From positions 4,588,001 to 4,652,000 of the forward strand of contig NZ_LR134290.1 in the NCBI RefSeq assembly GCF_900636545.1: a stretch of DNA of 64,000 nucleotides, written 5' to 3'. The position numbers and the translations under genes are program-made. This document shows positions 1-64,000 of this stretch, in pieces; positions within the stretch are counted from its first letter, which is position 1; every line of letters begins with the position of its first letter. Source of the DNA: Pseudomonas mendocina (GTDB lineage Bacteria; Pseudomonadota; Gammaproteobacteria; Pseudomonadales; Pseudomonadaceae). The notes under the pieces are model-generated. The model was not told where the DNA came from, made no database searches, and saw nothing but the letters and a program-made list of their open reading frames with translations.

Positions 1-681
1 CACGTCATCCAGGCCCAGACCGAAGTGCTCGACGATACCGCCCCCCGTCGCCCCCAGCGGGCCGAAGCCATGGGCATCGTCGACCATCACCCAGGCCTGG
101 GCCGCACGCGCCTCGGCGCACAATGCAGGAAGGTCGGCCAGATCGCCGTCCATGCTGAACACGCCATCGGTCACCACCAGGCAGTTGCCGGCGGCCTTGT
201 GCAGACGACTGGCCAGGCTTGCCGCATCGTTGTGCAGGTAGCGGGAGAATCGCGCCCCCGAGAGCAGGCCGGCATCGAGCAGCGAGGCATGATTGAGGCG
301 ATCCTCCAGCACGCTATCGCCCTGCCCCACCAGCGCAGTGACCACGGCCAGATTGGCCATATAACCGGTGGAGAACAGCAGCGCACGCGGCCTTCCGGTG
401 AACGCGGCCAGCGCCTCTTCAAGCTCATGGTGCGGTGTGCTGTGGCCGATCACCAGGTGCGAGGCGCCGCCACCGACACCCCATTTTTCCGCACCCTGCT
501 GCAGTGCGCGAATCACCTCGGGATGATTGGCCAGGCCGAGATAGTCATTGGAGCAGAAGGCTAGCAACTGCCGACCGTCCGCCTCCACCAGCGGGCCCTG
601 CGGAGTCTGCAGCAGCGGACGCTGGCGGAACAGATCGGCGGCCTGGCGCTCAGCCAGGCGCGTAGCAAGATCAAAGCTCAT
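1..681 (-). CDS. bioF: 8-amino-7-oxononanoate synthase BioF, 3' end cut off by the window
   Basis: PLP-dependent synthase that condenses pimeloyl-ACP with L-alanine to give 8-amino-7-oxononanoate, the first ring-directed step of biotin synthesis in the cytosol. The first 227 codons are present, starting [20 protein letters not shown], with the family-typical segment [19 protein letters not shown] near residues 40–60. The full protein would be about 390 residues, so the PLP-lysine part lies outside the window. It lies downstream of bioB on the same strand with an 88-bp gap that contains an inverted repeat, so the two are probably co-transcribed. Identification is secure from the sequence and from the bioB neighbour. 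Confidence 0.93.
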
Positions 682-692
682 GCATGTTTTCC

Positions 693-760
693 GTAGGAGC
701 GAGCGTCGCGAGCGAAAAACCAGGACAGGAGGTCATTCGCGAGCAGAGCTCGCTCCCACA
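693..760. repeat. Inverted repeat between bioB and bioF
   Basis: The arms GGAGCGAGC (696–704) and GCTCGCTCC (748–756) are perfect complements. They resemble the other 'flank-GGAGCG' intergenic palindromes in this window (5031–5089, 62615–62640). It is likely a dispersed REP-like element. Inside an operon it could act as an mRNA-stabilising or attenuating hairpin, but that is inference. Confidence 0.6.
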
Positions 761-769
761 TAAAAGGAA

Positions 770-1828
770 TCAGGCCGAAGCGGCGTTGTAGAACAGCTTG
801 GAGTCACGCTGCTCGACCAGCGCCTGCTCGATGGCCGCCTGATGCACCTCGTCGGCATGCTCTTCGCGCTCTTCCGGCTTGATGCCGAGGCGCTTGAACA
901 GGGCCATGTCCTTGTCCGCCTGCGGGTTGGCGGTGGTCAGCAGCTTCTCGCCATAGAAGATCGAGTTGGCGCCCGCCATGAAGGCCAGGGCCTGCATCTG
1001 CTCGTTCATCTGCTCGCGGCCGGCGGACAGGCGCACGTGGGATTTCGGCATCATGATCCGCGCTACGGCCAGGGTACGGATGAAGTCGAACGGGTCGACA
1101 TCCTTCTCCTCGGCCAATGGCGTGCCCTTGACCTTGACCAGCATGTTGATCGGCACGCTCTCCGGATGCTCCGGCAGGTTGGCCAACTGGATCAGCAACC
1201 CGGCGCGATCATCCACCGACTCGCCCATGCCGAGGATGCCGCCCGAGCAGATCTTCATCCCCGCTTCACGCACGTAGGCCAGGGTCTGCAGGCGCTCGCC
1301 GTAGGTACGGGTGGTGATGATGTTGCCGTAGAACTCCGGCGAGGTATCGAGGTTGTGGTTGTAGTAGTCCAGGCCGGCATCGGCCAGCGCCTGGGTCTGC
1401 TCCTGATCCAAACGGCCGAGGGTCATGCAGGTTTCCAGGCCGAGCTTCTTCACGCCTTTGACCATCTCCAGCACGTAGGGCATGTCCTTGGCCGACGGGT
1501 GTTTCCACGCCGCGCCCATGCAGAAGCGCGTGGAGCCGATGGCCTTGGCCTCGGCGGCCGCCTCCAGCACCTTCTGCACCTCCATCAGCTTTTCCTTGTC
1601 CAGGCCGGTGTTGTAGTGGCCGGACTGCGGGCAGTACTTGCAGTCTTCCGGGCAGGCGCCGGTCTTGATCGACAACAGCGTCGAGACCTGCACGCGGTTG
1701 GGGTCGAAGTGCTGACGATGGACGCTCTGCGCCTGGAACAACAGGTCGTTGAATGGCTGCTCGAACAGCGCGCGAACCTCGGCGAGGCTCCAGTCGTGGC
1801 GGGTGGTGATTTGGGCGGTTGCGCTCAT
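770..1828 (-). CDS. bioB: Biotin synthase BioB
   Basis: Radical-SAM enzyme that inserts sulfur into dethiobiotin to form biotin. It has 352 residues, the usual length for the family. The SAM [4Fe-4S] motif C-x3-C-x2-C is seen at Cys59, Cys63 and Cys66 ([12 protein letters not shown]). The start [10 protein letters not shown] is chosen because AAGGA lies a few bases upstream; an upstream in-frame ATG at 1873 would add 15 unlikely residues. bioF follows on the same strand. The divergent comF further right is the usual Pseudomonas bio-locus neighbour. Confidence 0.97.
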
Positions 1829-2023
1829 CTGAGAAGTCCTTCGACGCTTGGCGGCATCTGTTGTCGGGCCCATGGGGGCATTCAGGCTTTGGCCATCATA
1901 AGTGGCGATAGGATGCTGTCAACCACCACAAAGACAAAGGTTTACATTTGATCAATTAACAACCAATAGAACTTATGTCATGGCACAAGGCCAAATGCTT
2001 ACCCCTACCACAGGATGTTCTGC

Positions 2024-2317
2024 ATGCAGGTTGAAGGTTTTTTCGAAGGACTCGGCGAAGCGCTGGGTCGCGCCATCCGTTTCATCGTCGACATGCTGTC
2101 CGGCGTGCTGGGTGCCATGGCCGACGCCATCGACGACTTTCTCCAGGGTCTGGCCCGGGCCATCGGCATGGACGTATCGATCTTCAGCATCATCCTGCTG
2201 ATCATCGGCCTGCTGTTTCTCTTCAGCGGTGTTCGCTCGTTACTGCGCGGCTCGATCATCGGTGGTGTGATCTGGCTGTTTCTCGGTCTGGTGGTGATGG
2301 GCTGGCTCATCCGCTAG
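2024..2317 (+). CDS. Small membrane protein of unknown function
   Basis: A protein of 97 residues beginning MQVEGFFEGLGEALGRAIRF. The first half is amphipathic and rich in small residues and acids. The second half has two hydrophobic stretches, about residues 50–68 (ISIFSIILLIIGLLFLFSG-like) and 76–96, separated by a basic loop containing RSLLRGS, so it is probably a two-span inner-membrane protein. An ATG 9 bases upstream (2015) is also possible. It sits alone between the bio genes and comF. I remember similar proteins in other Pseudomonas genomes but know no function. Confidence 0.7.
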   Translation: MQVEGFFEGLGEALGRAIRFIVDMLSGVLGAMADAIDDFLQGLARAIGMDVSIFSIILLIIGLLFLFSGVRSLLRGSIIGGVIWLFLGLVVMGWLIR

Positions 2318-2360
2318 CACGGACTAAGCTTGTGGCATCACCGCTCACGGAAGAGCCGCC

Positions 2361-3101
2361 ATGCCCCCGTTCGACCTCATCGCGCTGCGACGCCTGCCCT
2401 GGCTCCGGCCACGACGCCATTGCCCGCTCTGCGATGAAACCTCCGACCACCCCACCCACAACATCTGCACCGCCTGCGAAGCCGAGCTGCCGTGGCTCGG
2501 GCCACACTGCCGGATCTGCGCGGTGCCGCTGTCGGCTCAGGGCATGATCTGCGGCGCATGCCAGAAGAAACCACCGAGTTTCAGCCGCGTGGAAGCGCCC
2601 TGGCGCTATGCCTTCCCGGTCGACAACCTGATCACCCGCTTCAAGCACCAGGGGCAATGGCCCTACGGTCGTCTGCTCGCTGAGCTGCTGGCCGAACACC
2701 TGGTCCACGCCTATGACGAAGGCCTGCCTCGCCCACAGGCGCTGCTGCCGGTACCTCTGGCACGCAGACGACAACGGCAGCGCGGCTTCAACCAGGCGCA
2801 GATGCTGGCCGACTGGCTTGGCGCCAGCCTGAAGCTGCCGGTACAAAGTGACTGGCTGCAGCGCCGCGTCGACACACCTGCCCAGCAAGGCCTGGATGCC
2901 GCCACACGCAAACGTAATCTGCGCCAGGCGTTCAGCCTGCAAGTGCAGGCCGCAATTGCCGGTGCCCACCTGGCGCTGATCGACGACGTACTCACCACCG
3001 GCGCCACCGCTGACATGCTCGCCCAGCTACTGCGCCGCGCCGGTGCCCTGCGCGTCGATGTCTATTGCCTGGCTCGCACGCCGCGGCCGGGCGATGGCTG
3101 A
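2361..3101 (+). CDS. comF: ComF family phosphoribosyltransferase-like protein
   Basis: A protein of 246 residues in the ComF/GntX family. The N-terminal third holds paired zinc-ribbon cysteines (CPLC at about 21–24, CTAC at about 36–39, CRIC at about 50–53, CGAC at about 64–67). The C-terminal half is a type I phosphoribosyltransferase fold with the PRPP-binding loop LIDDVLTTGATA at about residue 206. In naturally competent bacteria, ComF helps single-stranded DNA uptake; in Pseudomonas its role is not established. The start ATG has GGAAGAG upstream. The position next to the biotin genes is conserved in Pseudomonas. Confidence 0.88.
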   Translation: MPPFDLIALRRLPWLRPRRHCPLCDETSDHPTHNICTACEAELPWLGPHCRICAVPLSAQGMICGACQKKPPSFSRVEAPWRYAFPVDNLITRFKHQGQWPYGRLLAELLAEHLVHAYDEGLPRPQALLPVPLARRRQRQRGFNQAQMLADWLGASLKLPVQSDWLQRRVDTPAQQGLDAATRKRNLRQAFSLQVQAAIAGAHLALIDDVLTTGATADMLAQLLRRAGALRVDVYCLARTPRPGDG

Positions 3102-3161
3102 CTTGACGCGCCAGGCACAGTCGCGCACCGTGCCCAGCATCTTTCCTGACCACGCCGAACC

Positions 3162-3926
3162 ATGTCGCAGCTCGATCCCCTCGCCCAACTGCTCAGCCGC
3201 CGCCCGAAACGCCTGGCGCTGCTCGAACAGATCGCCGAACAAGGCTCCATCACCCGCGCCGCCAAGGCCGCCGGGCTGAGCTACAAGGCCGCCTGGGATG
3301 CCATCGACGAGCTGAACAACCTGTCCGAACAGCCCCTGGTCAGCCGCAGCGTTGGCGGCAAGGGCGGCGGCGGCGCGTGCCTGACGCCAGCGGGTGAACG
3401 CCTGCTGGCTCTGCAGCGACGTCTGCAGGCGCTGCAGATGCAATTGCTACAGGCAGCCGGTGACGATGCCGACCTGGAGCTGCTCGGCCGCCTGATGCTG
3501 CGCACCAGCGCACGCAATCAACTGACCGGCCGTGTACAGGCGATTCATGCGCGCGGACATAACGACCTGGTCGATATCGAGCTGCCCGGCGGCAGCCACC
3601 TGCAGGCGCTTATCACCCATGACAGCACGGAAAACCTGCAACTGAACGAAGGCAGCAACGTGGTCGCACTGATCAAGGCCGGCTGGCTGGAGCTACAAAC
3701 GCTGAACCAGCCGGTCGATCCCGACCGCAATGCGCTCGAAGGCCATATCGAGCGCATTCTGCCGGGCAACGACGGCCCGAGCGAAGTGCGTGTAAGCCTG
3801 GCCAACGGCCAGACGCTGTGTGCCTCGGTCGAGCCAGCGCAACTGGCGACGCTGGGTGTTGCCGTCGGCGATCCGGTGCGCGCGCAGTTCGCCGCCAGTC
3901 AGGTGCTACTCGGCACCCAGCTGTAA
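3162..3926 (+). CDS. modE: ModE-type molybdate-responsive transcriptional regulator
   Basis: A protein of 254 residues. An N-terminal LysR-like winged helix (about residues 10–90) has the typical ITRAAKAAGLSYKAAWDAIDEL helix-turn-helix and the Gly-rich wing VGGKGGGGACLTPAG. It is followed by two Mop/TOBE-type molybdate-binding repeats (about 115–180 and 185–254; ARNQLTGRVQAIH, ALEGHIERILPGNDG). This is the complete E. coli ModE architecture. ModE normally represses modABC when molybdate is bound, but no transporter genes lie beside it here. The start ATG follows comF by 60 bases, so they may be co-transcribed. Confidence 0.87.
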   Translation: MSQLDPLAQLLSRRPKRLALLEQIAEQGSITRAAKAAGLSYKAAWDAIDELNNLSEQPLVSRSVGGKGGGGACLTPAGERLLALQRRLQALQMQLLQAAGDDADLELLGRLMLRTSARNQLTGRVQAIHARGHNDLVDIELPGGSHLQALITHDSTENLQLNEGSNVVALIKAGWLELQTLNQPVDPDRNALEGHIERILPGNDGPSEVRVSLANGQTLCASVEPAQLATLGVAVGDPVRAQFAASQVLLGTQL

Positions 3927-3971
3927 CGGCGCAACCCGTTACACTGTGCGCCCACTCTCGCGGAGCCGCTC

Positions 3972-4946
3972 ATGAGCCATCCCTTTTCCACCCTCACGCC
4001 GGATCTGGTGCTCGACGCCGTGGAGAGCCTTGGCTATCTCAGCGACGCGCGCGTATTGGCGCTCAACAGCTACGAGAACCGTGTCTATCAGGTGGGTATC
4101 GAGGGCGAGACGCCGCTGATCGCCAAGTTCTATCGCCCGGACCGCTGGAGCGATGCGGCGATCCGCGAGGAACATGGCTTCAGCTTCGAACTGGCCGAGC
4201 ATGAAGTGCCGGTGGTAGCGCCACTGGCGCGCGATGGCGAGACACTGTTCGAGCACGGTGGCTTCCGTTTCGCCCTGTTCCCGCGTCGTGGCGGGCGCGC
4301 GCCGGAGCCGGGCAACCTCGATCAGCTCTATCGCCTCGGCCAGTTGCTCGGGCGCATGCATGCGATTGGCGCAAGCCGTCCCTTTGTCCATCGTGAGACC
4401 CTGGGTGTGGACAACTTCGGCCACGCTGCCCTGGCCTCACTGCTCGATGGCGGTTTCGTGCCACGCAGCCTGCTGCCGGCCTACGAATCGGTCGCGCGCG
4501 ATCTGCTCGCCCGCCTCGACGAACTGTTCTCTCGCGTGCGCTACCAGCCGATACGCCTGCATGGCGACTGTCATCCCGGCAACCTGCTGTGCCGCGACGA
4601 CGCCTTTCATATGGTCGACCTCGACGACTGCCGTATGGGGCCGGCCATGCAGGATCTGTGGATGATGCTGGCTGGCGAGCGCCACGAGCGCCTAGGCCAG
4701 CTTGCCGAGCTGGTCGATGGTTATCAGGAGTTCCATGACTTCGCCGCCCGTGAGCTGCCGCTGATAGAAGGTCTGCGCGCCCTGCGCCTGATGCATCACA
4801 GCGCCTGGATCGCCAAACGCTGGGACGACCCGGCCTTCCCCCTGGCCTTCCCCTGGTTCGCCGGCGAACGCTATTGGGGCGACCAGATTCTGGCCTTGCG
4901 CGAACAGATCGCCGCACTCAATGAAGAACCACTGCGGCTGTTCTGA
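3972..4946 (+). CDS. srkA: Stress response kinase A (YihE/SrkA-type Ser/Thr protein kinase)
   Basis: A protein of 324 residues, the usual length for SrkA/YihE, a bacterial kinase of the aminoglycoside-phosphotransferase fold linked in E. coli to survival under oxidative and other stress. The catalytic HGDCHPGNLL loop is near residues 197–206 and the metal-binding MVDLDDCRMGP near 213–223. The N-terminal lobe contains the NSYENRVYQV and LIAKFYRPDRW nucleotide-binding segments. It follows modE by 45 bases. The product assignment is firm; the physiological substrate is unknown. Confidence 0.9.
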   Translation: MSHPFSTLTPDLVLDAVESLGYLSDARVLALNSYENRVYQVGIEGETPLIAKFYRPDRWSDAAIREEHGFSFELAEHEVPVVAPLARDGETLFEHGGFRFALFPRRGGRAPEPGNLDQLYRLGQLLGRMHAIGASRPFVHRETLGVDNFGHAALASLLDGGFVPRSLLPAYESVARDLLARLDELFSRVRYQPIRLHGDCHPGNLLCRDDAFHMVDLDDCRMGPAMQDLWMMLAGERHERLGQLAELVDGYQEFHDFAARELPLIEGLRALRLMHHSAWIAKRWDDPAFPLAFPWFAGERYWGDQILALREQIAALNEEPLRLF

Positions 4947-5030
4947 AACCTGGCCCGGAGGCCATCCTGGAGTGAATCCGGACCAGGTGATGGTGCGCGA
5001 TCATTGCGGATGTCCGAAACCTGAAGTTTT

Positions 5031-5089
5031 CGCGGCTGAAGCCGCTCCTAGCGGTGTTCACCTGCGCCGTAGGAGCGGCTTCAGCCGCG
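5031..5089. repeat. Perfect 20-bp inverted repeat (REP-like) in the srkA–rarD gap
   Basis: The left arm CGCGGCTGAAGCCGCTCCTA (5031–5050) and right arm TAGGAGCGGCTTCAGCCGCG (5070–5089) are exact complements with a 19-bp spacer. Each arm also carries its own GCGGCTNNAGCCGC palindrome. The same motif recurs after the chemoreceptor at 62.6 kb and, degraded, after aauR. Of the 385-bp gap between srkA and rarD, this is the only structure I recognise. Confidence 0.8.
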
Positions 5090-5331
5090 ATGCTTTCTAT
5101 TCGCCCCCAGAGTCCCGGATTACACCCGGGCTCCCCAAAAGACCGTGCCGAACCGCCAACCGATACAGTTGCGCACGCCGCGTAAAGTTTGCCTTACGAC
5201 TTTGCCAGCGCTTCGGTATACAGAAAAAGCTCGACGGACAGACAAGCCAGGTGCCCGAAAGCTAGAATTTCGCGGCAAACCGTTAGCAGGCTGTTGAAAC
5301 AGCCAACCTGCTGCCCAAACAAGGATTTCCA

Positions 5332-6225
5332 ATGGCCACCGCCAACCCGCAACGCGGGTACATACTGGGCCTTACCGCCTACATCATCTGGGGCCTGTTC
5401 CCCATCTACTTCAAAGCCGTCCAGCACATTCCGTCGCTGGAGATCATTGTCCACCGCGCGGTCTGGTCGGCACTGTTCGGCGCGATCCTGCTGATGCTGT
5501 GGAAGCATCCTGGCTGGTGGCGCGAGTTGCGCGAGCACCCCAAGCGCCTGGCGGTGCTGGCCGGCTGCGGCCTGCTGATCGCCAGCAACTGGCTGGTGTA
5601 CGTATGGGCGGTGAACAACGAGCGCATGCTGGAAGCCAGCCTGGGTTACTACATCAACCCACTGGTCAACGTATTGCTCGGGCTGTTGATCCTCGGTGAG
5701 CGACTGCGCCGCCTGCAGTGGGTCGCCGTGGGACTGGCCGCCATTGGCGTGGCGCAGCAGGTCTGGCAGGTGGGCAGCCTGCCCTGGGTCTCGCTGGTGC
5801 TGGCACTGACCTTTGGTTTCTATGGGCTGATCCGCAAGAAAGCGCCCGTCGCTGCACTGCCCGGTCTGGTGGTGGAAACCTGGTTGCTGTTGCCGGTGGC
5901 ACTGGCCTGGCTGGCCCTGCACCCCGCAGCGATGAGCAGCCAGCCCGAGTTCTGGAGCAGCTCGCAGTGGCTCTGGCTGGCCGCAGCCGGGCCCATCACG
6001 CTGGTACCACTGGTGTGCTTCAACGCCGCGGCGCGCCATCTGCCCTACACCACGCTGGGCTTCCTGCAGTACATCGCTCCCACCCTGGTGATGCTGCAGG
6101 CGATCTTCCTGTTCGGCGAACATTTCGATCCGGCCAAGCTCGTGGCCTTCGCCTTCATCTGGGCAGGCCTGGCGGTTTACAGCCTGGACATCTGGCTGAG
6201 CCTGCGCAAACGCCCGACCGAGTGA
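5332..6225 (+). CDS. rarD: RarD-type EamA family transporter
   Basis: A protein of 297 residues with about ten hydrophobic segments, an inner-membrane drug/metabolite exporter of the EamA fold. The N-terminus GYILGLTAYIIWGLFPIYFK is the RarD signature. Other typical segments are ASLGYYINPLVNVLLGLLIL and LGFLQYIAPTLVMLQAIFLF. E. coli RarD is associated with chloramphenicol sensitivity, but the natural substrate is unknown. The ATG is preceded by AAGGATTTCC. The gene stands alone, convergent with gcvR. Confidence 0.9.
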   Translation: MATANPQRGYILGLTAYIIWGLFPIYFKAVQHIPSLEIIVHRAVWSALFGAILLMLWKHPGWWRELREHPKRLAVLAGCGLLIASNWLVYVWAVNNERMLEASLGYYINPLVNVLLGLLILGERLRRLQWVAVGLAAIGVAQQVWQVGSLPWVSLVLALTFGFYGLIRKKAPVAALPGLVVETWLLLPVALAWLALHPAAMSSQPEFWSSSQWLWLAAAGPITLVPLVCFNAAARHLPYTTLGFLQYIAPTLVMLQAIFLFGEHFDPAKLVAFAFIWAGLAVYSLDIWLSLRKRPTE

Positions 6226-6327
6226 ACGGCCGGTGCACATGCACCGGCTTCACTACGCCGCTGAACAAAAAACGCTCACACACGGCGAAGTCTTGTCAGC
6301 ATTGGGGGGGAGGCTTTCGCCCCCGGC

Positions 6328-6448
6328 TTATCCACAGATCCATCCCCGGCATTTGTGCACAAGCCTTTGATCCTGTTGAATTTTTAGCCAGACAATGAAA
6401 AGCCCCGGAACACTAGGCAGTGCGCCGGGGCTCCCCAGTTTATCCACA
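6328..6448. other. Two perfect DnaA boxes and a shared oriC-like module between rarD and gcvR
   Basis: Two perfect DnaA 9-mers TTATCCACA occur at 6328–6336 and 6440–6448, with the palindrome TTGTGCACAA at 6353–6362. Bases 6349–6387 form a module (GCATTTGTGCACAAGCC, then TTTGATCCTGTT, then ATTTTTAG) that recurs inverted at 55657–55706 with about 11 extra bases in the middle. The motif is DnaA-like by consensus; function as a DnaA titration or regulatory site is inference. The gcvR terminator lies within this interval. Confidence 0.6.
6397..6432 (-). terminator. Rho-independent terminator of gcvR
   Basis: Read on the minus strand, downstream of gcvR, AGCCCCGG (6425–6432) pairs with CCGGGGCT (6401–6408), with a smaller inner CACT/AGTG stem, and is followed by TTTTCATT. 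Confidence 0.75.
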
Positions 6449-6473
6449 GGCTGATCCACGCTCGCCGTGGATA

Positions 6474-6992
6474 TCAATCCTCGGCGCGCAGATTCAGCTC
6501 CACCATCAGGTCGTCGGCCAGGGTCTCCAGGCGCGCCTGCAATTGCTCCAGGGGCAGGGTCTCCGGCACGGCCAGCAGCGCCTCGGCGGTGAACAACAGC
6601 TCGCCGCTCATCGGTGCTGGTGCCACCTCGGTGAGCAGGCTCTCCAGGTTGACGCCCTGCTCGGCCAACACGCGGGTGATGTCACGCACGATACCGGGCC
6701 GGTCGTTGCCGACCAGCTCCAGGCGAATGGCGGCGAAACGCCCGCCTGGTTCGCTACCACTCGCCGCCAACTGCACGCGAATACCCTGAGTACCGAGCGC
6801 TTCGAGCTCCTTGATCAAACCGCCGTGGGCCTCGGCCGGTACATCCACCCGCACGATCCCGGCAAACTGCCCGGCCATGCGCGCCATGCGACTCTCCAGC
6901 CAGTTGCCGCCATGTTTCGCCACGCAGCCGGCGAGGCGCTCTACCAGGCCCGGTTGGTCCTCGGCAATCACCGTCAGTACCAGATGATCCAT
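6474..6992 (-). CDS. gcvR: Glycine cleavage system transcriptional repressor GcvR-like ACT protein
   Basis: A protein of 172 residues with two ACT domains: about residues 1–75, starting MDHLVLTVIAEDQPGLVERL, and about 85–165, with LVGNDRPGIVRDITRVLAEQ. In E. coli, GcvR binds glycine through these domains and modulates the activator GcvA. There is no DNA-binding domain. It ends at a terminator in a gap carrying DnaA boxes. The acetyltransferase gene lies 33 bases upstream on the same strand and is possibly co-transcribed. Family identity is good; the regulatory target in this organism is inferred. Confidence 0.85.
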   Translation of the reverse strand: MDHLVLTVIAEDQPGLVERLAGCVAKHGGNWLESRMARMAGQFAGIVRVDVPAEAHGGLIKELEALGTQGIRVQLAASGSEPGGRFAAIRLELVGNDRPGIVRDITRVLAEQGVNLESLLTEVAPAPMSGELLFTAEALLAVPETLPLEQLQARLETLADDLMVELNLRAED

Positions 6993-7025
6993 GTACTACC
7001 TCACTCGTTCACAGGATGGGAAAAG

Positions 7026-7475
7026 TCAGCCACGCAGCGACAGCCAGTAGGTGAAGAACTGTTCGTCACGCACATAACCGAGCCGCTCATACAGGCCCTG
7101 GCCGGCCAGGTTGGTCTTCGCCGTCTCCAACTGCAGGCCGCAGGCACCGGTCGCCTCGGCATGGGCGCGCGCAGCATTCATCAACGCCTCGCCAACGCCG
7201 CAACGGCGCGCGCTTTCGTCGACATACAGATCGCTGAGTAACCAGGCCGGTTCCAGCGCCAATGAGGAGACAAAGGGATAAAGCTGCACGAAGCCCTGCG
7301 CAGCGCCCTGCCCGTCACGGGCGATGAACAACTGCGAATCACCGCGCTCGAGGCGCATACGAAGGAAGGTGGCGATATCCGCGTCAGCCCGCGGCACCTG
7401 ATAAAAGCGCAGATAGTCTGCGAACAGACGGGTGAGATCGACAAGATCGGCAATAGTGGCAGCGGAAACCGTCAT
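7026..7475 (-). CDS. GNAT family N-acetyltransferase
   Basis: A protein of 149 residues starting MTVSAATIADLVDLTRLFAD. It has the GNAT fold with a β4–α3 acetyl-CoA segment LLSDLYVDESARRCGVGEALMNAAR at about residues 79–103 (R/Q-x-x-G-x-G/A type: RRCGVGEA) and a C-terminal GLYERLGYVRDEQFFTYWL typical of small-molecule acetylases. The start is chosen over an upstream ATG at 7529 because the extra 18 residues look non-coding. The substrate is unknown. It lies just upstream of gcvR on the same strand. Confidence 0.85.
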   Translation of the reverse strand: MTVSAATIADLVDLTRLFADYLRFYQVPRADADIATFLRMRLERGDSQLFIARDGQGAAQGFVQLYPFVSSLALEPAWLLSDLYVDESARRCGVGEALMNAARAHAEATGACGLQLETAKTNLAGQGLYERLGYVRDEQFFTYWLSLRG

Positions 7476-7720
7476 GGCAGGCTCCAAAAGGCGTGTCGGG
7501 CAGTATAGGCGACATGATGCGTAGGCCATATTGGCGCCGTTGTCAGTAGCCAGACCAATTAATCGTGTACGTTTTTACATATTTTATGGAACAATAGCGC
7601 AGATTTTTGAACACACAGCGCACTCAACGTGACTCAAAATAGTCTTTTGGTCGCAGTCTGACGCGCACCCACTGCATTTCCCCGAAATCTTGATGTAGTA
7701 TGCCGCGCCACGGACTACAA

Positions 7721-7835
7721 GACGGCCAGACCGTCTCCGGCGAGCCTCTCTGAAAGCGCAGGCGTTGATTACGCAGGTCGTTTTCAGAGGAGCCCGAAGC
7801 GGCTATTGAGTAAAGCTCAGAGAGTGAGGCAAGTG
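7721..7835 (+). promoter_or_regulatory. Structured 5' leader of glcB
   Basis: Just upstream of malate synthase G, a 5-bp hairpin GACGG-ccaga-CCGTC (7721–7735) is followed by an 11-bp stem. In this stem CTCTGAAAGCG (7748–7758) pairs with CGTTTTCAGAG (7779–7789) with one G·U. The 20-nt loop itself contains GCG…CGC. The stem ends 46 bases before the ATG. The 360-bp gap upstream (7476–7720) is otherwise AT-rich promoter-like DNA in which I recognise no specific site. A regulatory role is inference from the structure and position. Confidence 0.5.
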
Positions 7836-10013
7836 ATGACTGAACGCGTTCAAGTCGGTGGCCTGCAGGTCGCCAAAGCCCTGTACGACTTCGTGAACAA
7901 CGAAGCCATCCCCGGTACCGGCATCGCTGCCGACAAGTTCTGGGCCGGTGCCGCTGCGGTCATCAAGGACCTGGCACCGAAGAACCGTGCCCTGCTGGCC
8001 AAGCGTGACGAGCTGCAGGCGCAGATCGATGCCTGGCATCAGGCGCGCAAGGGTCAGGCTCATGACGCGGCCGCCTACAAAGCCTTCCTCCAGGAAATCG
8101 GCTATCTGCTGCCGGAGCCGGAAGATTTCCAGGCCACCACCACCAACGTCGACGAAGAAATCGCCCGCCTGGCCGGCCCGCAGCTGGTCGTGCCGGTGAT
8201 GAACGCGCGCTTCGCCCTGAACGCCTCAAACGCCCGCTGGGGCTCGCTGTACGATGCGCTGTACGGCACCGACGTGATCAGCGAAGAAGGCGGCGCCGAG
8301 AAGGGCAAGGGCTACAACAAGGTACGTGGCGACAAGGTCATCGCCTTCGCTCGCGCCTTCCTCGACGAGGCTGCACCGCTGGCTGGCGGTTCTCACGTCG
8401 ACTCCACCGGTTATGCCATCGTCGACGGCAAGCTGGTCGTTGCCCTCAAGGGCGGCAGCAACAGCGGCCTACGTGACGACGCGCAGCTGGTTGGCTTCCA
8501 GGGCGAGGCCAGCGCACCGATCGCCGTGCTGCTCAAGCACAACGGCCTGCACTTCGAAATCCAGATCGATGCCTCCAGCCCGATCGGCAGCACCGACGCC
8601 GCCGGCGTCAAAGACGTGCTGATGGAAGCCGCGCTGACCACCATCATGGACTGCGAAGACTCCGTCGCTGCCGTCGATGCCGACGACAAGGTGGTGGTCT
8701 ACAAGAACTGGCTGGGCCTGATGAAGGGCGACCTGGCCGAGCAGGTGTCCAAGGGCGGCAGCACCTTCACCCGCACCATGAACCCGGATCGCGTCTACAC
8801 CAAGCCGGACGGTTCCGAGCTGACCCTGCATGGCCGCTCGCTGCTGTTCGTGCGCAACGTCGGCCACCTGATGACCAACCCGGCCATCCTCGACGCCGAA
8901 GGCAACGAGATTCCGGAAGGCATCCAGGACGCGCTATTCACCAGCCTGATTGCGGTGCACAACCTGATCGGCAACACCACGCGCAAGAACACTCGCACCG
9001 GCAGCGTGTACATCGTCAAACCGAAGATGCACGGCCCGGAAGAAGTCGCCTTCACCAGCGAAATCTTCGCCCGTGTCGAGGATGTGCTGGGCCTGGCCCG
9101 CAACACCCTGAAAGTCGGCATCATGGACGAGGAGCGCCGCACCACCGTCAACCTCAAGGCGTGCATCAAGGCGGCCAGCGAGCGCGTGGTGTTCATCAAC
9201 ACCGGCTTCCTCGACCGTACCGGTGACGAGATCCACACCTCCATGGAAGCCGGCGCTGTGGTGCGCAAGGCTGCCATGAAGAGCGAGACCTGGATCGGCG
9301 CCTATGAGAACAACAACGTCGACGTCGGCCTGGCCACCGGCCTGCAGGGCCGCGCGCAGATCGGCAAAGGCATGTGGGCCATGCCGGACCTGATGGCCGC
9401 CATGCTCGAGCAGAAGATCGCTCACCCGCTGTCCGGCGCCAATACCGCCTGGGTCCCTTCGCCGACCGCCGCCACCCTGCACGCTCTGCACTACCACAAG
9501 GTCGACGTGTTCGCCCGTCAGGCCGAACTGGCCAAGCGCACCCCGGCGTCGGTGGACGACATCCTGACCATCCCGCTGGCCAAGGACACCAACTGGTCTG
9601 CAGAAGAAATCCGCAACGAGCTGGACAACAACGCGCAAGGCATCCTCGGCTACGTGGTGCGCTGGATCGACCAGGGCGTCGGCTGCTCCAAGGTACCGGA
9701 CATCAACGACGTCGGCCTGATGGAAGACCGTGCCACCCTGCGCATCTCCAGCCAACTGCTGGCCAACTGGCTGCGCCACGGCATCGTCAGCGAAGCGCAG
9801 GTGGTCGAAAGCCTCAAGCGTATGGCGCCGGTGGTGGATCGTCAGAACGCCAATGACCCGCTGTATCGCCCCATGGCCCCGGACTTCGACAACAACGTCG
9901 CCTTCCAGGCCGCGCTGGAGCTGGTCGTCGAAGGCACCAAGCAGCCCAACGGCTACACCGAGCCGGTGCTGCATCGCCGTCGCCGCGAGTTCAAGGCCAA
10001 GAACGGTCTGTGA
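7836..10013 (+). CDS. glcB: Malate synthase G
   Basis: Cytosolic enzyme that condenses glyoxylate with acetyl-CoA to malate, completing the glyoxylate shunt or glycolate use. It has 725 residues, the standard length for the monomeric G isoform. The sequence is typical throughout, for example [40 protein letters not shown] and [20 protein letters not shown]. The start [20 protein letters not shown] is preferred to an ATG-like start 30 bases upstream. No glcDEF genes are adjacent, so it is a stand-alone gene as in P. aeruginosa, and it ends at a strong terminator. Confidence 0.97.
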
Positions 10014-10038
10014 TTCGCTCATTGCGCGAATGAATAAA

Positions 10039-10060
10039 CCGCCCTCCGGGGCGGTTTTTT
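10039..10060 (+). terminator. Rho-independent terminator of glcB
   Basis: CCGCCC (10039–10044), loop TCCG, GGGCGG (10049–10054), then TTTTTT, 25 bases after the glcB stop. Confidence 0.9.
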
Positions 10061-10080
10061 ATTGAGCAGTCGCGACTGAA

Positions 10081-10114
10081 GCCCTCCCACGGGCGCTAAT
10101 GTTGTGGGAGGGGC
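10081..10114. repeat. REP-like inverted repeat after glcB
   Basis: GCCCTCCCAC (10081–10090) faces GTGGGAGGGGC (10104–10114), flanked by GCTTTAGCC. The same GTGGGAGGGGCTTTAGCC core recurs at 48424–48441 and, inverted, near 15072–15090. It is a dispersed intergenic element. Confidence 0.65.
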
Positions 10115-10132
10115 TTTAGCCACGGCAGGCAG

Positions 10133-12199
10133 TCAGGGCTTGGTCTGCGCTGTTTTGTCCGCCGTCACGCCGGTGGTATTGCTCAGCAGGCTGGCGGTGG
10201 CAGTCTGCACGAAGGCCGACAGTTTGCGCTCCAGATCGCTGCGCCGCTGCGCATCGTCGATCACTTCGCCGCGCGCATCATGGCCCAGTTGGTAGCGATA
10301 CAGGCGCGCATCACGGTCACGCGGTTTGACCAGGATATTGTCACCGGTCACCAGGCCCACGGTCTGGTCGCTGCCGGAGGGCTTGATCACCGCCACGCCG
10401 GCATCGCCCTCAGGCAGCGCCAGCAGGTCGCGCCCCCAGCATTGCTGCTGCACGGGCTGGCCGAGGCGGCCCATGATGGTAGGTACAACGTCGATCTGGC
10501 TGCCAACGGTATCGCGGCTTTTTCCGAAGGTTTCCTGCACACCAGGGCCGATCAGCAGCAGCGGAACGCTGAAGCGCGACAGGTCCATCTCGGTGATCTG
10601 CTCGTCGTTGCCAAAGCCATGGTCGCCCAGCACCACGAACAGGGTGTGCTTGAAATAGGGCTCCTGGCGCACCTTGGCGAAGAACTGGCCGAGCGCCCAG
10701 TCGGCATAGCGCATGGCCGTCAGGTGCTGGTCCAGCGAGCCATGGCCGGTGACGGGTTCGACCGGCAAGTCTTCCGGCAAAGCGTAGGGCGTGTGGTTGG
10801 ACAACGTCTGCAGCAGCGCATAGAAGGGTTTGCCCTGGCTGCCGAGCTTGGCCAGCTCCTCGGCGCCACGGCTGAACATGTCCTGATCGGATACACCCCA
10901 GGTCGGGTCGATGAACACCGGGTCGACGAAGTCATCTCGGCCGACGAAGTTGCGCATGCCCTGATTGGCAAAGAAGCCGGACTGGTTATCCCAGGCGAAA
11001 CTGCCGTTGTACACGTACACGTCGTCGTAGCCGCGAGCGCTGAGCAGTTGCGGCAGGCCGGAGAACTGGTGGCTGCCTTCCGGCATGCGCATCAGGTATT
11101 CGAACGCCGGCAGGTTGGGGAAGCAGGCCATGGTGGCGAACATGCCCTGGTGGGTATGGGTGCCGTTGGAGAACACGCGCTGGAACAACAGGCCCTCCTT
11201 GGCCAGCGCATCGAAGTTGGGGGTGATGCCGTCCTGGTTGCCCATGGCGCCGATGTAGCGGCCGGCCATGCTCTCCATGAGGATCACCACCACGTTGCGC
11301 ACCTGCGGCAGCTGACCTTCGACTGGAGGCGTATAGACGCGGCGCACCGCAGCCAAGTCGGCATCGATCAGCTCATCGCGCGGAGTCAGCAGCAGGTCGC
11401 GGGTGATCTGCCTCGCTTCGTCAGCCGGCAGCGTGGCTTTCCAGCTGTTGTCGCGGTGATCGGAAAAGAAGTTCTCGGCGGCGTCGACCAGAGTCAGCGT
11501 ACCGTTGAGGCCCAGGTGGTTGGCGAACATCGAATCGGTGGTGTAGGCATCGCCCCAGCGCAGCGGCGGTCCCGAACGCAGGGTGCCGCGAGCGGCGACC
11601 ACGCAGACCAGCAGCAATAGCACGAACACGGCCGTGCGCACCGGCCAGCGCGGCGCAGCAGCGTGGCCACGCGCGCGGGTGGCACGCTCGATACGGCGGA
11701 ACAGCCAGGCCAGCAACAGCGTAGCCAGGGCCCAGGCCAGCAGCAGGCGCAGTACCGGGAAGCCATTCCAGATCATGCTGGCCACGGTACCGATGTCTTC
11801 CTGCATGTACTGGAACACCAGGCTGTTCAGGCGCTGGTGGAATTCACGATAGAAATTCAGTTCGACCACGGCGAAGAACAGGCACAGGCTGGTAGCGAAC
11901 GTCAGCCAGGCGACATGCAGACGTCGCGCGCGCATCGCCGTGACGCTGAGCAGCGACAGGCTGAGCGGGATGCACAGGTAGACGATTAGGCGCAGGTCGA
12001 AACGCGCACCGTTGACGAAGGATTCGGCGAAGGTGCTGGCCGGTGTATCGGCGATCAACGCCTGGTTGTAGGCCAACAGCCCCAGGCGGGCCATGGCGAA
12101 CAGCAGCAGCATGCACAGTGCGCTGCCGAGGATGAAAGCCAGGTGACTACCAACACTGACCTGCGCCGCCTTGTGGGCAGCTGGTACGGATGACTGCAT
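10133..12199 (-). CDS. LTA synthase family sulfatase/phosphotransferase, membrane-anchored
   Basis: A protein of 688 residues. About five N-terminal membrane spans lie within residues 18–210. A large periplasmic alkaline-phosphatase/sulfatase domain follows from about residue 300: the metal ligand region VVVILMESMAG, the nucleophile threonine in NGTHTHQGMFAT, and the metal site FVVLGDHGFG. This is the LtaS/OpgB-like architecture; in Gram-negatives such enzymes transfer phosphoglycerol or phosphoethanolamine to periplasmic glycans. The exact acceptor cannot be told from sequence. The start MQSSVPAAHKAAQVSV follows AAGG; the longer ORF from 12253 is less likely. Divergent from the DUF294 gene. 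Confidence 0.85.
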   Translation of the reverse strand: MQSSVPAAHKAAQVSVGSHLAFILGSALCMLLLFAMARLGLLAYNQALIADTPASTFAESFVNGARFDLRLIVYLCIPLSLSLLSVTAMRARRLHVAWLTFATSLCLFFAVVELNFYREFHQRLNSLVFQYMQEDIGTVASMIWNGFPVLRLLLAWALATLLLAWLFRRIERATRARGHAAAPRWPVRTAVFVLLLLVCVVAARGTLRSGPPLRWGDAYTTDSMFANHLGLNGTLTLVDAAENFFSDHRDNSWKATLPADEARQITRDLLLTPRDELIDADLAAVRRVYTPPVEGQLPQVRNVVVILMESMAGRYIGAMGNQDGITPNFDALAKEGLLFQRVFSNGTHTHQGMFATMACFPNLPAFEYLMRMPEGSHQFSGLPQLLSARGYDDVYVYNGSFAWDNQSGFFANQGMRNFVGRDDFVDPVFIDPTWGVSDQDMFSRGAEELAKLGSQGKPFYALLQTLSNHTPYALPEDLPVEPVTGHGSLDQHLTAMRYADWALGQFFAKVRQEPYFKHTLFVVLGDHGFGNDEQITEMDLSRFSVPLLLIGPGVQETFGKSRDTVGSQIDVVPTIMGRLGQPVQQQCWGRDLLALPEGDAGVAVIKPSGSDQTVGLVTGDNILVKPRDRDARLYRYQLGHDARGEVIDDAQRRSDLERKLSAFVQTATASLLSNTTGVTADKTAQTKP

Positions 12200-12363
12200 G
12201 GATGTGCCTTGCTCTTTACGGAATACGGGGTCTGGCGCAGTCTGCCTGAGCACAAGTCAAAATTTCGTCAAGAACCTGCGCCCGCACCCTACTTAGGTGC
12301 AATGGGAAACACGGCGGGCCGGGGCCACACTGACACTATCCCGAAACTGCGAGGCGCAAGCCC

Positions 12364-14295
12364 ATGAGCAAGGCCGACGCGATGGCCGATGCGGGCAAGA
12401 CTGCGGTGCTTCAGAACATCCACGGCACCATGGAGTTCCTGCACAAGTTCCCGCCTTTCAACCAGATGGACACCGCTCACCTGGCGTTTCTGGTCGAGCA
12501 CTGCCAGCTGCGCTTCTATGCCGAGGGCGACTCGATCATCAAGCCCAGCGATGGTCCGGTCGAGCACTTCTACATCGTCAAGCAGGGTCGTGTGCATGGC
12601 GAGCGCCCGCACAGCGCAAGGCGCGGCACCGAGACCACCTTCGAGATCACCGCTGGCGAATGCTTCCCTCTGGCCGCGCTGATCGGCGAGCGCGCCACGC
12701 GCACCGAACACCTGGCCGCCGAAGACACCTTCTGCCTGCTACTGGCCAAGCACGCCTTCATCAAGCTGTTCGCCGTTTCCAACCCGCTGCGCGACTTCGC
12801 CCTGCGCGGAGTCAGCAGCCTGCTCGACCAGGTCAACCAGCAGGTGCAGTTGCGTGCGGTTGAAACCCTCGGCGCGCAGTATTCGCTGGATACCCGTCTG
12901 GGCGAATTGGCCATGCGCCAACCCATCGGCTGCGCGCCCGACACGCCGCTGCGCGATGCCGTTCGGCTGATGCACGAGCAGCACGTGGGCAGCATCGTGG
13001 TGCTCGACCCGGCCGACAAACCGCTGGGCATCTTCACCTTGCGCGACCTGCGCCGGGTGGTCGCCGATGGCGTCGATCTGGCCCAGCCCATCGACAATCT
13101 GATGACACCCAATCCGTTTCATCTGGCGCCGGATGCCAGCGCCTTCGATGCCGCCATCGCCATGACCGAGCGGCACATCGCCCACGTCTGCCTGGTGGAG
13201 CACGAGAAACTCTGCGGGGTGATTTCCGAGCGCGATCTGTTCAGCCTGCAGCGCGTCGACCTGGTGCATCTGGCACGCACCATCCGCCATGCCGGCAAGG
13301 TCGAAACCCTGGCCGGGCTGCGCAGCGACATCCGCCTGCTGGTCGACCGCATGCTCGCCCATGGCGCCAGCTCGACGCAGATCACCCATATCGTCACCCT
13401 GCTCAACGACCACACCGTATGCCGGGTGATCGAGCTGACCCTCGAGGACATGGGCGATCCGGGCATCCCCTTCACCTGGCTATGCTTCGGCAGCGAAGGC
13501 CGCCGCGAACAGACCCTGCACACCGACCAGGACAACGGCATCCTCTTCGAGGCGGAAAATGCCAGCGAGGCTGCGACAATTCGCGAGCGCCTGCTACCCA
13601 TCGCCCGCGAGATCAACCAACGCCTGGCACAGTGCGGTTTCACCCTGTGCAAGGGCAACATCATGGCCGGCAATCCCGAGCTGTGCCTGTCGCGCCAGGA
13701 ATGGTCGCGCCGTTTCGCCGGCTTCGTCCTCGAAGCCACGCCGGAGAATCTGCTGGGCTCGTCGATCTACTTCGACCTGCGCACCATCTGGGGCCCGGAC
13801 GAAGGTTGCGAACAACTGCGCAGCGAGCTGCTCGGCCGCGTCGCCAGCAACAGCCTGTTCCAGAAGATGCTGGCCGAGAACGCCCTGCGCCAGCGCCCGC
13901 CGGTCGGGCGCTTCCGTGATTTCGTGGTGGCGCGTTCCGGCGCCGACAAGGACACCCTCGATCTCAAGGTGCAGGGCCTCACGCCGTTCGTCGACGGCGC
14001 GCGCCTGCTGGCGCTGGCCAATGGCATCGGCGCAGTAGGCACTCTCGAGCGCCTGCGCGCGTTGATCACCAAGGGCGTGATCGACGCCCTGGATGGCGCA
14101 GCCTACGAAGAGGCCTACCATTTCATTCAGCAGACGCGCATGCAGCAACACCAATTGCAGGCACGTGACGAGTTACCCTATTCCAATCGGGTCGACCCCG
14201 ACCACCTCAACCACCTGGACCGGCGTATTCTGCGCGAGTCGTTCCGCCAGGCGCAGCGCCTGCAGAGCAGCCTGGCCATGAGGTATCAGCTATGA
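12364..14295 (+). CDS. Cyclic-nucleotide-binding/CBS/DUF294 nucleotidyltransferase-like protein
   Basis: A protein of 643 residues with four parts: a cNMP-binding-like β-barrel (about 20–140), a pair of CBS domains (about 175–300; MTPNPFHLAPDASAF, GVISERDLFSLQ), a DUF294 nucleotidyltransferase domain (about 330–480) with the G-S-x-G-R-x-E-Q and DQDNGI metal-site pattern, and a DUF294 C-terminal helical domain. It resembles GlnD-type regulatory nucleotidyltransferases, but the substrate is unknown. The stop overlaps the exonuclease start by 4 bases (ATGA), so the two are translationally coupled. In P. aeruginosa, as I recall, this pair sits next to the symporter pair that here lies 3 kb to the right. 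Confidence 0.88.
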   Translation: MSKADAMADAGKTAVLQNIHGTMEFLHKFPPFNQMDTAHLAFLVEHCQLRFYAEGDSIIKPSDGPVEHFYIVKQGRVHGERPHSARRGTETTFEITAGECFPLAALIGERATRTEHLAAEDTFCLLLAKHAFIKLFAVSNPLRDFALRGVSSLLDQVNQQVQLRAVETLGAQYSLDTRLGELAMRQPIGCAPDTPLRDAVRLMHEQHVGSIVVLDPADKPLGIFTLRDLRRVVADGVDLAQPIDNLMTPNPFHLAPDASAFDAAIAMTERHIAHVCLVEHEKLCGVISERDLFSLQRVDLVHLARTIRHAGKVETLAGLRSDIRLLVDRMLAHGASSTQITHIVTLLNDHTVCRVIELTLEDMGDPGIPFTWLCFGSEGRREQTLHTDQDNGILFEAENASEAATIRERLLPIAREINQRLAQCGFTLCKGNIMAGNPELCLSRQEWSRRFAGFVLEATPENLLGSSIYFDLRTIWGPDEGCEQLRSELLGRVASNSLFQKMLAENALRQRPPVGRFRDFVVARSGADKDTLDLKVQGLTPFVDGARLLALANGIGAVGTLERLRALITKGVIDALDGAAYEEAYHFIQQTRMQQHQLQARDELPYSNRVDPDHLNHLDRRILRESFRQAQRLQSSLAMRYQL

Positions 14296-14993
14296 GCAGG
14301 TTCACCTGGTTCACCGGCCGCGGCCCGGCCCTGACCCAGCAGCAGTTGCAACGCCGCCAGGCCTTGAGCGCACCGGCAGCATTCGACGAGCGCCCACTGC
14401 ATGAGCAGCGCTTGGTCGTGCTCGATCTGGAAACCAGCGGTTTGAACATGCGCCGCGATCAGGTGCTGGCCATCGGCGCGGTGGTGATCGACCACGGTGC
14501 CATCGACTTCGCCGAACAGTTCGAATGCACCCTGCACCAACCCGATCACCAGGCCAGCGCCAGCACCCTGATCCACGGTATTGCCCCCAGCGAAGTCGCT
14601 CGCGGCGTCGACCCCGCCGAAGGGCTGCTGGACTTCATGGAGTTCGTCGGCAGCAGCCCGCTGCTGGCGTTCCACGCTGGTTTCGATCAGCGCATGCTGG
14701 CCCGCGCACTGCGGCAGAGCCTGGGTTATCGCCTGCAACACAGTTTCTTCGACGTTGCCGAGATTGCCCCGCTGCTGTGCCCGCAGGCACGCATTCGCCA
14801 AGGCGGGCTCGACGACTGGGTCGCCGAATTCGGCCTGCAGGTGCACCAACGTCACAACGCCAGTGCCGATGCACTGGTCACCGCCGAACTGGCGCTGATG
14901 TTGTTCAGCAAGGCGCGCCGGCAGGGCATCGACAGCCTCTGCGAGCTGGAGCGCCAGCTGGCCAGCCGTCGCAGGCGCCAGCACGCCATGTAG
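14292..14993 (+). CDS. DnaQ-like 3'-5' exonuclease (DEDDh)
   Basis: A protein of 233 residues with an RNase H-fold exonuclease of the DnaQ/PolC-epsilon group. Motif Exo I is LVVLDLETSG (catalytic D-x-E, about residues 41–45). Exo II is around LLAFHAGFDQRML, and Exo III is HNASADALVTAELAL with the histidine/aspartate pair. It is not the polymerase III epsilon subunit, because length and context differ. The overlap with the DUF294 gene suggests they act together, possibly in turnover of a nucleotide or RNA; that is inference. Confidence 0.87.
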   Translation: MSRFTWFTGRGPALTQQQLQRRQALSAPAAFDERPLHEQRLVVLDLETSGLNMRRDQVLAIGAVVIDHGAIDFAEQFECTLHQPDHQASASTLIHGIAPSEVARGVDPAEGLLDFMEFVGSSPLLAFHAGFDQRMLARALRQSLGYRLQHSFFDVAEIAPLLCPQARIRQGGLDDWVAEFGLQVHQRHNASADALVTAELALMLFSKARRQGIDSLCELERQLASRRRRQHAM

Positions 14994-15144
14994 CCGCACG
15001 CTGCCAATCGCCTGGCAGCGGGCCCTCCATCTTGGCGCACACCTCGTGCGCATCGGAGCCACCAGGAATCGCGGCTAAAGCCCCTCCTACGGTTTTGTGG
15101 TTGCGGCGGCTGCGCCTCGCGCTTCTCAACCACCCTACGCAAAC

Positions 15145-16452
15145 CTACAGATCGCGCATCAGCAGTCCGTATTCCAATTGCACATCTGCCGGCAGCGGCA
15201 AGTACAGGATGTGACCATCGCCCGGCGCCACCTGCTGCGCCTGGCCCTGCGCGTTCTGCAGGTGTTCCAGTGTGAAGCGCAGATTGCCCTGCGGGGTCAT
15301 CAGCTCCAGCCCGTCGCCCACGGTGAAGCGGTTCTTCACCCGTACCTCGACCAGCTCGCCACGGCGCTCACCGGTCAGTTCGCCGACGAACTGCTGACGT
15401 TCCGCGACCGAGCTGCCGCGCTCGTAGTTCTGGTATTCGTCATGCACATGACGACGCAGAAACCCTTCGGTGTAGCCCCGATGCGCCAGTGACTCCAGAC
15501 TGCCCAGCAGGCTCGGGTCGAACGGCTTGCCGGCCAGCGCATCATCGATGGCGCGGCGGTAGACCTGCGCGGTGCGCGCCACATAGAAATGGCTCTTGGT
15601 GCGCCCCTCGATCTTCAGCGAATGCACACCCATGCGCACCAGACGCTCGACGTGCTGCACCGCGCGCAGGTCCTTGGAGTTCATGATGTAGGTGCCATGC
15701 TCGTCTTCGAAGGCGGTCATTTCATCATCCGGCCGCCCCGCCTCCTGCAGCACGAATGCCTGGGTGGTGGGTGCGCCCTGGCCCAGAGTCGGCTCGACCA
15801 CGCGGACGATTTCACCCAGCTCGTTCTCGCTCGCGGGCGTGGCCCGGTACTGCCAGCGGCAGGCATTGGTACAGGTGCCCTGGTTGGGATCGCGACGATT
15901 GATGTAGCCCGACAGCAGGCAGCGTCCGGAATAGGCCATGCACAGCGCACCGTGGACGAACACCTCCAGCTCCATCCCCGGCACCTGGTTGCGGATCTCC
16001 TCGATTTCCTCCAGCGACAACTCGCGTGAGAGGATCACCCGGCTCAGCCCCTGCTGCCGCCAGAACTCGACGCTGGCCCAGTTCACCGCATTGGCCTGCA
16101 CCGAGAGGTGAATCGGCATCTGCGGATAATGCTGACGCACCAGCATGATCAGGCCGGGGTCGGACATGATCAGCGCATCGGGTTGCATCTCGATCACCGG
16201 CGCCAGGTCCTTGAGGAAGGTCCTGAGCTTGGCGTTGTGCGGGGCGATGTTGACCACCACGTAGAACTGCTTGCCCTGCGCGTGCGCCTCCTTGATGCCG
16301 AGCGCGAGGTTGGCGTGGTCAAACTCGTTGTTGCGCACGCGCAAACTGTAACGCGGCTGCCCGGCATACACCGCATCGGCGCCATAGGCGAAGGCGTAAC
16401 GCATGTTCTTCAGGGTGCCGGCCGGCGATAACAGTTCGGGGAAACGGGGCAT
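15145..16452 (-). CDS. trhP: Prephenate-dependent tRNA U34 hydroxylase TrhP (peptidase U32 family, YegQ)
   Basis: A protein of 435 residues in the U32 family. The start MPRFPELLSPAGTLKNMRYA and the region CMAYSGRCLLSGYINRRDPN with TNACRWQY are hallmarks of YegQ/TrhP, which 5-hydroxylates wobble uridine 34 using prephenate, giving ho5U as precursor of cmo5U. Conserved cysteines around residues 168–193 probably hold an Fe-S cluster. The family name 'peptidase U32' is historical. It stands alone, convergent with the exonuclease. Confidence 0.9.
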   Translation of the reverse strand: MPRFPELLSPAGTLKNMRYAFAYGADAVYAGQPRYSLRVRNNEFDHANLALGIKEAHAQGKQFYVVVNIAPHNAKLRTFLKDLAPVIEMQPDALIMSDPGLIMLVRQHYPQMPIHLSVQANAVNWASVEFWRQQGLSRVILSRELSLEEIEEIRNQVPGMELEVFVHGALCMAYSGRCLLSGYINRRDPNQGTCTNACRWQYRATPASENELGEIVRVVEPTLGQGAPTTQAFVLQEAGRPDDEMTAFEDEHGTYIMNSKDLRAVQHVERLVRMGVHSLKIEGRTKSHFYVARTAQVYRRAIDDALAGKPFDPSLLGSLESLAHRGYTEGFLRRHVHDEYQNYERGSSVAERQQFVGELTGERRGELVEVRVKNRFTVGDGLELMTPQGNLRFTLEHLQNAQGQAQQVAPGDGHILYLPLPADVQLEYGLLMRDL

Positions 16453-16699
16453 GACCGCAAGCTCGAAAAATCAGGGGCTGGCGATTCTATGCAGGTGGCA
16501 GGCGTGGATATTGATCTGGGTCTATCGGGCGCAGAAAAGCGGCCGAGTCAGGCACCATCAGAAGCGGCGGTGCGCGCGGCGCCCCTACAGTAAGAGGCAT
16601 CAGCAAATAGGGAGTGGTCGCCCCGCTCATGCGCACCGATGCTGCGCTTTCGCGTAGGGTGCGCCACGCGCACCACTGCCGCGACGCAAGAATGGCGGG

Positions 16700-17206
16700 C
16701 TAGCGACACACTTGACGATACAGCGCGTCGTCCTTGTCGATGCGCTTGAGCTGGGCAAGCTGAGGCTGCTTCTTCTCGTCCAGCGGCAACAACTCGCCAG
16801 TTGCGCAATTGAGCAGATGGGCGCGGTGCGAAACGTGGTCGATGTGCTGCTTCTCGAAGCGATAGAGCATGAACTCGGCCACTTGCGCGTCTTCCACCTG
16901 ATCGCGCACGACGCTCTTGCTGTCGAGCACGGTGAAGGCGGTAACCATCGGCACGAAGTAGCTCCACGGGCGCCAGAACACGTGACCCGCTTCGGTCGCG
17001 ACCACGACCGACTCCTTGGGCTGACGCGCCTGCTGATGCTCGAACCAGGAGTACTCGTAGAACACCTGATAGCCCAGCATCCCCAGGCCACCGAACAGTG
17101 GCACGATCCACTTCGGCAGCTTGTTGCGCGTCAGTTTGCGTAGCAGCAGAGCGATACCGGCAGCGCCGAGCCCCGCCACCACGATGGCAAGCAAAGTCCA
17201 CAACAT
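16700..17206 (-). CDS. Membrane-anchored protein of unknown function
   Basis: A protein of 168 residues. Two hydrophobic segments lie at about residues 3–22 (WTLLAIVVAGLGAAGIALLL) and 33–49, separated by a basic stretch RKLTRNKLPK. The rest (about 55–168) is soluble and mixed-charge, with no motif I recognise. It lies downstream of the symporter operon, past a strong terminator, so it is probably transcribed separately. Similar proteins seem common in Pseudomonas, but no function is known to me. Confidence 0.75.
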   Translation of the reverse strand: MLWTLLAIVVAGLGAAGIALLLRKLTRNKLPKWIVPLFGGLGMLGYQVFYEYSWFEHQQARQPKESVVVATEAGHVFWRPWSYFVPMVTAFTVLDSKSVVRDQVEDAQVAEFMLYRFEKQHIDHVSHRAHLLNCATGELLPLDEKKQPQLAQLKRIDKDDALYRQVCR

Positions 17207-17219
17207 ATGAGTGTTCCCG

Positions 17220-17250
17220 AAAAAAGACGGGCCTCCAGTGGAGGCCCGTC
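17220..17250 (-). terminator. Strong terminator of the symporter operon
   Basis: An 11-bp perfect stem GACGGGCCTCC/GGAGGCCCGTC with a 3-base loop (17226–17250), followed on the minus strand by six T residues (complement of 17220–17225). It lies 47 bases past the symporter stop. Confidence 0.92.
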
Positions 17251-17297
17251 TGTCAGACCCTGGTCCATCGAACGATGGCGTCAGGCCAGGATTATGC

Positions 17298-19067
17298 TTA
17301 GTGGTTCAGAGCGGCACCAGCACCTTTGGGGGTACGTACGCTTTCCACCAGGTCCTGGATTTCCTGCGGCGGCTCAGCGGTGACCATCGATACGCCGTAG
17401 GCCACGGCGAAGTTGATCAGGGCGCCGACGGTACCGAAGGAAGCCGGGGAGATACCCATGAACCACTGGTCCGGGGTATTGGGCAGCATGTTGGTCTCCG
17501 GAATGAAGAACCAGCCCAGGTAGGTGAAGATGTACAGCAGGGTGATCACCAAGCCGGCGACCATACCGCAGATCGCACCCTTGTCGTTCATGCGCTTGGA
17601 GAAGATCCCCATCATCAGCACCGGGAACAGGGTCGCAGCTGCAATACCGAAGGCCAGCGCCACCACCTGCGCGGCGAACCCTGGTGGATTCAAGCCCAGA
17701 TAGGTTGCCAGCAGAATCGCAGCCGCCATCGATAGCCGCGCCGCGATCATCTCGTTCTTCTCGCTGATCTTCGGATTGATCAAGGTCTTGATCAGGTCAT
17801 GACTGATCGCCGAAGAAATTGCCAGCAACAAACCAGCCGCCGTCGACAGTGCCGCCGCAATGGCGCCCGCCGCGATCAGACCGACTACCCAGGCAGGCAG
17901 ATTGGCGATCTCCGGGTTGGCCAGTACCAGGATGTCGTTGTTCACGGTCAGTTCGTTACCGTTCCAGCCACGCTCCTGAGCGGTCGCGGTGAAGGCCGGT
18001 GCAGCATCGTTGTACATCTGGATGCGGCCGTCGCCGTTCTTGTCTTCCCACTTGATCAGGCCGGTCTGTTCCCAGTTCTTGACCCACTCAGGACGCTCTT
18101 CGTAGGACAGGGCAGGGGCCGAAGCGCCTTCCGGATAGATGGTGGTCACCAGGTTCAGGCGCGCCATCGAGGCAACGGCCGGGGCGGTGAGGTACAGCAG
18201 GGCGATGAAGATCAGGGTCCAGCCAGCGGACCAACGAGCATCAGCCACCTTCGGCACGGTGAAGAAGCGAATGATCACGTGCGGCAGACCGGCAGTACCG
18301 ATCATCAGCGACATGGTGAACAGCACCATGTTGAGCTTGTTGTCGACATCCGCGGTGTAGGCGGCGAAGCCCAGGTCACGCACCACTTCATCGAGTTTCT
18401 GCAGCAGCGGCACGCCGGATTCGACGTGGTCACCGAACAGGCCCAGCGGCGGAATCGGGTTACCGGTCAGCTGCAGGGAGATGAAGATGGCCGGGATGGT
18501 GTAGGCCACGATCAGTACCACGTACTGAGCGACCTGGGTGTAGGTGATGCCCTTCATGCCACCGAATACGGCGTAGGCGAAGACCACGGCCGCAGCGATC
18601 CAGATACCGGTGGAGTTGCTCACTTCGAGGAAGCGCGAGAAGGCAACACCAGCGCCAGCCATCTGACCGATCACGTAGGTCACGGAGATGATCACCAGGC
18701 AGATCACTGCAGTCAGGCGCGCGCCACGACTGTAGAAGCGATCACCGATGAAGTCCGGCACGGTGAACTTGCCGAACTTGCGCAGGTAGGGCGCCAGCAG
18801 CATCGCCAGCAGCACGTAGCCACCGGTCCAGCCCATGAGGAAGGTGGAGTTGGCATAGCCGCCGGCGGCAATCAGGCCTGCCATGGAAATGAAGGATGCA
18901 GCGGACATCCAGTCAGCGGCGGTCGCCATGCCGTTGGTGACCGGATGCACACCACCGCCAGCGACGTAGAACTCCTTGGTGGAGCCGGCACGCGCCCAGA
19001 TGGCGATGCCGATGTAGAGCGCGAAGGACGCGCCTACGAACAACATGTTGATGACGAACTGGCTCAT
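17298..19067 (-). CDS. Sodium:solute symporter large subunit (VC_2705 subfamily, acetate/monocarboxylate type)
   Basis: A protein of 589 residues in the SSS family with about 13 membrane spans. It is typical of the VC_2705 subfamily: MATAADWMSAASFISMAGLI near residue 50, DFIGDRFYSRGARLTAVICL, and a long insert (about residues 305–375) carrying an EF-hand-like KWEDKNGDGRIQMYNDA segment. It most likely takes up a short-chain carboxylate such as acetate with sodium, but the substrate is inferred. It is preceded by the DUF4212 small subunit with a 3-base gap, forming a two-subunit transporter. Confidence 0.9.
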   Translation of the reverse strand: MSQFVINMLFVGASFALYIGIAIWARAGSTKEFYVAGGGVHPVTNGMATAADWMSAASFISMAGLIAAGGYANSTFLMGWTGGYVLLAMLLAPYLRKFGKFTVPDFIGDRFYSRGARLTAVICLVIISVTYVIGQMAGAGVAFSRFLEVSNSTGIWIAAAVVFAYAVFGGMKGITYTQVAQYVVLIVAYTIPAIFISLQLTGNPIPPLGLFGDHVESGVPLLQKLDEVVRDLGFAAYTADVDNKLNMVLFTMSLMIGTAGLPHVIIRFFTVPKVADARWSAGWTLIFIALLYLTAPAVASMARLNLVTTIYPEGASAPALSYEERPEWVKNWEQTGLIKWEDKNGDGRIQMYNDAAPAFTATAQERGWNGNELTVNNDILVLANPEIANLPAWVVGLIAAGAIAAALSTAAGLLLAISSAISHDLIKTLINPKISEKNEMIAARLSMAAAILLATYLGLNPPGFAAQVVALAFGIAAATLFPVLMMGIFSKRMNDKGAICGMVAGLVITLLYIFTYLGWFFIPETNMLPNTPDQWFMGISPASFGTVGALINFAVAYGVSMVTAEPPQEIQDLVESVRTPKGAGAALNH

Positions 19068-19070
19068 GAC

Positions 19071-19331
19071 TTACTCCTCGACGCCGAATTCTTTATCGAG
19101 TTTGTTCAGTCTCCACGCGTAGTGAAAAATGAGTCCGATAAACACGAGGATGGAGCCCTGCTGCGCGAACCAGAATCCGAGGTCGGAACCACCAACGGAG
19201 ATTCCCGCGACCATCGGGCGCAGAATCATGGCGAATCCGTAGGAAACCAGCGCCCAGACAATCAGGCTCCAGGTGATGAGCCGCACATTGGCCTTCCAAT
19301 AGGCCGCGGCATTTGTTTGTTCAGAAGTCAT
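19071..19331 (-). CDS. DUF4212 sodium/solute symporter small subunit
   Basis: A protein of 86 residues with two membrane spans (about 18–42, LITWSLIVWALVSYGFAMIL, and 52–74, FWFAQQGSILVFIGLIFHYA). This is the small-subunit family always found just before VC_2705-type symporters. It is the first gene of the operon; the large subunit starts 3 bases downstream. A regulatory or assembly role in the transporter is the usual inference. Divergent from the TonB receptor gene. Confidence 0.9.
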   Translation of the reverse strand: MTSEQTNAAAYWKANVRLITWSLIVWALVSYGFAMILRPMVAGISVGGSDLGFWFAQQGSILVFIGLIFHYAWRLNKLDKEFGVEE

Positions 19332-19512
19332 AGACGCCTCCGGTTATTGTTATTCTGATGCAGCTTCAAGCTAGCAGCAGGCCAGCACCGACCGACAGAT
19401 AGACATTGGTATTAGCCGCATTTGCGACGTCTCGGACACTGAGCGAAAACGCCGAAACGGGAGAAGAAGAGCGGCGCCTTCCAAAATTTATTAATAAGAC
19501 AAAAACTCATTT

Positions 19513-19531
19513 GATAGTGATTCTCTAAAAC
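19513..19531 (+). promoter_or_regulatory. Fur-box-like operator of the TonB receptor
   Basis: GATAGTGATTCTCTAAA (19513–19529) resembles the Fur consensus GATAATGATAATCATTATC in its left and central parts. It lies 50 bases before a siderophore receptor start, in an AT-rich stretch. A match by eye; the right half is weak. Confidence 0.55.
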
Positions 19532-19579
19532 ACTAGAATCCCGGGCCCTCACCTACCCTCCGCCCCAAGGATTCACACC

Positions 19580-21718
19580 ATGCGACGCCTGGTCGTACCG
19601 CTTCTCGCCTTACCTGCTCTCGTCGGTCACACCGCCTTCGCCAGTACGGACAACGACACCCCGCTGGCACTGGAAGAAATGCAGATCACCGCGCCCAGCG
19701 AGCGGGCCGACGGCCCGGTGGATGGCTACCGGGCCAGTCGTTCGGCCAGTGCGACCCGCACCGACACACCGATTCACGAGATCCCCCAGTCGATCAGCGT
19801 GGTACCGGCACAGGTGGTGCAGGACATCGGCGCGGTGCGCCTGGAAGATGCGCTCGACTACGCCGGCGGCGTCGAGCGCGGCAACAATTTCGGCGCCCAG
19901 GGCCTGACCGAATTTCTGATTCGTGGTTTCAGCAGCCAGGAGTTCTACCGCAACGGTTTCGCCGCCAACCGCGGCTATCCGAACATGCCCGACGCCAGCA
20001 GCATCGAACGCATTGAGGTGCTGCGCGGCCCGGCGGCCATGCTCTACGGTCGCAGCGACCCGGGCGGCACCTTCAACATCGTCACCAAGCAACCGCAGGC
20101 CGAGCGCCGCACCGTGCTGGGCAGCCAGGTCAACAGCGAAGGTCTGCGCCGCGGCACTCTGGACACCACTGGTGCGCTGGACGAACAGGCCGCCTTCACC
20201 TACCGCCTGAACCTGGTGGCCGAGGGCGGCGACAGCTTCCGCGATGACGTCGAGAGCGAGCGCTACAACGTCGCCCCGGTGCTGCGCTGGCAGCTCAACG
20301 AGGACACCTCCGTCACCCTCGAAGGCGACTATCTGCACAACCGCCACCCGCTCGACCGTGGCGTTACCCGCTACTCCAACCAGAACGGCAAGCTGCCGCG
20401 CGACCGCTTCCTCGGCGAGGAATCCGCCGGCAAGCTGACCAACGAAAACGCCAGCACCCAGTTGCGCATCGAGCACCTGCTCAACGAAAGCTGGACCCTG
20501 CGCGGCGGCGTGCAGTACCTCGATGGCGAGATCTACGGCGGCGCCGTGGAGAACAACAGCAACGCCTACACCGGCTTGCCTGCAGGCTCCACGACCATCG
20601 GACGCAACTACAACGAGCGCTGGCTGAACTGGAACGACGTCAACGCGCAGGCCAATGCCGAAGGCAACTTCGACCTTGGCGGCTTCGCCCATACCCTGCT
20701 GGTGGGTGTGGAGTACGACAAGTTCAACTACAACTCGCTGATCATCCGTTCGGCGGGCGGCGGCGCTTACCCCATCGACCTGTACAACCCGGTACACGGC
20801 CAGCCGCTACCCGGGTTAGTTTCCGATCCGACCACCCACGACGCCGAGACGCTGAAGTCCTATGCCTTCTATCTGCAGGACCAGATCGCCCTGACCGAGC
20901 GCCTCAAAGCCCAGGTAGGCGCGCGTATCGAGCGCTTCGAGCAGAGCTACGCGGACAAGCGGCCCAATGTCAACGGCGACTGGGATCAGGCGCACAACGC
21001 TGTCTCGCCGCGCTTCGGCCTGATCTACGACCTCACCGACGAGCTGGCGGTATTCGCCAACACCTCGCGTTCGTTCAAACCCAATCGGGGCGCAGACCGA
21101 CTGGGCAATGCCTTCGACCCGGAAGAAGGCATCGCCCACGAAGTCGGCATCAAGTACGACATGGCCGACCGCGACCTGAGCCTGACCGCGGCGGTATTCC
21201 ATATCGTCAAGGAAAACGTGCTGACCGACGATCCGGTGGATACCTCTCGCAAAATCGCCGCCGGCGAAGTGCGCAGCCGCGGCTTCGATATCAACCTGGC
21301 CGGCAACATCACTCCGCAATGGCGGGTGATCGGCGGCTACGCCTATGTCGATGCCGAAGTCACCGAAAGCACCAGCACCACCATGCCGGTTGGCTCGCGC
21401 CTGGGCAACGTGCCGCGGCACAGCTTCAACCTGCTCGACACCTACGAGTTCGACGGCGGCCCGCTGGCCGGCCTGGGTGTGGGCATTGGCCTGAAGTACG
21501 TCAGCGAGCGTCAGGGCCAGACCAGCAACGACACCTTCGATATGGACGGTTACGGCCTGGTCGACCTGCTGGCCTACTACCCGCTGACCGAGAACGTGCG
21601 TCTGAACCTCAACCTGAACAACCTGTTCGACAAGCACTACGAGGAGCGCGCCTGGAACGTCTGGAGCTATCCGGGCGAGCCGCGCACATTGCAGGCGGGG
21701 ATTTCGGTCAGCCTGTAA
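19580..21718 (+). CDS. TonB-dependent siderophore receptor
   Basis: A protein of 712 residues in the outer-membrane TonB-dependent siderophore receptor family. A signal peptide (about residues 1–22, ending AFA) is followed by a TonB-box-like LALEEMQITAPSE, a plug domain (IHEIPQSISVVPAQVVQDIG; RIEVLRGPAAMLYGRSDPGG) and a 22-strand β-barrel ending in an aromatic-rich C-terminus (TLQAGISVSL). There is no N-terminal signalling extension and no sigma/anti-sigma pair nearby, so it is probably controlled by Fur alone. The gene is in the P. aeruginosa fiuA position relative to creD, but I cannot name the siderophore. A 9-bp hairpin (21727–21750) follows the stop. Confidence 0.9.
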   Translation: MRRLVVPLLALPALVGHTAFASTDNDTPLALEEMQITAPSERADGPVDGYRASRSASATRTDTPIHEIPQSISVVPAQVVQDIGAVRLEDALDYAGGVERGNNFGAQGLTEFLIRGFSSQEFYRNGFAANRGYPNMPDASSIERIEVLRGPAAMLYGRSDPGGTFNIVTKQPQAERRTVLGSQVNSEGLRRGTLDTTGALDEQAAFTYRLNLVAEGGDSFRDDVESERYNVAPVLRWQLNEDTSVTLEGDYLHNRHPLDRGVTRYSNQNGKLPRDRFLGEESAGKLTNENASTQLRIEHLLNESWTLRGGVQYLDGEIYGGAVENNSNAYTGLPAGSTTIGRNYNERWLNWNDVNAQANAEGNFDLGGFAHTLLVGVEYDKFNYNSLIIRSAGGGAYPIDLYNPVHGQPLPGLVSDPTTHDAETLKSYAFYLQDQIALTERLKAQVGARIERFEQSYADKRPNVNGDWDQAHNAVSPRFGLIYDLTDELAVFANTSRSFKPNRGADRLGNAFDPEEGIAHEVGIKYDMADRDLSLTAAVFHIVKENVLTDDPVDTSRKIAAGEVRSRGFDINLAGNITPQWRVIGGYAYVDAEVTESTSTTMPVGSRLGNVPRHSFNLLDTYEFDGGPLAGLGVGIGLKYVSERQGQTSNDTFDMDGYGLVDLLAYYPLTENVRLNLNLNNLFDKHYEERAWNVWSYPGEPRTLQAGISVSL

Positions 21719-21760
21719 GGGTGAACGCCGGGTGAACGTGCTCACCCGGCTCACCTCATC

Positions 21761-21817
21761 GTAGCCCGGATGCAATCCGGGAATGGCCTGTCGCGCCGTT
21801 CTCGGATTACATCCGGA
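21761..21817. repeat. Imperfect copy of the GTAGCCCGGATGCAATCCGG inverted repeat
   Basis: The left arm GTAGCCCGGATGCAATCCGG (21761–21780) is identical to the left arm at 42653. The right arm TCGGATTACATCCGGA (21802–21817) is degraded. A dispersed intergenic element. Confidence 0.75.
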
Positions 21818-21827
21818 CCATGCGCCT

Positions 21828-22616
21828 TCAGAGCGGGTCGGAGACCAGCTCAATTGGCAGCAGATAGCGCTCTTCGGCGTACTCAATACGGAACTGAACG
21901 CGGCGTGCATCGGCTTCGATGGTCTGGCATTCGCCATCTGCCGCCTCCATTCGCCGACCAGTAAGCGTTCGCTTGAAGAGCAGGTCGCGGTAGCCATCGC
22001 GGCCGATCTTGTCGGTCACGATGAGCACGCCCCTCGCCTCGCCGAACGAAGCCGTACAATCGTCGTCTCGTTCACCGCCGAAGCTCTCCACCACCAGCCC
22101 TCCCATCAGGGGGCGCAACCCTTGCGCTTTCAACTCGTAGAGAGCGAGCTCGGTTTCCGCGAAGGGATTCATCCGCGACCCGTTGCGGCGACTGATGCGA
22201 ACACCAAAGGCGAGGTCATCTCCACGCAGGCGATAAGGCGCGGTATCCAAGACCAACCTGTCCACATAGATCGCATCCCAGTCCAACAGATTGGGCTGGA
22301 TCAGTCGCGCCACGACGTCTTGCTTCTTATGATCCAGCACCAGTATTTCAAGGTCGCTCCGGCCTTGATCAGACTGCACCTCGCGTACCAGCGGCACGGC
22401 GAGCAGGGTCATCTGAGAACGCGCAGGCCAGGTCTTGCAGATGCTCTGTTCGGCATCTACCCGATAGGCGCCGCGCTCATCCTGCAGCCATGCGCCGTCG
22501 GCCTGGCCGGGATGCGCCAGCTCCAGCCAGGCTGGCAGTTGCACCGTGCAATCATCGGCCAACGCCACGCTGACCGACAGCAGCGCACCCAGCGCCGTCG
22601 CGAACAGTCCTTTCAT
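21828..22616 (-). CDS. Secreted protein of unknown function
   Basis: A protein of 262 residues with a clear signal peptide (MKGLFATALGALLSVSVALA, cleavage before DDCTVQ). The mature protein has four cysteines (near residues 23, 60, about 193 and about 235) that could form disulfides, and no recognisable domain. The start is supported by GGAGGAAC nine bases upstream; a longer form from 22637 is less likely. It is the last gene of a minus-strand series after creD, so a cell-envelope role is possible, but that rests only on position. Confidence 0.75.
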   Translation of the reverse strand: MKGLFATALGALLSVSVALADDCTVQLPAWLELAHPGQADGAWLQDERGAYRVDAEQSICKTWPARSQMTLLAVPLVREVQSDQGRSDLEILVLDHKKQDVVARLIQPNLLDWDAIYVDRLVLDTAPYRLRGDDLAFGVRISRRNGSRMNPFAETELALYELKAQGLRPLMGGLVVESFGGERDDDCTASFGEARGVLIVTDKIGRDGYRDLLFKRTLTGRRMEAADGECQTIEADARRVQFRIEYAEERYLLPIELVSDPL

Positions 22617-22764
22617 CCCTGTGTTCCTCCATGTCATCCCGGCGCGAGTCTACGCCGCTAACCGCCCACTGCCCATGATGGGCATCGCGAAACAGCCAGG
22701 CGATACGCCGCGCCAGCAGATGCCCGGCACGCGCCTCCTCGCGCAAACCGATATGCCCACTCAT
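22552..22764 (-). CDS. Possible small coupled ORF (70 residues)
   Basis: An ORF beginning MSGHIGLREEARAGHLLARR. Its ATG overlaps the stop of the upstream membrane-protein gene as ATGA. The first 45 residues look protein-like, but the last third overlaps the ribosome site and first codons of the next gene in another frame. It could be a real coupled gene with an overlapping 3' end or a chance reading frame. Confidence 0.25.
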   Translation of the reverse strand: MSGHIGLREEARAGHLLARRIAWLFRDAHHGQWAVSGVDSRRDDMEEHRDERTVRDGAGCAAVGQRGVGR

Positions 22765-23063
22765 GCCCGGTACCACAGGCGCATGAAGCCCAGTGCCAGC
22801 AGCAGGCCGACCTGGCCCAACGCGGCGCACAGCGACAGGAAGGAGCGCAGTGTGCCGTTACTCGCCGCATCCTGAATACCGGTCAGGGCGTTCCAGAAAC
22901 CGTCCGGCAGCACCATCAGGCTCAGGCTGGCGAGCGGCTTTCCGGTCAGCAGCAGGCCGTCGATCAGGTTGAACCAGCCGCAGAACATCAGGCCGATGAG
23001 GATCATCACTGCCACCACCAGACCGAGGCCAAGGCAGGCGGAGAATTGCACGAGAAGACGCAT
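22761..23063 (-). CDS. Small inner-membrane protein downstream of creD
   Basis: A protein of 100 residues starting MRLLVQFSACLGLGLVVAVM. Hydrophobic segments lie at about residues 8–32 and 75–95, with shorter ones between, so probably two to three spans. It starts 52 bases after creD on the same strand and is likely in its operon. I recognise no family; a role alongside CreD is inferred from position only. Confidence 0.6.
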   Translation of the reverse strand: MRLLVQFSACLGLGLVVAVMILIGLMFCGWFNLIDGLLLTGKPLASLSLMVLPDGFWNALTGIQDAASNGTLRSFLSLCAALGQVGLLLALGFMRLWYRA

Positions 23064-23115
23064 GGGTATTACCTCCGACAAGAGGCGCGGCCTGCACTGA
23101 CCGCGCCGATCAGAT

Positions 23116-24459
23116 TCAGGCCTGCGGAGCGCTACGGCCGACGCCGTACCAGTCCAGTTTGCGGGTCAGCACCATCACACTGCCGAGCACGCCGAACACC
23201 AGCAGCGAGCCCATCAGCAGGGCGTAGTCCTCGGCGTTGAGCAGGCCGTAGAGCATGGCGTACAGAGCGGCCAGCAACGCGCCAAAGCCCATGCCACGTC
23301 GCCAGCTGTGCAGCACGAAGCTGACGTAGAACCCAATCAGGCCGACGCAGGCGCTGGCAGACAGGCCGTAGGCCAGGGCGAAGTCCAGATGCTCGGAGAG
23401 CGACAGCAGCAGCAGGTAGAACAGCGCCAGCGACAGGCCCACCAGGGCGTATTGCACCGGGTGCACGGCTAGGCGCTTGAGCACCTCGAAGAGGAAGAAG
23501 GTGGCGAAGGTCAGAGCGATGAACAGCAGCGCATATTTGATCGCGCGATCGGTCTTCAGGTACTGGTCGACCGGGTCGACGAAGCTCACTCCAAAGTTGC
23601 GGCCAAACAGCCCCTGGCAACGCTCGCTACCCACGCAGTCACGCAACGCCTCCTCCAAATTGGTGGCGAAGAAGCTGGTCTGCCACTCGGCAGTGAAGCC
23701 TGCGGCACTGATTTCACGGCTGCTCGGCAGGTATTCGCCGACGAAGCTCGGATGCGGCCAGTCGGAGTTCAGTTTGACCCGGCTGTCACGCCCGACCGGC
23801 ACCACCGAAAGCTGCTCGGTGCCCTGCAGTTTCAGATCAAAAGCGAACTCGAGCGTCTGCCCACCCTGCGCATCCAGAGCCGGGAGCGGCGCATGCACGC
23901 CGGCACCGAAGTTATCGTCCCCCGTACCTGGTGCAAAACTCAGGGTCTGGCCATTGAGGCGCAGTTGTAGATCGTTGCTGATACCACGGATATCGCTGAT
24001 ACCGACCGAGAGGAAGGGTTTCTCGAAGCGGTAGAAGCCCAGGTCGTCACCCAGTCCCAGGCGCGCCGGCAGGCGGAATTGACCGCTGACCTGGCTGTCG
24101 CTGCGGTACAGGCGCGCTTCGTAGATGCCGCGCGCTCGCAGCTCGGTACCGACCTGCCCTTCGAGCACGAAGCGCTCCGGCAGGAAGTACAGACGGCCGC
24201 GACGCTGACGCTCTTCGCTATAGCGCTCACCGGTCTTCTCATTGGTCTTCCACTCATGGGTGGTCTTGATATACGGCAGCACCAGGATCGGCCCAGTGAT
24301 CTGCTGGCGGTAGCTGGAGCTGCGGGCAATGTCCTGCAGCACCTCGTAGCGCAGCCCCTGTCGCTCGTCGACCAGGCCATCGATCATCAGCAGGGGAATC
24401 ATCAGCAACAAAATCAGCAGGGCGATGGCGCCCAGCTTGAAGCCCAGGGAACGGCTCAT
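23116..24459 (-). CDS. creD: Cell envelope integrity/inner membrane protein CreD
   Basis: A protein of 447 residues of the CreD family: one N-terminal span (about 9–28), a large periplasmic domain (about 30–305; ITGPILVLPYIK, RGIYEARLYRSD, VGISDIRGISNDL), then five to six C-terminal spans ending at LDWYGVGRSAPQA. CreD is the main output of the CreBC two-component system and affects envelope stress, β-lactam response and biofilm in Pseudomonas and relatives. The start MSRSLGFKLG is preferred over an ORF extending to 24600. Here creD is about 6.7 kb from creBC but retains three CreB-tag-like repeats upstream. Confidence 0.93.
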   Translation of the reverse strand: MSRSLGFKLGAIALLILLLMIPLLMIDGLVDERQGLRYEVLQDIARSSSYRQQITGPILVLPYIKTTHEWKTNEKTGERYSEERQRRGRLYFLPERFVLEGQVGTELRARGIYEARLYRSDSQVSGQFRLPARLGLGDDLGFYRFEKPFLSVGISDIRGISNDLQLRLNGQTLSFAPGTGDDNFGAGVHAPLPALDAQGGQTLEFAFDLKLQGTEQLSVVPVGRDSRVKLNSDWPHPSFVGEYLPSSREISAAGFTAEWQTSFFATNLEEALRDCVGSERCQGLFGRNFGVSFVDPVDQYLKTDRAIKYALLFIALTFATFFLFEVLKRLAVHPVQYALVGLSLALFYLLLLSLSEHLDFALAYGLSASACVGLIGFYVSFVLHSWRRGMGFGALLAALYAMLYGLLNAEDYALLMGSLLVFGVLGSVMVLTRKLDWYGVGRSAPQA

Positions 24460-24532
24460 GGTACGGCTCTCCGTAGCGAGTGAAGGTACGGTAGAGTCTG
24501 GGCAAGGGCGGAGGGAGGCGTATGGGGCGAGC

Positions 24533-24559
24533 GTGGAGATTGTGTGGAGAATGGGTGAA
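24533..24559 (-). promoter_or_regulatory. Triple CreB-binding tag upstream of creD
   Basis: On the coding strand of creD the sequence reads TTCAC-n6-TCCAC-n6-TCCAC (24559 down to 24533), three pentamers at exact 11-bp spacing. It matches the Cre/Blr tag TTCAC-n6-TTCAC known for CreB and its Aeromonas homologue, with one substitution in two of the repeats. It ends 74 bases before the creD ATG. Confidence 0.75.
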
Positions 24560-24561
24560 AC

Positions 24562-24589
24562 AGAAAGGGCGCCGATTCGGGGCGCCCTT
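24562..24589 (-). terminator. Terminator of the tandem-repeat protein gene
   Basis: AAGGGCGCC (24581–24589 read on the minus strand), 7-base loop, GGCGCCCTT (24565–24573), then TCTGTTT. It is a 9-bp stem between the repeat-protein stop and the creD promoter, which suggests creD is transcribed independently. Confidence 0.75.
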
Positions 24590-24638
24590 CCTAACTGCAA
24601 TGCGGCATACGAATGCTCCCGCGTGATGAATGACCGGA

Positions 24639-25139
24639 TCAGCTGATACGGCTGGCACCCACGCGGTCGGCGCCATCTTCGGCGACACGATTCAGACCAA
24701 CACGGTCAGCACCACCTTCTGCAACACGGTTCGGGCCAACACGATCTGCGCCACCTTCTGCAACACGATTCAGACCAACGCGATCAGCGCCACCTTCTAC
24801 AACACGGTTCAGACCAACACGATCTGCGCCACCTTCTGCAACACGATTCAGACCAACGCGATCAGCGCCACCTTCTGCAACACGGTTCGGGCCAACGCGA
24901 TCAGCACCATCTTCTGCTACGCGGTTCGGGCCAACGCGATCAGCACCATCTTCGGCTACGCGGAAACGCTCCAGAGTACGCTCGGCACCGCCTTCGACGA
25001 CACGGTTTACGCCTACGCGGTCAGCACCATCTTCGGCGACGACCGGAGCAGCGGACTGTTGCACGGAGATCTGCGGCAGGGCGAAAGCACTGGCGGACAG
25101 AGCGGCAATAACGAGGCTGGCGAGGATTTGCTTTTTCAT
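24639..25139 (-). CDS. Secreted tandem-repeat protein, ten 13-residue repeats
   Basis: A protein of 166 residues. It has a signal peptide (1–20, MKKQILASLVIAALSASAFA), a short linker, then ten repeats covering residues 34–164. The unit is V-A/V-E-D/G-G-A-D-R-V-G-L/P/V-N-R; only the second unit diverges (14 residues, GGAERTLERFR). The protein is strongly patterned with acidic, glycine and arginine positions and has no cysteine. The 39-bp DNA repeats occupy 24648–25040 and could change copy number. The ribosome site AGGAGAACGAAC precedes ATG. I faintly recall similar GG-S/A-D-R repeat proteins in Pseudomonas, sometimes labelled 'phage infection protein', but know no proven role. It lies divergent from the FAN1 operon. 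Confidence 0.85.
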   Translation of the reverse strand: MKKQILASLVIAALSASAFALPQISVQQSAAPVVAEDGADRVGVNRVVEGGAERTLERFRVAEDGADRVGPNRVAEDGADRVGPNRVAEGGADRVGLNRVAEGGADRVGLNRVVEGGADRVGLNRVAEGGADRVGPNRVAEGGADRVGLNRVAEDGADRVGASRIS

Positions 25140-25355
25140 GTTCGTTCTCCTGATGGGGGTAAGTAACTGGCTACGGTTGTCATGTTACGCACGCCCCAGA
25201 ACGGCAAAAGGCACATCTCGGGATAGTGACCATCGACGTCATCGATACCTGGGAAAGCCCTTATCGATCAGCCAGATAGGCAGCAGAAATGACCATGCGG
25301 CATCACCCTCGCCTTCCGTCCACTCGGCAGCTTCATCGGCGAACGGCACTGGCAT

Positions 25356-25371
25356 CTGTATAAAAAACCAG
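25356..25371 (+). promoter_or_regulatory. LexA (SOS) box-like operator before the FAN1–helicase operon
   Basis: CTGTATAAAAAACCAG fits CTG-N10-CAG and is near the consensus CTGTATATAAATACAG, with C for A at position 13. It contains a TATAAA that could be the -10 element. The GTG codon at 25371 overlaps its last base, which argues for the ATG at 25386 as the translation start. Confidence 0.6.
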
Positions 25372-25385
25372 TGAAACTTCGCGGC

Positions 25386-27017
25386 ATGCTCGCCCTCGAC
25401 GCCCCCGAACTCTATTACCTGGCCAACTTCCGCAAGGCTCTCGATTGGCTCGGCGTCCATCACCGCGATTTGATGGACGATGCCGAGCTCGCCTTCATCG
25501 TGGATTTTCTCCAGCTGCCATTGCCCGCCCAGGCGCTATTGGTGCGCCTGGTGATGCGCAAGGGCGTGCACTTTCGCGTCAGCAAACTGCGCTATGCAGA
25601 GATCGGCGAAATCCAGAGTGCGGCTGCACCGTTGCTGCTGCTGGGCTGGCTGATTGACTGCGCGGCTGTAAGTTTCGACGAGTTGGGCGCCCTGCTGCTC
25701 AAGGACGAACTGGCCACGCATTTCGCCAGCGACCTACCAGGCGGCAACCTGAAGAAAAGCGAGTTGCTCGACTACCTGCGCGAGCTGCATGCCGAACCGC
25801 GCAGCCTGGCCGACTGGTGCCCGCAGTTGGAGGAGCGTCTGCTGAGCCTGACCATCGGCCCGCTGTGCGACCGCCTGCGCCTGATGTTCTTCGGCAACCT
25901 GGCGCAGGACTGGTCGGAGTTCGTACTGGCCGACCTGGGCATCTTCCGCTACGAGCAGGTACCAATCACGCCGGGGTCGCGCGGCTTTCGCCACCGCCAG
26001 GATGTGGGCGACTACCTGCACCTGCGCGCCTGCCGCGAGGCTTTCGAGACCGGCATGACGGTCACCGAAGTGCTGCAGCAGCTTGGTGATTTTTCCAGCG
26101 ACAGCGCGCATATCGGCGAGCGCCACCAGCGCCTGCTGCTGCAATTGGCGCAGCATCTGGAGCGCGCTGGCGAGCTGGACTCGGCGCTGGCGCTATACCG
26201 CGACACCCGCGCGGTCGGCTCGCGGCAACGGCAGATTCGCGTGCTGGAGCGACTGAATCGGGATACCGAAGCGCTGACCCTGGCCGAGCAGGTGATCGCA
26301 GCGCCGCACAACGCCGAAGAGGCGCAACTGGCCGAACGGGCACGCACCCGCCTGCGCAAACGCCTTGGCCTGCCACCTGCGGCCAAGGCGGCGAAATTGA
26401 TCGAGGATCGCCTCGACCTGCGCCTGCCGCGCGCCGCCAGCGTCGAGCTGGCCGTGGCCATGCACCTGGCCAAGCCGGACGCGCCCGTGCATTACGTGGA
26501 GAACACACTGATCTGCGGTCTGTTCGGCCTGCTCTGCTGGGAAGCGATCTTCGCCCCGCTGCCTGGCGCCTTCTTCCACCCCTTCCACACCGGCCCGGTG
26601 GATCTGCACCGCGCCGACTTCCATGCCCGTCGCAGCGAGCTGTTCGCCGCCTGCCTGGCGCGCCTGGACGACGGCAGCTATATCGAGGCCATACGCCGTA
26701 CCCACGCCGAGAAATTCGGCATCCAGTCACCCTTCGTGTTCTGGGGGCTGCTCGACGCCGAACGCCTGGAGCAGGCCCTGATCTGCCTGCCGCCCGCGCA
26801 CCTTGCCGCCTGGTTCCGCCGCCTGTTGGCCGATATCCGCGAGAACCGCGCGGGCATGCCCGACCTGATCCAGTTCTGGCCCAGTGAGGCGCGCTACCGG
26901 ATGATCGAGGTGAAAGGCCCCGGCGACCGCCTGCAGAACAACCAGAAACGCTGGCTGGCGTTCTGCGCCGAGCACAGCATGCCGGTCAGCGTCTGCTACG
27001 TGGAGTGGGACGATTGA
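25386..27017 (+). CDS. fan1: FAN1-type VRR-NUC structure-specific nuclease
   Basis: A protein of 543 residues of the bacterial FAN1 family, a 5'-flap/structure-specific nuclease that can unhook DNA interstrand crosslinks (P. aeruginosa FAN1 has been studied structurally). The N-terminus ALDAPELYYLANFRKALDWL and a middle SAP/TPR-like helical part precede the C-terminal VRR-NUC domain. The PD-(D/E)xK site is MPDLIQFWP (Asp493) and MIEVKGPGDR (Glu508, Lys510), followed by QNNQKRWLAF. ATG is chosen over GTG 25371 because the LexA-like box ends there. It overlaps the helicase gene by 4 bases. Confidence 0.9.
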   Translation: MLALDAPELYYLANFRKALDWLGVHHRDLMDDAELAFIVDFLQLPLPAQALLVRLVMRKGVHFRVSKLRYAEIGEIQSAAAPLLLLGWLIDCAAVSFDELGALLLKDELATHFASDLPGGNLKKSELLDYLRELHAEPRSLADWCPQLEERLLSLTIGPLCDRLRLMFFGNLAQDWSEFVLADLGIFRYEQVPITPGSRGFRHRQDVGDYLHLRACREAFETGMTVTEVLQQLGDFSSDSAHIGERHQRLLLQLAQHLERAGELDSALALYRDTRAVGSRQRQIRVLERLNRDTEALTLAEQVIAAPHNAEEAQLAERARTRLRKRLGLPPAAKAAKLIEDRLDLRLPRAASVELAVAMHLAKPDAPVHYVENTLICGLFGLLCWEAIFAPLPGAFFHPFHTGPVDLHRADFHARRSELFAACLARLDDGSYIEAIRRTHAEKFGIQSPFVFWGLLDAERLEQALICLPPAHLAAWFRRLLADIRENRAGMPDLIQFWPSEARYRMIEVKGPGDRLQNNQKRWLAFCAEHSMPVSVCYVEWDD

Positions 27018-29302
27018 GCCTGCGCATCGCCGTGCGCGAGCTATGCGAGTTCACCGCGAAGGAAGGTGACCTCGACCTGCGCTTCACCCCCTCGCCCACC
27101 GCCGCCGAAGGTATGGCCGGACACGCCACCGTGGTGGCGCGGCGCGGCCCGGATTACGTCTCCGAGCTTCCCCTGATCGGCGAGTTCGAAGGGCTGACGG
27201 TCAGTGGCCGCGCCGATGGTTTCGACCCCGAGTTTCGCCTGCTGGAAGAGATCAAGACCCACCGTGGCGACATCTCGCGCATCCCCGCCAACCACCGCCT
27301 GCTGCACTGGGCGCAGGTGAAGATCTACGGCTGGCTGCTGTGTCAGGAACTGGGCTTCGAGGAACTGGATCTGGCGGTGGTCTACTTCAACGTCATCACC
27401 CAGCAGGAAACGGTATTCCGCGAGCGCCACAGCGCGGCGTCCCTGGGTGAGTTCTTCGCCCTGCACTGCCGCCGCTACATCCATTGGGCGCGCCAGGAGC
27501 AGGCACATCAGCACGCACGCAACCAGGCGCTGGAGAAACTGAGCTTCCCCTACGGCGAATTCCGCCATGGCCAACGGCAACTGGCCGAGGCCGTGTACCG
27601 CGCCGCGCGTGACGGCCATTACCTGCTCGCGCAGGCCACCACCGGCATCGGCAAGACCCTCGGCACCCTGTTTCCGCAGCTCAAGGCCATGCCCGGCCAG
27701 CAGCTCGACCGCCTGTTCTTCCTCAGCGCCAAGACGCCGGGCCGGCGCCTGGCACTGGATGCCCTGCAACGCCTGCGCGAACCGGAGACGCCGTTGCGCG
27801 TGCTGGAACACGTCGCTCGCGACAAGGCCTGCGAACACCCGAGCAAGGCCTGCCACGGCGACTCCTGCCCGCTGGCCAAGGGATTCTACGACCGCCTGCC
27901 TGCGGCACGCAGCGCGGCACTGAAAGAACGCTGGCTGGATCAACGAGCGGTGCGCAATATCGCCATCGCCCATGGCGTGTGCCCATACTACCTGAGCCAG
28001 GAGCTGTGCCGCTGGAGCGACGTGGTGGTGTGCGACTACAACTACTACTTCGACCTCGGCGCCCTGCTGCACAGCCTTACCCTGATCAACCAGTGGCGCG
28101 TCTGCCTGCTGGTGGACGAGGCGCACAACCTGGTGGAGCGCGGGCGCGGCATGTACAGCGCCGAGCTGGATCAGGCGCGCTTCAAGGCCATGTGCCGCGA
28201 CGCGCCAAAACGCCTGAAGAGCGTACTGGAACGGGTCGACCGCCACTGGGATCAACTGCACCGCGAGCAAGAGGTGCCCTATCAGGTCTACCCGCTGGCG
28301 CCGGACTTGCTGCTCGCCGCGCTGGGCAAGGCGGTCAGCGCCATCACCGACCTGCTCACCGATCAGCCCGAAGGCAATGGCGGCGAGCTGCTCAGTTTCT
28401 ATCTGGACGCCATGCTGTTCTGCCGCCTGGCGGAAAGCTTCGGCCCGCACTCGCTGTTCGATATCAACCGCGATGAGGCCGGCAACGGGCGCAGCTACTC
28501 TACCCTGTGCATCCGCAATATCCTCCCCGCGCCCTTCCTCGGCCCGCGCTTCGAGGACGCCCACAGCGCCACACTGTTCTCCGCCACCCTCAGCCCCAGC
28601 CACTACTACCTCGACCTGCTCGGCCTGCCGGAAGAGACCCAGTGCCTGGACGTGGCCTCGCCGTTCAGTGCCGAACAACTGCACGTACAGGTGGTGCGCA
28701 ACCTGTCGACCCGCTACCAGCACCGCGACGCCTCGCTGGCGCCGATCTGCCAATTGATGGCGCGCCAGTACGCCGAACGCCCCGGCAACTACCTGGCCTT
28801 CTTCAGCAGTTATCAATATCTGGAACAGGTGCTGCAAGAGCTACGCCGCGATCACCCGCAGATTCCGGTATGGACACAATCCCGGCAGATGGACGAAGCG
28901 GCGCGCCAGGGCTTTATCGAACGCTTCCAGATCGGCGGGCGCGGCATCGGCTTCGCTGTGCTTGGCGGCGTGTTTGGCGAAGGGGTGGATCTGCCCGGTG
29001 AACGCCTGATCGGCGCTTTCGTCGCCACCCTCGGCCTGGCCCAGCTCAACCCGATCAACGAGGAAATCCGCCAGCGCATGTACACCCTGTTCGGCAACGG
29101 CTACGACTACACCTACCTCTACCCCGGCCTGCAAAAGGTCGTGCAGGCCGCCGGCCGGGTGATCCGCACGCCCGAAGACCAGGGCGTGCTCTACCTGATC
29201 GACGACCGCTTCGCCCGCCCGGAAGTCCGCCGCCTGCTGCCAACATGGTGGCAGGTCGAACTGCTGCGTTTGCCAATGCAAGCACCCGTACTGGAACCGT
29301 AA
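27014..29302 (+). CDS. RecB-type nuclease fused to XPD/DinG-family Fe-S helicase
   Basis: A protein of 762 residues from a TTG start (ATTGA overlap with the FAN1 stop; GTG 27005 is an alternative). Residues 1–160 carry a RecB/Cas4-like PD-(D/E)xK nuclease: GRADG (Asp68), EEIKTHR (Glu79, Lys81) and the QxxxY motif HWAQVKIYGW (Gln101, Tyr105). The helicase follows: Walker A TTGIGKT (about 209–215), Fe-S cysteines (CEHPSKACHGDSC … GVCPYYL … ELC), DEAH box LLVDEAHNL, and C-terminal QAAGRVIRTPEDQGV. XPD/FANCJ-like enzymes unwind 5'-3'. Pairing with FAN1 suggests a two-gene crosslink or replication-damage repair module; that is inference. Confidence 0.9.
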   Translation: MSLRIAVRELCEFTAKEGDLDLRFTPSPTAAEGMAGHATVVARRGPDYVSELPLIGEFEGLTVSGRADGFDPEFRLLEEIKTHRGDISRIPANHRLLHWAQVKIYGWLLCQELGFEELDLAVVYFNVITQQETVFRERHSAASLGEFFALHCRRYIHWARQEQAHQHARNQALEKLSFPYGEFRHGQRQLAEAVYRAARDGHYLLAQATTGIGKTLGTLFPQLKAMPGQQLDRLFFLSAKTPGRRLALDALQRLREPETPLRVLEHVARDKACEHPSKACHGDSCPLAKGFYDRLPAARSAALKERWLDQRAVRNIAIAHGVCPYYLSQELCRWSDVVVCDYNYYFDLGALLHSLTLINQWRVCLLVDEAHNLVERGRGMYSAELDQARFKAMCRDAPKRLKSVLERVDRHWDQLHREQEVPYQVYPLAPDLLLAALGKAVSAITDLLTDQPEGNGGELLSFYLDAMLFCRLAESFGPHSLFDINRDEAGNGRSYSTLCIRNILPAPFLGPRFEDAHSATLFSATLSPSHYYLDLLGLPEETQCLDVASPFSAEQLHVQVVRNLSTRYQHRDASLAPICQLMARQYAERPGNYLAFFSSYQYLEQVLQELRRDHPQIPVWTQSRQMDEAARQGFIERFQIGGRGIGFAVLGGVFGEGVDLPGERLIGAFVATLGLAQLNPINEEIRQRMYTLFGNGYDYTYLYPGLQKVVQAAGRVIRTPEDQGVLYLIDDRFARPEVRRLLPTWWQVELLRLPMQAPVLEP

Positions 29303-29370
29303 ATCGACCTGGGGGATGGAACTATCCGCGATAATTGCGGCCTGTTGATCGATGCCCTGATGGGCCGATA

Positions 29371-29526
29371 TCACCCGTTAGAGAAATCCAGCCTGTCACG
29401 GAACACATACTTACTGGGTTCGACGCATTCGCCGCACGGCTTATTTTCGCCACCGTGATAACCACGCCAGCTTGAGCCAAGACTCAAATCGCCCGGCTCG
29501 CTGGAACGAACTAGCGATCTCACCAC
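29371..29526 (-). CDS. Possible 51-residue protein with a CGEC motif
   Basis: A minus-strand frame from GTG (29526; TTG at 29529 also possible) to TGA. It reads, in part, EPGDLSLGSSWRGYHGGENK and then PCGECVEPSKYVFRDRLDFS. The composition (CxxC pair, GYHGG, aromatic and charged mix) looks like a genuine protein rather than chance. There is no clear ribosome site. It could be a real small gene or the 3' remnant of a longer one. Function unknown. Confidence 0.35.
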   Translation of the reverse strand: MVRSLVRSSEPGDLSLGSSWRGYHGGENKPCGECVEPSKYVFRDRLDFSNG

Positions 29527-29548
29527 CAAGCATTAAAGCGATACAACA

Positions 29549-29797
29549 ATGGACCCACAAAAAATCGCAAATGAATACCTATCAGCAATAGGCACCGGAA
29601 TCAGATTCATCATAACCCTGGTCATCTCTGCATTTATCGCCGAGACAATCACAAGATCCCTCGAGACCGATAATTTCTTCGCCTACGCACTGATATTATT
29701 TTGCGTGGTCATCGCCATATACGCTGCCATTGATTTCTGCTTAAAAAAACGAAAGTCAAGAGAAGCCAAACCCGCACCGCGAGGGGGTTATGACTGA
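29549..29797 (+). CDS. Small two-span membrane protein
   Basis: A protein of 82 residues: a short N-terminal cytosolic part (MDPQKIANEYLSAIGTG), spans at about 18–37 and 46–65, then a basic tail KKRKSREAKPAPRGG. The coding DNA is noticeably more AT-rich than its neighbours, with codons such as ATA and AAA common, which suggests recent acquisition. No strong ribosome site is visible, and no family is recognised. Confidence 0.55.
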   Translation: MDPQKIANEYLSAIGTGIRFIITLVISAFIAETITRSLETDNFFAYALILFCVVIAIYAAIDFCLKKRKSREAKPAPRGGYD

Positions 29798-29838
29798 CAG
29801 TTGACCATGGATCGCATCATTCGCCTCGCCAATCAAAC

Positions 29839-29980
29839 ATGAAGCTTTTCTAGAAAAGCCAAGCTCACGGCACTATTCGCGCCTACTGGACCACTGCAAG
29901 AAGTTAGTCTTAGTCGCGGGTGGGCCGAAGCGCTCTTGAAAGTTGCTGAACGCTATGACGAGGTGGAAGCGCTTCTGTGA
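29839..29980 (+). pseudogene. Remnant of a small gene with a one-base frameshift
   Basis: From ATG 29839 the frame reads MKLF and then stops at TAG. Removing one T restores an open frame continuing RKAKLTALFAPTGPLQEVSL and ending SRGWAEALLKVAERYDEVEALL before TGA at 29980. The length is 142 bases, one more than a multiple of three. The restored peptide of 46 residues looks like a real small protein, so this is probably a frameshifted relic or, less likely, an ORF with a later start. Function unknown. Confidence 0.4.
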
Positions 29981-30095
29981 TAAAGGGTTACGGCAGGTTC
30001 GAATCGTTCGTTTCACTTACAGGGATGGGCTAAGGCCTACCCTACAGGGATTAAGGTGTAATCAGCGTCCAGTGTTAATCCACGTGGAGAGAGAT

Positions 30096-30461
30096 ATGTT
30101 TGATCACTTGGGCATTGGCGTCACCAGCTTGGCCGAAAGCAAGTCCTTTTTTCTGAAGGCATTGCAACCGCTGGGCGTGACCATCGCCATGGAAGGACCT
30201 TCAGGCATCGGAATCGGACGCAACGGCAAGCCGTCGCTCTGGCTCTCCGAATCGCCCGAAAGGCCCGCTCATCTTCACATCGCCATCACGGCCCAGAGCC
30301 GCACGGAAGTGGATGAGTTCTATGCAGCCGCGCTGGCCGCTGGCGGAAAGGACAACGGTCCACCCGGGCTGCGTCCGCACTACCACGCGAACTACTACGG
30401 CGCGTTCGTCATTGGTCCGGACGGGCACAACATCGAAGCGGTTTGCCATCTGCCGGCCTAG
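30096..30461 (+). CDS. VOC family (glyoxalase/bleomycin-resistance fold) protein
   Basis: A protein of 121 residues starting MFDHLGIGVTSLAESKSFFL, with an AGAGAGAT ribosome-site-like stretch before ATG. It is a single vicinal-oxygen-chelate domain: metal-ligand-type histidine in DHLGIGV, HLHIAITA in the middle, and the C-terminal FVIGPDGHNIEAVCH with the conserved glutamate. It could be a dioxygenase-like or lyase-like enzyme or a binding protein; the substrate cannot be told. The longer ORF upstream to 29943 is not supported. Confidence 0.8.
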   Translation: MFDHLGIGVTSLAESKSFFLKALQPLGVTIAMEGPSGIGIGRNGKPSLWLSESPERPAHLHIAITAQSRTEVDEFYAAALAAGGKDNGPPGLRPHYHANYYGAFVIGPDGHNIEAVCHLPA

Positions 30462-30665
30462 GTTTTGTACGAAAGTCGTCGAGTTCAGGCACTTTTCATA
30501 CAGCGCCCAGAGCCATCCGACCAAGACAAGCGCTTCGAGAGTTCGCCACACTTCATTGTTTACAATCCAGATCAGGAGCTGTAACCGCTAAAAGCCGTTC
30601 AAAGTCGCCGCCATTTCATGGCGCGGCATTACTCGGCCATCAGGCACACATCACAAGGATATGAC

Positions 30666-31160
30666 ATGAGCGACAATGCAAAACTAAAGGGATTGGGTGG
30701 CTGGTTGATCTTGGTAGGACTTGGTCTGATCATCACCCCGCTCAGAATTTCCATCACGTACGGACCGATGTTCTATTCGGTTTTCACTGATGGAACCTTC
30801 GGAATACTCACGACTCCCGGCACCGAGCATTACCACTGGCTCTGGGGACCGCTGCTGGTTTTCGAAGCCCTCTTCAACTCATTGATGTTGCTAGCCTCCG
30901 TGCTCCTGCTTTATCTGTTCTTCACAAAACACTATCTCTTCCCCAAGGTATTCATCGCCACAATCGCTATTTCCCTGATCTTCATTCCTTTTGATGCCTG
31001 GTTAGGTTCACTTATCCTTACCGACCAGCCTGTGTTCGATCCGGATACAACCAAGGAATTCGCACGAACCTTGTTCAGCGCGGTGGTGTGGGTGCCTTAC
31101 ATGCTCGTCTCGAAAAGAGTAGAGGCGACCTTTGTGGAAAACATGCCCAACGCACAGTAG
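30666..31160 (+). CDS. DUF2569 family membrane protein
   Basis: A protein of 164 residues with four hydrophobic segments (about 8–28, 57–82, 92–112 and 128–150). The opening KLKGLGGWLILVGLGLIITP is the DUF2569 signature. Function unknown. It is convergent with creC, 18 bases apart. The 204-bp gap before it (30462–30665) shows no gene I can support; a minus-strand hydrophobic reading (VLVGWLWALYEKCL) there may be a relic. Confidence 0.8.
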   Translation: MSDNAKLKGLGGWLILVGLGLIITPLRISITYGPMFYSVFTDGTFGILTTPGTEHYHWLWGPLLVFEALFNSLMLLASVLLLYLFFTKHYLFPKVFIATIAISLIFIPFDAWLGSLILTDQPVFDPDTTKEFARTLFSAVVWVPYMLVSKRVEATFVENMPNAQ

Positions 31161-31178
31161 TGCCCATCCACAGGGCCG

Positions 31179-32600
31179 CTACGTAGGTAACGTCAGACGT
31201 ACTTCCACACCATCTTCGACATTGCCGATATGCAGCTCGCCGCCATGCAACTCGGCGACTTCCTGCACGAAGTTCAGGCCCAGGCCAGTGCTTTTGCGGC
31301 CGCCATTGGGGCGCGGCAGCGAGTAGAAGCGTTCGGTCAGGCGCGCCAGGGCGTAGTCGGGGATGGCTTCGCCCTGGTTGAACAGACATAACACGATACG
31401 CTCGCCCTGGCGTTCGGCGACAATGCAGATGCGTCCGCCAGGTGGGGTGAAGTCGAGGGCGTTGTCCAGCAGATTGGCCAGCGCCTGACGTAGCAGGAAT
31501 CGTTCGCCGCGCAGACTGAGGCCAGTTGGCAGCGTCCGCTCAATCTGCAGACCTGCAGCGGCAATGCGTACCTGCTGCGCCTGCAGCAGTTCGTCTACCA
31601 GTGGCACCAGCGGCACCGCCACGCGTTCCTCAAGGCCCTGGCGCTGCTCCACCTGAGCCAGGTGCAGCAAGCGTTCGATGAGGTTCTGCAGACGTGCGCT
31701 TTCCTGCTGGATATTGGCCACGAAGCGCTGGCGCTGTTCGGTGGGCATGTCGCCGTCGAGTAGCTCAGCAGCGCCACGGATGGCGGCCAGTGGGCTCTTC
31801 AGTTCGTGGGTCAGGGTGTGTACGTAGCGCTCGACGTAGGCCTTGCCCTCCAGCTCGGTGCGCATGCGCTCGACCGCCTGGGCCAGTTGCGCGAGTTCGC
31901 CGCCACGTACCTTCGGTGCCTCGGCGCGCCGGCCTTCGCTGACCGCCTGGGCGTAGCGGGTGAGCTTGCCCAGGGCAGCGCTCAGCCACCAGGACAGCGC
32001 CGCGCCGATCAGCAGGCCAAGACCGATCAGCCCGGCACCGAGCCAGCTCAGACGGTTCTGCGAACGTTCGATATAGGGCAGCAGGGTGCGGTTGGGTTTG
32101 GCCACCGAAACCACACCGATGATCCGCTCGCCGTCTCTGATCGGCGCTGCCACGTACATCACCGAAGAATCCGGATCGTCCGCAACCTCGCGGGTCGAGC
32201 GGGCGCCGTACTGGCCGCGCAAGGTCAGCAGCACGTCGTTCCAGCGCGAGTAGTCCTGGCCCACTGCCAAGCCGGTGGAGTCGAGCAGAACGATGCCCTG
32301 GGCATCGGTGACGTAGATGCGGTGGTTGACCTCGGCCTTGGTCACGCCCCAGATGCTCGCCTGCGGCTGACGCCGGCCATAGGCCTCCAGCGCCTCGTGC
32401 AGGCGACCCTGGCCGAGGGTGCCGGACTTGACGTCGTCGCGCAGGATCTCGGCCAGCAGGTTGGCGGTATCGACCAGGGTTTCCTCGGTGCTCTGACGCA
32501 CGCCGGGGCGGATCTCGTCCATCACCGTGCTCAGCACGAACCAGCCGGCCAGACCGACGAAAAGGAAGTAGACAAGAAAGATGCGTACGCCCAACGGCAT
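31179..32600 (-). CDS. creC: Sensor histidine kinase CreC
   Basis: A protein of 473 residues. It has an N-terminal span (about 6–24), a periplasmic sensor with a Cache-like fold (about 25–185), a second span (about 186–206), HAMP, HisKA with phospho-acceptor His265 in THELKSPLAAIRGAAELL, and HATPase (NLLDNALDFTPPGG; GLGLNFVQEV). The opening MPLGVRIFLVYFLFVGLAGW and GVRQSTEETLVDTANLLAEI are the CreC signature. It responds to envelope and metabolic conditions, and in Pseudomonas to penicillin-binding-protein inhibition. It starts 11 bases after creB. Its usual partner gene creD is not next but at 24.4 kb. Confidence 0.93.
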   Translation of the reverse strand: MPLGVRIFLVYFLFVGLAGWFVLSTVMDEIRPGVRQSTEETLVDTANLLAEILRDDVKSGTLGQGRLHEALEAYGRRQPQASIWGVTKAEVNHRIYVTDAQGIVLLDSTGLAVGQDYSRWNDVLLTLRGQYGARSTREVADDPDSSVMYVAAPIRDGERIIGVVSVAKPNRTLLPYIERSQNRLSWLGAGLIGLGLLIGAALSWWLSAALGKLTRYAQAVSEGRRAEAPKVRGGELAQLAQAVERMRTELEGKAYVERYVHTLTHELKSPLAAIRGAAELLDGDMPTEQRQRFVANIQQESARLQNLIERLLHLAQVEQRQGLEERVAVPLVPLVDELLQAQQVRIAAAGLQIERTLPTGLSLRGERFLLRQALANLLDNALDFTPPGGRICIVAERQGERIVLCLFNQGEAIPDYALARLTERFYSLPRPNGGRKSTGLGLNFVQEVAELHGGELHIGNVEDGVEVRLTLPT

Positions 32601-32611
32601 GGTAAGAGCCT

Positions 32612-33292
32612 CTAGATGTCTGGCTCGTAGCTATAGCCGAGCCCGCGATGGGTCTGGATCGGTTCTTCACTCGGGGCGATGGCGCGCAATTTGGCCCGCA
32701 GGCTCTTGATATGGCTGTCGATGTTGCGTTCGTAGCCGGCTTCGCTGGCAACACCGAGGGCATCGAGCAACTGCTCGCGCGAATAGACTCGGCGTGGCTG
32801 ACCGAGCAGTGTGCGCAGCAGGCGAAATTCGTGGCGGGTCAGGCTCAGGGCCTGGCCGTGGTAGTGAATGCGAAAAGCGGCATCGTCGATCTGAAAGATG
32901 CTCGGCGCGCTGACTGCCTGCGCTTCGCGCGGCGCCACGCGCTTGAGGATGGCCTTGACCCTGGCGGCTACTTCACGCGGGCTGAAAGGTTTGACCACAT
33001 AGTCATCGGCGCCGATTTCCAGCCCGACCACACGGTCGATTTCCTCGCTGCGCGCGGTCAGGAAGATCACCGGCACCTCGGAGAAACGGCGCAGGCGCTT
33101 GCACACTTCGAATCCGCTGATATCGGGCAGGCCGACATCGAGAATGGCCAGGTCGAAGGCGCCGCTTTCCAGCAGCGTCAGCGCCTCGCTGCCGAGGCTC
33201 GACCAATGCGTGACGAAGCCTTCGGCCTGCAGGGCATAGACCAGCGTATCGGCAATCGCGGCTTCGTCTTCGACTATGAGTATCTGCGGCAT
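32612..33292 (-). CDS. creB: Response regulator CreB
   Basis: A protein of 226 residues of the OmpR family. The receiver domain has phospho-acceptor Asp52 (LAILDVGLPD), the conserved Lys in DDYVVKPFSPREV, and a C-terminal winged helix (LTRHEFRLLRTLLGQPRRVYS; GYERNIDSHIKSLRAKL). It activates genes with the TTCAC-n6-TTCAC tag; such repeats lie before creD in this window. The start MPQILIVEDE is used rather than the longer ORF to 33346. It is the first gene of creBC. Confidence 0.93.
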   Translation of the reverse strand: MPQILIVEDEAAIADTLVYALQAEGFVTHWSSLGSEALTLLESGAFDLAILDVGLPDISGFEVCKRLRRFSEVPVIFLTARSEEIDRVVGLEIGADDYVVKPFSPREVAARVKAILKRVAPREAQAVSAPSIFQIDDAAFRIHYHGQALSLTRHEFRLLRTLLGQPRRVYSREQLLDALGVASEAGYERNIDSHIKSLRAKLRAIAPSEEPIQTHRGLGYSYEPDI

Positions 33293-33363
33293 CGGGCGTC
33301 CTGCACCTGTGGGGCGACGGCGGCAGACTGCCGGGGGTTGGATCATGCGTCAAGCGGGCTATA

Positions 33364-33420
33364 GCGTAGGGCGGGTGCAGCCCGCCAAAGGTGGCTGGCG
33401 GGTTGCACCTGTCCTACGCG
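33364..33420. repeat. Inverted repeat upstream of creB
   Basis: GCGTAGGGCGGGTGCAGCCC pairs imperfectly with GGGTTGCACCTGTCCTACGC across a short spacer. It is a dispersed-repeat type common in Pseudomonas intergenic DNA, lying between creB and the CBS gene. Confidence 0.6.
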
Positions 33421-33505
33421 ACAAGTACCGCTGCGACTGCATGGATGCAGGAGGTAGAACGAAGCAGGATGCCAGAGTCGAAAGCGCCTCCCACGAGGTT
33501 TTCGC

Positions 33506-33946
33506 TCAGGGAATCTCGCCGCGAATGTACTGCTCCAGCTGACGGATCAGGTCGGCCTGCTCGGCGATGGTTTCCTTGACCAGGTCGCCAATGGACAGCA
33601 GGCCGATCAGCTCGCCCTCGGCCAGTACCGGCAGGTGGCGCAGGCGGCGCTCGGTCATCAGTTCCATGCAGTACTGAAGGTTGTCGCGCGGACCGACGCT
33701 GATTACCTCGCGAGTCATGATTTCACTGATTTTGGCGTCGAGCATGGAGGGGTCAGCCAACGCTACCTTGCGCACGTAATCACGCTCGCTGACGATGCCG
33801 ACCAGGCGCCCGCCGGAGAGCACCACCAGCGCTCCGATCCCCTTCTCGGCGAGGATGCGCAAGCCGTCGCGCAGCGAATCCTCACTGTCGACGCTGTAAA
33901 CGGAGGTGTGGGCTTTGCTGCGAATAACTTCTGCGACGGTTTTCAT
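33506..33946 (-). CDS. Two-CBS-domain protein
   Basis: A protein of 146 residues made only of a CBS pair: about residues 15–65 (DSLRDGLRILAEKGIGALVV … VGIVSERDYVRKV) and 78–130 (MTREVISVGPRDNLQYCMEL … LIGLLSIGDLVKE). Such stand-alone Bateman modules bind adenine nucleotides and act as energy sensors for a partner protein; no partner is evident here. Single gene between creB and a chemoreceptor. Confidence 0.87.
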   Translation of the reverse strand: MKTVAEVIRSKAHTSVYSVDSEDSLRDGLRILAEKGIGALVVLSGGRLVGIVSERDYVRKVALADPSMLDAKISEIMTREVISVGPRDNLQYCMELMTERRLRHLPVLAEGELIGLLSIGDLVKETIAEQADLIRQLEQYIRGEIP

Positions 33947-34003
33947 GCGGGCGGCTCCTTTCGTTGTTATCCGTTTTTAGCAGAGTTGGCCGCCGCGGTC
34001 AGC

Positions 34004-36034
34004 TCAGTCGAGGCTGAATCGTCCGGTATTGTGCGCCAGCCCTTCGCTGCCCCTGCGCAATTGCTCGGCGGCACTGCTGACCGCCTGGGCGCCATCAAGC
34101 AGTTGCCCGGCGGCCTGATCGACCTGCTGGATATTGCCGCTGACCTCGTCGGCCGTGGCCGCCTGCTGCTCGGCAGCGGTGGCGATCTGCGCCAATCGGT
34201 CGCTGACGCGCTGTACCGAGTCGACGATGTTCTGCAGCTCGTCGCCCATGGCCAGCACGCTGCCGATATCGCCATCGGCCTGGCTGCAGGCGTCTTCCAT
34301 CAGGGTGACCGACTGACCAACCACCCTTTGCAGATTCTCCACGGTCTGGGCGATTTCCTGGGTCGAGTCCTGAGTACGCTTGGACAGCGAGCGCACTTCG
34401 TCGGCGACCACGGCGAAGCCGCGCCCGGCCTCGCCTGCGCGTGCAGCTTCGATGGCGGCATTGAGCGCCAGCAGGTTGGTCTGCTCGGCAATGCCCTTGA
34501 TCACCTCGACCACGCGGTTGATCTGCTGGGTCTGTTCGCGCAGCTGTTGCAACGCCTCGGCACTATCGCCGAGACGGCTGCTGAGATGACGCATGCTGGC
34601 GCTGGTGCGCTCGCTGCGCTGGTTGCTGCTGAGCGCCACCTCGCGGGTCTGCTGCGCTTCCAGGGCGGCCTGTTCGCAACTTTGCGCGACGCTCTGCGCG
34701 GTCGCCGCCATCTGCGTGGCCGCGGTGGCGATCTGGCTCATCTGCGCCTGTTGCTGCTCGACGGCGTCCAGCGTGTCACGCGCCTGGCCACCCAGCAGTT
34801 GCACCGTGCTTTCCAGCTGCTGGCTTTCGCGGTTGACCCCCTGTAGCGAGTCGCGCATCTGCTCGACCGCAGTATTCAGCGCCTGGGCGATGGCGGCGAG
34901 ATCATCACGGCCATTGACCTCCATGCGCACGCGCAGATCGCCGTCACGCAGACCGCGCGCCGCATCGATGATGTTGCTGGTGCTGATGCGGATCGAGGCA
35001 TTCAGGCACATCAGCACGTACATCGCCAGCAGGGTCAGAATGCTGAAAGCACCGATCACCTCGATCATCGATTGCAGTGCCTGTTGCCGATAGTCGCCGA
35101 GGCTGGCGCTGAACTGCTGGTAGACCGCCTGCTGCAGAGCCTGCAACTGGCCTTCAAGTACTTCGACACGTTGCACGAACTGCTCGGGAGTCAGCGCCAT
35201 GGGGCTGGCCTCGAACATGTCGCGGTCGATCTGCGCGAGGAAGTCGTCGAACGCCTTGAGCGACGCGTCGAACGGGGCACTCAGCTGGCGCATGGCCTGC
35301 GGTGCTTCGCGCGACAGGGTGATTTGCGCCTTGACCAGCTGCGCACGCTGCTCGTCCAGGCTGCGGCGCAGGTCGCGGATCAGCACACGGCTCTGCAGGG
35401 TGAAATGCTGCGAGACCACGGCGCCATGGCCTTGCGCCGCAAAGGTGCCGAGCTGCTCGAGCAGCCGCGGCATGATGTAGGTGATCTGCTCCATCATCAG
35501 GTAGGTGTCGAGGCGCGGATCGAGAATCAGGGTGCTGTCGGTGGCCACCTGCTCGCGCAGGGCGATCAGGTAAAGCAGTGCCTTCTGGTACCGCTCCAAG
35601 GCATCGGGCAGCGCCACCTTGGCCAGACCGGCCGCACGCAGGCCGTCACGCTCGCCCAGCAGGGCCTGGAAGTGTTGTCGCGCCTGATCGCTGACCAGGC
35701 TGCTCTGCAGCGGTTCGGCGGCCTGCTGCAATGCTTCGTCGAGCTGCGCCTCACGCTGCTGCAGCAGGCCCTCGGCAGACTTGTCGGTCCCCTTCCAGCG
35801 CGCCAGGAGGGTGCGTTGGGCGATCAGCTCCTGTTGCACGCGCGCCATGCGCTCCAGCGCTTGTGCGCCTTCCACTTCGTAGTCGATCGATTGCAGGCGT
35901 GACAGGTAGTCACTGCCGATGATCCACAACGCGTATCCGAGCGGAAGCGCGAACAACAGAAACACCAGCTGGAATTTGTGGGCAAAACTGAAACGCTGTA
36001 GCAGCCGTACACCCGGCTTGAGTACTCCCGTCAT
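34004..36034 (-). CDS. Methyl-accepting chemotaxis protein with a large helical periplasmic domain
   Basis: A protein of 676 residues. The first span is at about 21–40 and the second at about 325–345. Between them is a periplasmic domain of about 285 residues, helical and glutamine/leucine-rich, longer than a standard four-helix bundle and possibly a helical bimodular sensor. HAMP (about 345–400) and the signalling domain follow, with the conserved tip [20 protein letters not shown]. No C-terminal CheR pentapeptide is seen. The ligand is unknown. Confidence 0.88.
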
Positions 36035-36196
36035 AGCGACACCTCAGCGACCTAAAGGGCCTACAGGCCTGGCAAGGAATTGCACTTAGCAAAAAGCAGG
36101 CCCGCCGCCCCTTTTGGGCAGCTAGTCGTTACGGGGCACTCTTAAGGAGTGTAATGGCCAATGACTATCAGCCTTTTCTGAAATGCGACAATTTGC

Positions 36197-36715
36197 TCAG
36201 CATTGCGGACGATCGCGGGTGTAACGCTCCGCCGGGTTCACGGCCGCACCAAGATCGCGCATGGCGCTGGCACCGATCAGCAGCGGGTAGCTGAACGTGC
36301 TGCGGTCGGTCAGGTTGACCTCGATGGTGCGCTCCTCTTCACCCAGGCAGATCGGCATCTCGATCACCGGGCGTTGCGAGTAGGCGACTTCCTGAGCCTC
36401 GGCATCGCTCTCTTCGGCGCGCTTCTTGATCTCGGCGATGCGCACCAGCGGATGCTCGTAAACCGTATCTTCGGCACCCTCTACAGCCAGGCGGAAACGC
36501 ACCCAGTCTTCGCCATCGCGCTTGAACGGCTCAATGTCCTTGGCCGATAGCGAGGCGGTCATAGCACCGGTATCCATCTTGGCTTTGAGGGTCTGGCCGA
36601 GGGCGGGGAGCTTGATCAGCTCGTAGCGGCCGTAGAGATCGGGTTGCTGGTTGGCCATGGTCGGCAGGCTGATTGCAGCGGCCAGCAGAAACAGGGCGTA
36701 TTTCAAGGTCGGCAC
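36197..36715 (-). CDS. Secreted retropepsin-like aspartic protease (PF05618 'ATP-dependent zinc protease' family)
   Basis: A protein of 172 residues: a signal peptide (about 1–21, ending TMA), then the RimK-associated/retropepsin-like domain. LPALGQTLKAKMDTGAMTAS carries the catalytic D-T-G triad residues, near residue 48; LLIGASAMRDLGAAVNPAE is the conserved C-terminal strand. The family name mentions zinc, but the visible D-T-G and the fold point to an aspartic protease-like protein. Function in Pseudomonas not established. Confidence 0.85.
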   Translation of the reverse strand: MPTLKYALFLLAAAISLPTMANQQPDLYGRYELIKLPALGQTLKAKMDTGAMTASLSAKDIEPFKRDGEDWVRFRLAVEGAEDTVYEHPLVRIAEIKKRAEESDAEAQEVAYSQRPVIEMPICLGEEERTIEVNLTDRSTFSYPLLIGASAMRDLGAAVNPAERYTRDRPQC

Positions 36716-36787
36716 TCCTGTGCAATGGAAGTCCCGTTATCCGACTACCCCTGCCCCGCGGTGTTCCCCGACAAGGATGACAAAGCG

Positions 36788-38029
36788 TTACCGCCGTGCT
36801 CGCGGCTGAGGCATGCCACTCCAGAGTTCGTCCAGATGCTCGAAACCCCAAGCAGCTGCCGACTCGCGCCCGACGATGCGGTCCTGAGCGTTCGCCTTGC
36901 TCAGGTCGATGAGCACCGGTGGAATCTGCACCTTGGATTTGGCGAGGAAGAAAGCCTTGACCTTCGGCACCAGCAGCGACTTGGCATTCTGCTCCAGCAC
37001 GACCGCCAGACGTCCGCTTTCCAGACGCACCAGCGCACCAACCGGGTAGATACCGACGGTCTTGACGAAGGCCTGGAACACCTCCTCATCGAAATGCCCT
37101 TTCCACTCGGCCATCTTGCGGATCGACTCGGCCGGGTCCCAGCCCTGCTTGTAGGGACGATTGGAGGTGATGGCGTCATAAACGTCGCAGACCGCGCCCA
37201 TTCTGGCGAACAGGCTGATCTGCTCGCCCTGCAGGCCATGCGGGTAGCCGCTACCGTCGACCTTCTCGTGGTGATGCAGGCAGACGTCCAGCACCAGGGC
37301 GCTGACCTGCTTGCCGGCCAGGAGGATCTTGCCACCGGCCTCGGGATGGCGGCGCACCGCCGAAAACTCTGCGTCACTGAGTTTGCCGGGCTTGTTCAGC
37401 ACGTCCTGATCGATAGCCATCTTGCCTACGTCATGCAGCAGCCCGGCGAGGCCTGCCTCGCGTACTGCCCCCTCGCCCAGACCAAGCTGCCGTGCGAGGG
37501 CGATCATCAGTGCGCAGACCGCCACCGAGTGCATGTAGGTGTATTCGTCGGCATGCTTGAGTCGCGCCAGGCTGATCAAGGCATTGGGGTGGCGCATCAC
37601 CGAATCGGAGATTTCCTCCACCAGCGACTCGGCCTGCTCGAAATTCAGCGCCTTGCCCATGCGCGCATCGCCGAACATGCTCAGCACCGCCTGCTTGGAG
37701 CGGGCGCAGAGCTTGGCGGCGCGCTCCAATTCGGCATCCATCGATGCACTCAGCGCGGTGCTACGAGGCTGCACCGCTGCCATCAGCGTGGCCTCGACCT
37801 CCTTCTGCGCCTCTGCCTCGGTGCTGACAACGGCACCGGCCTCGACATCCAGGCCCTTGCTGACGTCGATCCACAACTCTCCGATGCTGCTGGCGCGGAT
37901 ACGCTGCAGATCCTGTGGTGAATTGAGAAGAAATTTTGACTTCCAGAATGGATGGTCCATCCATGATCCGCAAAACTCCTGGACATACATACCGATACGC
38001 AGATCGGCTACCGCAATGCGTTTCAACAT
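36788..38029 (-). CDS. HD-GYP cyclic-di-GMP phosphodiesterase with N-terminal DUF3391
   Basis: A protein of 413 residues. DUF3391 is at about 1–130 (LKRIAVADLRIGMYVQEFCG). The HD-GYP domain at about 145–330 has GLLHDVGKMAIDQDVLNKPG (HD) and HHEKVDGSGYPHGLQGEQI (GYP with conserved metal-site histidines), so it should hydrolyse c-di-GMP. The start MLKRIAVADL is chosen; the longer ORF begins in unlikely sequence. Divergent from the acyltransferase gene. Confidence 0.9.
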   Translation of the reverse strand: MLKRIAVADLRIGMYVQEFCGSWMDHPFWKSKFLLNSPQDLQRIRASSIGELWIDVSKGLDVEAGAVVSTEAEAQKEVEATLMAAVQPRSTALSASMDAELERAAKLCARSKQAVLSMFGDARMGKALNFEQAESLVEEISDSVMRHPNALISLARLKHADEYTYMHSVAVCALMIALARQLGLGEGAVREAGLAGLLHDVGKMAIDQDVLNKPGKLSDAEFSAVRRHPEAGGKILLAGKQVSALVLDVCLHHHEKVDGSGYPHGLQGEQISLFARMGAVCDVYDAITSNRPYKQGWDPAESIRKMAEWKGHFDEEVFQAFVKTVGIYPVGALVRLESGRLAVVLEQNAKSLLVPKVKAFFLAKSKVQIPPVLIDLSKANAQDRIVGRESAAAWGFEHLDELWSGMPQPRARR

Positions 38030-38221
38030 CGAGATAATCCAGAGCAAGTTGGCGGGACAGCTCGAGCGCGACACCTCGGAATCGTCGAACAATCCCCTTA
38101 CGTTCCACACTGATCAGCATCAAGGTTTCCGCACCAAATGGCTATAGGCCACCAGGCGTAATTTTGAGCCAGATTCTTCTGGTGCTTATGATGGCTGACC
38201 TGCGCCCGCCAAGGAGTTGAT

Positions 38222-39115
38222 ATGCGTCCCCTGCTGACTGGCCTACTCAATATAGTCCTGCTGCTAAGCAACACCCTGCTGCTGATCGGCCCGCTGCTGC
38301 TGATTGCTCTGGCCAAGTTCGTGTTGCCAGGCCAGGCGGCGCGCGATACCTGCTCGCGGGGCGTGATGTGGGTAGCCGAATTCTGGGCGGAGAACTGCAA
38401 ACGCATTTTCGCCCTTCTCACCCCGACGCAATGGGATATCCGCGGCAATGCCGAGCTGCGCAACGACCGCTCCTATCTGGTGATCAGCAATCACCAGTCC
38501 TGGGTCGATATCCCGGCGCTGGTACAGGCCTTCAACCGCAAGACGCCCTATTTCAAGTTCTTCCTCAAGCAGCAACTGATCTGGGTGCCTTTTCTCGGCT
38601 TGGCCTTCTGGGCGCTCGACTATCCCTTCATGAAGCGCTACTCCAAGGCATTCCTGCAGAAGAACCCGCATATGAAGGGCAAGGATCTGGAGATCACGAG
38701 GGCCGCCTGCGAGAAGTTCAAGCGCCTGCCAGTGACGGTGGTCAACTATCTGGAGGGCACGCGCTTCACTCCGGCCAAACAGGCGCAGCAGCAATCGCCC
38801 TACCGCCACCTGCTCAAGCCCAAGGCCGGCGGTGTGGCATTCGTACTCGCTACATTGGGTGAGCAGATCGATGCCGTGCTGGACGTCACGCTGGTCTATC
38901 CCGGCAAGCAGGTGCCGGGCTTCTGGGCGCTGCTCAGCGGCCAGGTGCCGAAGGTGATCATGGATATCCAGACGCTCGAACTAGACCCGGCGCTGTATCA
39001 GGGCGACTACGAGAACGACCCGGCTTTCCGCCAGCAGGTGCAGGATTGGGTTTCGAACCTCTGGCTGGCCAAGGACAAACGCATCGAAAAGTTGCGCAGC
39101 GAAAACCACGGCTGA
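38222..39115 (+). CDS. PlsC-family acyltransferase (YihG-like)
   Basis: A protein of 297 residues with an N-terminal span (about 7–38) and the acyltransferase motifs NHQSWVDI (H-x4-D, about residue 90), PFMKRYSKAF, and VNYLEGTRFTP (EGTR-type). It belongs to the lysophosphatidic acid acyltransferase group, YihG branch, which modifies phospholipid acyl composition in the inner membrane. AAGGAG precedes the ATG. Confidence 0.87.
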   Translation: MRPLLTGLLNIVLLLSNTLLLIGPLLLIALAKFVLPGQAARDTCSRGVMWVAEFWAENCKRIFALLTPTQWDIRGNAELRNDRSYLVISNHQSWVDIPALVQAFNRKTPYFKFFLKQQLIWVPFLGLAFWALDYPFMKRYSKAFLQKNPHMKGKDLEITRAACEKFKRLPVTVVNYLEGTRFTPAKQAQQQSPYRHLLKPKAGGVAFVLATLGEQIDAVLDVTLVYPGKQVPGFWALLSGQVPKVIMDIQTLELDPALYQGDYENDPAFRQQVQDWVSNLWLAKDKRIEKLRSENHG

Positions 39116-39138
39116 CTGGCGACTGCGTGCAGGTCGCG

Positions 39139-39152
39139 TTCGGTTTTCCGAA
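39139..39152 (+). promoter_or_regulatory. AauR operator upstream of aatJ
   Basis: TTCGGTTTTCCGAA is a perfect match to the inverted repeat TTCGG-N4-CCGAA, the AauR target known in P. putida for acidic amino acid uptake genes. It lies 119 bases upstream of the -24 element, a normal enhancer distance. Confidence 0.85.
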
Positions 39153-39270
39153 TGCGCCACTGCGAGATAGTCGGAAGAGCGAACGGGCGATGATCAAAGT
39201 CTTTTGGATAAATCAAAGTAACCCGATAAAAATCAATTACTTAAACAAAACCCGAACACCTCGAAAGTAC

Positions 39271-39285
39271 TGGCACACAACCTGC
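39271..39285 (+). promoter_or_regulatory. Sigma-54 promoter of the aatJQMP operon
   Basis: TGGCACACAACCTGC has the GG at -24 and GC at -12 with correct spacing (TGGCAC-N6-TGC). It lies 86 bases before the aatJ ATG and downstream of the AauR operator. Confidence 0.8.
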
Positions 39286-39371
39286 TCAAGTCACTGCAGG
39301 AATGCAGTAGACCTTCCCTAAGCAAAGTGACATTGCGTGCCATCACAACAACAACATCGAGGACTCGATTC

Positions 39372-40280
39372 ATGCGTACCTTCCACCGTGTACTGAGCGT
39401 GGCCATTGCCGCCGCCTTCCTTTCCACTCCGGTGATCGCCGAGGAACTGACCGGTACCCTGAAGAAGATCAAGGACAGCGGCACCATCACCCTGGGCCAC
39501 CGTGACTCGTCCATCCCCTTCTCCTACTTCGGCGACAACTCGCGCCAGCCGATCGGCTACTCCCATGACCTGCAACTCAAAGTGGTCGAGGCGATCAAGC
39601 AGGAGCTGGGCATGCCGGATCTGAAGGTACGCTACAACCTGGTCACGTCGCAGACCCGCATTCCGCTGGTGCAGAACGGCACCGTGGACCTGGAGTGCGG
39701 CTCCACCACCAACAACATCGAGCGTCAGCAGCAGGTCGATTTCTCCGTTGGCATCTTCGAAGTGGGCACCCGCCTGCTGGCCAAGAAGAGCAGTGGCATC
39801 AACGATTTCGACGACCTCAAGGGCAAGAACGTGGTGACCACCGCCGGCACCACCTCCGAACGCCTGATCAAGGCAATGAACGCCGAGAAGAAAATGGGCA
39901 TGAACGTGATCTCTGCCAAGGATCACGGCGAGTCCTTCCTGATGCTCGAATCCAACCGCGCCGTCGCCTTCATGATGGACGACGCCCTGCTCGCCGGCGA
40001 AATGGCCAAGGCCAAGAAGCCGGATGACTGGGCTGTGGTCGGCACCCCGCAATCCTTCGAGATCTACGGCTGCATGGTGCGCAAGGGTGACACCGGCTTC
40101 AAGCAAGTGGTCGACAAGGCCATCAGCGCCACCTTCGCCTCCGGCGAGATCAACGACATCTACACCAAGTGGTTCCAGCAGCCCGTCCCACCGAAGGGCC
40201 TGAACCTGAATTTCCCCATGAGCGACGAGCTGAAGAAGCTGATCGCCAACCCGACCGACAAATCCGCAGAACAGATTTGA
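39372..40280 (+). CDS. aatJ: Glutamate/aspartate-binding periplasmic protein AatJ (GltI family)
   Basis: A protein of 302 residues: a signal peptide (about 1–23, ending VIA before EELTGTL), then a type 2 periplasmic binding protein (LKKIKDSGTITLGHRDSSIP; VQNGTVDLECGSTTNNIERQ; SNRAVAFMMDDALLAGE). It binds L-glutamate and L-aspartate and delivers them to AatQM-AatP. The start MRTFHRVLSV is chosen because the upstream 15 codons lack a signal sequence. It is the first gene of the operon, under a sigma-54 promoter. Confidence 0.93.
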   Translation: MRTFHRVLSVAIAAAFLSTPVIAEELTGTLKKIKDSGTITLGHRDSSIPFSYFGDNSRQPIGYSHDLQLKVVEAIKQELGMPDLKVRYNLVTSQTRIPLVQNGTVDLECGSTTNNIERQQQVDFSVGIFEVGTRLLAKKSSGINDFDDLKGKNVVTTAGTTSERLIKAMNAEKKMGMNVISAKDHGESFLMLESNRAVAFMMDDALLAGEMAKAKKPDDWAVVGTPQSFEIYGCMVRKGDTGFKQVVDKAISATFASGEINDIYTKWFQQPVPPKGLNLNFPMSDELKKLIANPTDKSAEQI

Positions 40281-40298
40281 CGGTGATGCGCCGCCACG

Positions 40299-40410
40299 CT
40301 CACGAGGCGTGACGGCGCGGGGACTCCGGGGAAGCCAACGGCTTCCCCAACCTAATTCCTGACGAAGCCGAGCCCTCCGCTGGACGGAGACGGGCAGGTG
40401 CTGCCTGCGT
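40299..40410 (+). repeat. Series of hairpins between aatJ and aatQ
   Basis: The 214-bp gap holds consecutive stem-loops: CACGC…GCGTG (about 40297–40313), a perfect 9-bp stem GGGGAAGCC-aac-GGCTTCCCC (40328–40348), CTCCG-ctgga-CGGAG (about 40375–40389) and GGCAG-gtg-CTGCC (about 40394–40406). No T-run follows, so they are not classic terminators; they may protect the 3' end of the aatJ message. Confidence 0.65.
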
Positions 40411-40494
40411 TTCACGCTTCGCCAACATAGCCGTACCCGGGTCGCGCAGCGACGACGCGCAGCAGATCCTGTCCTCACAAGAGGGGAAACCGTA

Positions 40495-41241
40495 ATGAAT
40501 TACAACTGGGACTGGGGTATCTACTTCAAGTCCACCGGCATCGGCAGCGAAACCTACCTGGACTGGTTTATCACCGGCCTGGGCTGGACCATCGCCATCG
40601 CCCTGGCTGGCTGGATCATCGCCCTGGCGCTGGGCTCGCTGCTCGGCGTGATGCGGACCCTGCCGAACCGCTGGCTGTCCGGCCTGGCCACCGCCTACGT
40701 GGAAATCTTCCGCAACGTGCCGCTGCTGGTGCAGCTGTTCCTCTGGTACTTCCTGGTGCCCGACCTGCTGCCCGAACCACTGGAGCTGTGGTTCAAGCAG
40801 GATCTCAACCCGGCCACCTCGGCCTACCTGTCGGTGGTGGTGTGCCTTGGCCTGTTCACCGCAGCGCGAGTCTGCGAACAGGTACGCACCGGTATCGAGG
40901 CGCTGCCCAAGGGCCAGACCGCCGCGGCCTACGCCATGGGTTTTCGCTTGCCGCAGATCTACACCAACGTGCTGTTGCCACAGGCCTACCGCATCATCAT
41001 CCCACCGCTTACCAGCGAGTTCCTCAACATCTTCAAGAACTCCTCGGTAGCGTCGCTGATCGGCCTGATGGAACTGCTGGCGCAGACCAAGCAGACCGCC
41101 GAGTTCAGCGCCAACCTGTTCGAAGCCTTCACCCTGGCCACGCTGATCTACTTCACCCTGAACATGAGCCTGATGATGATCATGCTCATGATCGAGAAGA
41201 AGGTCGCCGTACCCGGCCTGATTTCGGTAGGGGGTAAATGA
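40495..41241 (+). CDS. aatQ: Glutamate/aspartate ABC transporter permease AatQ (GltJ type)
   Basis: A protein of 248 residues, a His/Glu/Gln/Arg-family inner-membrane permease with about five spans. The typical GltJ start is MNYNWDWGIYFKSTGIGSET; EIFRNVPLLVQLFLWYFLVP and the coupling EAA loop GIEALPKGQTAAAYAMGFRL follow. AGAGGGGAAACCGTA precedes the ATG. It overlaps aatM at the stop. Confidence 0.94.
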   Translation: MNYNWDWGIYFKSTGIGSETYLDWFITGLGWTIAIALAGWIIALALGSLLGVMRTLPNRWLSGLATAYVEIFRNVPLLVQLFLWYFLVPDLLPEPLELWFKQDLNPATSAYLSVVVCLGLFTAARVCEQVRTGIEALPKGQTAAAYAMGFRLPQIYTNVLLPQAYRIIIPPLTSEFLNIFKNSSVASLIGLMELLAQTKQTAEFSANLFEAFTLATLIYFTLNMSLMMIMLMIEKKVAVPGLISVGGK

Positions 41242-41906
41242 TGGACTTCTCATCGATCATCCCCGCACTGCCGGGCCTGTGGGACGGCATGCTGGTCACC
41301 TTGCAGCTTATGGTGCTGGGCGTGCTCGGCGGCGTGGTGCTGGGCACCCTGCTGGCGCTGATGCGCCTGTCGCACAGCAAGCTGCTGTCGAACATCGCCG
41401 CGACCTACGTCAACTACTTCCGCTCGATCCCGTTGCTGCTGGTGATCACCTGGTTCTACTTCGCGGTGCCGTTCATCCTGCGCTGGATCACCGGCGAGGA
41501 CACCCCGGTGGGTGCGTTCAGTTCGTGCCTGGTGGCCTTCGTGATGTTCGAGGCGGCGTACTTCTGCGAGATCGTCCGCGCCGGCATCCAGGCCATCCCC
41601 AAGGGCCAGATGGGCGCCGCCTCGGCCCTGGGCATGACCTACGGGCAAAGCATGCGCCTGATCATCCTGCCGCAGGCGTTCCGCAAGATGACACCGTTGC
41701 TGCTGCAGCAGAGCATCATCCTCTTTCAGGACACCTCGCTGGTGTACACCGTGGGCCTGATGGACTTCCTCAACGCCGCTCGCTCGCGTGGCGACATCAT
41801 CGGCCAGCCCCATGAGTTTCTGATTTTCGCCGGCCTGGTCTACTTCACCGTCAGCTTCGCCGCCTCGCGCCTGGTCAAGCTCCTGCAAAAAAGGTTAGCC
41901 GTATGA
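41238..41906 (+). CDS. aatM: Glutamate/aspartate ABC transporter permease AatM (GltK type)
   Basis: A protein of 222 residues, the second permease of the transporter: five spans, [20 protein letters not shown] and the EAA loop [20 protein letters not shown]. Two consecutive ATGs (41238 and 41241) at the aatQ stop give the start; the second is equally possible. It overlaps aatP by 4 bases. Confidence 0.94.
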
Positions 41907-42637
41907 TTTCCATCCAGAACGTCAACAAGTGGTACGGGGACTTCCAGGTGCTGACCAATTGCAGCACCGAGGTGAAGAAGGGCGAAGTGGTCGTGGTGTG
42001 CGGGCCGTCCGGTTCGGGCAAGTCGACCCTGATCAAGTGCGTCAACGCGCTCGAGCCCTTCCAGCAGGGTGACATCAACGTCGACGGCACTTCCATTGCC
42101 GACAAGAAGACCAACCTGCCCAAGCTGCGCTCGCGCGTCGGCATGGTGTTCCAGCACTTCGAGCTGTTCCCGCATCTGACCATCACCGAGAACCTGACCA
42201 TCGCGCAGATCAAGGTGCTCGGCCGCAGCAAGGAAGAAGCCACCAAGAAGGGGCTGGCCCTGCTCGACCGCGTCGGCCTGGCCGCCCATGCGCACAAGCA
42301 CCCGGGTCAGCTCTCCGGTGGTCAGCAACAGCGCGTCGCCATTGCCCGTGCCCTGGCCATGGACCCGGTGGTGATGCTGTTCGATGAACCGACCTCGGCG
42401 CTCGACCCGGAGATGGTCAACGAAGTGCTCGACGTCATGGTGCAGCTGGCTCACGAAGGCATGACCATGATGTGCGTAACCCACGAGATGGGCTTCGCCC
42501 GCAAGGTCGCCGACCGGGTGATCTTCATGGACGCCGGGCAGATCGTCGAGGACTGCCCGAAGGAGGAGTTCTTTGGCGACATCAACGCCCGCTCCGAGCG
42601 CGCCCAGCAGTTCCTGGCGAAGATCCTCCAGCACTGA
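41903..42637 (+). CDS. aatP: Glutamate/aspartate ABC transporter ATPase AatP (GltL type)
   Basis: A protein of 244 residues with Walker [10 protein letters not shown] (about 35–43), signature LSGGQQQR, Walker [14 protein letters not shown], and the switch histidine in CVTHEMGFA. It powers uptake of acidic amino acids with AatQM. Last gene of the transporter operon; the sensor kinase gene follows after an inverted repeat, as in P. putida. Confidence 0.95.
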
Positions 42638-42652
42638 CCTGTCGCGCCTGAC

Positions 42653-42712
42653 GTAGCCCGGATGCAATCCGGGGATGACCGCTCACGGCTTCCCGGATTG
42701 CATCCGGGCTAC
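42653..42712. repeat. Perfect 21-bp inverted repeat between aatP and aauS
   Basis: Left arm from 42653 to 42673 (begins GTAGCCCGGATGCAATCC) and right arm from 42692 to 42712 are exact complements with an 18-bp spacer. The same arm occurs at 21761. A dispersed intergenic palindrome that may end or attenuate the transporter message. Confidence 0.85.
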
Positions 42713-42745
42713 ACATCCACATATCTGGCCAGCCTGGGGAGGACT

Positions 42746-44614
42746 ATGATGCAATGCCTGCCCGCCCCTTCTCGCGCCGATCTGACCGTGAAACCGCGCC
42801 TGCTCCGCCACCTGTCGCTGATTCTGCTGTTCCTGCTGCTGGTGCTTGGCTGCGGTTACGCCGGCTATCACATCAGCGATCGCGCCGGTATCCGTGCGCT
42901 GGCCGAGAACGGTGAGCGCCAGCTGGAGCTCAACGCTCGCGCCGTCGAAAGTGAAATCACCAAATACACCTACCTGCCCAGCCTGCTGGAGCTGGAAGGC
43001 AACGTCTCGCGCCTGCTGCTGGCGCCCACGGCCTACCGTCGTCATCACGTCAACGTGTACCTGCAGGGCCTCAACGAACGCAGCGGCAGCCTGGCCATCT
43101 ACGTGCTCGACCCGGACGGCCGGGTCATCGCCACCAGCAACTGGGACGAGGCCGACAGCTACCTGGGCGAAGACCTGTCGTTCCGCGCCTATTACCAGGA
43201 CGCCATCAAGGGCCGCCCGGGCCGTTTCTACGGCATCGGCAGCACCACCGGCGAACCCGGTTACTACCTCGCCCATGGCCTGCGCGACGGCAAGCGCATC
43301 ATCGGCGTGGCAGTGGTCAAGGTACGTCTCGACGCGCTCGAAGAGCGTTGGCAGCGTGCCCTGCTGGAAGCCTACGTCAGCGACGAGAACGGCATCATCA
43401 TCCTCGCCAGCGATCCGATGGTGCGCTTGAAATCCGTGCGCCCGCTCGACGACGCCACCAAGGAGCGCCTGGCGCGCAGCCTGCAGTATCACTGGGCAGC
43501 GCTGGAAGAACTGCAGCTGTTCAACCGCTCGCCGGTGGACGACGGCATCGAACAGGTCAGCTTCGCCACCGCCGGCGTACCCGCCAACTACCTGCTACAG
43601 ACCCGTCGCCTGGAAGACACGCCCTGGCACCTGACCCTGCTCAGCCCGTTGCAGGAACAGCGCAGCGCGGCCATGAGCCACGGCATGCTGGCAGCCGTGG
43701 CAGCGGCCCTGCTGGCCTTTCTGCTGATCGCCTGGAACGAGCGGCGCAAGGTCATCGCCACCCGCCTGGCCGCCCGCGAGGCGCTGCAGGCGGCCAACGA
43801 CGAGCTGGAGCGCAAGATCACCGAGCGTACCGCCGACCTGCAAGCCAGCAATGAACGCCTGCAGGCCGAAGTGCGCGAGCGCCAGCAAGCCGAGACCACT
43901 CTGCGCCAAGCCCAGGACGAGCTGGTGCAGGCAGGCAAGCTGGCGGTGATCGGCCAGATGTCCACCAGCATCGCCCACGAACTGAACCAGCCGTTGGCAG
44001 CACTGCGCACACTCTCCGCCAATGCCGTGCGTTTTCTCCAGCGTGGTGCCCTGGATGTCGCCAGCAGCAACCTGCAGAACATCGCCGAGCTGGTCGATCG
44101 CATGGGCAAGATCACCGCCAGCCTGCGCGCCTTCGCCCGCCGCACCGGTGATCAGGGCGAGGCTTCGCTACAGCAGGCGGTGGACGCGGCGCTGCTGCTG
44201 TTGCACCCGCGCCTGCAGCGCACCCGCGTGCAGATCCACCAGGCGTTCGCCGAGACGCGCCTGACCATCGAGCAGATTCGCCTGGAGCAGATCCTGGTCA
44301 ACCTGCTCAGTAACGCCCTGGATGCTCTGCAGGCGCAGACCGATCGGCAAATCTGGCTGAGCGGCAGCCGCGAGGCCGAGCACTACCTACTGGAGGTGCG
44401 CGACAATGGCCCTGGCATCGCCCCGGAAACCCGCGCGCATCTGTTCGAGCCATTCTTCACCACCAAACCCGGCGAACAGGGCCTGGGCCTCGGCCTGACG
44501 CTCTCCGCCAGCCTGGCCGCAGCAGCAGGCGGCAGCCTCACCGTGCGCCATCCCGAGGAAGGCGGCACCGCCTTCGTCCTCAGCCTGCCCTACCCGCGAG
44601 AGCCGCAACCATGA
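42746..44614 (+). CDS. aauS: Sensor histidine kinase AauS (DctB-like)
   Basis: A protein of 622 residues. First span about 20–40, a periplasmic double-Cache-like sensor (about 45–310), second span about 313–331, a coiled coil (about 340–395), HisKA with His411 in IAHELNQPLAALRTLSANAV, and HATPase with NLLSNALDAL and GLGLGLTLSASLA. It is the partner of AauR in sensing extracellular acidic amino acids, by homology with P. putida AauRS. GGGGAGGA lies just before two ATGs (42746 and 42749). The stop overlaps aauR by 4 bases. Confidence 0.9.
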   Translation: MMQCLPAPSRADLTVKPRLLRHLSLILLFLLLVLGCGYAGYHISDRAGIRALAENGERQLELNARAVESEITKYTYLPSLLELEGNVSRLLLAPTAYRRHHVNVYLQGLNERSGSLAIYVLDPDGRVIATSNWDEADSYLGEDLSFRAYYQDAIKGRPGRFYGIGSTTGEPGYYLAHGLRDGKRIIGVAVVKVRLDALEERWQRALLEAYVSDENGIIILASDPMVRLKSVRPLDDATKERLARSLQYHWAALEELQLFNRSPVDDGIEQVSFATAGVPANYLLQTRRLEDTPWHLTLLSPLQEQRSAAMSHGMLAAVAAALLAFLLIAWNERRKVIATRLAAREALQAANDELERKITERTADLQASNERLQAEVRERQQAETTLRQAQDELVQAGKLAVIGQMSTSIAHELNQPLAALRTLSANAVRFLQRGALDVASSNLQNIAELVDRMGKITASLRAFARRTGDQGEASLQQAVDAALLLLHPRLQRTRVQIHQAFAETRLTIEQIRLEQILVNLLSNALDALQAQTDRQIWLSGSREAEHYLLEVRDNGPGIAPETRAHLFEPFFTTKPGEQGLGLGLTLSASLAAAAGGSLTVRHPEEGGTAFVLSLPYPREPQP

Positions 44615-45930
44615 GCGACAGCCTCACCGTCCTGATCGTCGAAGACGACCCCCATGTGCTGCTCGGTTGCCAGCAGGCCCTGGCGCTGGAAGACATCACC
44701 AGCATTGGCGTCGGCAGCGCCGAGGAAGCCTTGGCCCAGATCGACGCTGACTTCGCCGGCATCGTCGTCAGCGATATTCGCCTGCCCGGCATCGATGGCC
44801 TGGAACTGCTCAAGCGCCTCAAGCAGCGCGACCCGAGCCTGCCGGTGGTACTGATTACCGGCCACGGCGATATCGGCATGGCGGTCGGCGCGATGCGCGA
44901 TGGCGCCTACGACTTCATGGAAAAACCCTTCTCACCGGAGCGCCTGGTGGATGTCGCCCGCCGCGCCCTGGAGCAGCGTAGCCTGGCCCGCGAGGTCAAC
45001 GCCCTGCGTCGCCAACTGGCCGGGCGCCAGGCGCTGGAGCAACGCATCATCGGTCGTTCGCCGGCCATGCAGCAACTACGCGAACTGATCAGTAACGTCG
45101 CCGATACCAACGCCAACGTGCTGATCGAGGGTGAAACCGGCACCGGCAAGGAACTGATCGCCCGCTGCCTGCACGACTTCAGCCGGCGCCAGCCCAAGCA
45201 GTTCGTCGCGCTGAACTGCGGTGGCCTGCCGGAAAGCCTGTTCGAGAGCGAAATATTCGGCCACGAAGCGCACGCCTTCACCGGCGCAGGCAAACGTCGC
45301 ATCGGCAAGATCGAACACGCCGATGGCGGTAGCCTGTTCCTCGACGAGATCGAAAGCATGCCGATCAACCTGCAGATCAAGCTGCTGCGCGTGCTGCAGG
45401 AACACAGCCTGGAACGCCTGGGTTCGAACCAGCCGATTGCCGTGGACTGCCGGGTGATCGCCGCCACCAAGGCCGATCTCGGTGAGCTGGGCAAGCGCGG
45501 TGAATTTCGCAGCGACCTCTACTACCGCCTCAACGTGGTCACCCTGGAACTGCCACCGCTGCGCGAGCGTCGCGAGGACATCGCCCTCCTGTTCGAACAC
45601 TTCCTGCAACTGGCCGCACTGCGCTTCGACCGCTCCGTACCGGAGCTCGATAGGCAGACCCTGGCCGCGCTGATGGCCCACGACTGGCCCGGCAACGTGC
45701 GCGAACTGCGCAACGTCGCCGAGCGCTTCGCCCTGGGGTTGCCGGTATTCAAGAAAAGTGGCCTGGCCGACAGCACCGGCCCCGGCTTCAACGAAGCGGT
45801 GGAAGCCTTCGAGCGCAACCTGCTGGCCGCCGCGCTGGAGCGCCACGACGGCAATCTCAGCCAGGCAGCGCAGGCACTGGGCCTGGCCAAGACCACGCTG
45901 TTCGACAAGGTGAAGAAATACGGCTTGTAG
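44611..45930 (+). CDS. aauR: Sigma-54-dependent response regulator AauR (DctD-like)
   Basis: A protein of 439 residues: receiver (Asp55 in VVSDIRLPG), AAA+ domain (Walker A GETGTGKE, Walker B GGSLFLDEIESM) and a C-terminal Fis-type helix-turn-helix (GNLSQAAQALGLAKTTLFDK). It activates sigma-54 promoters near TTCGG-N4-CCGAA sites; one lies upstream of aatJ. The usual GAFTGA sigma-54 loop reads HAFTGA here. It overlaps aauS by 4 bases. Confidence 0.92.
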   Translation: MSDSLTVLIVEDDPHVLLGCQQALALEDITSIGVGSAEEALAQIDADFAGIVVSDIRLPGIDGLELLKRLKQRDPSLPVVLITGHGDIGMAVGAMRDGAYDFMEKPFSPERLVDVARRALEQRSLAREVNALRRQLAGRQALEQRIIGRSPAMQQLRELISNVADTNANVLIEGETGTGKELIARCLHDFSRRQPKQFVALNCGGLPESLFESEIFGHEAHAFTGAGKRRIGKIEHADGGSLFLDEIESMPINLQIKLLRVLQEHSLERLGSNQPIAVDCRVIAATKADLGELGKRGEFRSDLYYRLNVVTLELPPLRERREDIALLFEHFLQLAALRFDRSVPELDRQTLAALMAHDWPGNVRELRNVAERFALGLPVFKKSGLADSTGPGFNEAVEAFERNLLAAALERHDGNLSQAAQALGLAKTTLFDKVKKYGL

Positions 45931-46008
45931 GAGCGGCTGGGCGGCATTGCGCTTCAGCCGCGAAATGCAGTAATCGCCTGTATCGCGCGCCGCATGATTC
46001 TTGCAACG

Positions 46009-46032
46009 AAAAAAGGGAGCCCGAAGGCTCCC
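46009..46032 (-). terminator. Terminator of the glyA1–sox–purU–fdhA operon
   Basis: GGGAGCC/GGCTCCC stem with a 4-base loop (46015–46032), followed on the minus strand by TTTTTT (46014–46009). It lies 115 bases past the fdhA stop. Confidence 0.9.
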
Positions 46033-46147
46033 AAAGAAGAAGGCGCGGACCAATGCGCCTGGCCGTAAACCTATCTGCGGCGCACGCAGCGCGCCGCCAA
46101 CGCAAACACGCGTGGCCCGCAACAGCACCGGACCACGCTGCTCGGCA

Positions 46148-47347
46148 TCACGCCGCGCTGAACATCTTGTGCGGGTCGATGACGAATTTCTTCGGCACGC
46201 CAGCGTCGAACTCGCCGTAGCCACGCGGTGCGTCGTCCAGGCTGATGACCTGTACGCCAACGATTTCCGCGATGTTGAGGCGGTCCCACATGATGGCCTG
46301 CATCAGCGCACGGTTGTACTTCATCACCGGGGTCTGGCCGGTGTGGAAGCTGTGCGACTTGGCCCAGCCGAGGCCAAAGCGGATGCTCAGGCTGCCGATC
46401 TTGGCCGCAGCGTCCACCGCGCCCGGGTCTTCGGTAACGTACAGACCGGGGATACCGATCTTGCCGGCGACGCGGGTGACCTGCATCAGTGAGTTGAGCA
46501 CGGTAGCCGGAGCCTCGTGCTTGGCGCCTTCGTGGCCATGACCACGGGCCTCGAAGCCCACGCAGTCGATGGCGCAGTCGACTTCCGGCTCGCCCAGCAG
46601 CGCGGCGATCTGCTCGTGCAGCGGCGTGTCCAGCGACAGGTCGGCGATCTCGAAGCCCTGGGCCTTGGCATGCGCCAGACGGGCCGGGTTAAGGTCACCG
46701 ACGATGACCACGGCAGCGCCGAGCAGACGGGCCGAGGCAGCAGCGGCCAGACCGACCGGACCGGCACCGGCGACGTAGACGGTGCTGCCCGGGCCGACGC
46801 CAGCGGTAACGGCGCCGTGATAGCCGGTGGGCAGAATGTCGGACAGGCAGGTCAGGTCACGGATCTTCTCCATGGCTTTGTCGCGATCCGGCAGCTTGAG
46901 CAGGTTGAAGTCGGCGTAAGGCACCAGCACGTACTCGGCCTGACCGCCGGTCCAGTCGCCCATGTCGACGTAGCCGTAGGCACCGCCGGCACGCGCCGGG
47001 TTGACGGTCAGGCACACGCCGGTGTGCTGCTCCTTGCAGGAACGGCAGCGACCGCAGGCGACGTTGAAGGGAACGGAAACCAGGTCACCGATCTGCAGAC
47101 GCTCGACGTCGCGGCCCTTCTCGATCACCTCACCGGTGATCTCGTGACCCAGAACCAGGCCGACCTGAGCGGTGGTACGACCGCGCACCATGTGCTGGTC
47201 GGAGCCGCAGATGTTGGTGGAAACGACTTTCAGGATGACCCCGTGCTCGATCTTCTTGCCGCGCGGATCCTGCATTTTCGGGTAGTCGATCTTCTGTACT
47301 TCGACCTTGCCCGCGCCGAGGTAAACCACACCACGATTATCAGACAT
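46148..47347 (-). CDS. fdhA: Glutathione-independent formaldehyde dehydrogenase FdhA
   Basis: A protein of 399 residues, the same size as the P. putida enzyme; a zinc-dependent medium-chain dehydrogenase that oxidises formaldehyde to formate with tightly bound NAD. Catalytic zinc region STNICGSDQHMVRGRTTAQV (Cys47), structural zinc cysteines in VACGRCRSCKEQHTGVC, and nucleotide fold VYVAGAGPVGLAAAASARLL. It removes formaldehyde released by sarcosine oxidase. The start MSDNRGVVYL follows an AGGAGAG site. Last gene of the operon. Confidence 0.95.
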   Translation of the reverse strand: MSDNRGVVYLGAGKVEVQKIDYPKMQDPRGKKIEHGVILKVVSTNICGSDQHMVRGRTTAQVGLVLGHEITGEVIEKGRDVERLQIGDLVSVPFNVACGRCRSCKEQHTGVCLTVNPARAGGAYGYVDMGDWTGGQAEYVLVPYADFNLLKLPDRDKAMEKIRDLTCLSDILPTGYHGAVTAGVGPGSTVYVAGAGPVGLAAAASARLLGAAVVIVGDLNPARLAHAKAQGFEIADLSLDTPLHEQIAALLGEPEVDCAIDCVGFEARGHGHEGAKHEAPATVLNSLMQVTRVAGKIGIPGLYVTEDPGAVDAAAKIGSLSIRFGLGWAKSHSFHTGQTPVMKYNRALMQAIMWDRLNIAEIVGVQVISLDDAPRGYGEFDAGVPKKFVIDPHKMFSAA

Positions 47348-47465
47348 ACGTAACTCTCCTTTCTTTTTGTGGACACAAGACGCGACTGACGCCGCGCGGC
47401 CTTGCACTGGAGCTTTTTTCGTCTGTTGCCGGAAACCGCCGTTGAAAGCTGGCAGGGCGGGTTCC

Positions 47466-47528
47466 GTAGGGTGCGCTATGCGCACCAATGTCTTTGCGTT
47501 GCCTCCCGGTGCGCGCAGCGCACCCTAC
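47466..47528. repeat. Inverted repeat between purU and fdhA
   Basis: GTAGGGTGCGC (47466–47476) and GCGCACCCTAC (47518–47528) are perfect complements; a nested GGTGCGC-gca-GCGCACC hairpin forms the right side. A sister copy GTAGGGTGCGCcacGCGCACC occurs near 16657. Operon-internal dispersed element. Confidence 0.75.
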
Positions 47529-47537
47529 CGATTACCC

Positions 47538-48401
47538 TCAGGCGTTGAGCACCACCGTACGGTTAGCGTTGAGAAACACGCGGCGGTCGATGTGATAACC
47601 GACTGCACGCGCCAGGGTCAGGCATTCGATGTCGCGGCCCTTGGCGATCAGGTCCTCGGGGTAGTGAGCGTGGTCTACGGCCTCCACGCCCTGGGCGATG
47701 ATCGGCCCCTCGTCGAGGTGGTCGTTGACGTAATGCGCGGTAGCGCCAACCAGCTTGACCCCCTTCTGGTACGCCTGGTGGTACGGCTTGGCCCCCTTGA
47801 AACCGGGCAGCAGCGAGTGATGGATATTGATCGCCCGGCCGTCCAGCTTGCGGCACAGGTCGGCGGACAGCACCTGCATGTAGCGGGCGAGCACCACCAG
47901 CTCGGCGCCAGTTTCCTCGACCACCTGCATCACCCGGCGCTCCTGCGCGGGCTTGTCGTTGGGGTCGAGGGGAAAGTGGTGATACGGAATGCCGTGCCAG
48001 TCAGCGAGTGGTTTGAGGTCCGGGTGGTTGGACACCACCGCGACCACGTCCATGGCCAACTGGCCGATGCGCTGGCGATAGAGCAGGTCGTTCAGGCAGT
48101 GGTCGGCCTTGGACACCATCAGCACCACCTTGGCGCGATAGCCTGGCGGGGTCAGCTCGACCTGCATGCCGAATGGCGCCAGCCGCTCGGCCACACCGGC
48201 GCGGAACGCTGCCTCGTCGAAATCCTGCGGCTGGCGGAACTCGACGCGGATGAAGAAGCGCGAGGACAGCCGGTCATCGAACGAATGGTGCTCGGTGACG
48301 TAGCAGCGCTGCTCGAACAGAAAGCGCGTCACCGCATCCACGGTACCGAGCACGCTCGGACAGTGGGCGGTAAGAATCCAGGTGTCGGGGGTGCGGCTCA
48401 T
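47538..48401 (-). CDS. purU: Formyltetrahydrofolate deformylase PurU
   Basis: A protein of 287 residues: an ACT domain (about 5–85, WILTAHCPSVLGTVDAVTRF) and a formyltransferase fold (about 90–287) with the catalytic NIHHSLLPGFKGAKPY (Asn-His) and the aspartate region HYVNDHLDEGPII. It hydrolyses 10-formyl-THF to formate and THF, recycling folate loaded with one-carbon units by sarcosine oxidation. In Pseudomonas this copy travels with the sox operon. Confidence 0.95.
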   Translation of the reverse strand: MSRTPDTWILTAHCPSVLGTVDAVTRFLFEQRCYVTEHHSFDDRLSSRFFIRVEFRQPQDFDEAAFRAGVAERLAPFGMQVELTPPGYRAKVVLMVSKADHCLNDLLYRQRIGQLAMDVVAVVSNHPDLKPLADWHGIPYHHFPLDPNDKPAQERRVMQVVEETGAELVVLARYMQVLSADLCRKLDGRAINIHHSLLPGFKGAKPYHQAYQKGVKLVGATAHYVNDHLDEGPIIAQGVEAVDHAHYPEDLIAKGRDIECLTLARAVGYHIDRRVFLNANRTVVLNA

Positions 48402-48432
48402 GCTCGGGCCCTCGGAGGCATTCGTGGGAGGG

Positions 48433-48480
48433 GCTTTAGCCGCGACAGGCGTTGGCCACGAGTAAAGTCGCGGCTAAAGC
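48433..48480. repeat. REP-like pair between soxG and purU
   Basis: GCTTTAGCCGCGAC (48433–48446) and GTCGCGGCTAAAGC (48467–48480) are perfect complements, flanked by GTGGGAGGGG on one side and CCCTTCCCAC on the other. Same family as 10081–10114. Confidence 0.75.
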
Positions 48481-48519
48481 GGATGCCGCCCAGCCCTTCC
48501 CACAAGATCTATGCTGGCG

Positions 48520-49149
48520 TCAGGCCTCGACCGCCAACCCATACTCGGCGCTGGCATCCTGCAGCCATAGCCAGAAGTAGTCGGAGAAACTGCGGCGGAC
48601 CAGAAGCTCCCAGGTGCCTTCGCCAGTGTGGCGAATCACCAGTTGCGACTTGGCAAACACCGTGCCGACCGCCTTGCCCACCGGGAAGTTGCTCGGATGC
48701 ACGTCGTAGCTGCTGGACTTCATCAGCAGTTCGCGCACCTTGGGGCCGCGCAGTTCGAGCAGGGTCTGCCCACCGCTGACGTTGACCACCGAAATGTGCT
48801 GACCATCCAGGGCCTCGCGCAGCTTACGCTCGACCTCGAACTCGGTACCGCCAGGCACGATCAGCAGCCACTCGTCCGGGCCCAGCCACTGCAGCGAGGT
48901 ATCGCCGTTGGCGACCAGGGTGAGCGCCACTGGCAGCTCGAGACCCAGGGCCTTGTGCACACCGCCGGCGAAGTTGGCATCGTCGGCGTCGCCACGCAGG
49001 ACCAGATGGCCCAGCAGCTTCTTCTCGCGCAGGGTCACTCCGGCGCCCTTGCGGCCCTTGCCGGCCAGCTCGTGCAGGCCGGCGTGGTGCAGCGGCGATT
49101 GCCCGGCGATGTCGTCGGGGCGTTGCTTGTAGACATTGACGTTAGACAT
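48520..49149 (-). CDS. soxG: Sarcosine oxidase gamma subunit
   Basis: A protein of 209 residues, SoxG family, starting MSNVNVYKQRPDDIAGQSPL. It resembles a GcvT-like half domain (LQWLGPDEWLLIVPGGTEFE; NVSGGQTLLELRGPKVRELL). It is part of the heterotetrameric SoxBDAG enzyme. The start overlaps the end of soxA by 8 bases, supporting coupled translation. Confidence 0.93.
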   Translation of the reverse strand: MSNVNVYKQRPDDIAGQSPLHHAGLHELAGKGRKGAGVTLREKKLLGHLVLRGDADDANFAGGVHKALGLELPVALTLVANGDTSLQWLGPDEWLLIVPGGTEFEVERKLREALDGQHISVVNVSGGQTLLELRGPKVRELLMKSSSYDVHPSNFPVGKAVGTVFAKSQLVIRHTGEGTWELLVRRSFSDYFWLWLQDASAEYGLAVEA

Positions 49150-52100
49150 TCTGGCGATCCCCTTTCGGGTCATAGAACACGGGGCTGACGATTTCGGCTT
49201 CGATCACGCTGCCATCGGCCAGCGGCGCGAACACACGCTCGCCGATGCGCGACAGGCCACCTCTGACCAGGGCCATGGCGAAGCTGTAACCCATGGCTGC
49301 GCTCATGTAGCTCGAGGTGACGTGACCGACCATGGTCATTGGAATCGACTGCTTGGGATCGAACACCAGCTGCGCGCCCTCCGGCAGGACCTTGTTCGGG
49401 TCCAGCGGCTTGAGGCCGATCAGCTGCTTGCGGTTTTCCTTCAGGCAGTCCTCGCGGTTCATGCCGCGCCAGCCGATCCAGGAGAACGGCTTGGTACGGC
49501 CAACGCACCAGCCCATGCCCAGGTCGTCCGGGGTGACCGAACCGTCGGTGTCCTGGCCGACGATGATGAAGCCCTTCTCGGCGCGCAACACGTGCATGGT
49601 CTCGGTGCCATAAGGCGTCAGGCCATGCTTCTTGCCAGCCTCGATGATCTTCTCCCACACGCCCAGGGCGTAGTCGGCCTGCACGTTGACTTCGTAGGAG
49701 AGCTCACCGGTAAAGGAGATGCGGAACACGCGGGCCGGCACGCCGCCGACCTTGCCTTCCTTCCAGCTCATGAACGGGAAGGCGTCCTTGTCCAGATCGA
49801 TGTCGGTGACTTCGGCCAGCAGCTTGCGGCTGTTGGGGCCGGACAGGGTCATGGTCGCCCAGTGGTCGGTGACCGAGGTGAAGTACACCTTCAGCTCCGG
49901 CCATTCGGTCTGGTGGTAAATCTCCAGCCACTCCATCACGCGCCCGGCGCCGCCGGTGGTGGTGGTCATGACGAAATGGTTGTCGGCCAGACAGGCGGTG
50001 ACGCCGTCGTCGAAGACCATGCCGTCTTCCTTGCACATCAGGCCGTAGCGAGCCTTGCCCACGTCCAGCTTGGTCCAGGCGTTGGTGTACACGCGGTTGA
50101 GGAACTCGCGCGCATCCGGGCCCTGGATATCGATCTTGCCCAGAGTCGAGGCGTCGAGGATGCCCACTGCGTTACGCACGGCCAGGCACTCACGAGCGAC
50201 GGCGGCGTGCAGGTCTTCGCCGTTTTTCGGGAAGTACCAGGGACGCTTCCACTGACCGACGTCCTCGAACTCGGCGCCGTTCTCCAAGTGCCACTTCTGC
50301 ATGGCGGTGTAGCGCTTGGGCTCGAACAGCTCGCCGCAGTGACGGCCGGCGATGGCGCCGAAGGTCACCGGGGTGTAGTTCGGGCGGAACATGGTGGTGC
50401 CCATCTCGGCGATGCTGATGCCCATCGACTTGGCGGCGATGGCCAGGCCGTTGATGTTGCCCAGCTTGCCCTGGTCGGTGCCGAAGCCCAGTGCGGTGTA
50501 GCGTTTGACGTGCTCGACCGACTCGAAGCCTTCACGGGTGGCCAGCTCGATACCGGCGGCGGTGACGTCGTTCTGCTGGTCGACGAACTGCTTCGGCGCA
50601 CGCGAGGTGCCCTTGTCGTGCGGCACCTGGAACAGCGCGACCGAGGCTTCCTCGATGCGCTTCTCGGCCTTCGGCAGGCTGCCGGTCACGGCCTTGAAGC
50701 CCACTTCGGCAGCCGCCTTGGCGCCGGCTTCGAAACCATCGGCGAGACTGTCGCCGAGACCGAACACACCGTTCACGGCACCGGCGCAGTGACGCTTCTG
50801 GAAGCCTTCTCCCGGGACGAACGCGAGGATGTCTTCACGCCAGATCGGACGGCCGCCAAGATGCGAAGCCAGGTGTACCACCGGGCTGTAACCGCCCGAG
50901 CTGACGATCAGATCGCAGTCGACCACTTCACCCGGGCTGGTGACCTTGTGCTTGGCCAGATCGATGGCGCAGATGCGCGCACCAGTGACGCGCTTGCTGC
51001 CGCGCGCCTCGACCACGGCGCTGCCGGTGAGTACGCGCACGCCACGCCGGCGCGCTTCTTCGACCCAGCTGCCGCGCGGATTGCTGCGCGCGTCGGCCAC
51101 GGCCACCACCTGGCGACCGGCGTCGAGCCAGTCGAGCACCACGCGGTAGGCGTAATCGTTGTTGGTCGACAGCACCAGCTTCTGGCCGGGCGCTACACCG
51201 TAACGGCGTACGTAGGTCGACACGGCATCGGCCAGCATGTTGCCGGGCACGTCGTTGTTGGCGTACACCAGCGGACGCTCGTGAGCGCCGGTAGCCAGGA
51301 CCACGCGACCGGCACGCACACGGTGCATGCGCTGACGCGGCTGGCCCATCGGCGCGACTTCGCCCAGGTGGTCGGTGAGACGCTGGTGGATGGTGAGGAA
51401 GTTGTGGTCGTGGTAACCGTTGACCGTGGCACGCGGCAGCAGGGTCACTTCCGGCATCGTTTGCAACTCGGCGATGGCCTTGGCGGCCCAGTCGGCGGCA
51501 GGCTTGCCGTCGAGCATCTCGCGGGTGGAGAGCAGGCTGCCACCGAACTCTTCCTGCTCGTCGGCCAGGATCACGCGCGCACCGCTACGACCGGCGGCCA
51601 GGGCCGCGGCCAGACCGGCAGGGCCCGCGCCGACCACCAGCACGTCGCAGTGCTGGTTCATGTAGTCGTAGATGTCCGGATCATTTTCCTTCGGCGAACG
51701 ACCGAGGCCGGCAGCCTTACGAATGTACTTCTCGTAGGTCAGCCAGAGGTTCTGCGGGTACATGAAGGTCTTGTAGTAGAAACCGGGCGGCATCATGCCG
51801 CCGCCGACCTTGCCGAGAATGCCCATCAGGTCGGTGTTGACGCTCGGCCAGCCGTTGGTGCTGGTGGCGGTCAGGTTCGCGTACAGCGCTTGCTGGGTGG
51901 CACGCACGTTGGGGATTTGCGCCGCTTCGCTGGAGCCGATCTGCAGCACGGCATTGGGCTCTTCGGCACCGGCAGCGACGATGCCGCGCGGACGGGAATA
52001 CTTGAAACTGCGGCCGATCACGTCGACGCCGTTGGCCAGCAATGCGGCGGCCAGGGTATCGCCGGCATAACCCTGGTAGGTCTGGCCATTGAAGCTGAAG

Positions 52101-52159
52101 GTCAGGGGCTGGCTGCGGTCGATGCGGCCACCCTGGGAAAGACGATTGACCTGGCTCAT
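49142..52159 (-). CDS. soxA: Sarcosine oxidase alpha subunit
   Basis: A protein of 1005 residues. N-terminal ferredoxin-like [2Fe-2S]-type fold without cluster (about 15–100), dinucleotide-binding domain (CDVLVVGAGPAGLAAALAAG at about residue 172), and a C-terminal GcvT-like folate domain (about 600–1000) that passes the methyl-derived carbon to THF as methylene-THF. It converts sarcosine, oxygen and THF to glycine, H2O2 and 5,10-methylene-THF. It overlaps soxD by 4 bases. Confidence 0.96.
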   Translation of the reverse strand: MSQVNRLSQGGRIDRSQPLTFSFNGQTYQGYAGDTLAAALLANGVDVIGRSFKYSRPRGIVAAGAEEPNAVLQIGSSEAAQIPNVRATQQALYANLTATSTNGWPSVNTDLMGILGKVGGGMMPPGFYYKTFMYPQNLWLTYEKYIRKAAGLGRSPKENDPDIYDYMNQHCDVLVVGAGPAGLAAALAAGRSGARVILADEQEEFGGSLLSTREMLDGKPAADWAAKAIAELQTMPEVTLLPRATVNGYHDHNFLTIHQRLTDHLGEVAPMGQPRQRMHRVRAGRVVLATGAHERPLVYANNDVPGNMLADAVSTYVRRYGVAPGQKLVLSTNNDYAYRVVLDWLDAGRQVVAVADARSNPRGSWVEEARRRGVRVLTGSAVVEARGSKRVTGARICAIDLAKHKVTSPGEVVDCDLIVSSGGYSPVVHLASHLGGRPIWREDILAFVPGEGFQKRHCAGAVNGVFGLGDSLADGFEAGAKAAAEVGFKAVTGSLPKAEKRIEEASVALFQVPHDKGTSRAPKQFVDQQNDVTAAGIELATREGFESVEHVKRYTALGFGTDQGKLGNINGLAIAAKSMGISIAEMGTTMFRPNYTPVTFGAIAGRHCGELFEPKRYTAMQKWHLENGAEFEDVGQWKRPWYFPKNGEDLHAAVARECLAVRNAVGILDASTLGKIDIQGPDAREFLNRVYTNAWTKLDVGKARYGLMCKEDGMVFDDGVTACLADNHFVMTTTTGGAGRVMEWLEIYHQTEWPELKVYFTSVTDHWATMTLSGPNSRKLLAEVTDIDLDKDAFPFMSWKEGKVGGVPARVFRISFTGELSYEVNVQADYALGVWEKIIEAGKKHGLTPYGTETMHVLRAEKGFIIVGQDTDGSVTPDDLGMGWCVGRTKPFSWIGWRGMNREDCLKENRKQLIGLKPLDPNKVLPEGAQLVFDPKQSIPMTMVGHVTSSYMSAAMGYSFAMALVRGGLSRIGERVFAPLADGSVIEAEIVSPVFYDPKGDRQNV

Positions 52160-52482
52160 GCCGTTACTCCTTGGTCGACGGCCTTTTTCTCGGCGAGCGA
52201 AGCCTCAGTCACGCTGGGACGCTCGCCAATCTTGTAGGTTTCGAGGATTTCGTAGCTCACCGTGTGACGGGTGACGTTGAAGTACTGACGGCAGCCCGCC
52301 GCGTGAATCCACAATTCGTGGTGGATGCCGCGCGGGTTGTCGCGGAAGAACAGGTACTCGCCCCACTCCGCATCGGTGCAGGCGTTCGGGTCCAGCGGGC
52401 GGGCGATGTGCGCCTGGCCACCAGCGTGGAATTCTTCTTCGGAACGCAGTTCGCCACAGTGAGGGCAGAAGATGTGCAGCAT
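52156..52482 (-). CDS. soxD: Sarcosine oxidase delta subunit
   Basis: A protein of 108 residues, SoxD family. The N-terminal zinc-binding part is MLHIFCPHCGELRSEEEFHA (Cys6, Cys9) and the conserved core DNPRGIHHELWIHAAGCRQY. It is the smallest subunit of the SoxBDAG complex. It lies 55 bases after soxB with a hairpin in the gap. Confidence 0.95.
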   Translation of the reverse strand: MLHIFCPHCGELRSEEEFHAGGQAHIARPLDPNACTDAEWGEYLFFRDNPRGIHHELWIHAAGCRQYFNVTRHTVSYEILETYKIGERPSVTEASLAEKKAVDQGVTA

Positions 52483-52508
52483 GCTCGGTACCTCCAGAAA
52501 ACCATCGT

Positions 52509-52529
52509 CCCTCTCTCAGCGAGAGAGGG
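52509..52529 (-). repeat. 9-bp hairpin between soxB and soxD
   Basis: CCCTCTCTC-agc-GAGAGAGGG, a perfect stem. A similar stem lies between glyA1 and soxB (53812–53835). Without a T-run it is probably an mRNA-stability element within the operon. Confidence 0.7.
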
Positions 52530-52537
52530 CGCCATAA

Positions 52538-53788
52538 TCAGTGCGCTACACCGGCTGCGCCGTGCTCGTCGATCAGCGCACCGTTGTGGAAGCGCTCGAT
52601 GGAGAAGGCCTTGGCCAGTGGATGCATCTCGCCCTTGGCCAGGCTGGCCGCGAACACGTTGCCCGAGCCCGGCGTGGCCTTGAAGCCGCCGGTACCCCAA
52701 CCGCAGTTGAAGTACAGGTTCTTCACCGGCGTCTTGGCGATGATCGGGCAGGCGTCCGGCGTGGTGTCGACGATGCCGCCCCACTGGCGGTTCATGCGTA
52801 CGCGCGAGAGCACCGGGAACATCTCGACGATGGCCTGCAGGGTGTGTTCGATGGTCGGGTAGGAACCGCGCTGGCCGTAGCCGTTGTAGCCGTCGATGCC
52901 GGCGCCGATGACCAGGTCGCCCTTGTCCGATTGGCTGATGTAGCCGTGCACGGCGTTGGACATGATCACGGTGTCGATGATCGGCTTGATCGGCTCGGAG
53001 ACCAGTGCCTGCAGCGGGTGCGATTCCAGCGGCAGGCGGAAGCCGGCGAGCTTGGCCAGGTGCCCGGAGTTACCGGCAGCGACCACACCGACGCGCTTGG
53101 CACCAATGAAGCCCTTGCTGGTTTCCACACCGATCACCGCGCCGTTTTCCTTACGGAAACCGATCACTTCGGTCTGCTGGATCAGGTCGACGCCCAGGGC
53201 GTCGGCGGCGCGGGCAAAGCCCCAGGCCACGGCATCGTGGCGGGCCACGCCGCCACGGCGCTGCAGCGAAGCGCCAAGAATCGGGTAACGGGTGTTCTTT
53301 GAGCAATCCAGGTAGGGGATCATCTCCGCCACCTGCTTGGCATCCACCACCTCGCCGTCAATACCGTTGAGGCGGTTGGCGCTGACGCGGCGCTCGATGT
53401 CACGCATGTCCTGCAGGGTGTGGCCGAGGTTGAACACGCCACGCTGGGAGAACATGACGTTGTAGTTGAGGTCCTGGGACAGACCTTCCCACAGTTTCAT
53501 CGCATGTTCGTAGAGGTGCGCGGACTCGTCCCACAGGTAGTTGGAACGCACGATGGTGGTGTTGCGCGCGGTGTTGCCGCCGCCCAGCCAGCCCTTCTCC
53601 ACCACGGCGACGTTCTTCACGCCGAATTCCTTGGCCAGGTAATAGGCCGTGGCCAGGCCGTGGCCACCACCGCCGACAATGACCACGTCGTAAACCGGCT
53701 TGGGCGTTGGATTACGCCACATGCGCTGCCAGTTCTCATGATGGCTGAACGAGTGCTTGAACAGGCCGAAGCCGGAATAACGTTGCAT
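52538..53788 (-). CDS. soxB: Sarcosine oxidase beta subunit
   Basis: A protein of 416 residues, FAD-dependent DAO family: dinucleotide motif DVVIVGGGGHGLATAYYLAK (about residue 33), MQRYSGFGLFKHSFSHHENW start, and the C-terminal NCGWGTGGFKATPGSGNVFA flavin-binding region. It carries the sarcosine oxidation site and covalent flavin in the SoxBDAG complex. Of two ATGs, the second (53788) is better placed relative to GGAG. Confidence 0.95.
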   Translation of the reverse strand: MQRYSGFGLFKHSFSHHENWQRMWRNPTPKPVYDVVIVGGGGHGLATAYYLAKEFGVKNVAVVEKGWLGGGNTARNTTIVRSNYLWDESAHLYEHAMKLWEGLSQDLNYNVMFSQRGVFNLGHTLQDMRDIERRVSANRLNGIDGEVVDAKQVAEMIPYLDCSKNTRYPILGASLQRRGGVARHDAVAWGFARAADALGVDLIQQTEVIGFRKENGAVIGVETSKGFIGAKRVGVVAAGNSGHLAKLAGFRLPLESHPLQALVSEPIKPIIDTVIMSNAVHGYISQSDKGDLVIGAGIDGYNGYGQRGSYPTIEHTLQAIVEMFPVLSRVRMNRQWGGIVDTTPDACPIIAKTPVKNLYFNCGWGTGGFKATPGSGNVFAASLAKGEMHPLAKAFSIERFHNGALIDEHGAAGVAH

Positions 53789-53811
53789 GGGCATGCTCCA
53801 GGGTTCTACTG

Positions 53812-53835
53812 CCCTCTCGCGACTGCGCGAGAGGG
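53812..53835 (-). repeat. 10-bp hairpin between glyA1 and soxB
   Basis: CCCTCTCGCG-actg-CGCGAGAGGG, a perfect stem within the 66-bp glyA1–soxB gap, related to the hairpin at 52509. No T-run; probably a processing or stability element. Confidence 0.7.
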
Positions 53836-53854
53836 ACCGAGAGAGAGGGTTGGC

Positions 53855-55108
53855 TTAGCGATAGACCGGGTAATCCGCGCACAGCCCGGCCACCAGCTTG
53901 GCCACCTGCGCCTCGACATCGGCATCGCCGAGGTGGTCGAGGATGTCGCAGATCCAGCCCGCCAGTGCCTGGCACTGGGCGACCTTGAAACCACGGGTGG
54001 TCACGGCCGGGGTACCGATGCGGATGCCCGAGGTCACGAACGGCGATTGCGGGTCGTTCGGCACGGCGTTCTTGTTCACGGTGATGCCGGCGCGGCCAAG
54101 GGCAGCATCGGCTTCCTTGCCGGTCAGGCCCTGCTTGATCAGGCTGAGCAGGAACAGGTGATTGTCGGTGCCACCGGAGACCACTTCGAAGCCGCGCTCG
54201 ACGAAGACCTTGGCCATGGCCTGGGCGTTGTCGATAACCTGCTGCTGATAGGCCTTGAACTCAGGCTCCATGGCTTCCTTGAAGCACACCGCCTTGGCGG
54301 CGATCACGTGCATCAGCGGGCCGCCCTGGGCACCCGGGAATACGGCGGAGTTGATCTTCTTCTCGATCTCTTCATTGGCCTTGGCCAGGATCAGACCGCC
54401 ACGCGGGCCGCGCAGGGTCTTGTGGGTAGTGGTGGTGACCACATCGGCGAAGGGAATCGGGTTCGGATACAGGCCAGCGGCGACCAGACCCGCCACGTGC
54501 GCCATGTCGACGAACAGCAGCGCGCCGACCTTGTCGGCGATGGCGCGGAAGCGCGGGAAATCCAGGGTCTTGGAATAGGCGGAGAAGCCGGCAACGATCA
54601 TCTTCGGCTTGTGCTCCACGGCCAGACGCTCGACCTCGTCGTAGTCGATCAGGCCGGTGGCAGGGTTCAGACCATACTGCACGGCGTTGTACAGCTTGCC
54701 CGAGGACGACACCTTGGCACCGTGGGTCAGGTGGCCACCGTGGGCCAGGCTCATGCCGAGAATGGTGTCACCGGCATTGAGTAGCGCCAGGTAGACAGCG
54801 GCGTTGGCGGACGAACCGGAGTGCGGCTGGACGTTGGCGAAGTCGGCGCCGAACAGTTGCTTGGCACGGTCGATGGCGAGTTGCTCGACCTTGTCGACGT
54901 ACTCACAGCCACCGTAGTAGCGCTTGCCCGGGTAGCCTTCGGCGTACTTGTTGGTCAGGCCGCTGCCTTGCGCTTCCATCACGCGCTGGCTGCAGTAGTT
55001 TTCCGAGGCGATCAGCTCGATGTGCTCTTCCTGACGGCGTTCTTCCTGATTGATCGCCGCGAGCAACTCGTCGTCGTAACCCTGAATCTGATCTTGCTTG
55101 CTGAACAT
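53855..55108 (-). CDS. glyA: Serine hydroxymethyltransferase GlyA (sox-linked copy)
   Basis: A protein of 417 residues, PLP enzyme interconverting serine and glycine with THF/methylene-THF. PLP-lysine motif [20 protein letters not shown] (Lys about residue 229). Typical start [20 protein letters not shown]. As first gene of the sarcosine operon it turns glycine plus methylene-THF, both made by SoxBDAG, into serine. AGGAGAG precedes the ATG. It corresponds to glyA1 of P. aeruginosa by context. Confidence 0.96.
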
Positions 55109-55232
55109 CTCGACTCTCCTGCAGCGCCTGTAGGCGGCGGTCTTGGACTAACGGGCCGGCAAGGCCCTGTGCAGCGATGGTAGGGCCGGCCCTGCCCGCC
55201 CAAATGCCTGCCAACGCCGCGAGAGCATTTGT

Positions 55233-55254
55233 TTGCGACATGGCCCTGTCGCAA
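55233..55254 (-). promoter_or_regulatory. Candidate operator of the glyA1–sox operon
   Basis: TTGCGACA-n6-TGTCGCAA is a perfect 8-bp dyad, 125 bases upstream of the glyA ATG. A further TGTCG half-site lies at 55276–55280. The hexamer TGTCGC also occurs several times in the gbcB–gbcA promoter region. AraC-type regulators GbdR and SouR are known to control these genes in Pseudomonas; which one binds here is not shown by sequence. Confidence 0.5.
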
Positions 55255-55308
55255 TCAGGCGCGTCGATATGAGCCTGTCGTTTTGCGCACAAATCACGGG
55301 GATCAAGC

Positions 55309-55738
55309 TGTGGATAAACCGTGTATACAGCGCGCCACCGCAGAGCCGGCGAGGCCGCCAGAAGAAAGATCATTTCCTGATCGATATCAAATAGTTAGCA
55401 AAGCAAGCCATGCACAGAAGCAGTGGACGAGCCTGTGGAAAAGCTGTCGACCGATGGCTGCAGCGCTCACCCGCTCTATGCTTGGCGCACGAGGTCGGTA
55501 TCTGCACACTGGAGCAGGCCGCACGGCTTATCCACCCGCGACACCTGAGGAGACGGGAAACGGCTGGGGATATACACAGAAGATGTGGATGAACGTGTGC
55601 ATAGCCTGTTCGACACAGGCGCAACGACAGCGCTGCCGCGGCCTTCCGAGAGATGACTAAAAATCGAACAGGATCAATAAGTTGGCTTTGGCTTGTGCAC
55701 AAATGCTGTGGGCGGGGTTGTGCACTGGCTGTGGAAAG
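55309..55738. other. Cluster of DnaA-box-like 9-mers in the glyA1 upstream region
   Basis: Within the 693-bp gap between glyA and the next gene: TGTGGATAA (55309–55317, perfect DnaA box), TGTGGAAAA (55434–55442, fits the relaxed TTWTNCACA), TTATCCACC (55528–55536), ATATACACA (55570–55578), TGTGGATGA (55584–55592), TTGTGCACAA (55693–55702) and TGTGGAAAG (55730–55738), each with at most one mismatch to the relaxed consensus. GATC sites and an AT-richer stretch lie at about 55366–55410. Bases 55657–55706 are an inverted copy of the rarD–gcvR module. No ORF is supported here. Confidence 0.6.
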
Positions 55739-55746
55739 ACGCCGCC

Positions 55747-55773
55747 AGGCCAGAGCCCATGGGGCTCTGGCCT
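55747..55773 (-). terminator. 12-bp hairpin after the small secreted-protein gene
   Basis: AGGCCAGAGCCC (55747–55758) pairs with GGGCTCTGGCCT (55762–55773), loop ATG. It lies 29 bases past the stop of the minus-strand gene; only a weak T-rich stretch follows, so terminator function is likely but not certain. Confidence 0.5.
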
Positions 55774-55801
55774 GCATGCGCACTAATCACTCAATAGGCG
55801 A

Positions 55802-56101
55802 TTACGGCTTGAGCTTGCCGCTGCAGCTGCTGGACGCATTCACCAGGCGTTGCTGCATGGCAGGATCGGGAGGCGATTGACGGGTCATGGCCTGCAGTTC
55901 AGCTTCACTGAACTCCTCACTGACCTTGGTTGCAGCACAGTCGCAATACGCTCGCAATTGGGGCTCCTCATATCCCGCCGGCGCGCCAGCGATGCACTGC
56001 TGAACGAACTCGGTCTTGGCGTTATCCGACCACTCGGCAGCGGAAACGGGCAGCGCCACAGCCAGCGGCAGGGCAAGGGCGAGCAGGTGACGATAAGTCA
56101 T
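55802..56101 (-). CDS. Small secreted cysteine-containing protein of unknown function
   Basis: A protein of 99 residues: signal peptide (about 1–21, ending VSA before AEWSDN), then a mature part with four cysteines (QQCIAGAP, AYCDCAATKV, SSCSGK) suggesting two disulfides or metal binding. It has a helical, acidic middle (EEFSEAELQAMTRQ). The start MTYRHLLALA follows AAGGAGTG; the longer ORF to 56173 is not supported. It occupies the PA5414-like position between ltaA and glyA1. Function unknown. Confidence 0.8.
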   Translation of the reverse strand: MTYRHLLALALPLAVALPVSAAEWSDNAKTEFVQQCIAGAPAGYEEPQLRAYCDCAATKVSEEFSEAELQAMTRQSPPDPAMQQRLVNASSSCSGKLKP

Positions 56102-56340
56102 ATGACACTCCTTCTCTTGATTGCGAAGGGCGGATCGAGTGCCGCCCTCTGGTAGGTGTGAACCCTGCAGCAAGCCTCAAGTTCCATCTCCAAGCCGAAC
56201 GACCGTTCGCGAACCGACCAGGCAGTACGCATCAGCGCAACAACTCGTCGCCGCAGCGGACGTCTGGACAGCGGCTCAGGGAGTAAAGTGCACGCTTTGT
56301 CGGCGGACCTGCCGGCAGGCTTTTCAGAAGGAACGCATCC

Positions 56341-57378
56341 ATGCCCGACAATGCCCAGCAATTCGCCAGTGACAACTACTCCGGCATCTGTCCCGAAGCC
56401 TGGGCCGCCATGGCCGAGGCCAACCAGGGCCACCAGCGTGCCTACGGCGATGACGAATGGACGGCCCGTGCCGCCGACCACTTCCGCCGCCTGTTCGAGA
56501 CCGACTGCGAGGTATTCTTCGCCTTCAACGGCACCGCCGCCAACTCGCTGGCCCTGGCTTCGCTGTGCCAGAGCTTCCATAGCGTGATCTGCTCGGAAAC
56601 CGCCCACGTAGAGACCGACGAGTGCGGCGCGCCGGAGTTCTTCTCCAACGGCTCCAAGCTGCTGCTGGCCAAGACTGAAAACGGCAAGCTGACGCCACAG
56701 GCGATCCGCGAAATCGCCCTCAAGCGCCAGGACATCCACTACCCGAAACCGCGTGTGGTCACCCTCACCCAGGCTACCGAAGTCGGCACCGTGTACCGCC
56801 CGGAAGAAGTCCGCGCCATCAGCCAGGTATGCAAGGAACTGAACCTGAACCTGCACATGGACGGCGCACGCTTCTCCAATGCCTGCGCCTTCCTTGGCTG
56901 CACCCCGGCCGAACTGACCTGGAAGGCAGGCGTCGACGTGCTGTGCTTCGGCGGTACCAAGAACGGCATGGCAGTGGGCGAGGCGATCATCTTCTTCAAC
57001 AAGGCACTGGCCGAGGACTTCGACTACCGCTGCAAGCAGGCCGGCCAGTTGGCCTCGAAGATGCGCTACCTGTCGGCCCCCTGGGTCGGCATCCTGCAGG
57101 ACGACGCCTGGCTGCGTTATGCCAACCACGCCAACCACTGCGCCCAGTTGCTCGCCTCGCTGGTCGAGGACGTGCCCGGTGTCAGCCTGATGTTCCCGGT
57201 TCAAGCCAACGGCGTGTTCCTGCAACTGTCGGAGCCGGCCATCGCCGCCCTCACCGCCCGCGGCTGGCGTTTCTACACCTTCATTGGCGCCGGTGGCGCG
57301 CGCTTCATGTGCTCATGGGATACCGACGAAGCACGTGTGCGTCAGCTGGCTGCGGATATCCGTGAGGTGATGGCCTGA
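56341..57378 (+). CDS. ltaA: Low-specificity L-threonine aldolase
   Basis: A protein of 345 residues, PLP-dependent, cleaving threonine/allo-threonine to glycine and acetaldehyde. PLP-lysine in VLCFGGTKNGMAVGEA (Lys about 207). Typical N-terminal part FASDNYSGICPEAWAAMAEA. AAGGAACGC precedes the ATG. It lies in the glycine/betaine cluster, linking to glyA1. Confidence 0.95.
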   Translation: MPDNAQQFASDNYSGICPEAWAAMAEANQGHQRAYGDDEWTARAADHFRRLFETDCEVFFAFNGTAANSLALASLCQSFHSVICSETAHVETDECGAPEFFSNGSKLLLAKTENGKLTPQAIREIALKRQDIHYPKPRVVTLTQATEVGTVYRPEEVRAISQVCKELNLNLHMDGARFSNACAFLGCTPAELTWKAGVDVLCFGGTKNGMAVGEAIIFFNKALAEDFDYRCKQAGQLASKMRYLSAPWVGILQDDAWLRYANHANHCAQLLASLVEDVPGVSLMFPVQANGVFLQLSEPAIAALTARGWRFYTFIGAGGARFMCSWDTDEARVRQLAADIREVMA

Positions 57379-57396
57379 CCATCCGAGCGCCCCGAG

Positions 57397-57912
57397 ATGC
57401 CCAACGCACTTAAAGCGCTCCTGCCAATATTGGCCCTTGCCGTGCTGGGGCAAGGGCATGCCATGTCGCGTCATCATGACGGCGAGGCGCGGGTTTGGGT
57501 GAACGATGGCGTGCTGTGCCTGGGAGCAGCCGAGACCTACGAGGTATCCGGCCTCCTCTCCAGCAGCGCTCGCCTCGACCAGAATCGGGTCGACCTGTAT
57601 GCGCTGCAGGTCAATCAGCCTTCGACACAGGCGTGGGAACTGAGCGCAGCGCAAGGCAAGAAGCCTTCGGCGGTGCGACTGGAACCAGGAGGCTGTATCG
57701 AGTACGGGCAGCCGCTCGCCGGCCTGGAAACCCAGGTCCCACCCAGACCTCTTGCCCCTGGCGTCTATGAGGTGTTTTTACAGGCAAGCGACCAGAAAAA
57801 TCGGCGCGCCTGGTTCTACAAACGCTTCTGCCTGACTGGCGAGGCTGGCGCCTGGATGGTCACACAGGCAAGGCGCGAGACCGGCACACAGTCCTGGCAT
57901 TGCGACGAATGA
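57397..57912 (+). CDS. Secreted protein of unknown function
   Basis: A protein of 171 residues with a signal peptide (about 1–22, LLPILALAVLGQGHAM). The mature part has about four cysteines (GVLCLG, GGCIEY, RFCLTG, SWHCDE) and a β-rich pattern (RVWVNDGVLCLGAAETYEVS; APGVYEVFLQASDQ). It is reminiscent of the small periplasmic β-proteins sometimes called T6SS-immunity-like, but the resemblance is weak. It starts 18 bases after ltaA and ends at a bidirectional terminator. Confidence 0.7.
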   Translation: MPNALKALLPILALAVLGQGHAMSRHHDGEARVWVNDGVLCLGAAETYEVSGLLSSSARLDQNRVDLYALQVNQPSTQAWELSAAQGKKPSAVRLEPGGCIEYGQPLAGLETQVPPRPLAPGVYEVFLQASDQKNRRAWFYKRFCLTGEAGAWMVTQARRETGTQSWHCDE

Positions 57913-57914
57913 TG

Positions 57915-57939
57915 AAAAGGCGGCATAGCGCCGCCTTTT
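57915..57939. terminator. Bidirectional terminator between the ltaA-side gene and gbcB
   Basis: AAAAGGCGGC-atagc-GCCGCCTTTT, a perfect 10-bp stem with T-runs on both strands, between convergent genes. Confidence 0.9.
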
Positions 57940-57968
57940 CCTTCCACTGACAACAGGCTGATCCGCGA

Positions 57969-59072
57969 TCAGTAGTCGATGGCGACATCCCCTTTCGGCA
58001 CACTGCAGCAAGACAGGATGTAGCCTTCGGCCACGTCCTCGTCGGTAATGCCGCCGTTGTGCTCCATGTCCACTTCGCCTGCCGTCTTCATAACCTTGCA
58101 GGTACCGCAGATACCCATGCCGCAGGCCTTGGGAATATGCAGACCGAGCTTGGCAGCAGCGGCATGCACGGTCTCGCCGGGCGCCACGCGAATGCTCTTG
58201 CCGGTGCTGGTGAACTCCACCTGATTGAGTTCGCCGACCGGCAACTCCGGGGCATCGGCGGCTTCGGCCGCCAGCTCCTTGACCTCGGCGCGAATCTCCG
58301 GCGGCGTCGGGCCGAAGGCTTCTTCGTGATAACGGCTCATGTCGTAGCCGGACGCTTCGAGCAGACGCTTGACCGCACTCATGTAGGGCGTCGGACCGCA
58401 GCAGAAGATCTCACGCTCGAGGTAGTCCGGCGCGATCAGCTCCAGCATCGTCTTGTTCAGGTAACCGCGGTAGCCAGCCCAGGCTTCGCCCAGGCCGTGC
58501 TTCTCGCAGATCACGTGCAGGCTGAAGTTGTTGATGCGCGCCGCCATGTGCTCCAGCTCACGCTGGTAGATGATGTCCTTCGGCGAACGGGCGCTGTGCA
58601 CGAAGACCATGTCGACGTTGGCGTTGGTGTCGTAGAACCAGCGCGCCATCGACATCACCGGAGTAATGCCGACGCCACCGGACAGATACAGCACTTTTTC
58701 GGAAGGGAAATCGATGGCGTTGAACAGCCCGACAGGGCCGTGCACCGGTACCTCGTCGCCTTCCTTGAGGTTGTCGTGCAGCCAGTTCGACACCTTGCCA
58801 CCCGGCACCCGCTTGATGGTGATGGAGAAGCTGTAGGGCACCGAAGGCGAGCTGGAAATTGTGTAGGAACGCATGATCGGCTGGCCGTCGATCTCCAGCT
58901 CCAGGGTGACGAACTGACCCGGCTTGAAGAAGAACAGCACCGGTTGATCGGCCATGAAGCAGAACGTGCGCACATCCCAGGTTTCCTGGATCACCTTGAC
59001 GCAACGCACCAGATGGCGGCCGTTGGTCCAGGTCTGAGTGGTAACCGGGTTGAGGAAGGCGTTGGTGGTCAT
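57969..59072 (-). CDS. gbcB: Glycine betaine demethylase reductase subunit GbcB
   Basis: A protein of 367 residues, ferredoxin-NAD(P)H reductase type: FAD-binding part with MRSYTISSSP, NAD(P) part with LYLSGGVGITPVMSMARWFY and FCCGPTPYM, and a C-terminal plant-type [2Fe-2S] domain with CGMGICGTCKVM and a distal cysteine in YILSCCSVP. It passes electrons to GbcA for demethylation of glycine betaine to dimethylglycine and formaldehyde. Divergent from gbcA. Confidence 0.95.
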   Translation of the reverse strand: MTTNAFLNPVTTQTWTNGRHLVRCVKVIQETWDVRTFCFMADQPVLFFFKPGQFVTLELEIDGQPIMRSYTISSSPSVPYSFSITIKRVPGGKVSNWLHDNLKEGDEVPVHGPVGLFNAIDFPSEKVLYLSGGVGITPVMSMARWFYDTNANVDMVFVHSARSPKDIIYQRELEHMAARINNFSLHVICEKHGLGEAWAGYRGYLNKTMLELIAPDYLEREIFCCGPTPYMSAVKRLLEASGYDMSRYHEEAFGPTPPEIRAEVKELAAEAADAPELPVGELNQVEFTSTGKSIRVAPGETVHAAAAKLGLHIPKACGMGICGTCKVMKTAGEVDMEHNGGITDEDVAEGYILSCCSVPKGDVAIDY

Positions 59073-59107
59073 GAACAGCTCTCCACGCGGCCGGATATCG
59101 GCCTATA

Positions 59108-59229
59108 TGTCGCGGATTGTGCGAAAGGCCGCCGGCCGTCATTTATCTGCCAGCGACATCCGCATGCTTATCGCGACCTGCCTGATAGCACGGGGCCTGG
59201 CGCGTCGGAAACGAATCCAGCCATGTCGC
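59108..59229. promoter_or_regulatory. Shared promoter region of gbcB and gbcA with repeated TGTCGC half-sites
   Basis: TGTCGC or its complement occurs at 59108–59113, 59153–59158 and 59224–59229 in the 315-bp divergent gap, with the near match ATCGCGACC around 59170. The same hexamer forms the dyad upstream of glyA1. These may be half-sites of the AraC-type betaine regulator GbdR; that is inference from repetition and known control of these genes. Confidence 0.45.
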
Positions 59230-59387
59230 CCATGGATAAGGTTTACCCGTGCGCCGGATCCACACTCCGCCTCACCAAGCATGTACGCCCTTATGCAGGC
59301 GGCAGCGATTGATCGACACCTTGCGGCACATACCGTATCAGCCACTTTTTCCGGCAGGCGCGCCGCGCCCGCCATTGAGGAGCCAAC

Positions 59388-60680
59388 ATGGACTGCACCC
59401 AAAACCTGAGCCTGGGCGACCCGCTAGAGCCCGTCCGCAAGGCCACTGCCCAGATGCTGCACGAGCGCGACCACACCTTCTCGCTGCCGCAGCCGTTCTA
59501 TAACGACGAGCGCCTGTTCCAGGTCGACATGCAGGAGATCTTCCACAAGGAATGGCTGATCGCCGGCATGACCTGCGAGATCCCGGCCAAGGGCAACTTC
59601 CTCACCGTGCAGATCGGCGATAACCCGATCCTGGTGATCCGCGGCGCCGAAGGCCAGATCCACGCTTTCCACAACGTCTGCCGCCACCGCGGTTCGCGCC
59701 TGTGCGTCAGCGACAAGGGCAAGGTTGCCAAACTGGTGTGCCCTTACCATCAGTGGACCTACGAGCTGGACGGCCGCCTGCTGTTCGCCGGCACCGAAAT
59801 GGGCGCCGACTTCGACCTCAAGGACTACAGCCTCAAGCCCGTGCAGTGCAAGACCGCTGGCGGCTTCATCTTCATCAGCCTGGCGGAAAACCCGCCGGCC
59901 ATCGACGAATTCCTCGCGACCCTGGCTCACTACATGGAGCCGTACGACATGGAGAACACCAAGGTCGCAGTGCAGAGCACCATGCGTGAGCAGGCGAACT
60001 GGAAACTGGTGATCGAGAACAACCGCGAGTGCTACCACTGCAACGGCTCGCACCCTGAGCTGCTCAACACCCTCCTGGAATGGGACGACGTCACCGACCC
60101 GCGCGCCAGCCAGGCATTCAAGGATCAGGTCGCCGAGTGCACCACCCGCTGGGACAGGGACAAGATCCCCTACGCCCACGCCAGCTTCGGCCTGCGCAAC
60201 CGCATCGTGCGCATGCCGCTGCTCAAGGGCACCGTATCCATGACCATGGACGGCAAGCAGGGCAGCAAGAAGCTCATGGGCCGCATCACCGACCCTGATC
60301 TGGGCTCCATGCGCATCCTGCACCTGCCGCACTCGTGGAACCACTGCATGGGCGATCACCTGATCAACTTCACCGTGTGGCCGATCAGCGCCCAAGAGAC
60401 AATCGTCGTCACCAAGTGGCTGGTACACAAGGATGCGGTCGAAGGCGTCGACTACGACGTGGCACGCCTGCGCGAAGTCTGGGACGCCACCAACGACCAG
60501 GATCGCCGTCTGGGCGAAGAGAACCAGCGCGGCATCAACTCCACCGCCTACCAGCCTGGCCCGTACTCCAAGACCTACGAGTTCGGCGTGATCAACTTCC
60601 TCGACTGGTACAGCGAGCGCATGCTCAACAACCTCGACGACACCCCGGCGCAGAACCTGCGTCAGGTAGCAGGCGAGTGA
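59388..60680 (+). CDS. gbcA: Glycine betaine demethylase oxygenase subunit GbcA
   Basis: A protein of 430 residues, Rieske non-haem iron oxygenase. Rieske ligands Cys98, His100, Cys118, His121 (NVCRHRGSRLC … LVCPYHQW). Mononuclear iron region ENNRECYHCNGSHPELL with two histidines. It oxidatively removes a methyl group from glycine betaine, with electrons from GbcB. The ATG follows GAGGAG. Its stop overlaps a 24-residue ORF by one base. Confidence 0.96.
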   Translation: MDCTQNLSLGDPLEPVRKATAQMLHERDHTFSLPQPFYNDERLFQVDMQEIFHKEWLIAGMTCEIPAKGNFLTVQIGDNPILVIRGAEGQIHAFHNVCRHRGSRLCVSDKGKVAKLVCPYHQWTYELDGRLLFAGTEMGADFDLKDYSLKPVQCKTAGGFIFISLAENPPAIDEFLATLAHYMEPYDMENTKVAVQSTMREQANWKLVIENNRECYHCNGSHPELLNTLLEWDDVTDPRASQAFKDQVAECTTRWDRDKIPYAHASFGLRNRIVRMPLLKGTVSMTMDGKQGSKKLMGRITDPDLGSMRILHLPHSWNHCMGDHLINFTVWPISAQETIVVTKWLVHKDAVEGVDYDVARLREVWDATNDQDRRLGEENQRGINSTAYQPGPYSKTYEFGVINFLDWYSERMLNNLDDTPAQNLRQVAGE

Positions 60681-60754
60681 TGACGCTCAGCCTGCTGGTG
60701 CTGATCGGGCTAACACTCTACGCAGTGCTGGCCTGCAGACCCGACACGCGCTGA
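60680..60754 (+). CDS. 24-residue membrane microprotein coupled to gbcA
   Basis: An ORF of 24 codons plus stop whose ATG overlaps the gbcA TGA by one base (TGATG). The product begins MTLSLLVLIGLTLYAVLAC and ends in a basic tail RPDTR: one hydrophobic span with a positive C-terminus. It is followed at once by the operon terminator, so it is the last open frame of the gbcA message. It could anchor or modulate the GbcAB enzyme or a transporter; no homologue known to me. Confidence 0.5.
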   Translation: MTLSLLVLIGLTLYAVLACRPDTR

Positions 60755-60765
60755 GCAACACCGCG

Positions 60766-60795
60766 AACCCCGGCCTCCGTAGCGCCGGGGTTTGC
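60766..60795 (+). terminator. Terminator of gbcA and the microprotein ORF
   Basis: AACCCCGGC (60766–60774), 9-base loop, GCCGGGGTT (60784–60792), then TGCATTT. A strong stem with a weak T-run. Confidence 0.75.
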
Positions 60796-60944
60796 ATTTA
60801 TAGCGACCGAGAGTCGATCGCTTGCGAAAAATTAATAGACCGACATGGCCATTGGCCACAAAACTTGTGGCAAATTAACCGGGCATAACAAAACAAGGCC
60901 GCCGCAAAGGCAGTCGGATCTCCCCACGGCTGGAAGCCATCCTC

Positions 60945-62588
60945 ATGCCCTCGCTACGTTCCTTCGGTCTGCAGACCAAGATTCTGCTGGCCTTCACCCT
61001 GGTCAATCTGATCAGCATCGCCGCCTTTATCAGCTACGCCCAGTACGTCAAAGCCCAGGACATCCGCGAGCAAATGGACAACCGCCTGCGTGCAGCCGCT
61101 CATGCCGTGCCGCGGCTGCTCGGCACTGACTACCTGGAGCGCTCGCGCAGCACCGACGGCCTGCATGAAGGCGAGTACATGGCGCAAATGCGCAACCTGG
61201 GCCAATACGTGCAGGAAGTGGAGCTGAAGTTCGCCTACATCCTGCAGGTCGATGCCTCCGGCCGGGCGTTCTACCTGACCGACGCAGCCAGCGAACAGGA
61301 GATCGCCGCCGGCATCTACGGCAATCACCTGGAAGAATACAGCGATGCCAGCCCAGCCGTAGCCAAGGCAGCACGCAGCGGACAAGCGCAGTTCGACGAG
61401 TACACCGACAAGTACGGCACCTTCCGCTCGATCTTCCTGCCGCAGCGCACGGCCAGCGGCCAGCCCTATGTGGTAGGCGTGGACATTCCCTTGACCAGCC
61501 TCTATCAAGCCATCGCTGACAGCCTGAAAAGCCTGCTGCTGATTGGCGCGGTGACGCTGAGCATCGGCCTGCTGCTGTCCTGGTTGGCCACCCGCATGCT
61601 GGTCCAGGCCATCCGTCAGCTCACCGGCCAGCTTAACCAGATCGCGCAGAACCGCGATCTCTCGCGCCCGCTGGCAGTGACCAGCAACGACGAACTCGGC
61701 CAGATGGGCACACGTCTATCCGGCCTGCTGCAGGACCTGCGGCAGACCCTTTCCGGCGCACTCGGCATGGCTGACAGCAATCAGCAACTGGCCGACACCT
61801 TCCTGCACCGTGCAGACGACATAACCCAGCAGATCCAGCAAGCGGCCCGGCAACTGGCCGACGTCGACCAGCACGGACACTCCATCCAGCAGGCCGCCGG
61901 TGAATCCTCGAACCACGCGGGGGCAGTACGGCAGAATCTGCAGCGCACCAGCACCGAACTGAGCCGCACGCATCAGGAACTGCAACAACTGATTAGCGAT
62001 GTGCATAGCAGCACCAGCTCCAATATCGAGCTGGCCGGCGACCTCGACCACCTGAGCCGCGAGGCAGAGCAGATCGGCCATGTCCTGCAGATGATTGCCG
62101 GCATCTCCGAGCAGACCAACTTGCTGGCCCTCAACGCCGCCATCGAAGCCGCGCGCGCGGGCGAGGCCGGCAGAGGATTCGCCGTGGTCGCCGACGAGGT
62201 GCGCAAACTGGCCAGCCAGACCCAGAGCGTACTGGCGGACGCGCACAAGGTGATCGATCAGGTCACTGGCGCCATCCGCCAGATCGCCCAGCGCATGGGC
62301 AGCACCGCCGAGCGTTCGCGCGTGCTGGCCGACAACGCCGATGAAGCCCTGAATGCCCTCGACACCCTGGTACGACAGATGGACGAGGTGAACCTCAACG
62401 TCGAGCAGGCCCTGTCCAGCAGCGCGCATATCCAACATGCCGTCGCCGACATGTCCGGCCGCCTCGGTGAAATGCGCAGCGCCTTCGAACACACCCGCCA
62501 GGACGTCGACGCGATCAGCGACTCCGCAGCCGAACTCGGCAACACCGCGCGCGACCTGAAGAGTGGGCTGGGCGTTTTCCGCACCTGA
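60945..62588 (+). CDS. Methyl-accepting chemotaxis protein with a Cache-type periplasmic sensor
   Basis: A protein of 547 residues: first span about 13–32, periplasmic single-Cache-like domain about 35–195 ([36 protein letters not shown]), second span about 200–222, HAMP about 225–280, and a signalling domain with [20 protein letters not shown]. No CheR pentapeptide tail. Its place beside gbcA suggests it could sense betaine-related compounds, but that is inference only. Confidence 0.88.
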
Positions 62589-62621
62589 CGCCGTAAAGCC
62601 GTACGACCTGCTCTTGTGGGA

Positions 62622-62643
62622 GCGGCTTCAGCCGCGATTTTTC
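62622..62643 (+). terminator. Hairpin with T-run after the chemoreceptor gene
   Basis: GCGGC-ttca-GCCGC (62622–62635) then GATTTTTC. The stem is the core of the window's GGAGCGGCTTCAGCCGC repeat family, so a dispersed repeat may serve as terminator here. The rest of the 327-bp gap to the next gene shows only the dyad at 62871. Confidence 0.6.
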
Positions 62644-62870
62644 GCACTGGCTGCTCCCACAGCACCAGCCGCACTCATTGCGGCGGCAGTCAATCATGAT
62701 CATCTGCACAGCCCCTCCCGCCTGCAGTCCGAAGAGCCAAGAAAGGGGCGCTCCCGGTATGCGACACAAACTGTCGCCCAGCAGTTGCAGACTCACGGGA
62801 CACACGACTGATCCCTGCACAAGCAACTAGCACATCGCCATCAATTGCGATTAAAGTGCCACTAGCATGA

Positions 62871-62886
62871 CGCCGGATTACCGGCG
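62871..62886 (+). promoter_or_regulatory. Dyad upstream of the WYL regulator
   Basis: CGCCGG-atta-CCGGCG, a perfect 6-bp dyad with 4-base spacer, 30 bases before the ATG of a transcription regulator; a candidate autoregulatory operator or leader hairpin. Confidence 0.4.
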
Positions 62887-62915
62887 AAGGGATCAATAAG
62901 ACAAGGCCGTTGGTC

Positions 62916-63998
62916 ATGCCCGAAGCAAAAGACACGCTGCTCAGGCTTTTTAGCCTGCTGCGCCTGATACCTGAGTACCCGCGCTACAGCACTGCCCCGA
63001 CGCTTCACGAAAAACTCCGTGATCGCGGCTTCTACGTTGATCTACGCACCGTGCAACGCGACCTGCAACGGCTCTCCGGGCCGTTCTCGCTGATCGACGA
63101 GGAAGAAGGCGGACGCAAACAGTGGAGCCACGCGAAGAACGCTCCACTGGATCTGCGCGACATGGAGCCGGCCACCGCCCTGGCGCTCTACCTCGCCGAA
63201 GGCCACCTGAAGAACCTGCTGCCGCAGAGCGTGCTCGACCTACTCGACCCGCAGTTCAACAAGGCACGCAACTACCTGGGCGAACTGGAACAGAACCACC
63301 TCGGCCATTGGGCACGTAGTGTGCGAGCACTGCCCAATGGCAAGGCGCTGCTGCCGGCTGCAGTGGATGCGGAGGTCTGGCAGGAGGCCTCTACAGCCCT
63401 GCTCGAACGCAAACAGCTTCGCGTCACCTACCTGAGCCGCAGCAAGGCCGAAACCAAGGTGCTGATTCTTCATCCTGCCGGTCTGGTTTCCCGCCACTCG
63501 ACCAGTTATCTCATTGGCAGCGTTGACGGCTACGACGACCTGCGCCAGTTCGCCCTGCATCGCATTCTGCGCGCCGAGGCACTGGATGCGGCAAGCCAGC
63601 TGCACCCACGCCCGGATATTGATTCCTACATCGCCTCTGGCGCCTTTACCTGGCGACAAGCTCCGGAAAGTGTAGAGCTGGTTGCCGATGTTCACCCCCA
63701 GATTGCCTGGTTGCTGAGCGAAACACCGCTCAGCACACAACAGACGCTGACGCCGATCGCCGGGAGTGACTGGCAGCACCTGCAAGCCCACGTACCACTG
63801 GATCAAGAGACACTGTGGTGGATCTTTGGCCTGAACGAGAACATCCGTGTCCATGCGCCGACCGTCTGGGTGCAGGAAATCCGTCAGCGAATCGCCCGCA
63901 TGAACAGCTTCTACGAAAACACCCTGGTGGCAGCCAGCAACGATCACTCGCCCCACGCCCAAAAGCATCGCAATACCTCCGTCCATCCGACCACCTGA
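62916..63998 (+). CDS. WYL-domain transcriptional regulator (YafY type)
   Basis: A protein of 360 residues starting MPEAKDTLLRLFSLLRLIPE. The N-terminal winged helix (about 5–65; LRDRGFYVDLRTVQRDLQRL) is followed by the WYL domain (about 150–240; KQLRVTYLSRSKAETKVLIL; HSTSYLIGSVDGYDDLRQFA, where the WYL tripeptide is diverged) and a C-terminal WCX part (about 250–340). Such proteins bind DNA and sense nucleic acid or small ligands. TTG at 62910 is a weaker start. Targets unknown. Confidence 0.87.
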   Translation: MPEAKDTLLRLFSLLRLIPEYPRYSTAPTLHEKLRDRGFYVDLRTVQRDLQRLSGPFSLIDEEEGGRKQWSHAKNAPLDLRDMEPATALALYLAEGHLKNLLPQSVLDLLDPQFNKARNYLGELEQNHLGHWARSVRALPNGKALLPAAVDAEVWQEASTALLERKQLRVTYLSRSKAETKVLILHPAGLVSRHSTSYLIGSVDGYDDLRQFALHRILRAEALDAASQLHPRPDIDSYIASGAFTWRQAPESVELVADVHPQIAWLLSETPLSTQQTLTPIAGSDWQHLQAHVPLDQETLWWIFGLNENIRVHAPTVWVQEIRQRIARMNSFYENTLVAASNDHSPHAQKHRNTSVHPTT

Positions 63999-64000
63999 AT

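Follow-up and report, generated by a model that had tools for sequence, protein, structure and literature searches.

The window analysed here is a stretch of 64,000 nucleotides (positions 4588001-4652000) from a Pseudomonas mendocina genome that consists of one contig of 5.19 Mb. Within it, a gap of 693 bp (55109-55801) separates glyA1 from a small open reading frame (ORF), both on the minus strand, beyond which lie ltaE, gbcB and gbcA; these gene names are assigned from Pseudomonas synteny. The closest named matches of the LtaE protein of the window belong to P. mendocina, P. guguanensis, Pseudomonas sp. P818, P. yangonensis and P. toyotomiensis. Two long ORFs cross the gap and both are open in the window. 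They are stop-free in only 6 (plus-strand ORF) and 2 (minus-strand ORF) of 18 alignment rows, the window included, and a coding gene was rejected because the ORFs are interrupted in most aligned relatives, in agreement with an earlier sequence-only reading that had described the gap as lacking a supported gene. The same reading had pointed to an AT-richer stretch and to GATC sites. The gap exceeds the window only slightly in AT content (58.9% GC, compared with 63.0%) and holds no oriC-like AT-rich element, and GATC sites are not enriched in it (5.8 per kb versus 6.7 per kb in the window).

The gap is occupied by an array of DnaA boxes (Table 1). Boxes were counted as start positions with at most one mismatch to TTWTNCACA, which gives nine in 55309-55738 and ten in the gap; 2000 order-1 Markov sequences built from the gap average 0.59 and never exceed 4. 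The cluster of seven boxes, one of them perfect, that had been proposed is therefore real, its size was underestimated and its exact boxes are two. No denser box cluster exists in the window, the runner-up (at 6328) having four positions. Genome-wide, exact TTWTNCACA occurs 127 times and the reversed pattern 42 times. The surroundings of all 127 exact boxes (648 kb including the window) were surveyed together with 14 random 20-kb stretches, a design that could miss clusters elsewhere in the genome without any exact box. Around the exact boxes, clusters with at least five positions per 430 bp are the array (9), an oriC-like cluster (7) and three others (5), and none of the random stretches contains a cluster with four or more. 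A density comparison of this kind had been proposed as a check.

Table 1. Coordinates of DnaA boxes, modules and IHF-like sites in the window.
Feature	Position	Strand	Description
U1	55283..55317	+	box I 55283-55291 (+), box II 55297-55305 (-, degenerate CGGGGATCA), box III 55309-55317 (-, perfect TTATCCACA)
U2	55408..55442	+	box I 55408-55416 (+), box II 55422-55430 (-, degenerate AGTGGACGA), box III 55434-55442 (-, TTTTCCACA)
U3	55570..55604	+	box I 55570-55578 (+), box II 55584-55592 (-), box III 55596-55604 (-)
U4	55693..55727	+	box I 55693-55701 (+), box II 55707-55715 (-, degenerate), box III 55719-55727 (-, degenerate)
Extra reverse box near U4	55730-55738	-	+37 from U4 start
Single box TTATCCACC	55528..55536	+	one mismatch; between array halves
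Exact box	55309	-	TTATCCACA
Exact box	55434	-	TTTTCCACA
One-mismatch boxes in 55309-55738 (n=7)	55528, 55570, 55584, 55596, 55693/55694, 55730		55693/55694 a palindromic pair
Tenth box position of gap	55281		outside 55309-55738
IHF-like site 1, TATCAAATAGTTA	55385..55397	+	perfect match to WATCAANNNNTTR
IHF-like site 2 (weak), GATCAATAAGTTG	55672..55684	+	one mismatch to WATCAANNNNTTR; A-tract before it
Second window locus	6328..6474	-	two modules (starts 6328, 6440) between rarD and gcvR-like gene; scan 8/5/9, 7/7/9

Module Architecture and IHF-Like Sites

The boxes of the array form four modules, each with a forward box I, a reverse box II at +14 and a reverse box III at +26, often followed by another at +37. 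U3 is the most complete, with scan matches of 8/8/8 for boxes I/II/III, scores identical to those of the Escherichia coli DARS2 core. U1 and U2 both score 7/6/9, box III being strong in them and box II weak. U4, scored by hand at 8/5/6, falls under the scan threshold in the window and contains the outer pair CACA-N17-TGTG. The quality of boxes I and II is 8/8 in U3, 7/6 in U1 and U2 and 8/5 in U4, and a three-box core at 0/+14/+26 with an opposite box I is found in the window at U1, U2 and U3.

This geometry is rare, and in this genome it lies well above the average three-box geometry. Among 289 three-box geometries counted in sampled sequence of the same genome, (14,26) gave 21 matches and (14,37) gave 22, against a mean of 3.3 (sd 2.7), a figure that compares geometries and not densities because the sample was enriched for box neighbourhoods by design and includes the array. 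Among head-to-head pairs in the same sample, spacings of 26 bp (14 pairs) and 14 bp (6 pairs) are the most frequent, and no other exceeds 4. The outer pair CACA-N17-TGTG has 23 sites in the genome (22 for the control), four of them in the array and one at window position 6333. Modules scoring at least 20 are absent from 1 Mb of order-2 Markov sequence; two genomic matches at this level, at 434684 and 2218979, look like AT-rich chance and were set aside.

Sequences resembling IHF sites stand between U1 and U2 and between U3 and U4. The first base of each lies 76 bp past the start of the box III before it, and the module that follows begins 21-23 bp further on. Among the 18 aligned rows, site 1 matches perfectly in 13 and with one mismatch in 4, and L008 lacks it. 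In relatives site 2 is weak: 15 of the 18 rows have two mismatches, 2 have one and L008 has five. Since the window holds 3 perfect matches to WATCAANNNNTTR and 18 with at most one mismatch, the single perfect site of the gap is no more than suggestive. Genes for Hda and IHF-alpha were found in the genome above cut-offs, which makes a DnaA-ADP cycle plausible.

Conservation and Persistence Across Pseudomonads

Conservation was calculated from 15 of the 18 aligned gaps, after three near-duplicates had been dropped. The 12 module boxes average 0.94, compared with 0.69 for the other 230 columns of 55270-55740, and U1, U2 and U3 pass the scan in all 15 rows; a comparison with relatives had also been proposed earlier. 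U4 passes in 7 of 15 rows, the window not among them. Mean column conservation of boxes I/II/III is 0.93/0.96/0.99 in U1, 0.90/0.84/0.99 in U2 and 0.98/0.99/1.00 in U3; the single box at 55528 reaches 0.95, and the blocks around the IHF-like sites reach 0.85 and 0.90, the latter being 55660-55684. Among 121 shifts, the box template scores highest at shift 0; neighbouring shifts score close (0.93 at +1) because the conserved islands are wider than the boxes.

Modules of this kind are widespread in the genus. The strict pattern CACANNNNNNGKGGNNNNNNNTGTG has 282 matches in 59 Pseudomonas genomes (69 for the control) and exceeds the control in 59 of 59. Across 143 gammaproteobacterial genomes, each from another family, it has 240 matches against 64, with a strict match in 112 genomes and a control match in 50; by eye, many of the class-wide matches listed have the form CACA-N5-TGTGGATAA-CTY-TGTG. 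Recurrent loci were surveyed in 24 one-contig genomes, sorted by eye with singletons dropped and with five genome sizes rounded to 0.1 Mb, and each keeps a similar distance from dnaA. For locus a (rarD-gcvR), 16 of 18 cases lie on the left arm at 8.5-11.5% of the genome from dnaA; locus b is at 11.1-14.1% in 12 of 13. All 15 cases of locus c fall at 11.6-15.5%, on one arm or the other, and locus d is at 23.7-33.9% in 15 of 16. The exceptions are G029 in loci a, b and d, and G015 in locus a. The second locus of the window occupies the rarD-gcvR gap (both gene names from NCBIfam), where many other Pseudomonas genomes also have modules.

Several further loci deserve mention. At 1469230 of the source genome (L148:3230-3264), a canonical DARS1-like core (8/9/8) stands beside an FKBP-type gene; locus d is syntenic with it, and its DARS core is more canonical than the array, which perhaps makes it the better DARS candidate. 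The module at 1353661 of the same genome (L147:3661-3695) also scores 8/9/8, more canonical than the array. Two near-identical module pairs about 9.9 kb apart (L144:7250-7488 and 17144-17382) include one adjoining a chrA-like gene, and five modules are spread over 3.2 kb and two gaps at 837988-841180 of the source genome (L146:1988-5180), near genes for an RhtC-like exporter family protein.

The array persists in one chromosomal neighbourhood while its gap changes. A survey of 80 named LtaE loci, with a cluster defined as at least five boxes per 430 bp, placed one between glyA1 and ltaE at 11 loci, between ltaE and gbcB at 3 and past gbcA at 25. The sequence was too short at 34 loci (13 without gbcA and 21 with less than 1.2 kb past it), and at seven of the 80, where at least 1.2 kb past gbcA was covered, no cluster was seen. 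A forward test covered, in seven complete genomes, the 40-60 kb that extend from the rarD-gcvR module towards oriC, a stretch without a strict match in any of them. Exactly one cluster was present in all seven, 0.13-2.04 kb past gbcA in six and about 7.1 kb past it in one. In G019 it lies 7.1 kb past gbcA. A consensus of 13 fluorescens-group sequences has, by eye, four modules in one orientation, with box II weak in all. The arrays of different Pseudomonas groups are probably homologous, as judged from module number, orientation and neighbourhood and not from alignable spacers.

Comparison With Escherichia coli DARS and Related Loci

Box arrangements of the DARS type recharge DnaA in E. coli, where ADP-DnaA drops its nucleotide and becomes ATP-DnaA. 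Applied to MG1655, the module scan recovers DARS1 and, at DARS2, both the core and a second module; in DARS1 and the DARS2 core alike, box I is forward, with box II at +14 and box III at +26. The left MG1655 module is identified as the DARS2 core by deletion primers quoted in PMC4585315. The second module-like arrangement of DARS2 (L133:952-986) lies 316 bp from the core in the same orientation. The literature describes a box spacing shared by both DARS, with box I opposite in direction (PMC5742627), and a head-to-head box pair that is essential in E. coli DARS (PMC10380432). Thirteen ChIP-bound double boxes given in PMC11317965 served as a control. At the DARS position, only the cores of DARS1 and DARS2 have a box I that scores 8/9; the second DARS2 pair and nrdD reach 6, datA 5, and rne, nrdA, rpoH, dnaA, oriC, mioC, polA and purH 2-4. 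Weak module-like matches, AT-rich or poor, in E. coli nrdA, oriC/mioC, polA and rne lie away from the bound double boxes and were discarded. Geometry alone is not proof of a DARS, since PMC5835720 gives only 2 of 52 similarly arranged E. coli box pairs as recognised DARS.

The array resembles DARS2, which lies upstream of mutH, in the identical 8/8/8 core of U3; DARS2 also has a repeated module in the same orientation, and IHF sites belong to it according to PMC4245941 and PMC5742627. However, DARS2, whose IHF and Fis sites stand at a fixed distance from its core, has two modules instead of four, and the array lacks mutH synteny, differs in IHF spacing and has a degenerate box II in three modules. 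Within gammaproteobacteria related to E. coli the DARS2 core is conserved (PMC4245941). DARS-like sequences also occur outside enterics, in Vibrio cholerae (PMC6090056), where they adjoin uvrB and mutH as in E. coli, whereas the array, intergenic between glyA1 and the small ORF, is beside neither gene. The three-box geometry of DARS1, upstream of uvrB, is identical to that of the array modules, but DARS1 has one module, a perfect box II and a position 33% from oriC. A ColE1-type stretch, TTATCCACA-gaatc-AGGGGATAA, is present in E. coli plasmid records; it has the head-to-head spacing of the array and a GGGGAT-type box II as in U1, although its third box is poor. According to PMC5835720, a DARS was first discovered in the origin of ColE1, where it has three boxes. 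The stretch described here may be this ColE1 DARS.

A Candidate DARS-Type Locus and Its Alternatives

We regard it as very probable that the gap is a real, conserved, non-coding DnaA-control element. That this element is of the DARS type, the reading that we prefer, has a probability of about 0.5, as judged from sequence. A DnaA-control site is the part of the sequence-only reading that is well supported, unlike its second origin and one-carbon promoter; the match to DARS had not been considered. The four DARS-type modules suggest a conserved replication-timing switch and not a second start point. We infer binding of DnaA and IHF, release of ADP and an effect on initiation timing. In each module, DnaA molecules on boxes I and II would face each other head to head across 5 bp, those on boxes II and III would stand in tandem across 3 bp, and ADP-DnaA held in this way would give up its nucleotide and become ATP-DnaA, as in E. 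coli. A bend made by IHF beyond U1 and another beyond U3 would probably bring adjacent modules together (U1-IHF-U2 and U3-IHF-U4). Counting against a DARS are the degenerate box II of U1, U2 and U4, the fluorescens-group arrays with their weak box II throughout, the more canonical cores at 1353661 and 1469230, a distance from oriC nearer that of datA than those of DARS2 and DARS1, and the weakness of IHF-like site 2 in relatives.

A datA-like site is the leading alternative, less probable than the DARS type. The array would then titrate DnaA and, together with IHF, promote ATP hydrolysis on DnaA; since the array is duplicated early, it would act soon after initiation. Consistent with this, no other DnaA-box cluster around an exact box of the genome is as dense as the array, oriC included, and IHF-like sites lie between its modules as boxes flank an IHF site in datA, the datA site also being a perfect match to WATCAANNNNTTR. 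Its distance from oriC (10.6% of the genome) is close to that of datA (10.1%), compared with 20.6% for DARS2 and 32.9% for DARS1. However, datA has no DARS-type head-to-head module, its box I at the DARS position matching 5/9, whereas the array repeats the DARS geometry four times. The datA spacing (tandem boxes 7 and 2, IHF, box 3) is likewise not matched by the array, boxes and an IHF-like site being present: the IHF site of datA begins 65 bp beyond box 2, with box 3 another 97 bp on, the corresponding distances in the array being 76 and 21-23 bp. Geometry thus favours DARS and position favours datA.

It is improbable that the array serves glyA1 and the one-carbon genes, or the small ORF, as a promoter region under DnaA control. 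In the mendocina group it does lie upstream of glyA1, but other groups have the cluster between ltaE and gbcB or past gbcA, as much as about 7 kb off. Because a similar array occupies different gaps in other pseudomonads, regulation of glyA1 is an unlikely role, and the one-carbon promoter of the sequence-only reading is disfavoured. Genes adjoining the other module loci, moreover, share no function by NCBIfam. Still less probable is a protein other than DnaA that binds the inverted repeat CACA-N17-TGTG. In its favour, the outer half-sites of the repeat lie two helical turns apart and box II is degenerate in three of four modules; against it, one arm is often a perfect TTATCCACA, the full TGTGGATAA stands at box II in the canonical loci of this genome and in many of the class-wide matches listed, and exact boxes are in genome-wide excess over the reversed pattern.

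The array lies about 550 kb from dnaA and from an oriC-like box cluster just before dnaA, the two meeting at the contig ends; the sequence-only reading had likewise not taken it for the main oriC. The last 65 kb before oriC (5127504-5192837) contain 27 of the 127 exact DnaA boxes, mostly isolated TTATCCACA, which are possibly titration sites. A second replication origin, to which many DnaA boxes in a non-coding gap with an IHF-like site might point, was rejected on dnaA position, GC content (58.9% versus 48.6% at oriC, with a lowest 50-bp value of 34% versus 26%), skew and box arrangement, as the array has no AT-rich unwinding element, no dnaA neighbourhood and no sustained skew switch within the window.

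Implications for Replication Control in Pseudomonas

In the open-licence literature we found no DARS in Pseudomonas and no description of how DnaA is reset there between rounds of replication; the available parts of PMC10218098 and PMC5397419 mention DnaA-reactivating and Pseudomonas without linking them. Our tentative wider picture, more doubtful than the DARS-type reading itself, is that pseudomonads have distributed DARS-core loci at fixed distances from oriC, and that the glyA1/gbcA array is a four-module, IHF-organised hub that has repeatedly changed gaps within a few kb yet kept its address. It would be a DARS/datA hybrid selected for its replication time and not for a neighbouring gene. 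Because the array and the loci related to it are short, non-coding and predictably placed, they can be deleted or moved in a laboratory strain to measure how initiation responds. Judging by the excess of the three-box pattern across the class, the DARS core may extend within the Gammaproteobacteria beyond those relatives of E. coli in which it has been described.
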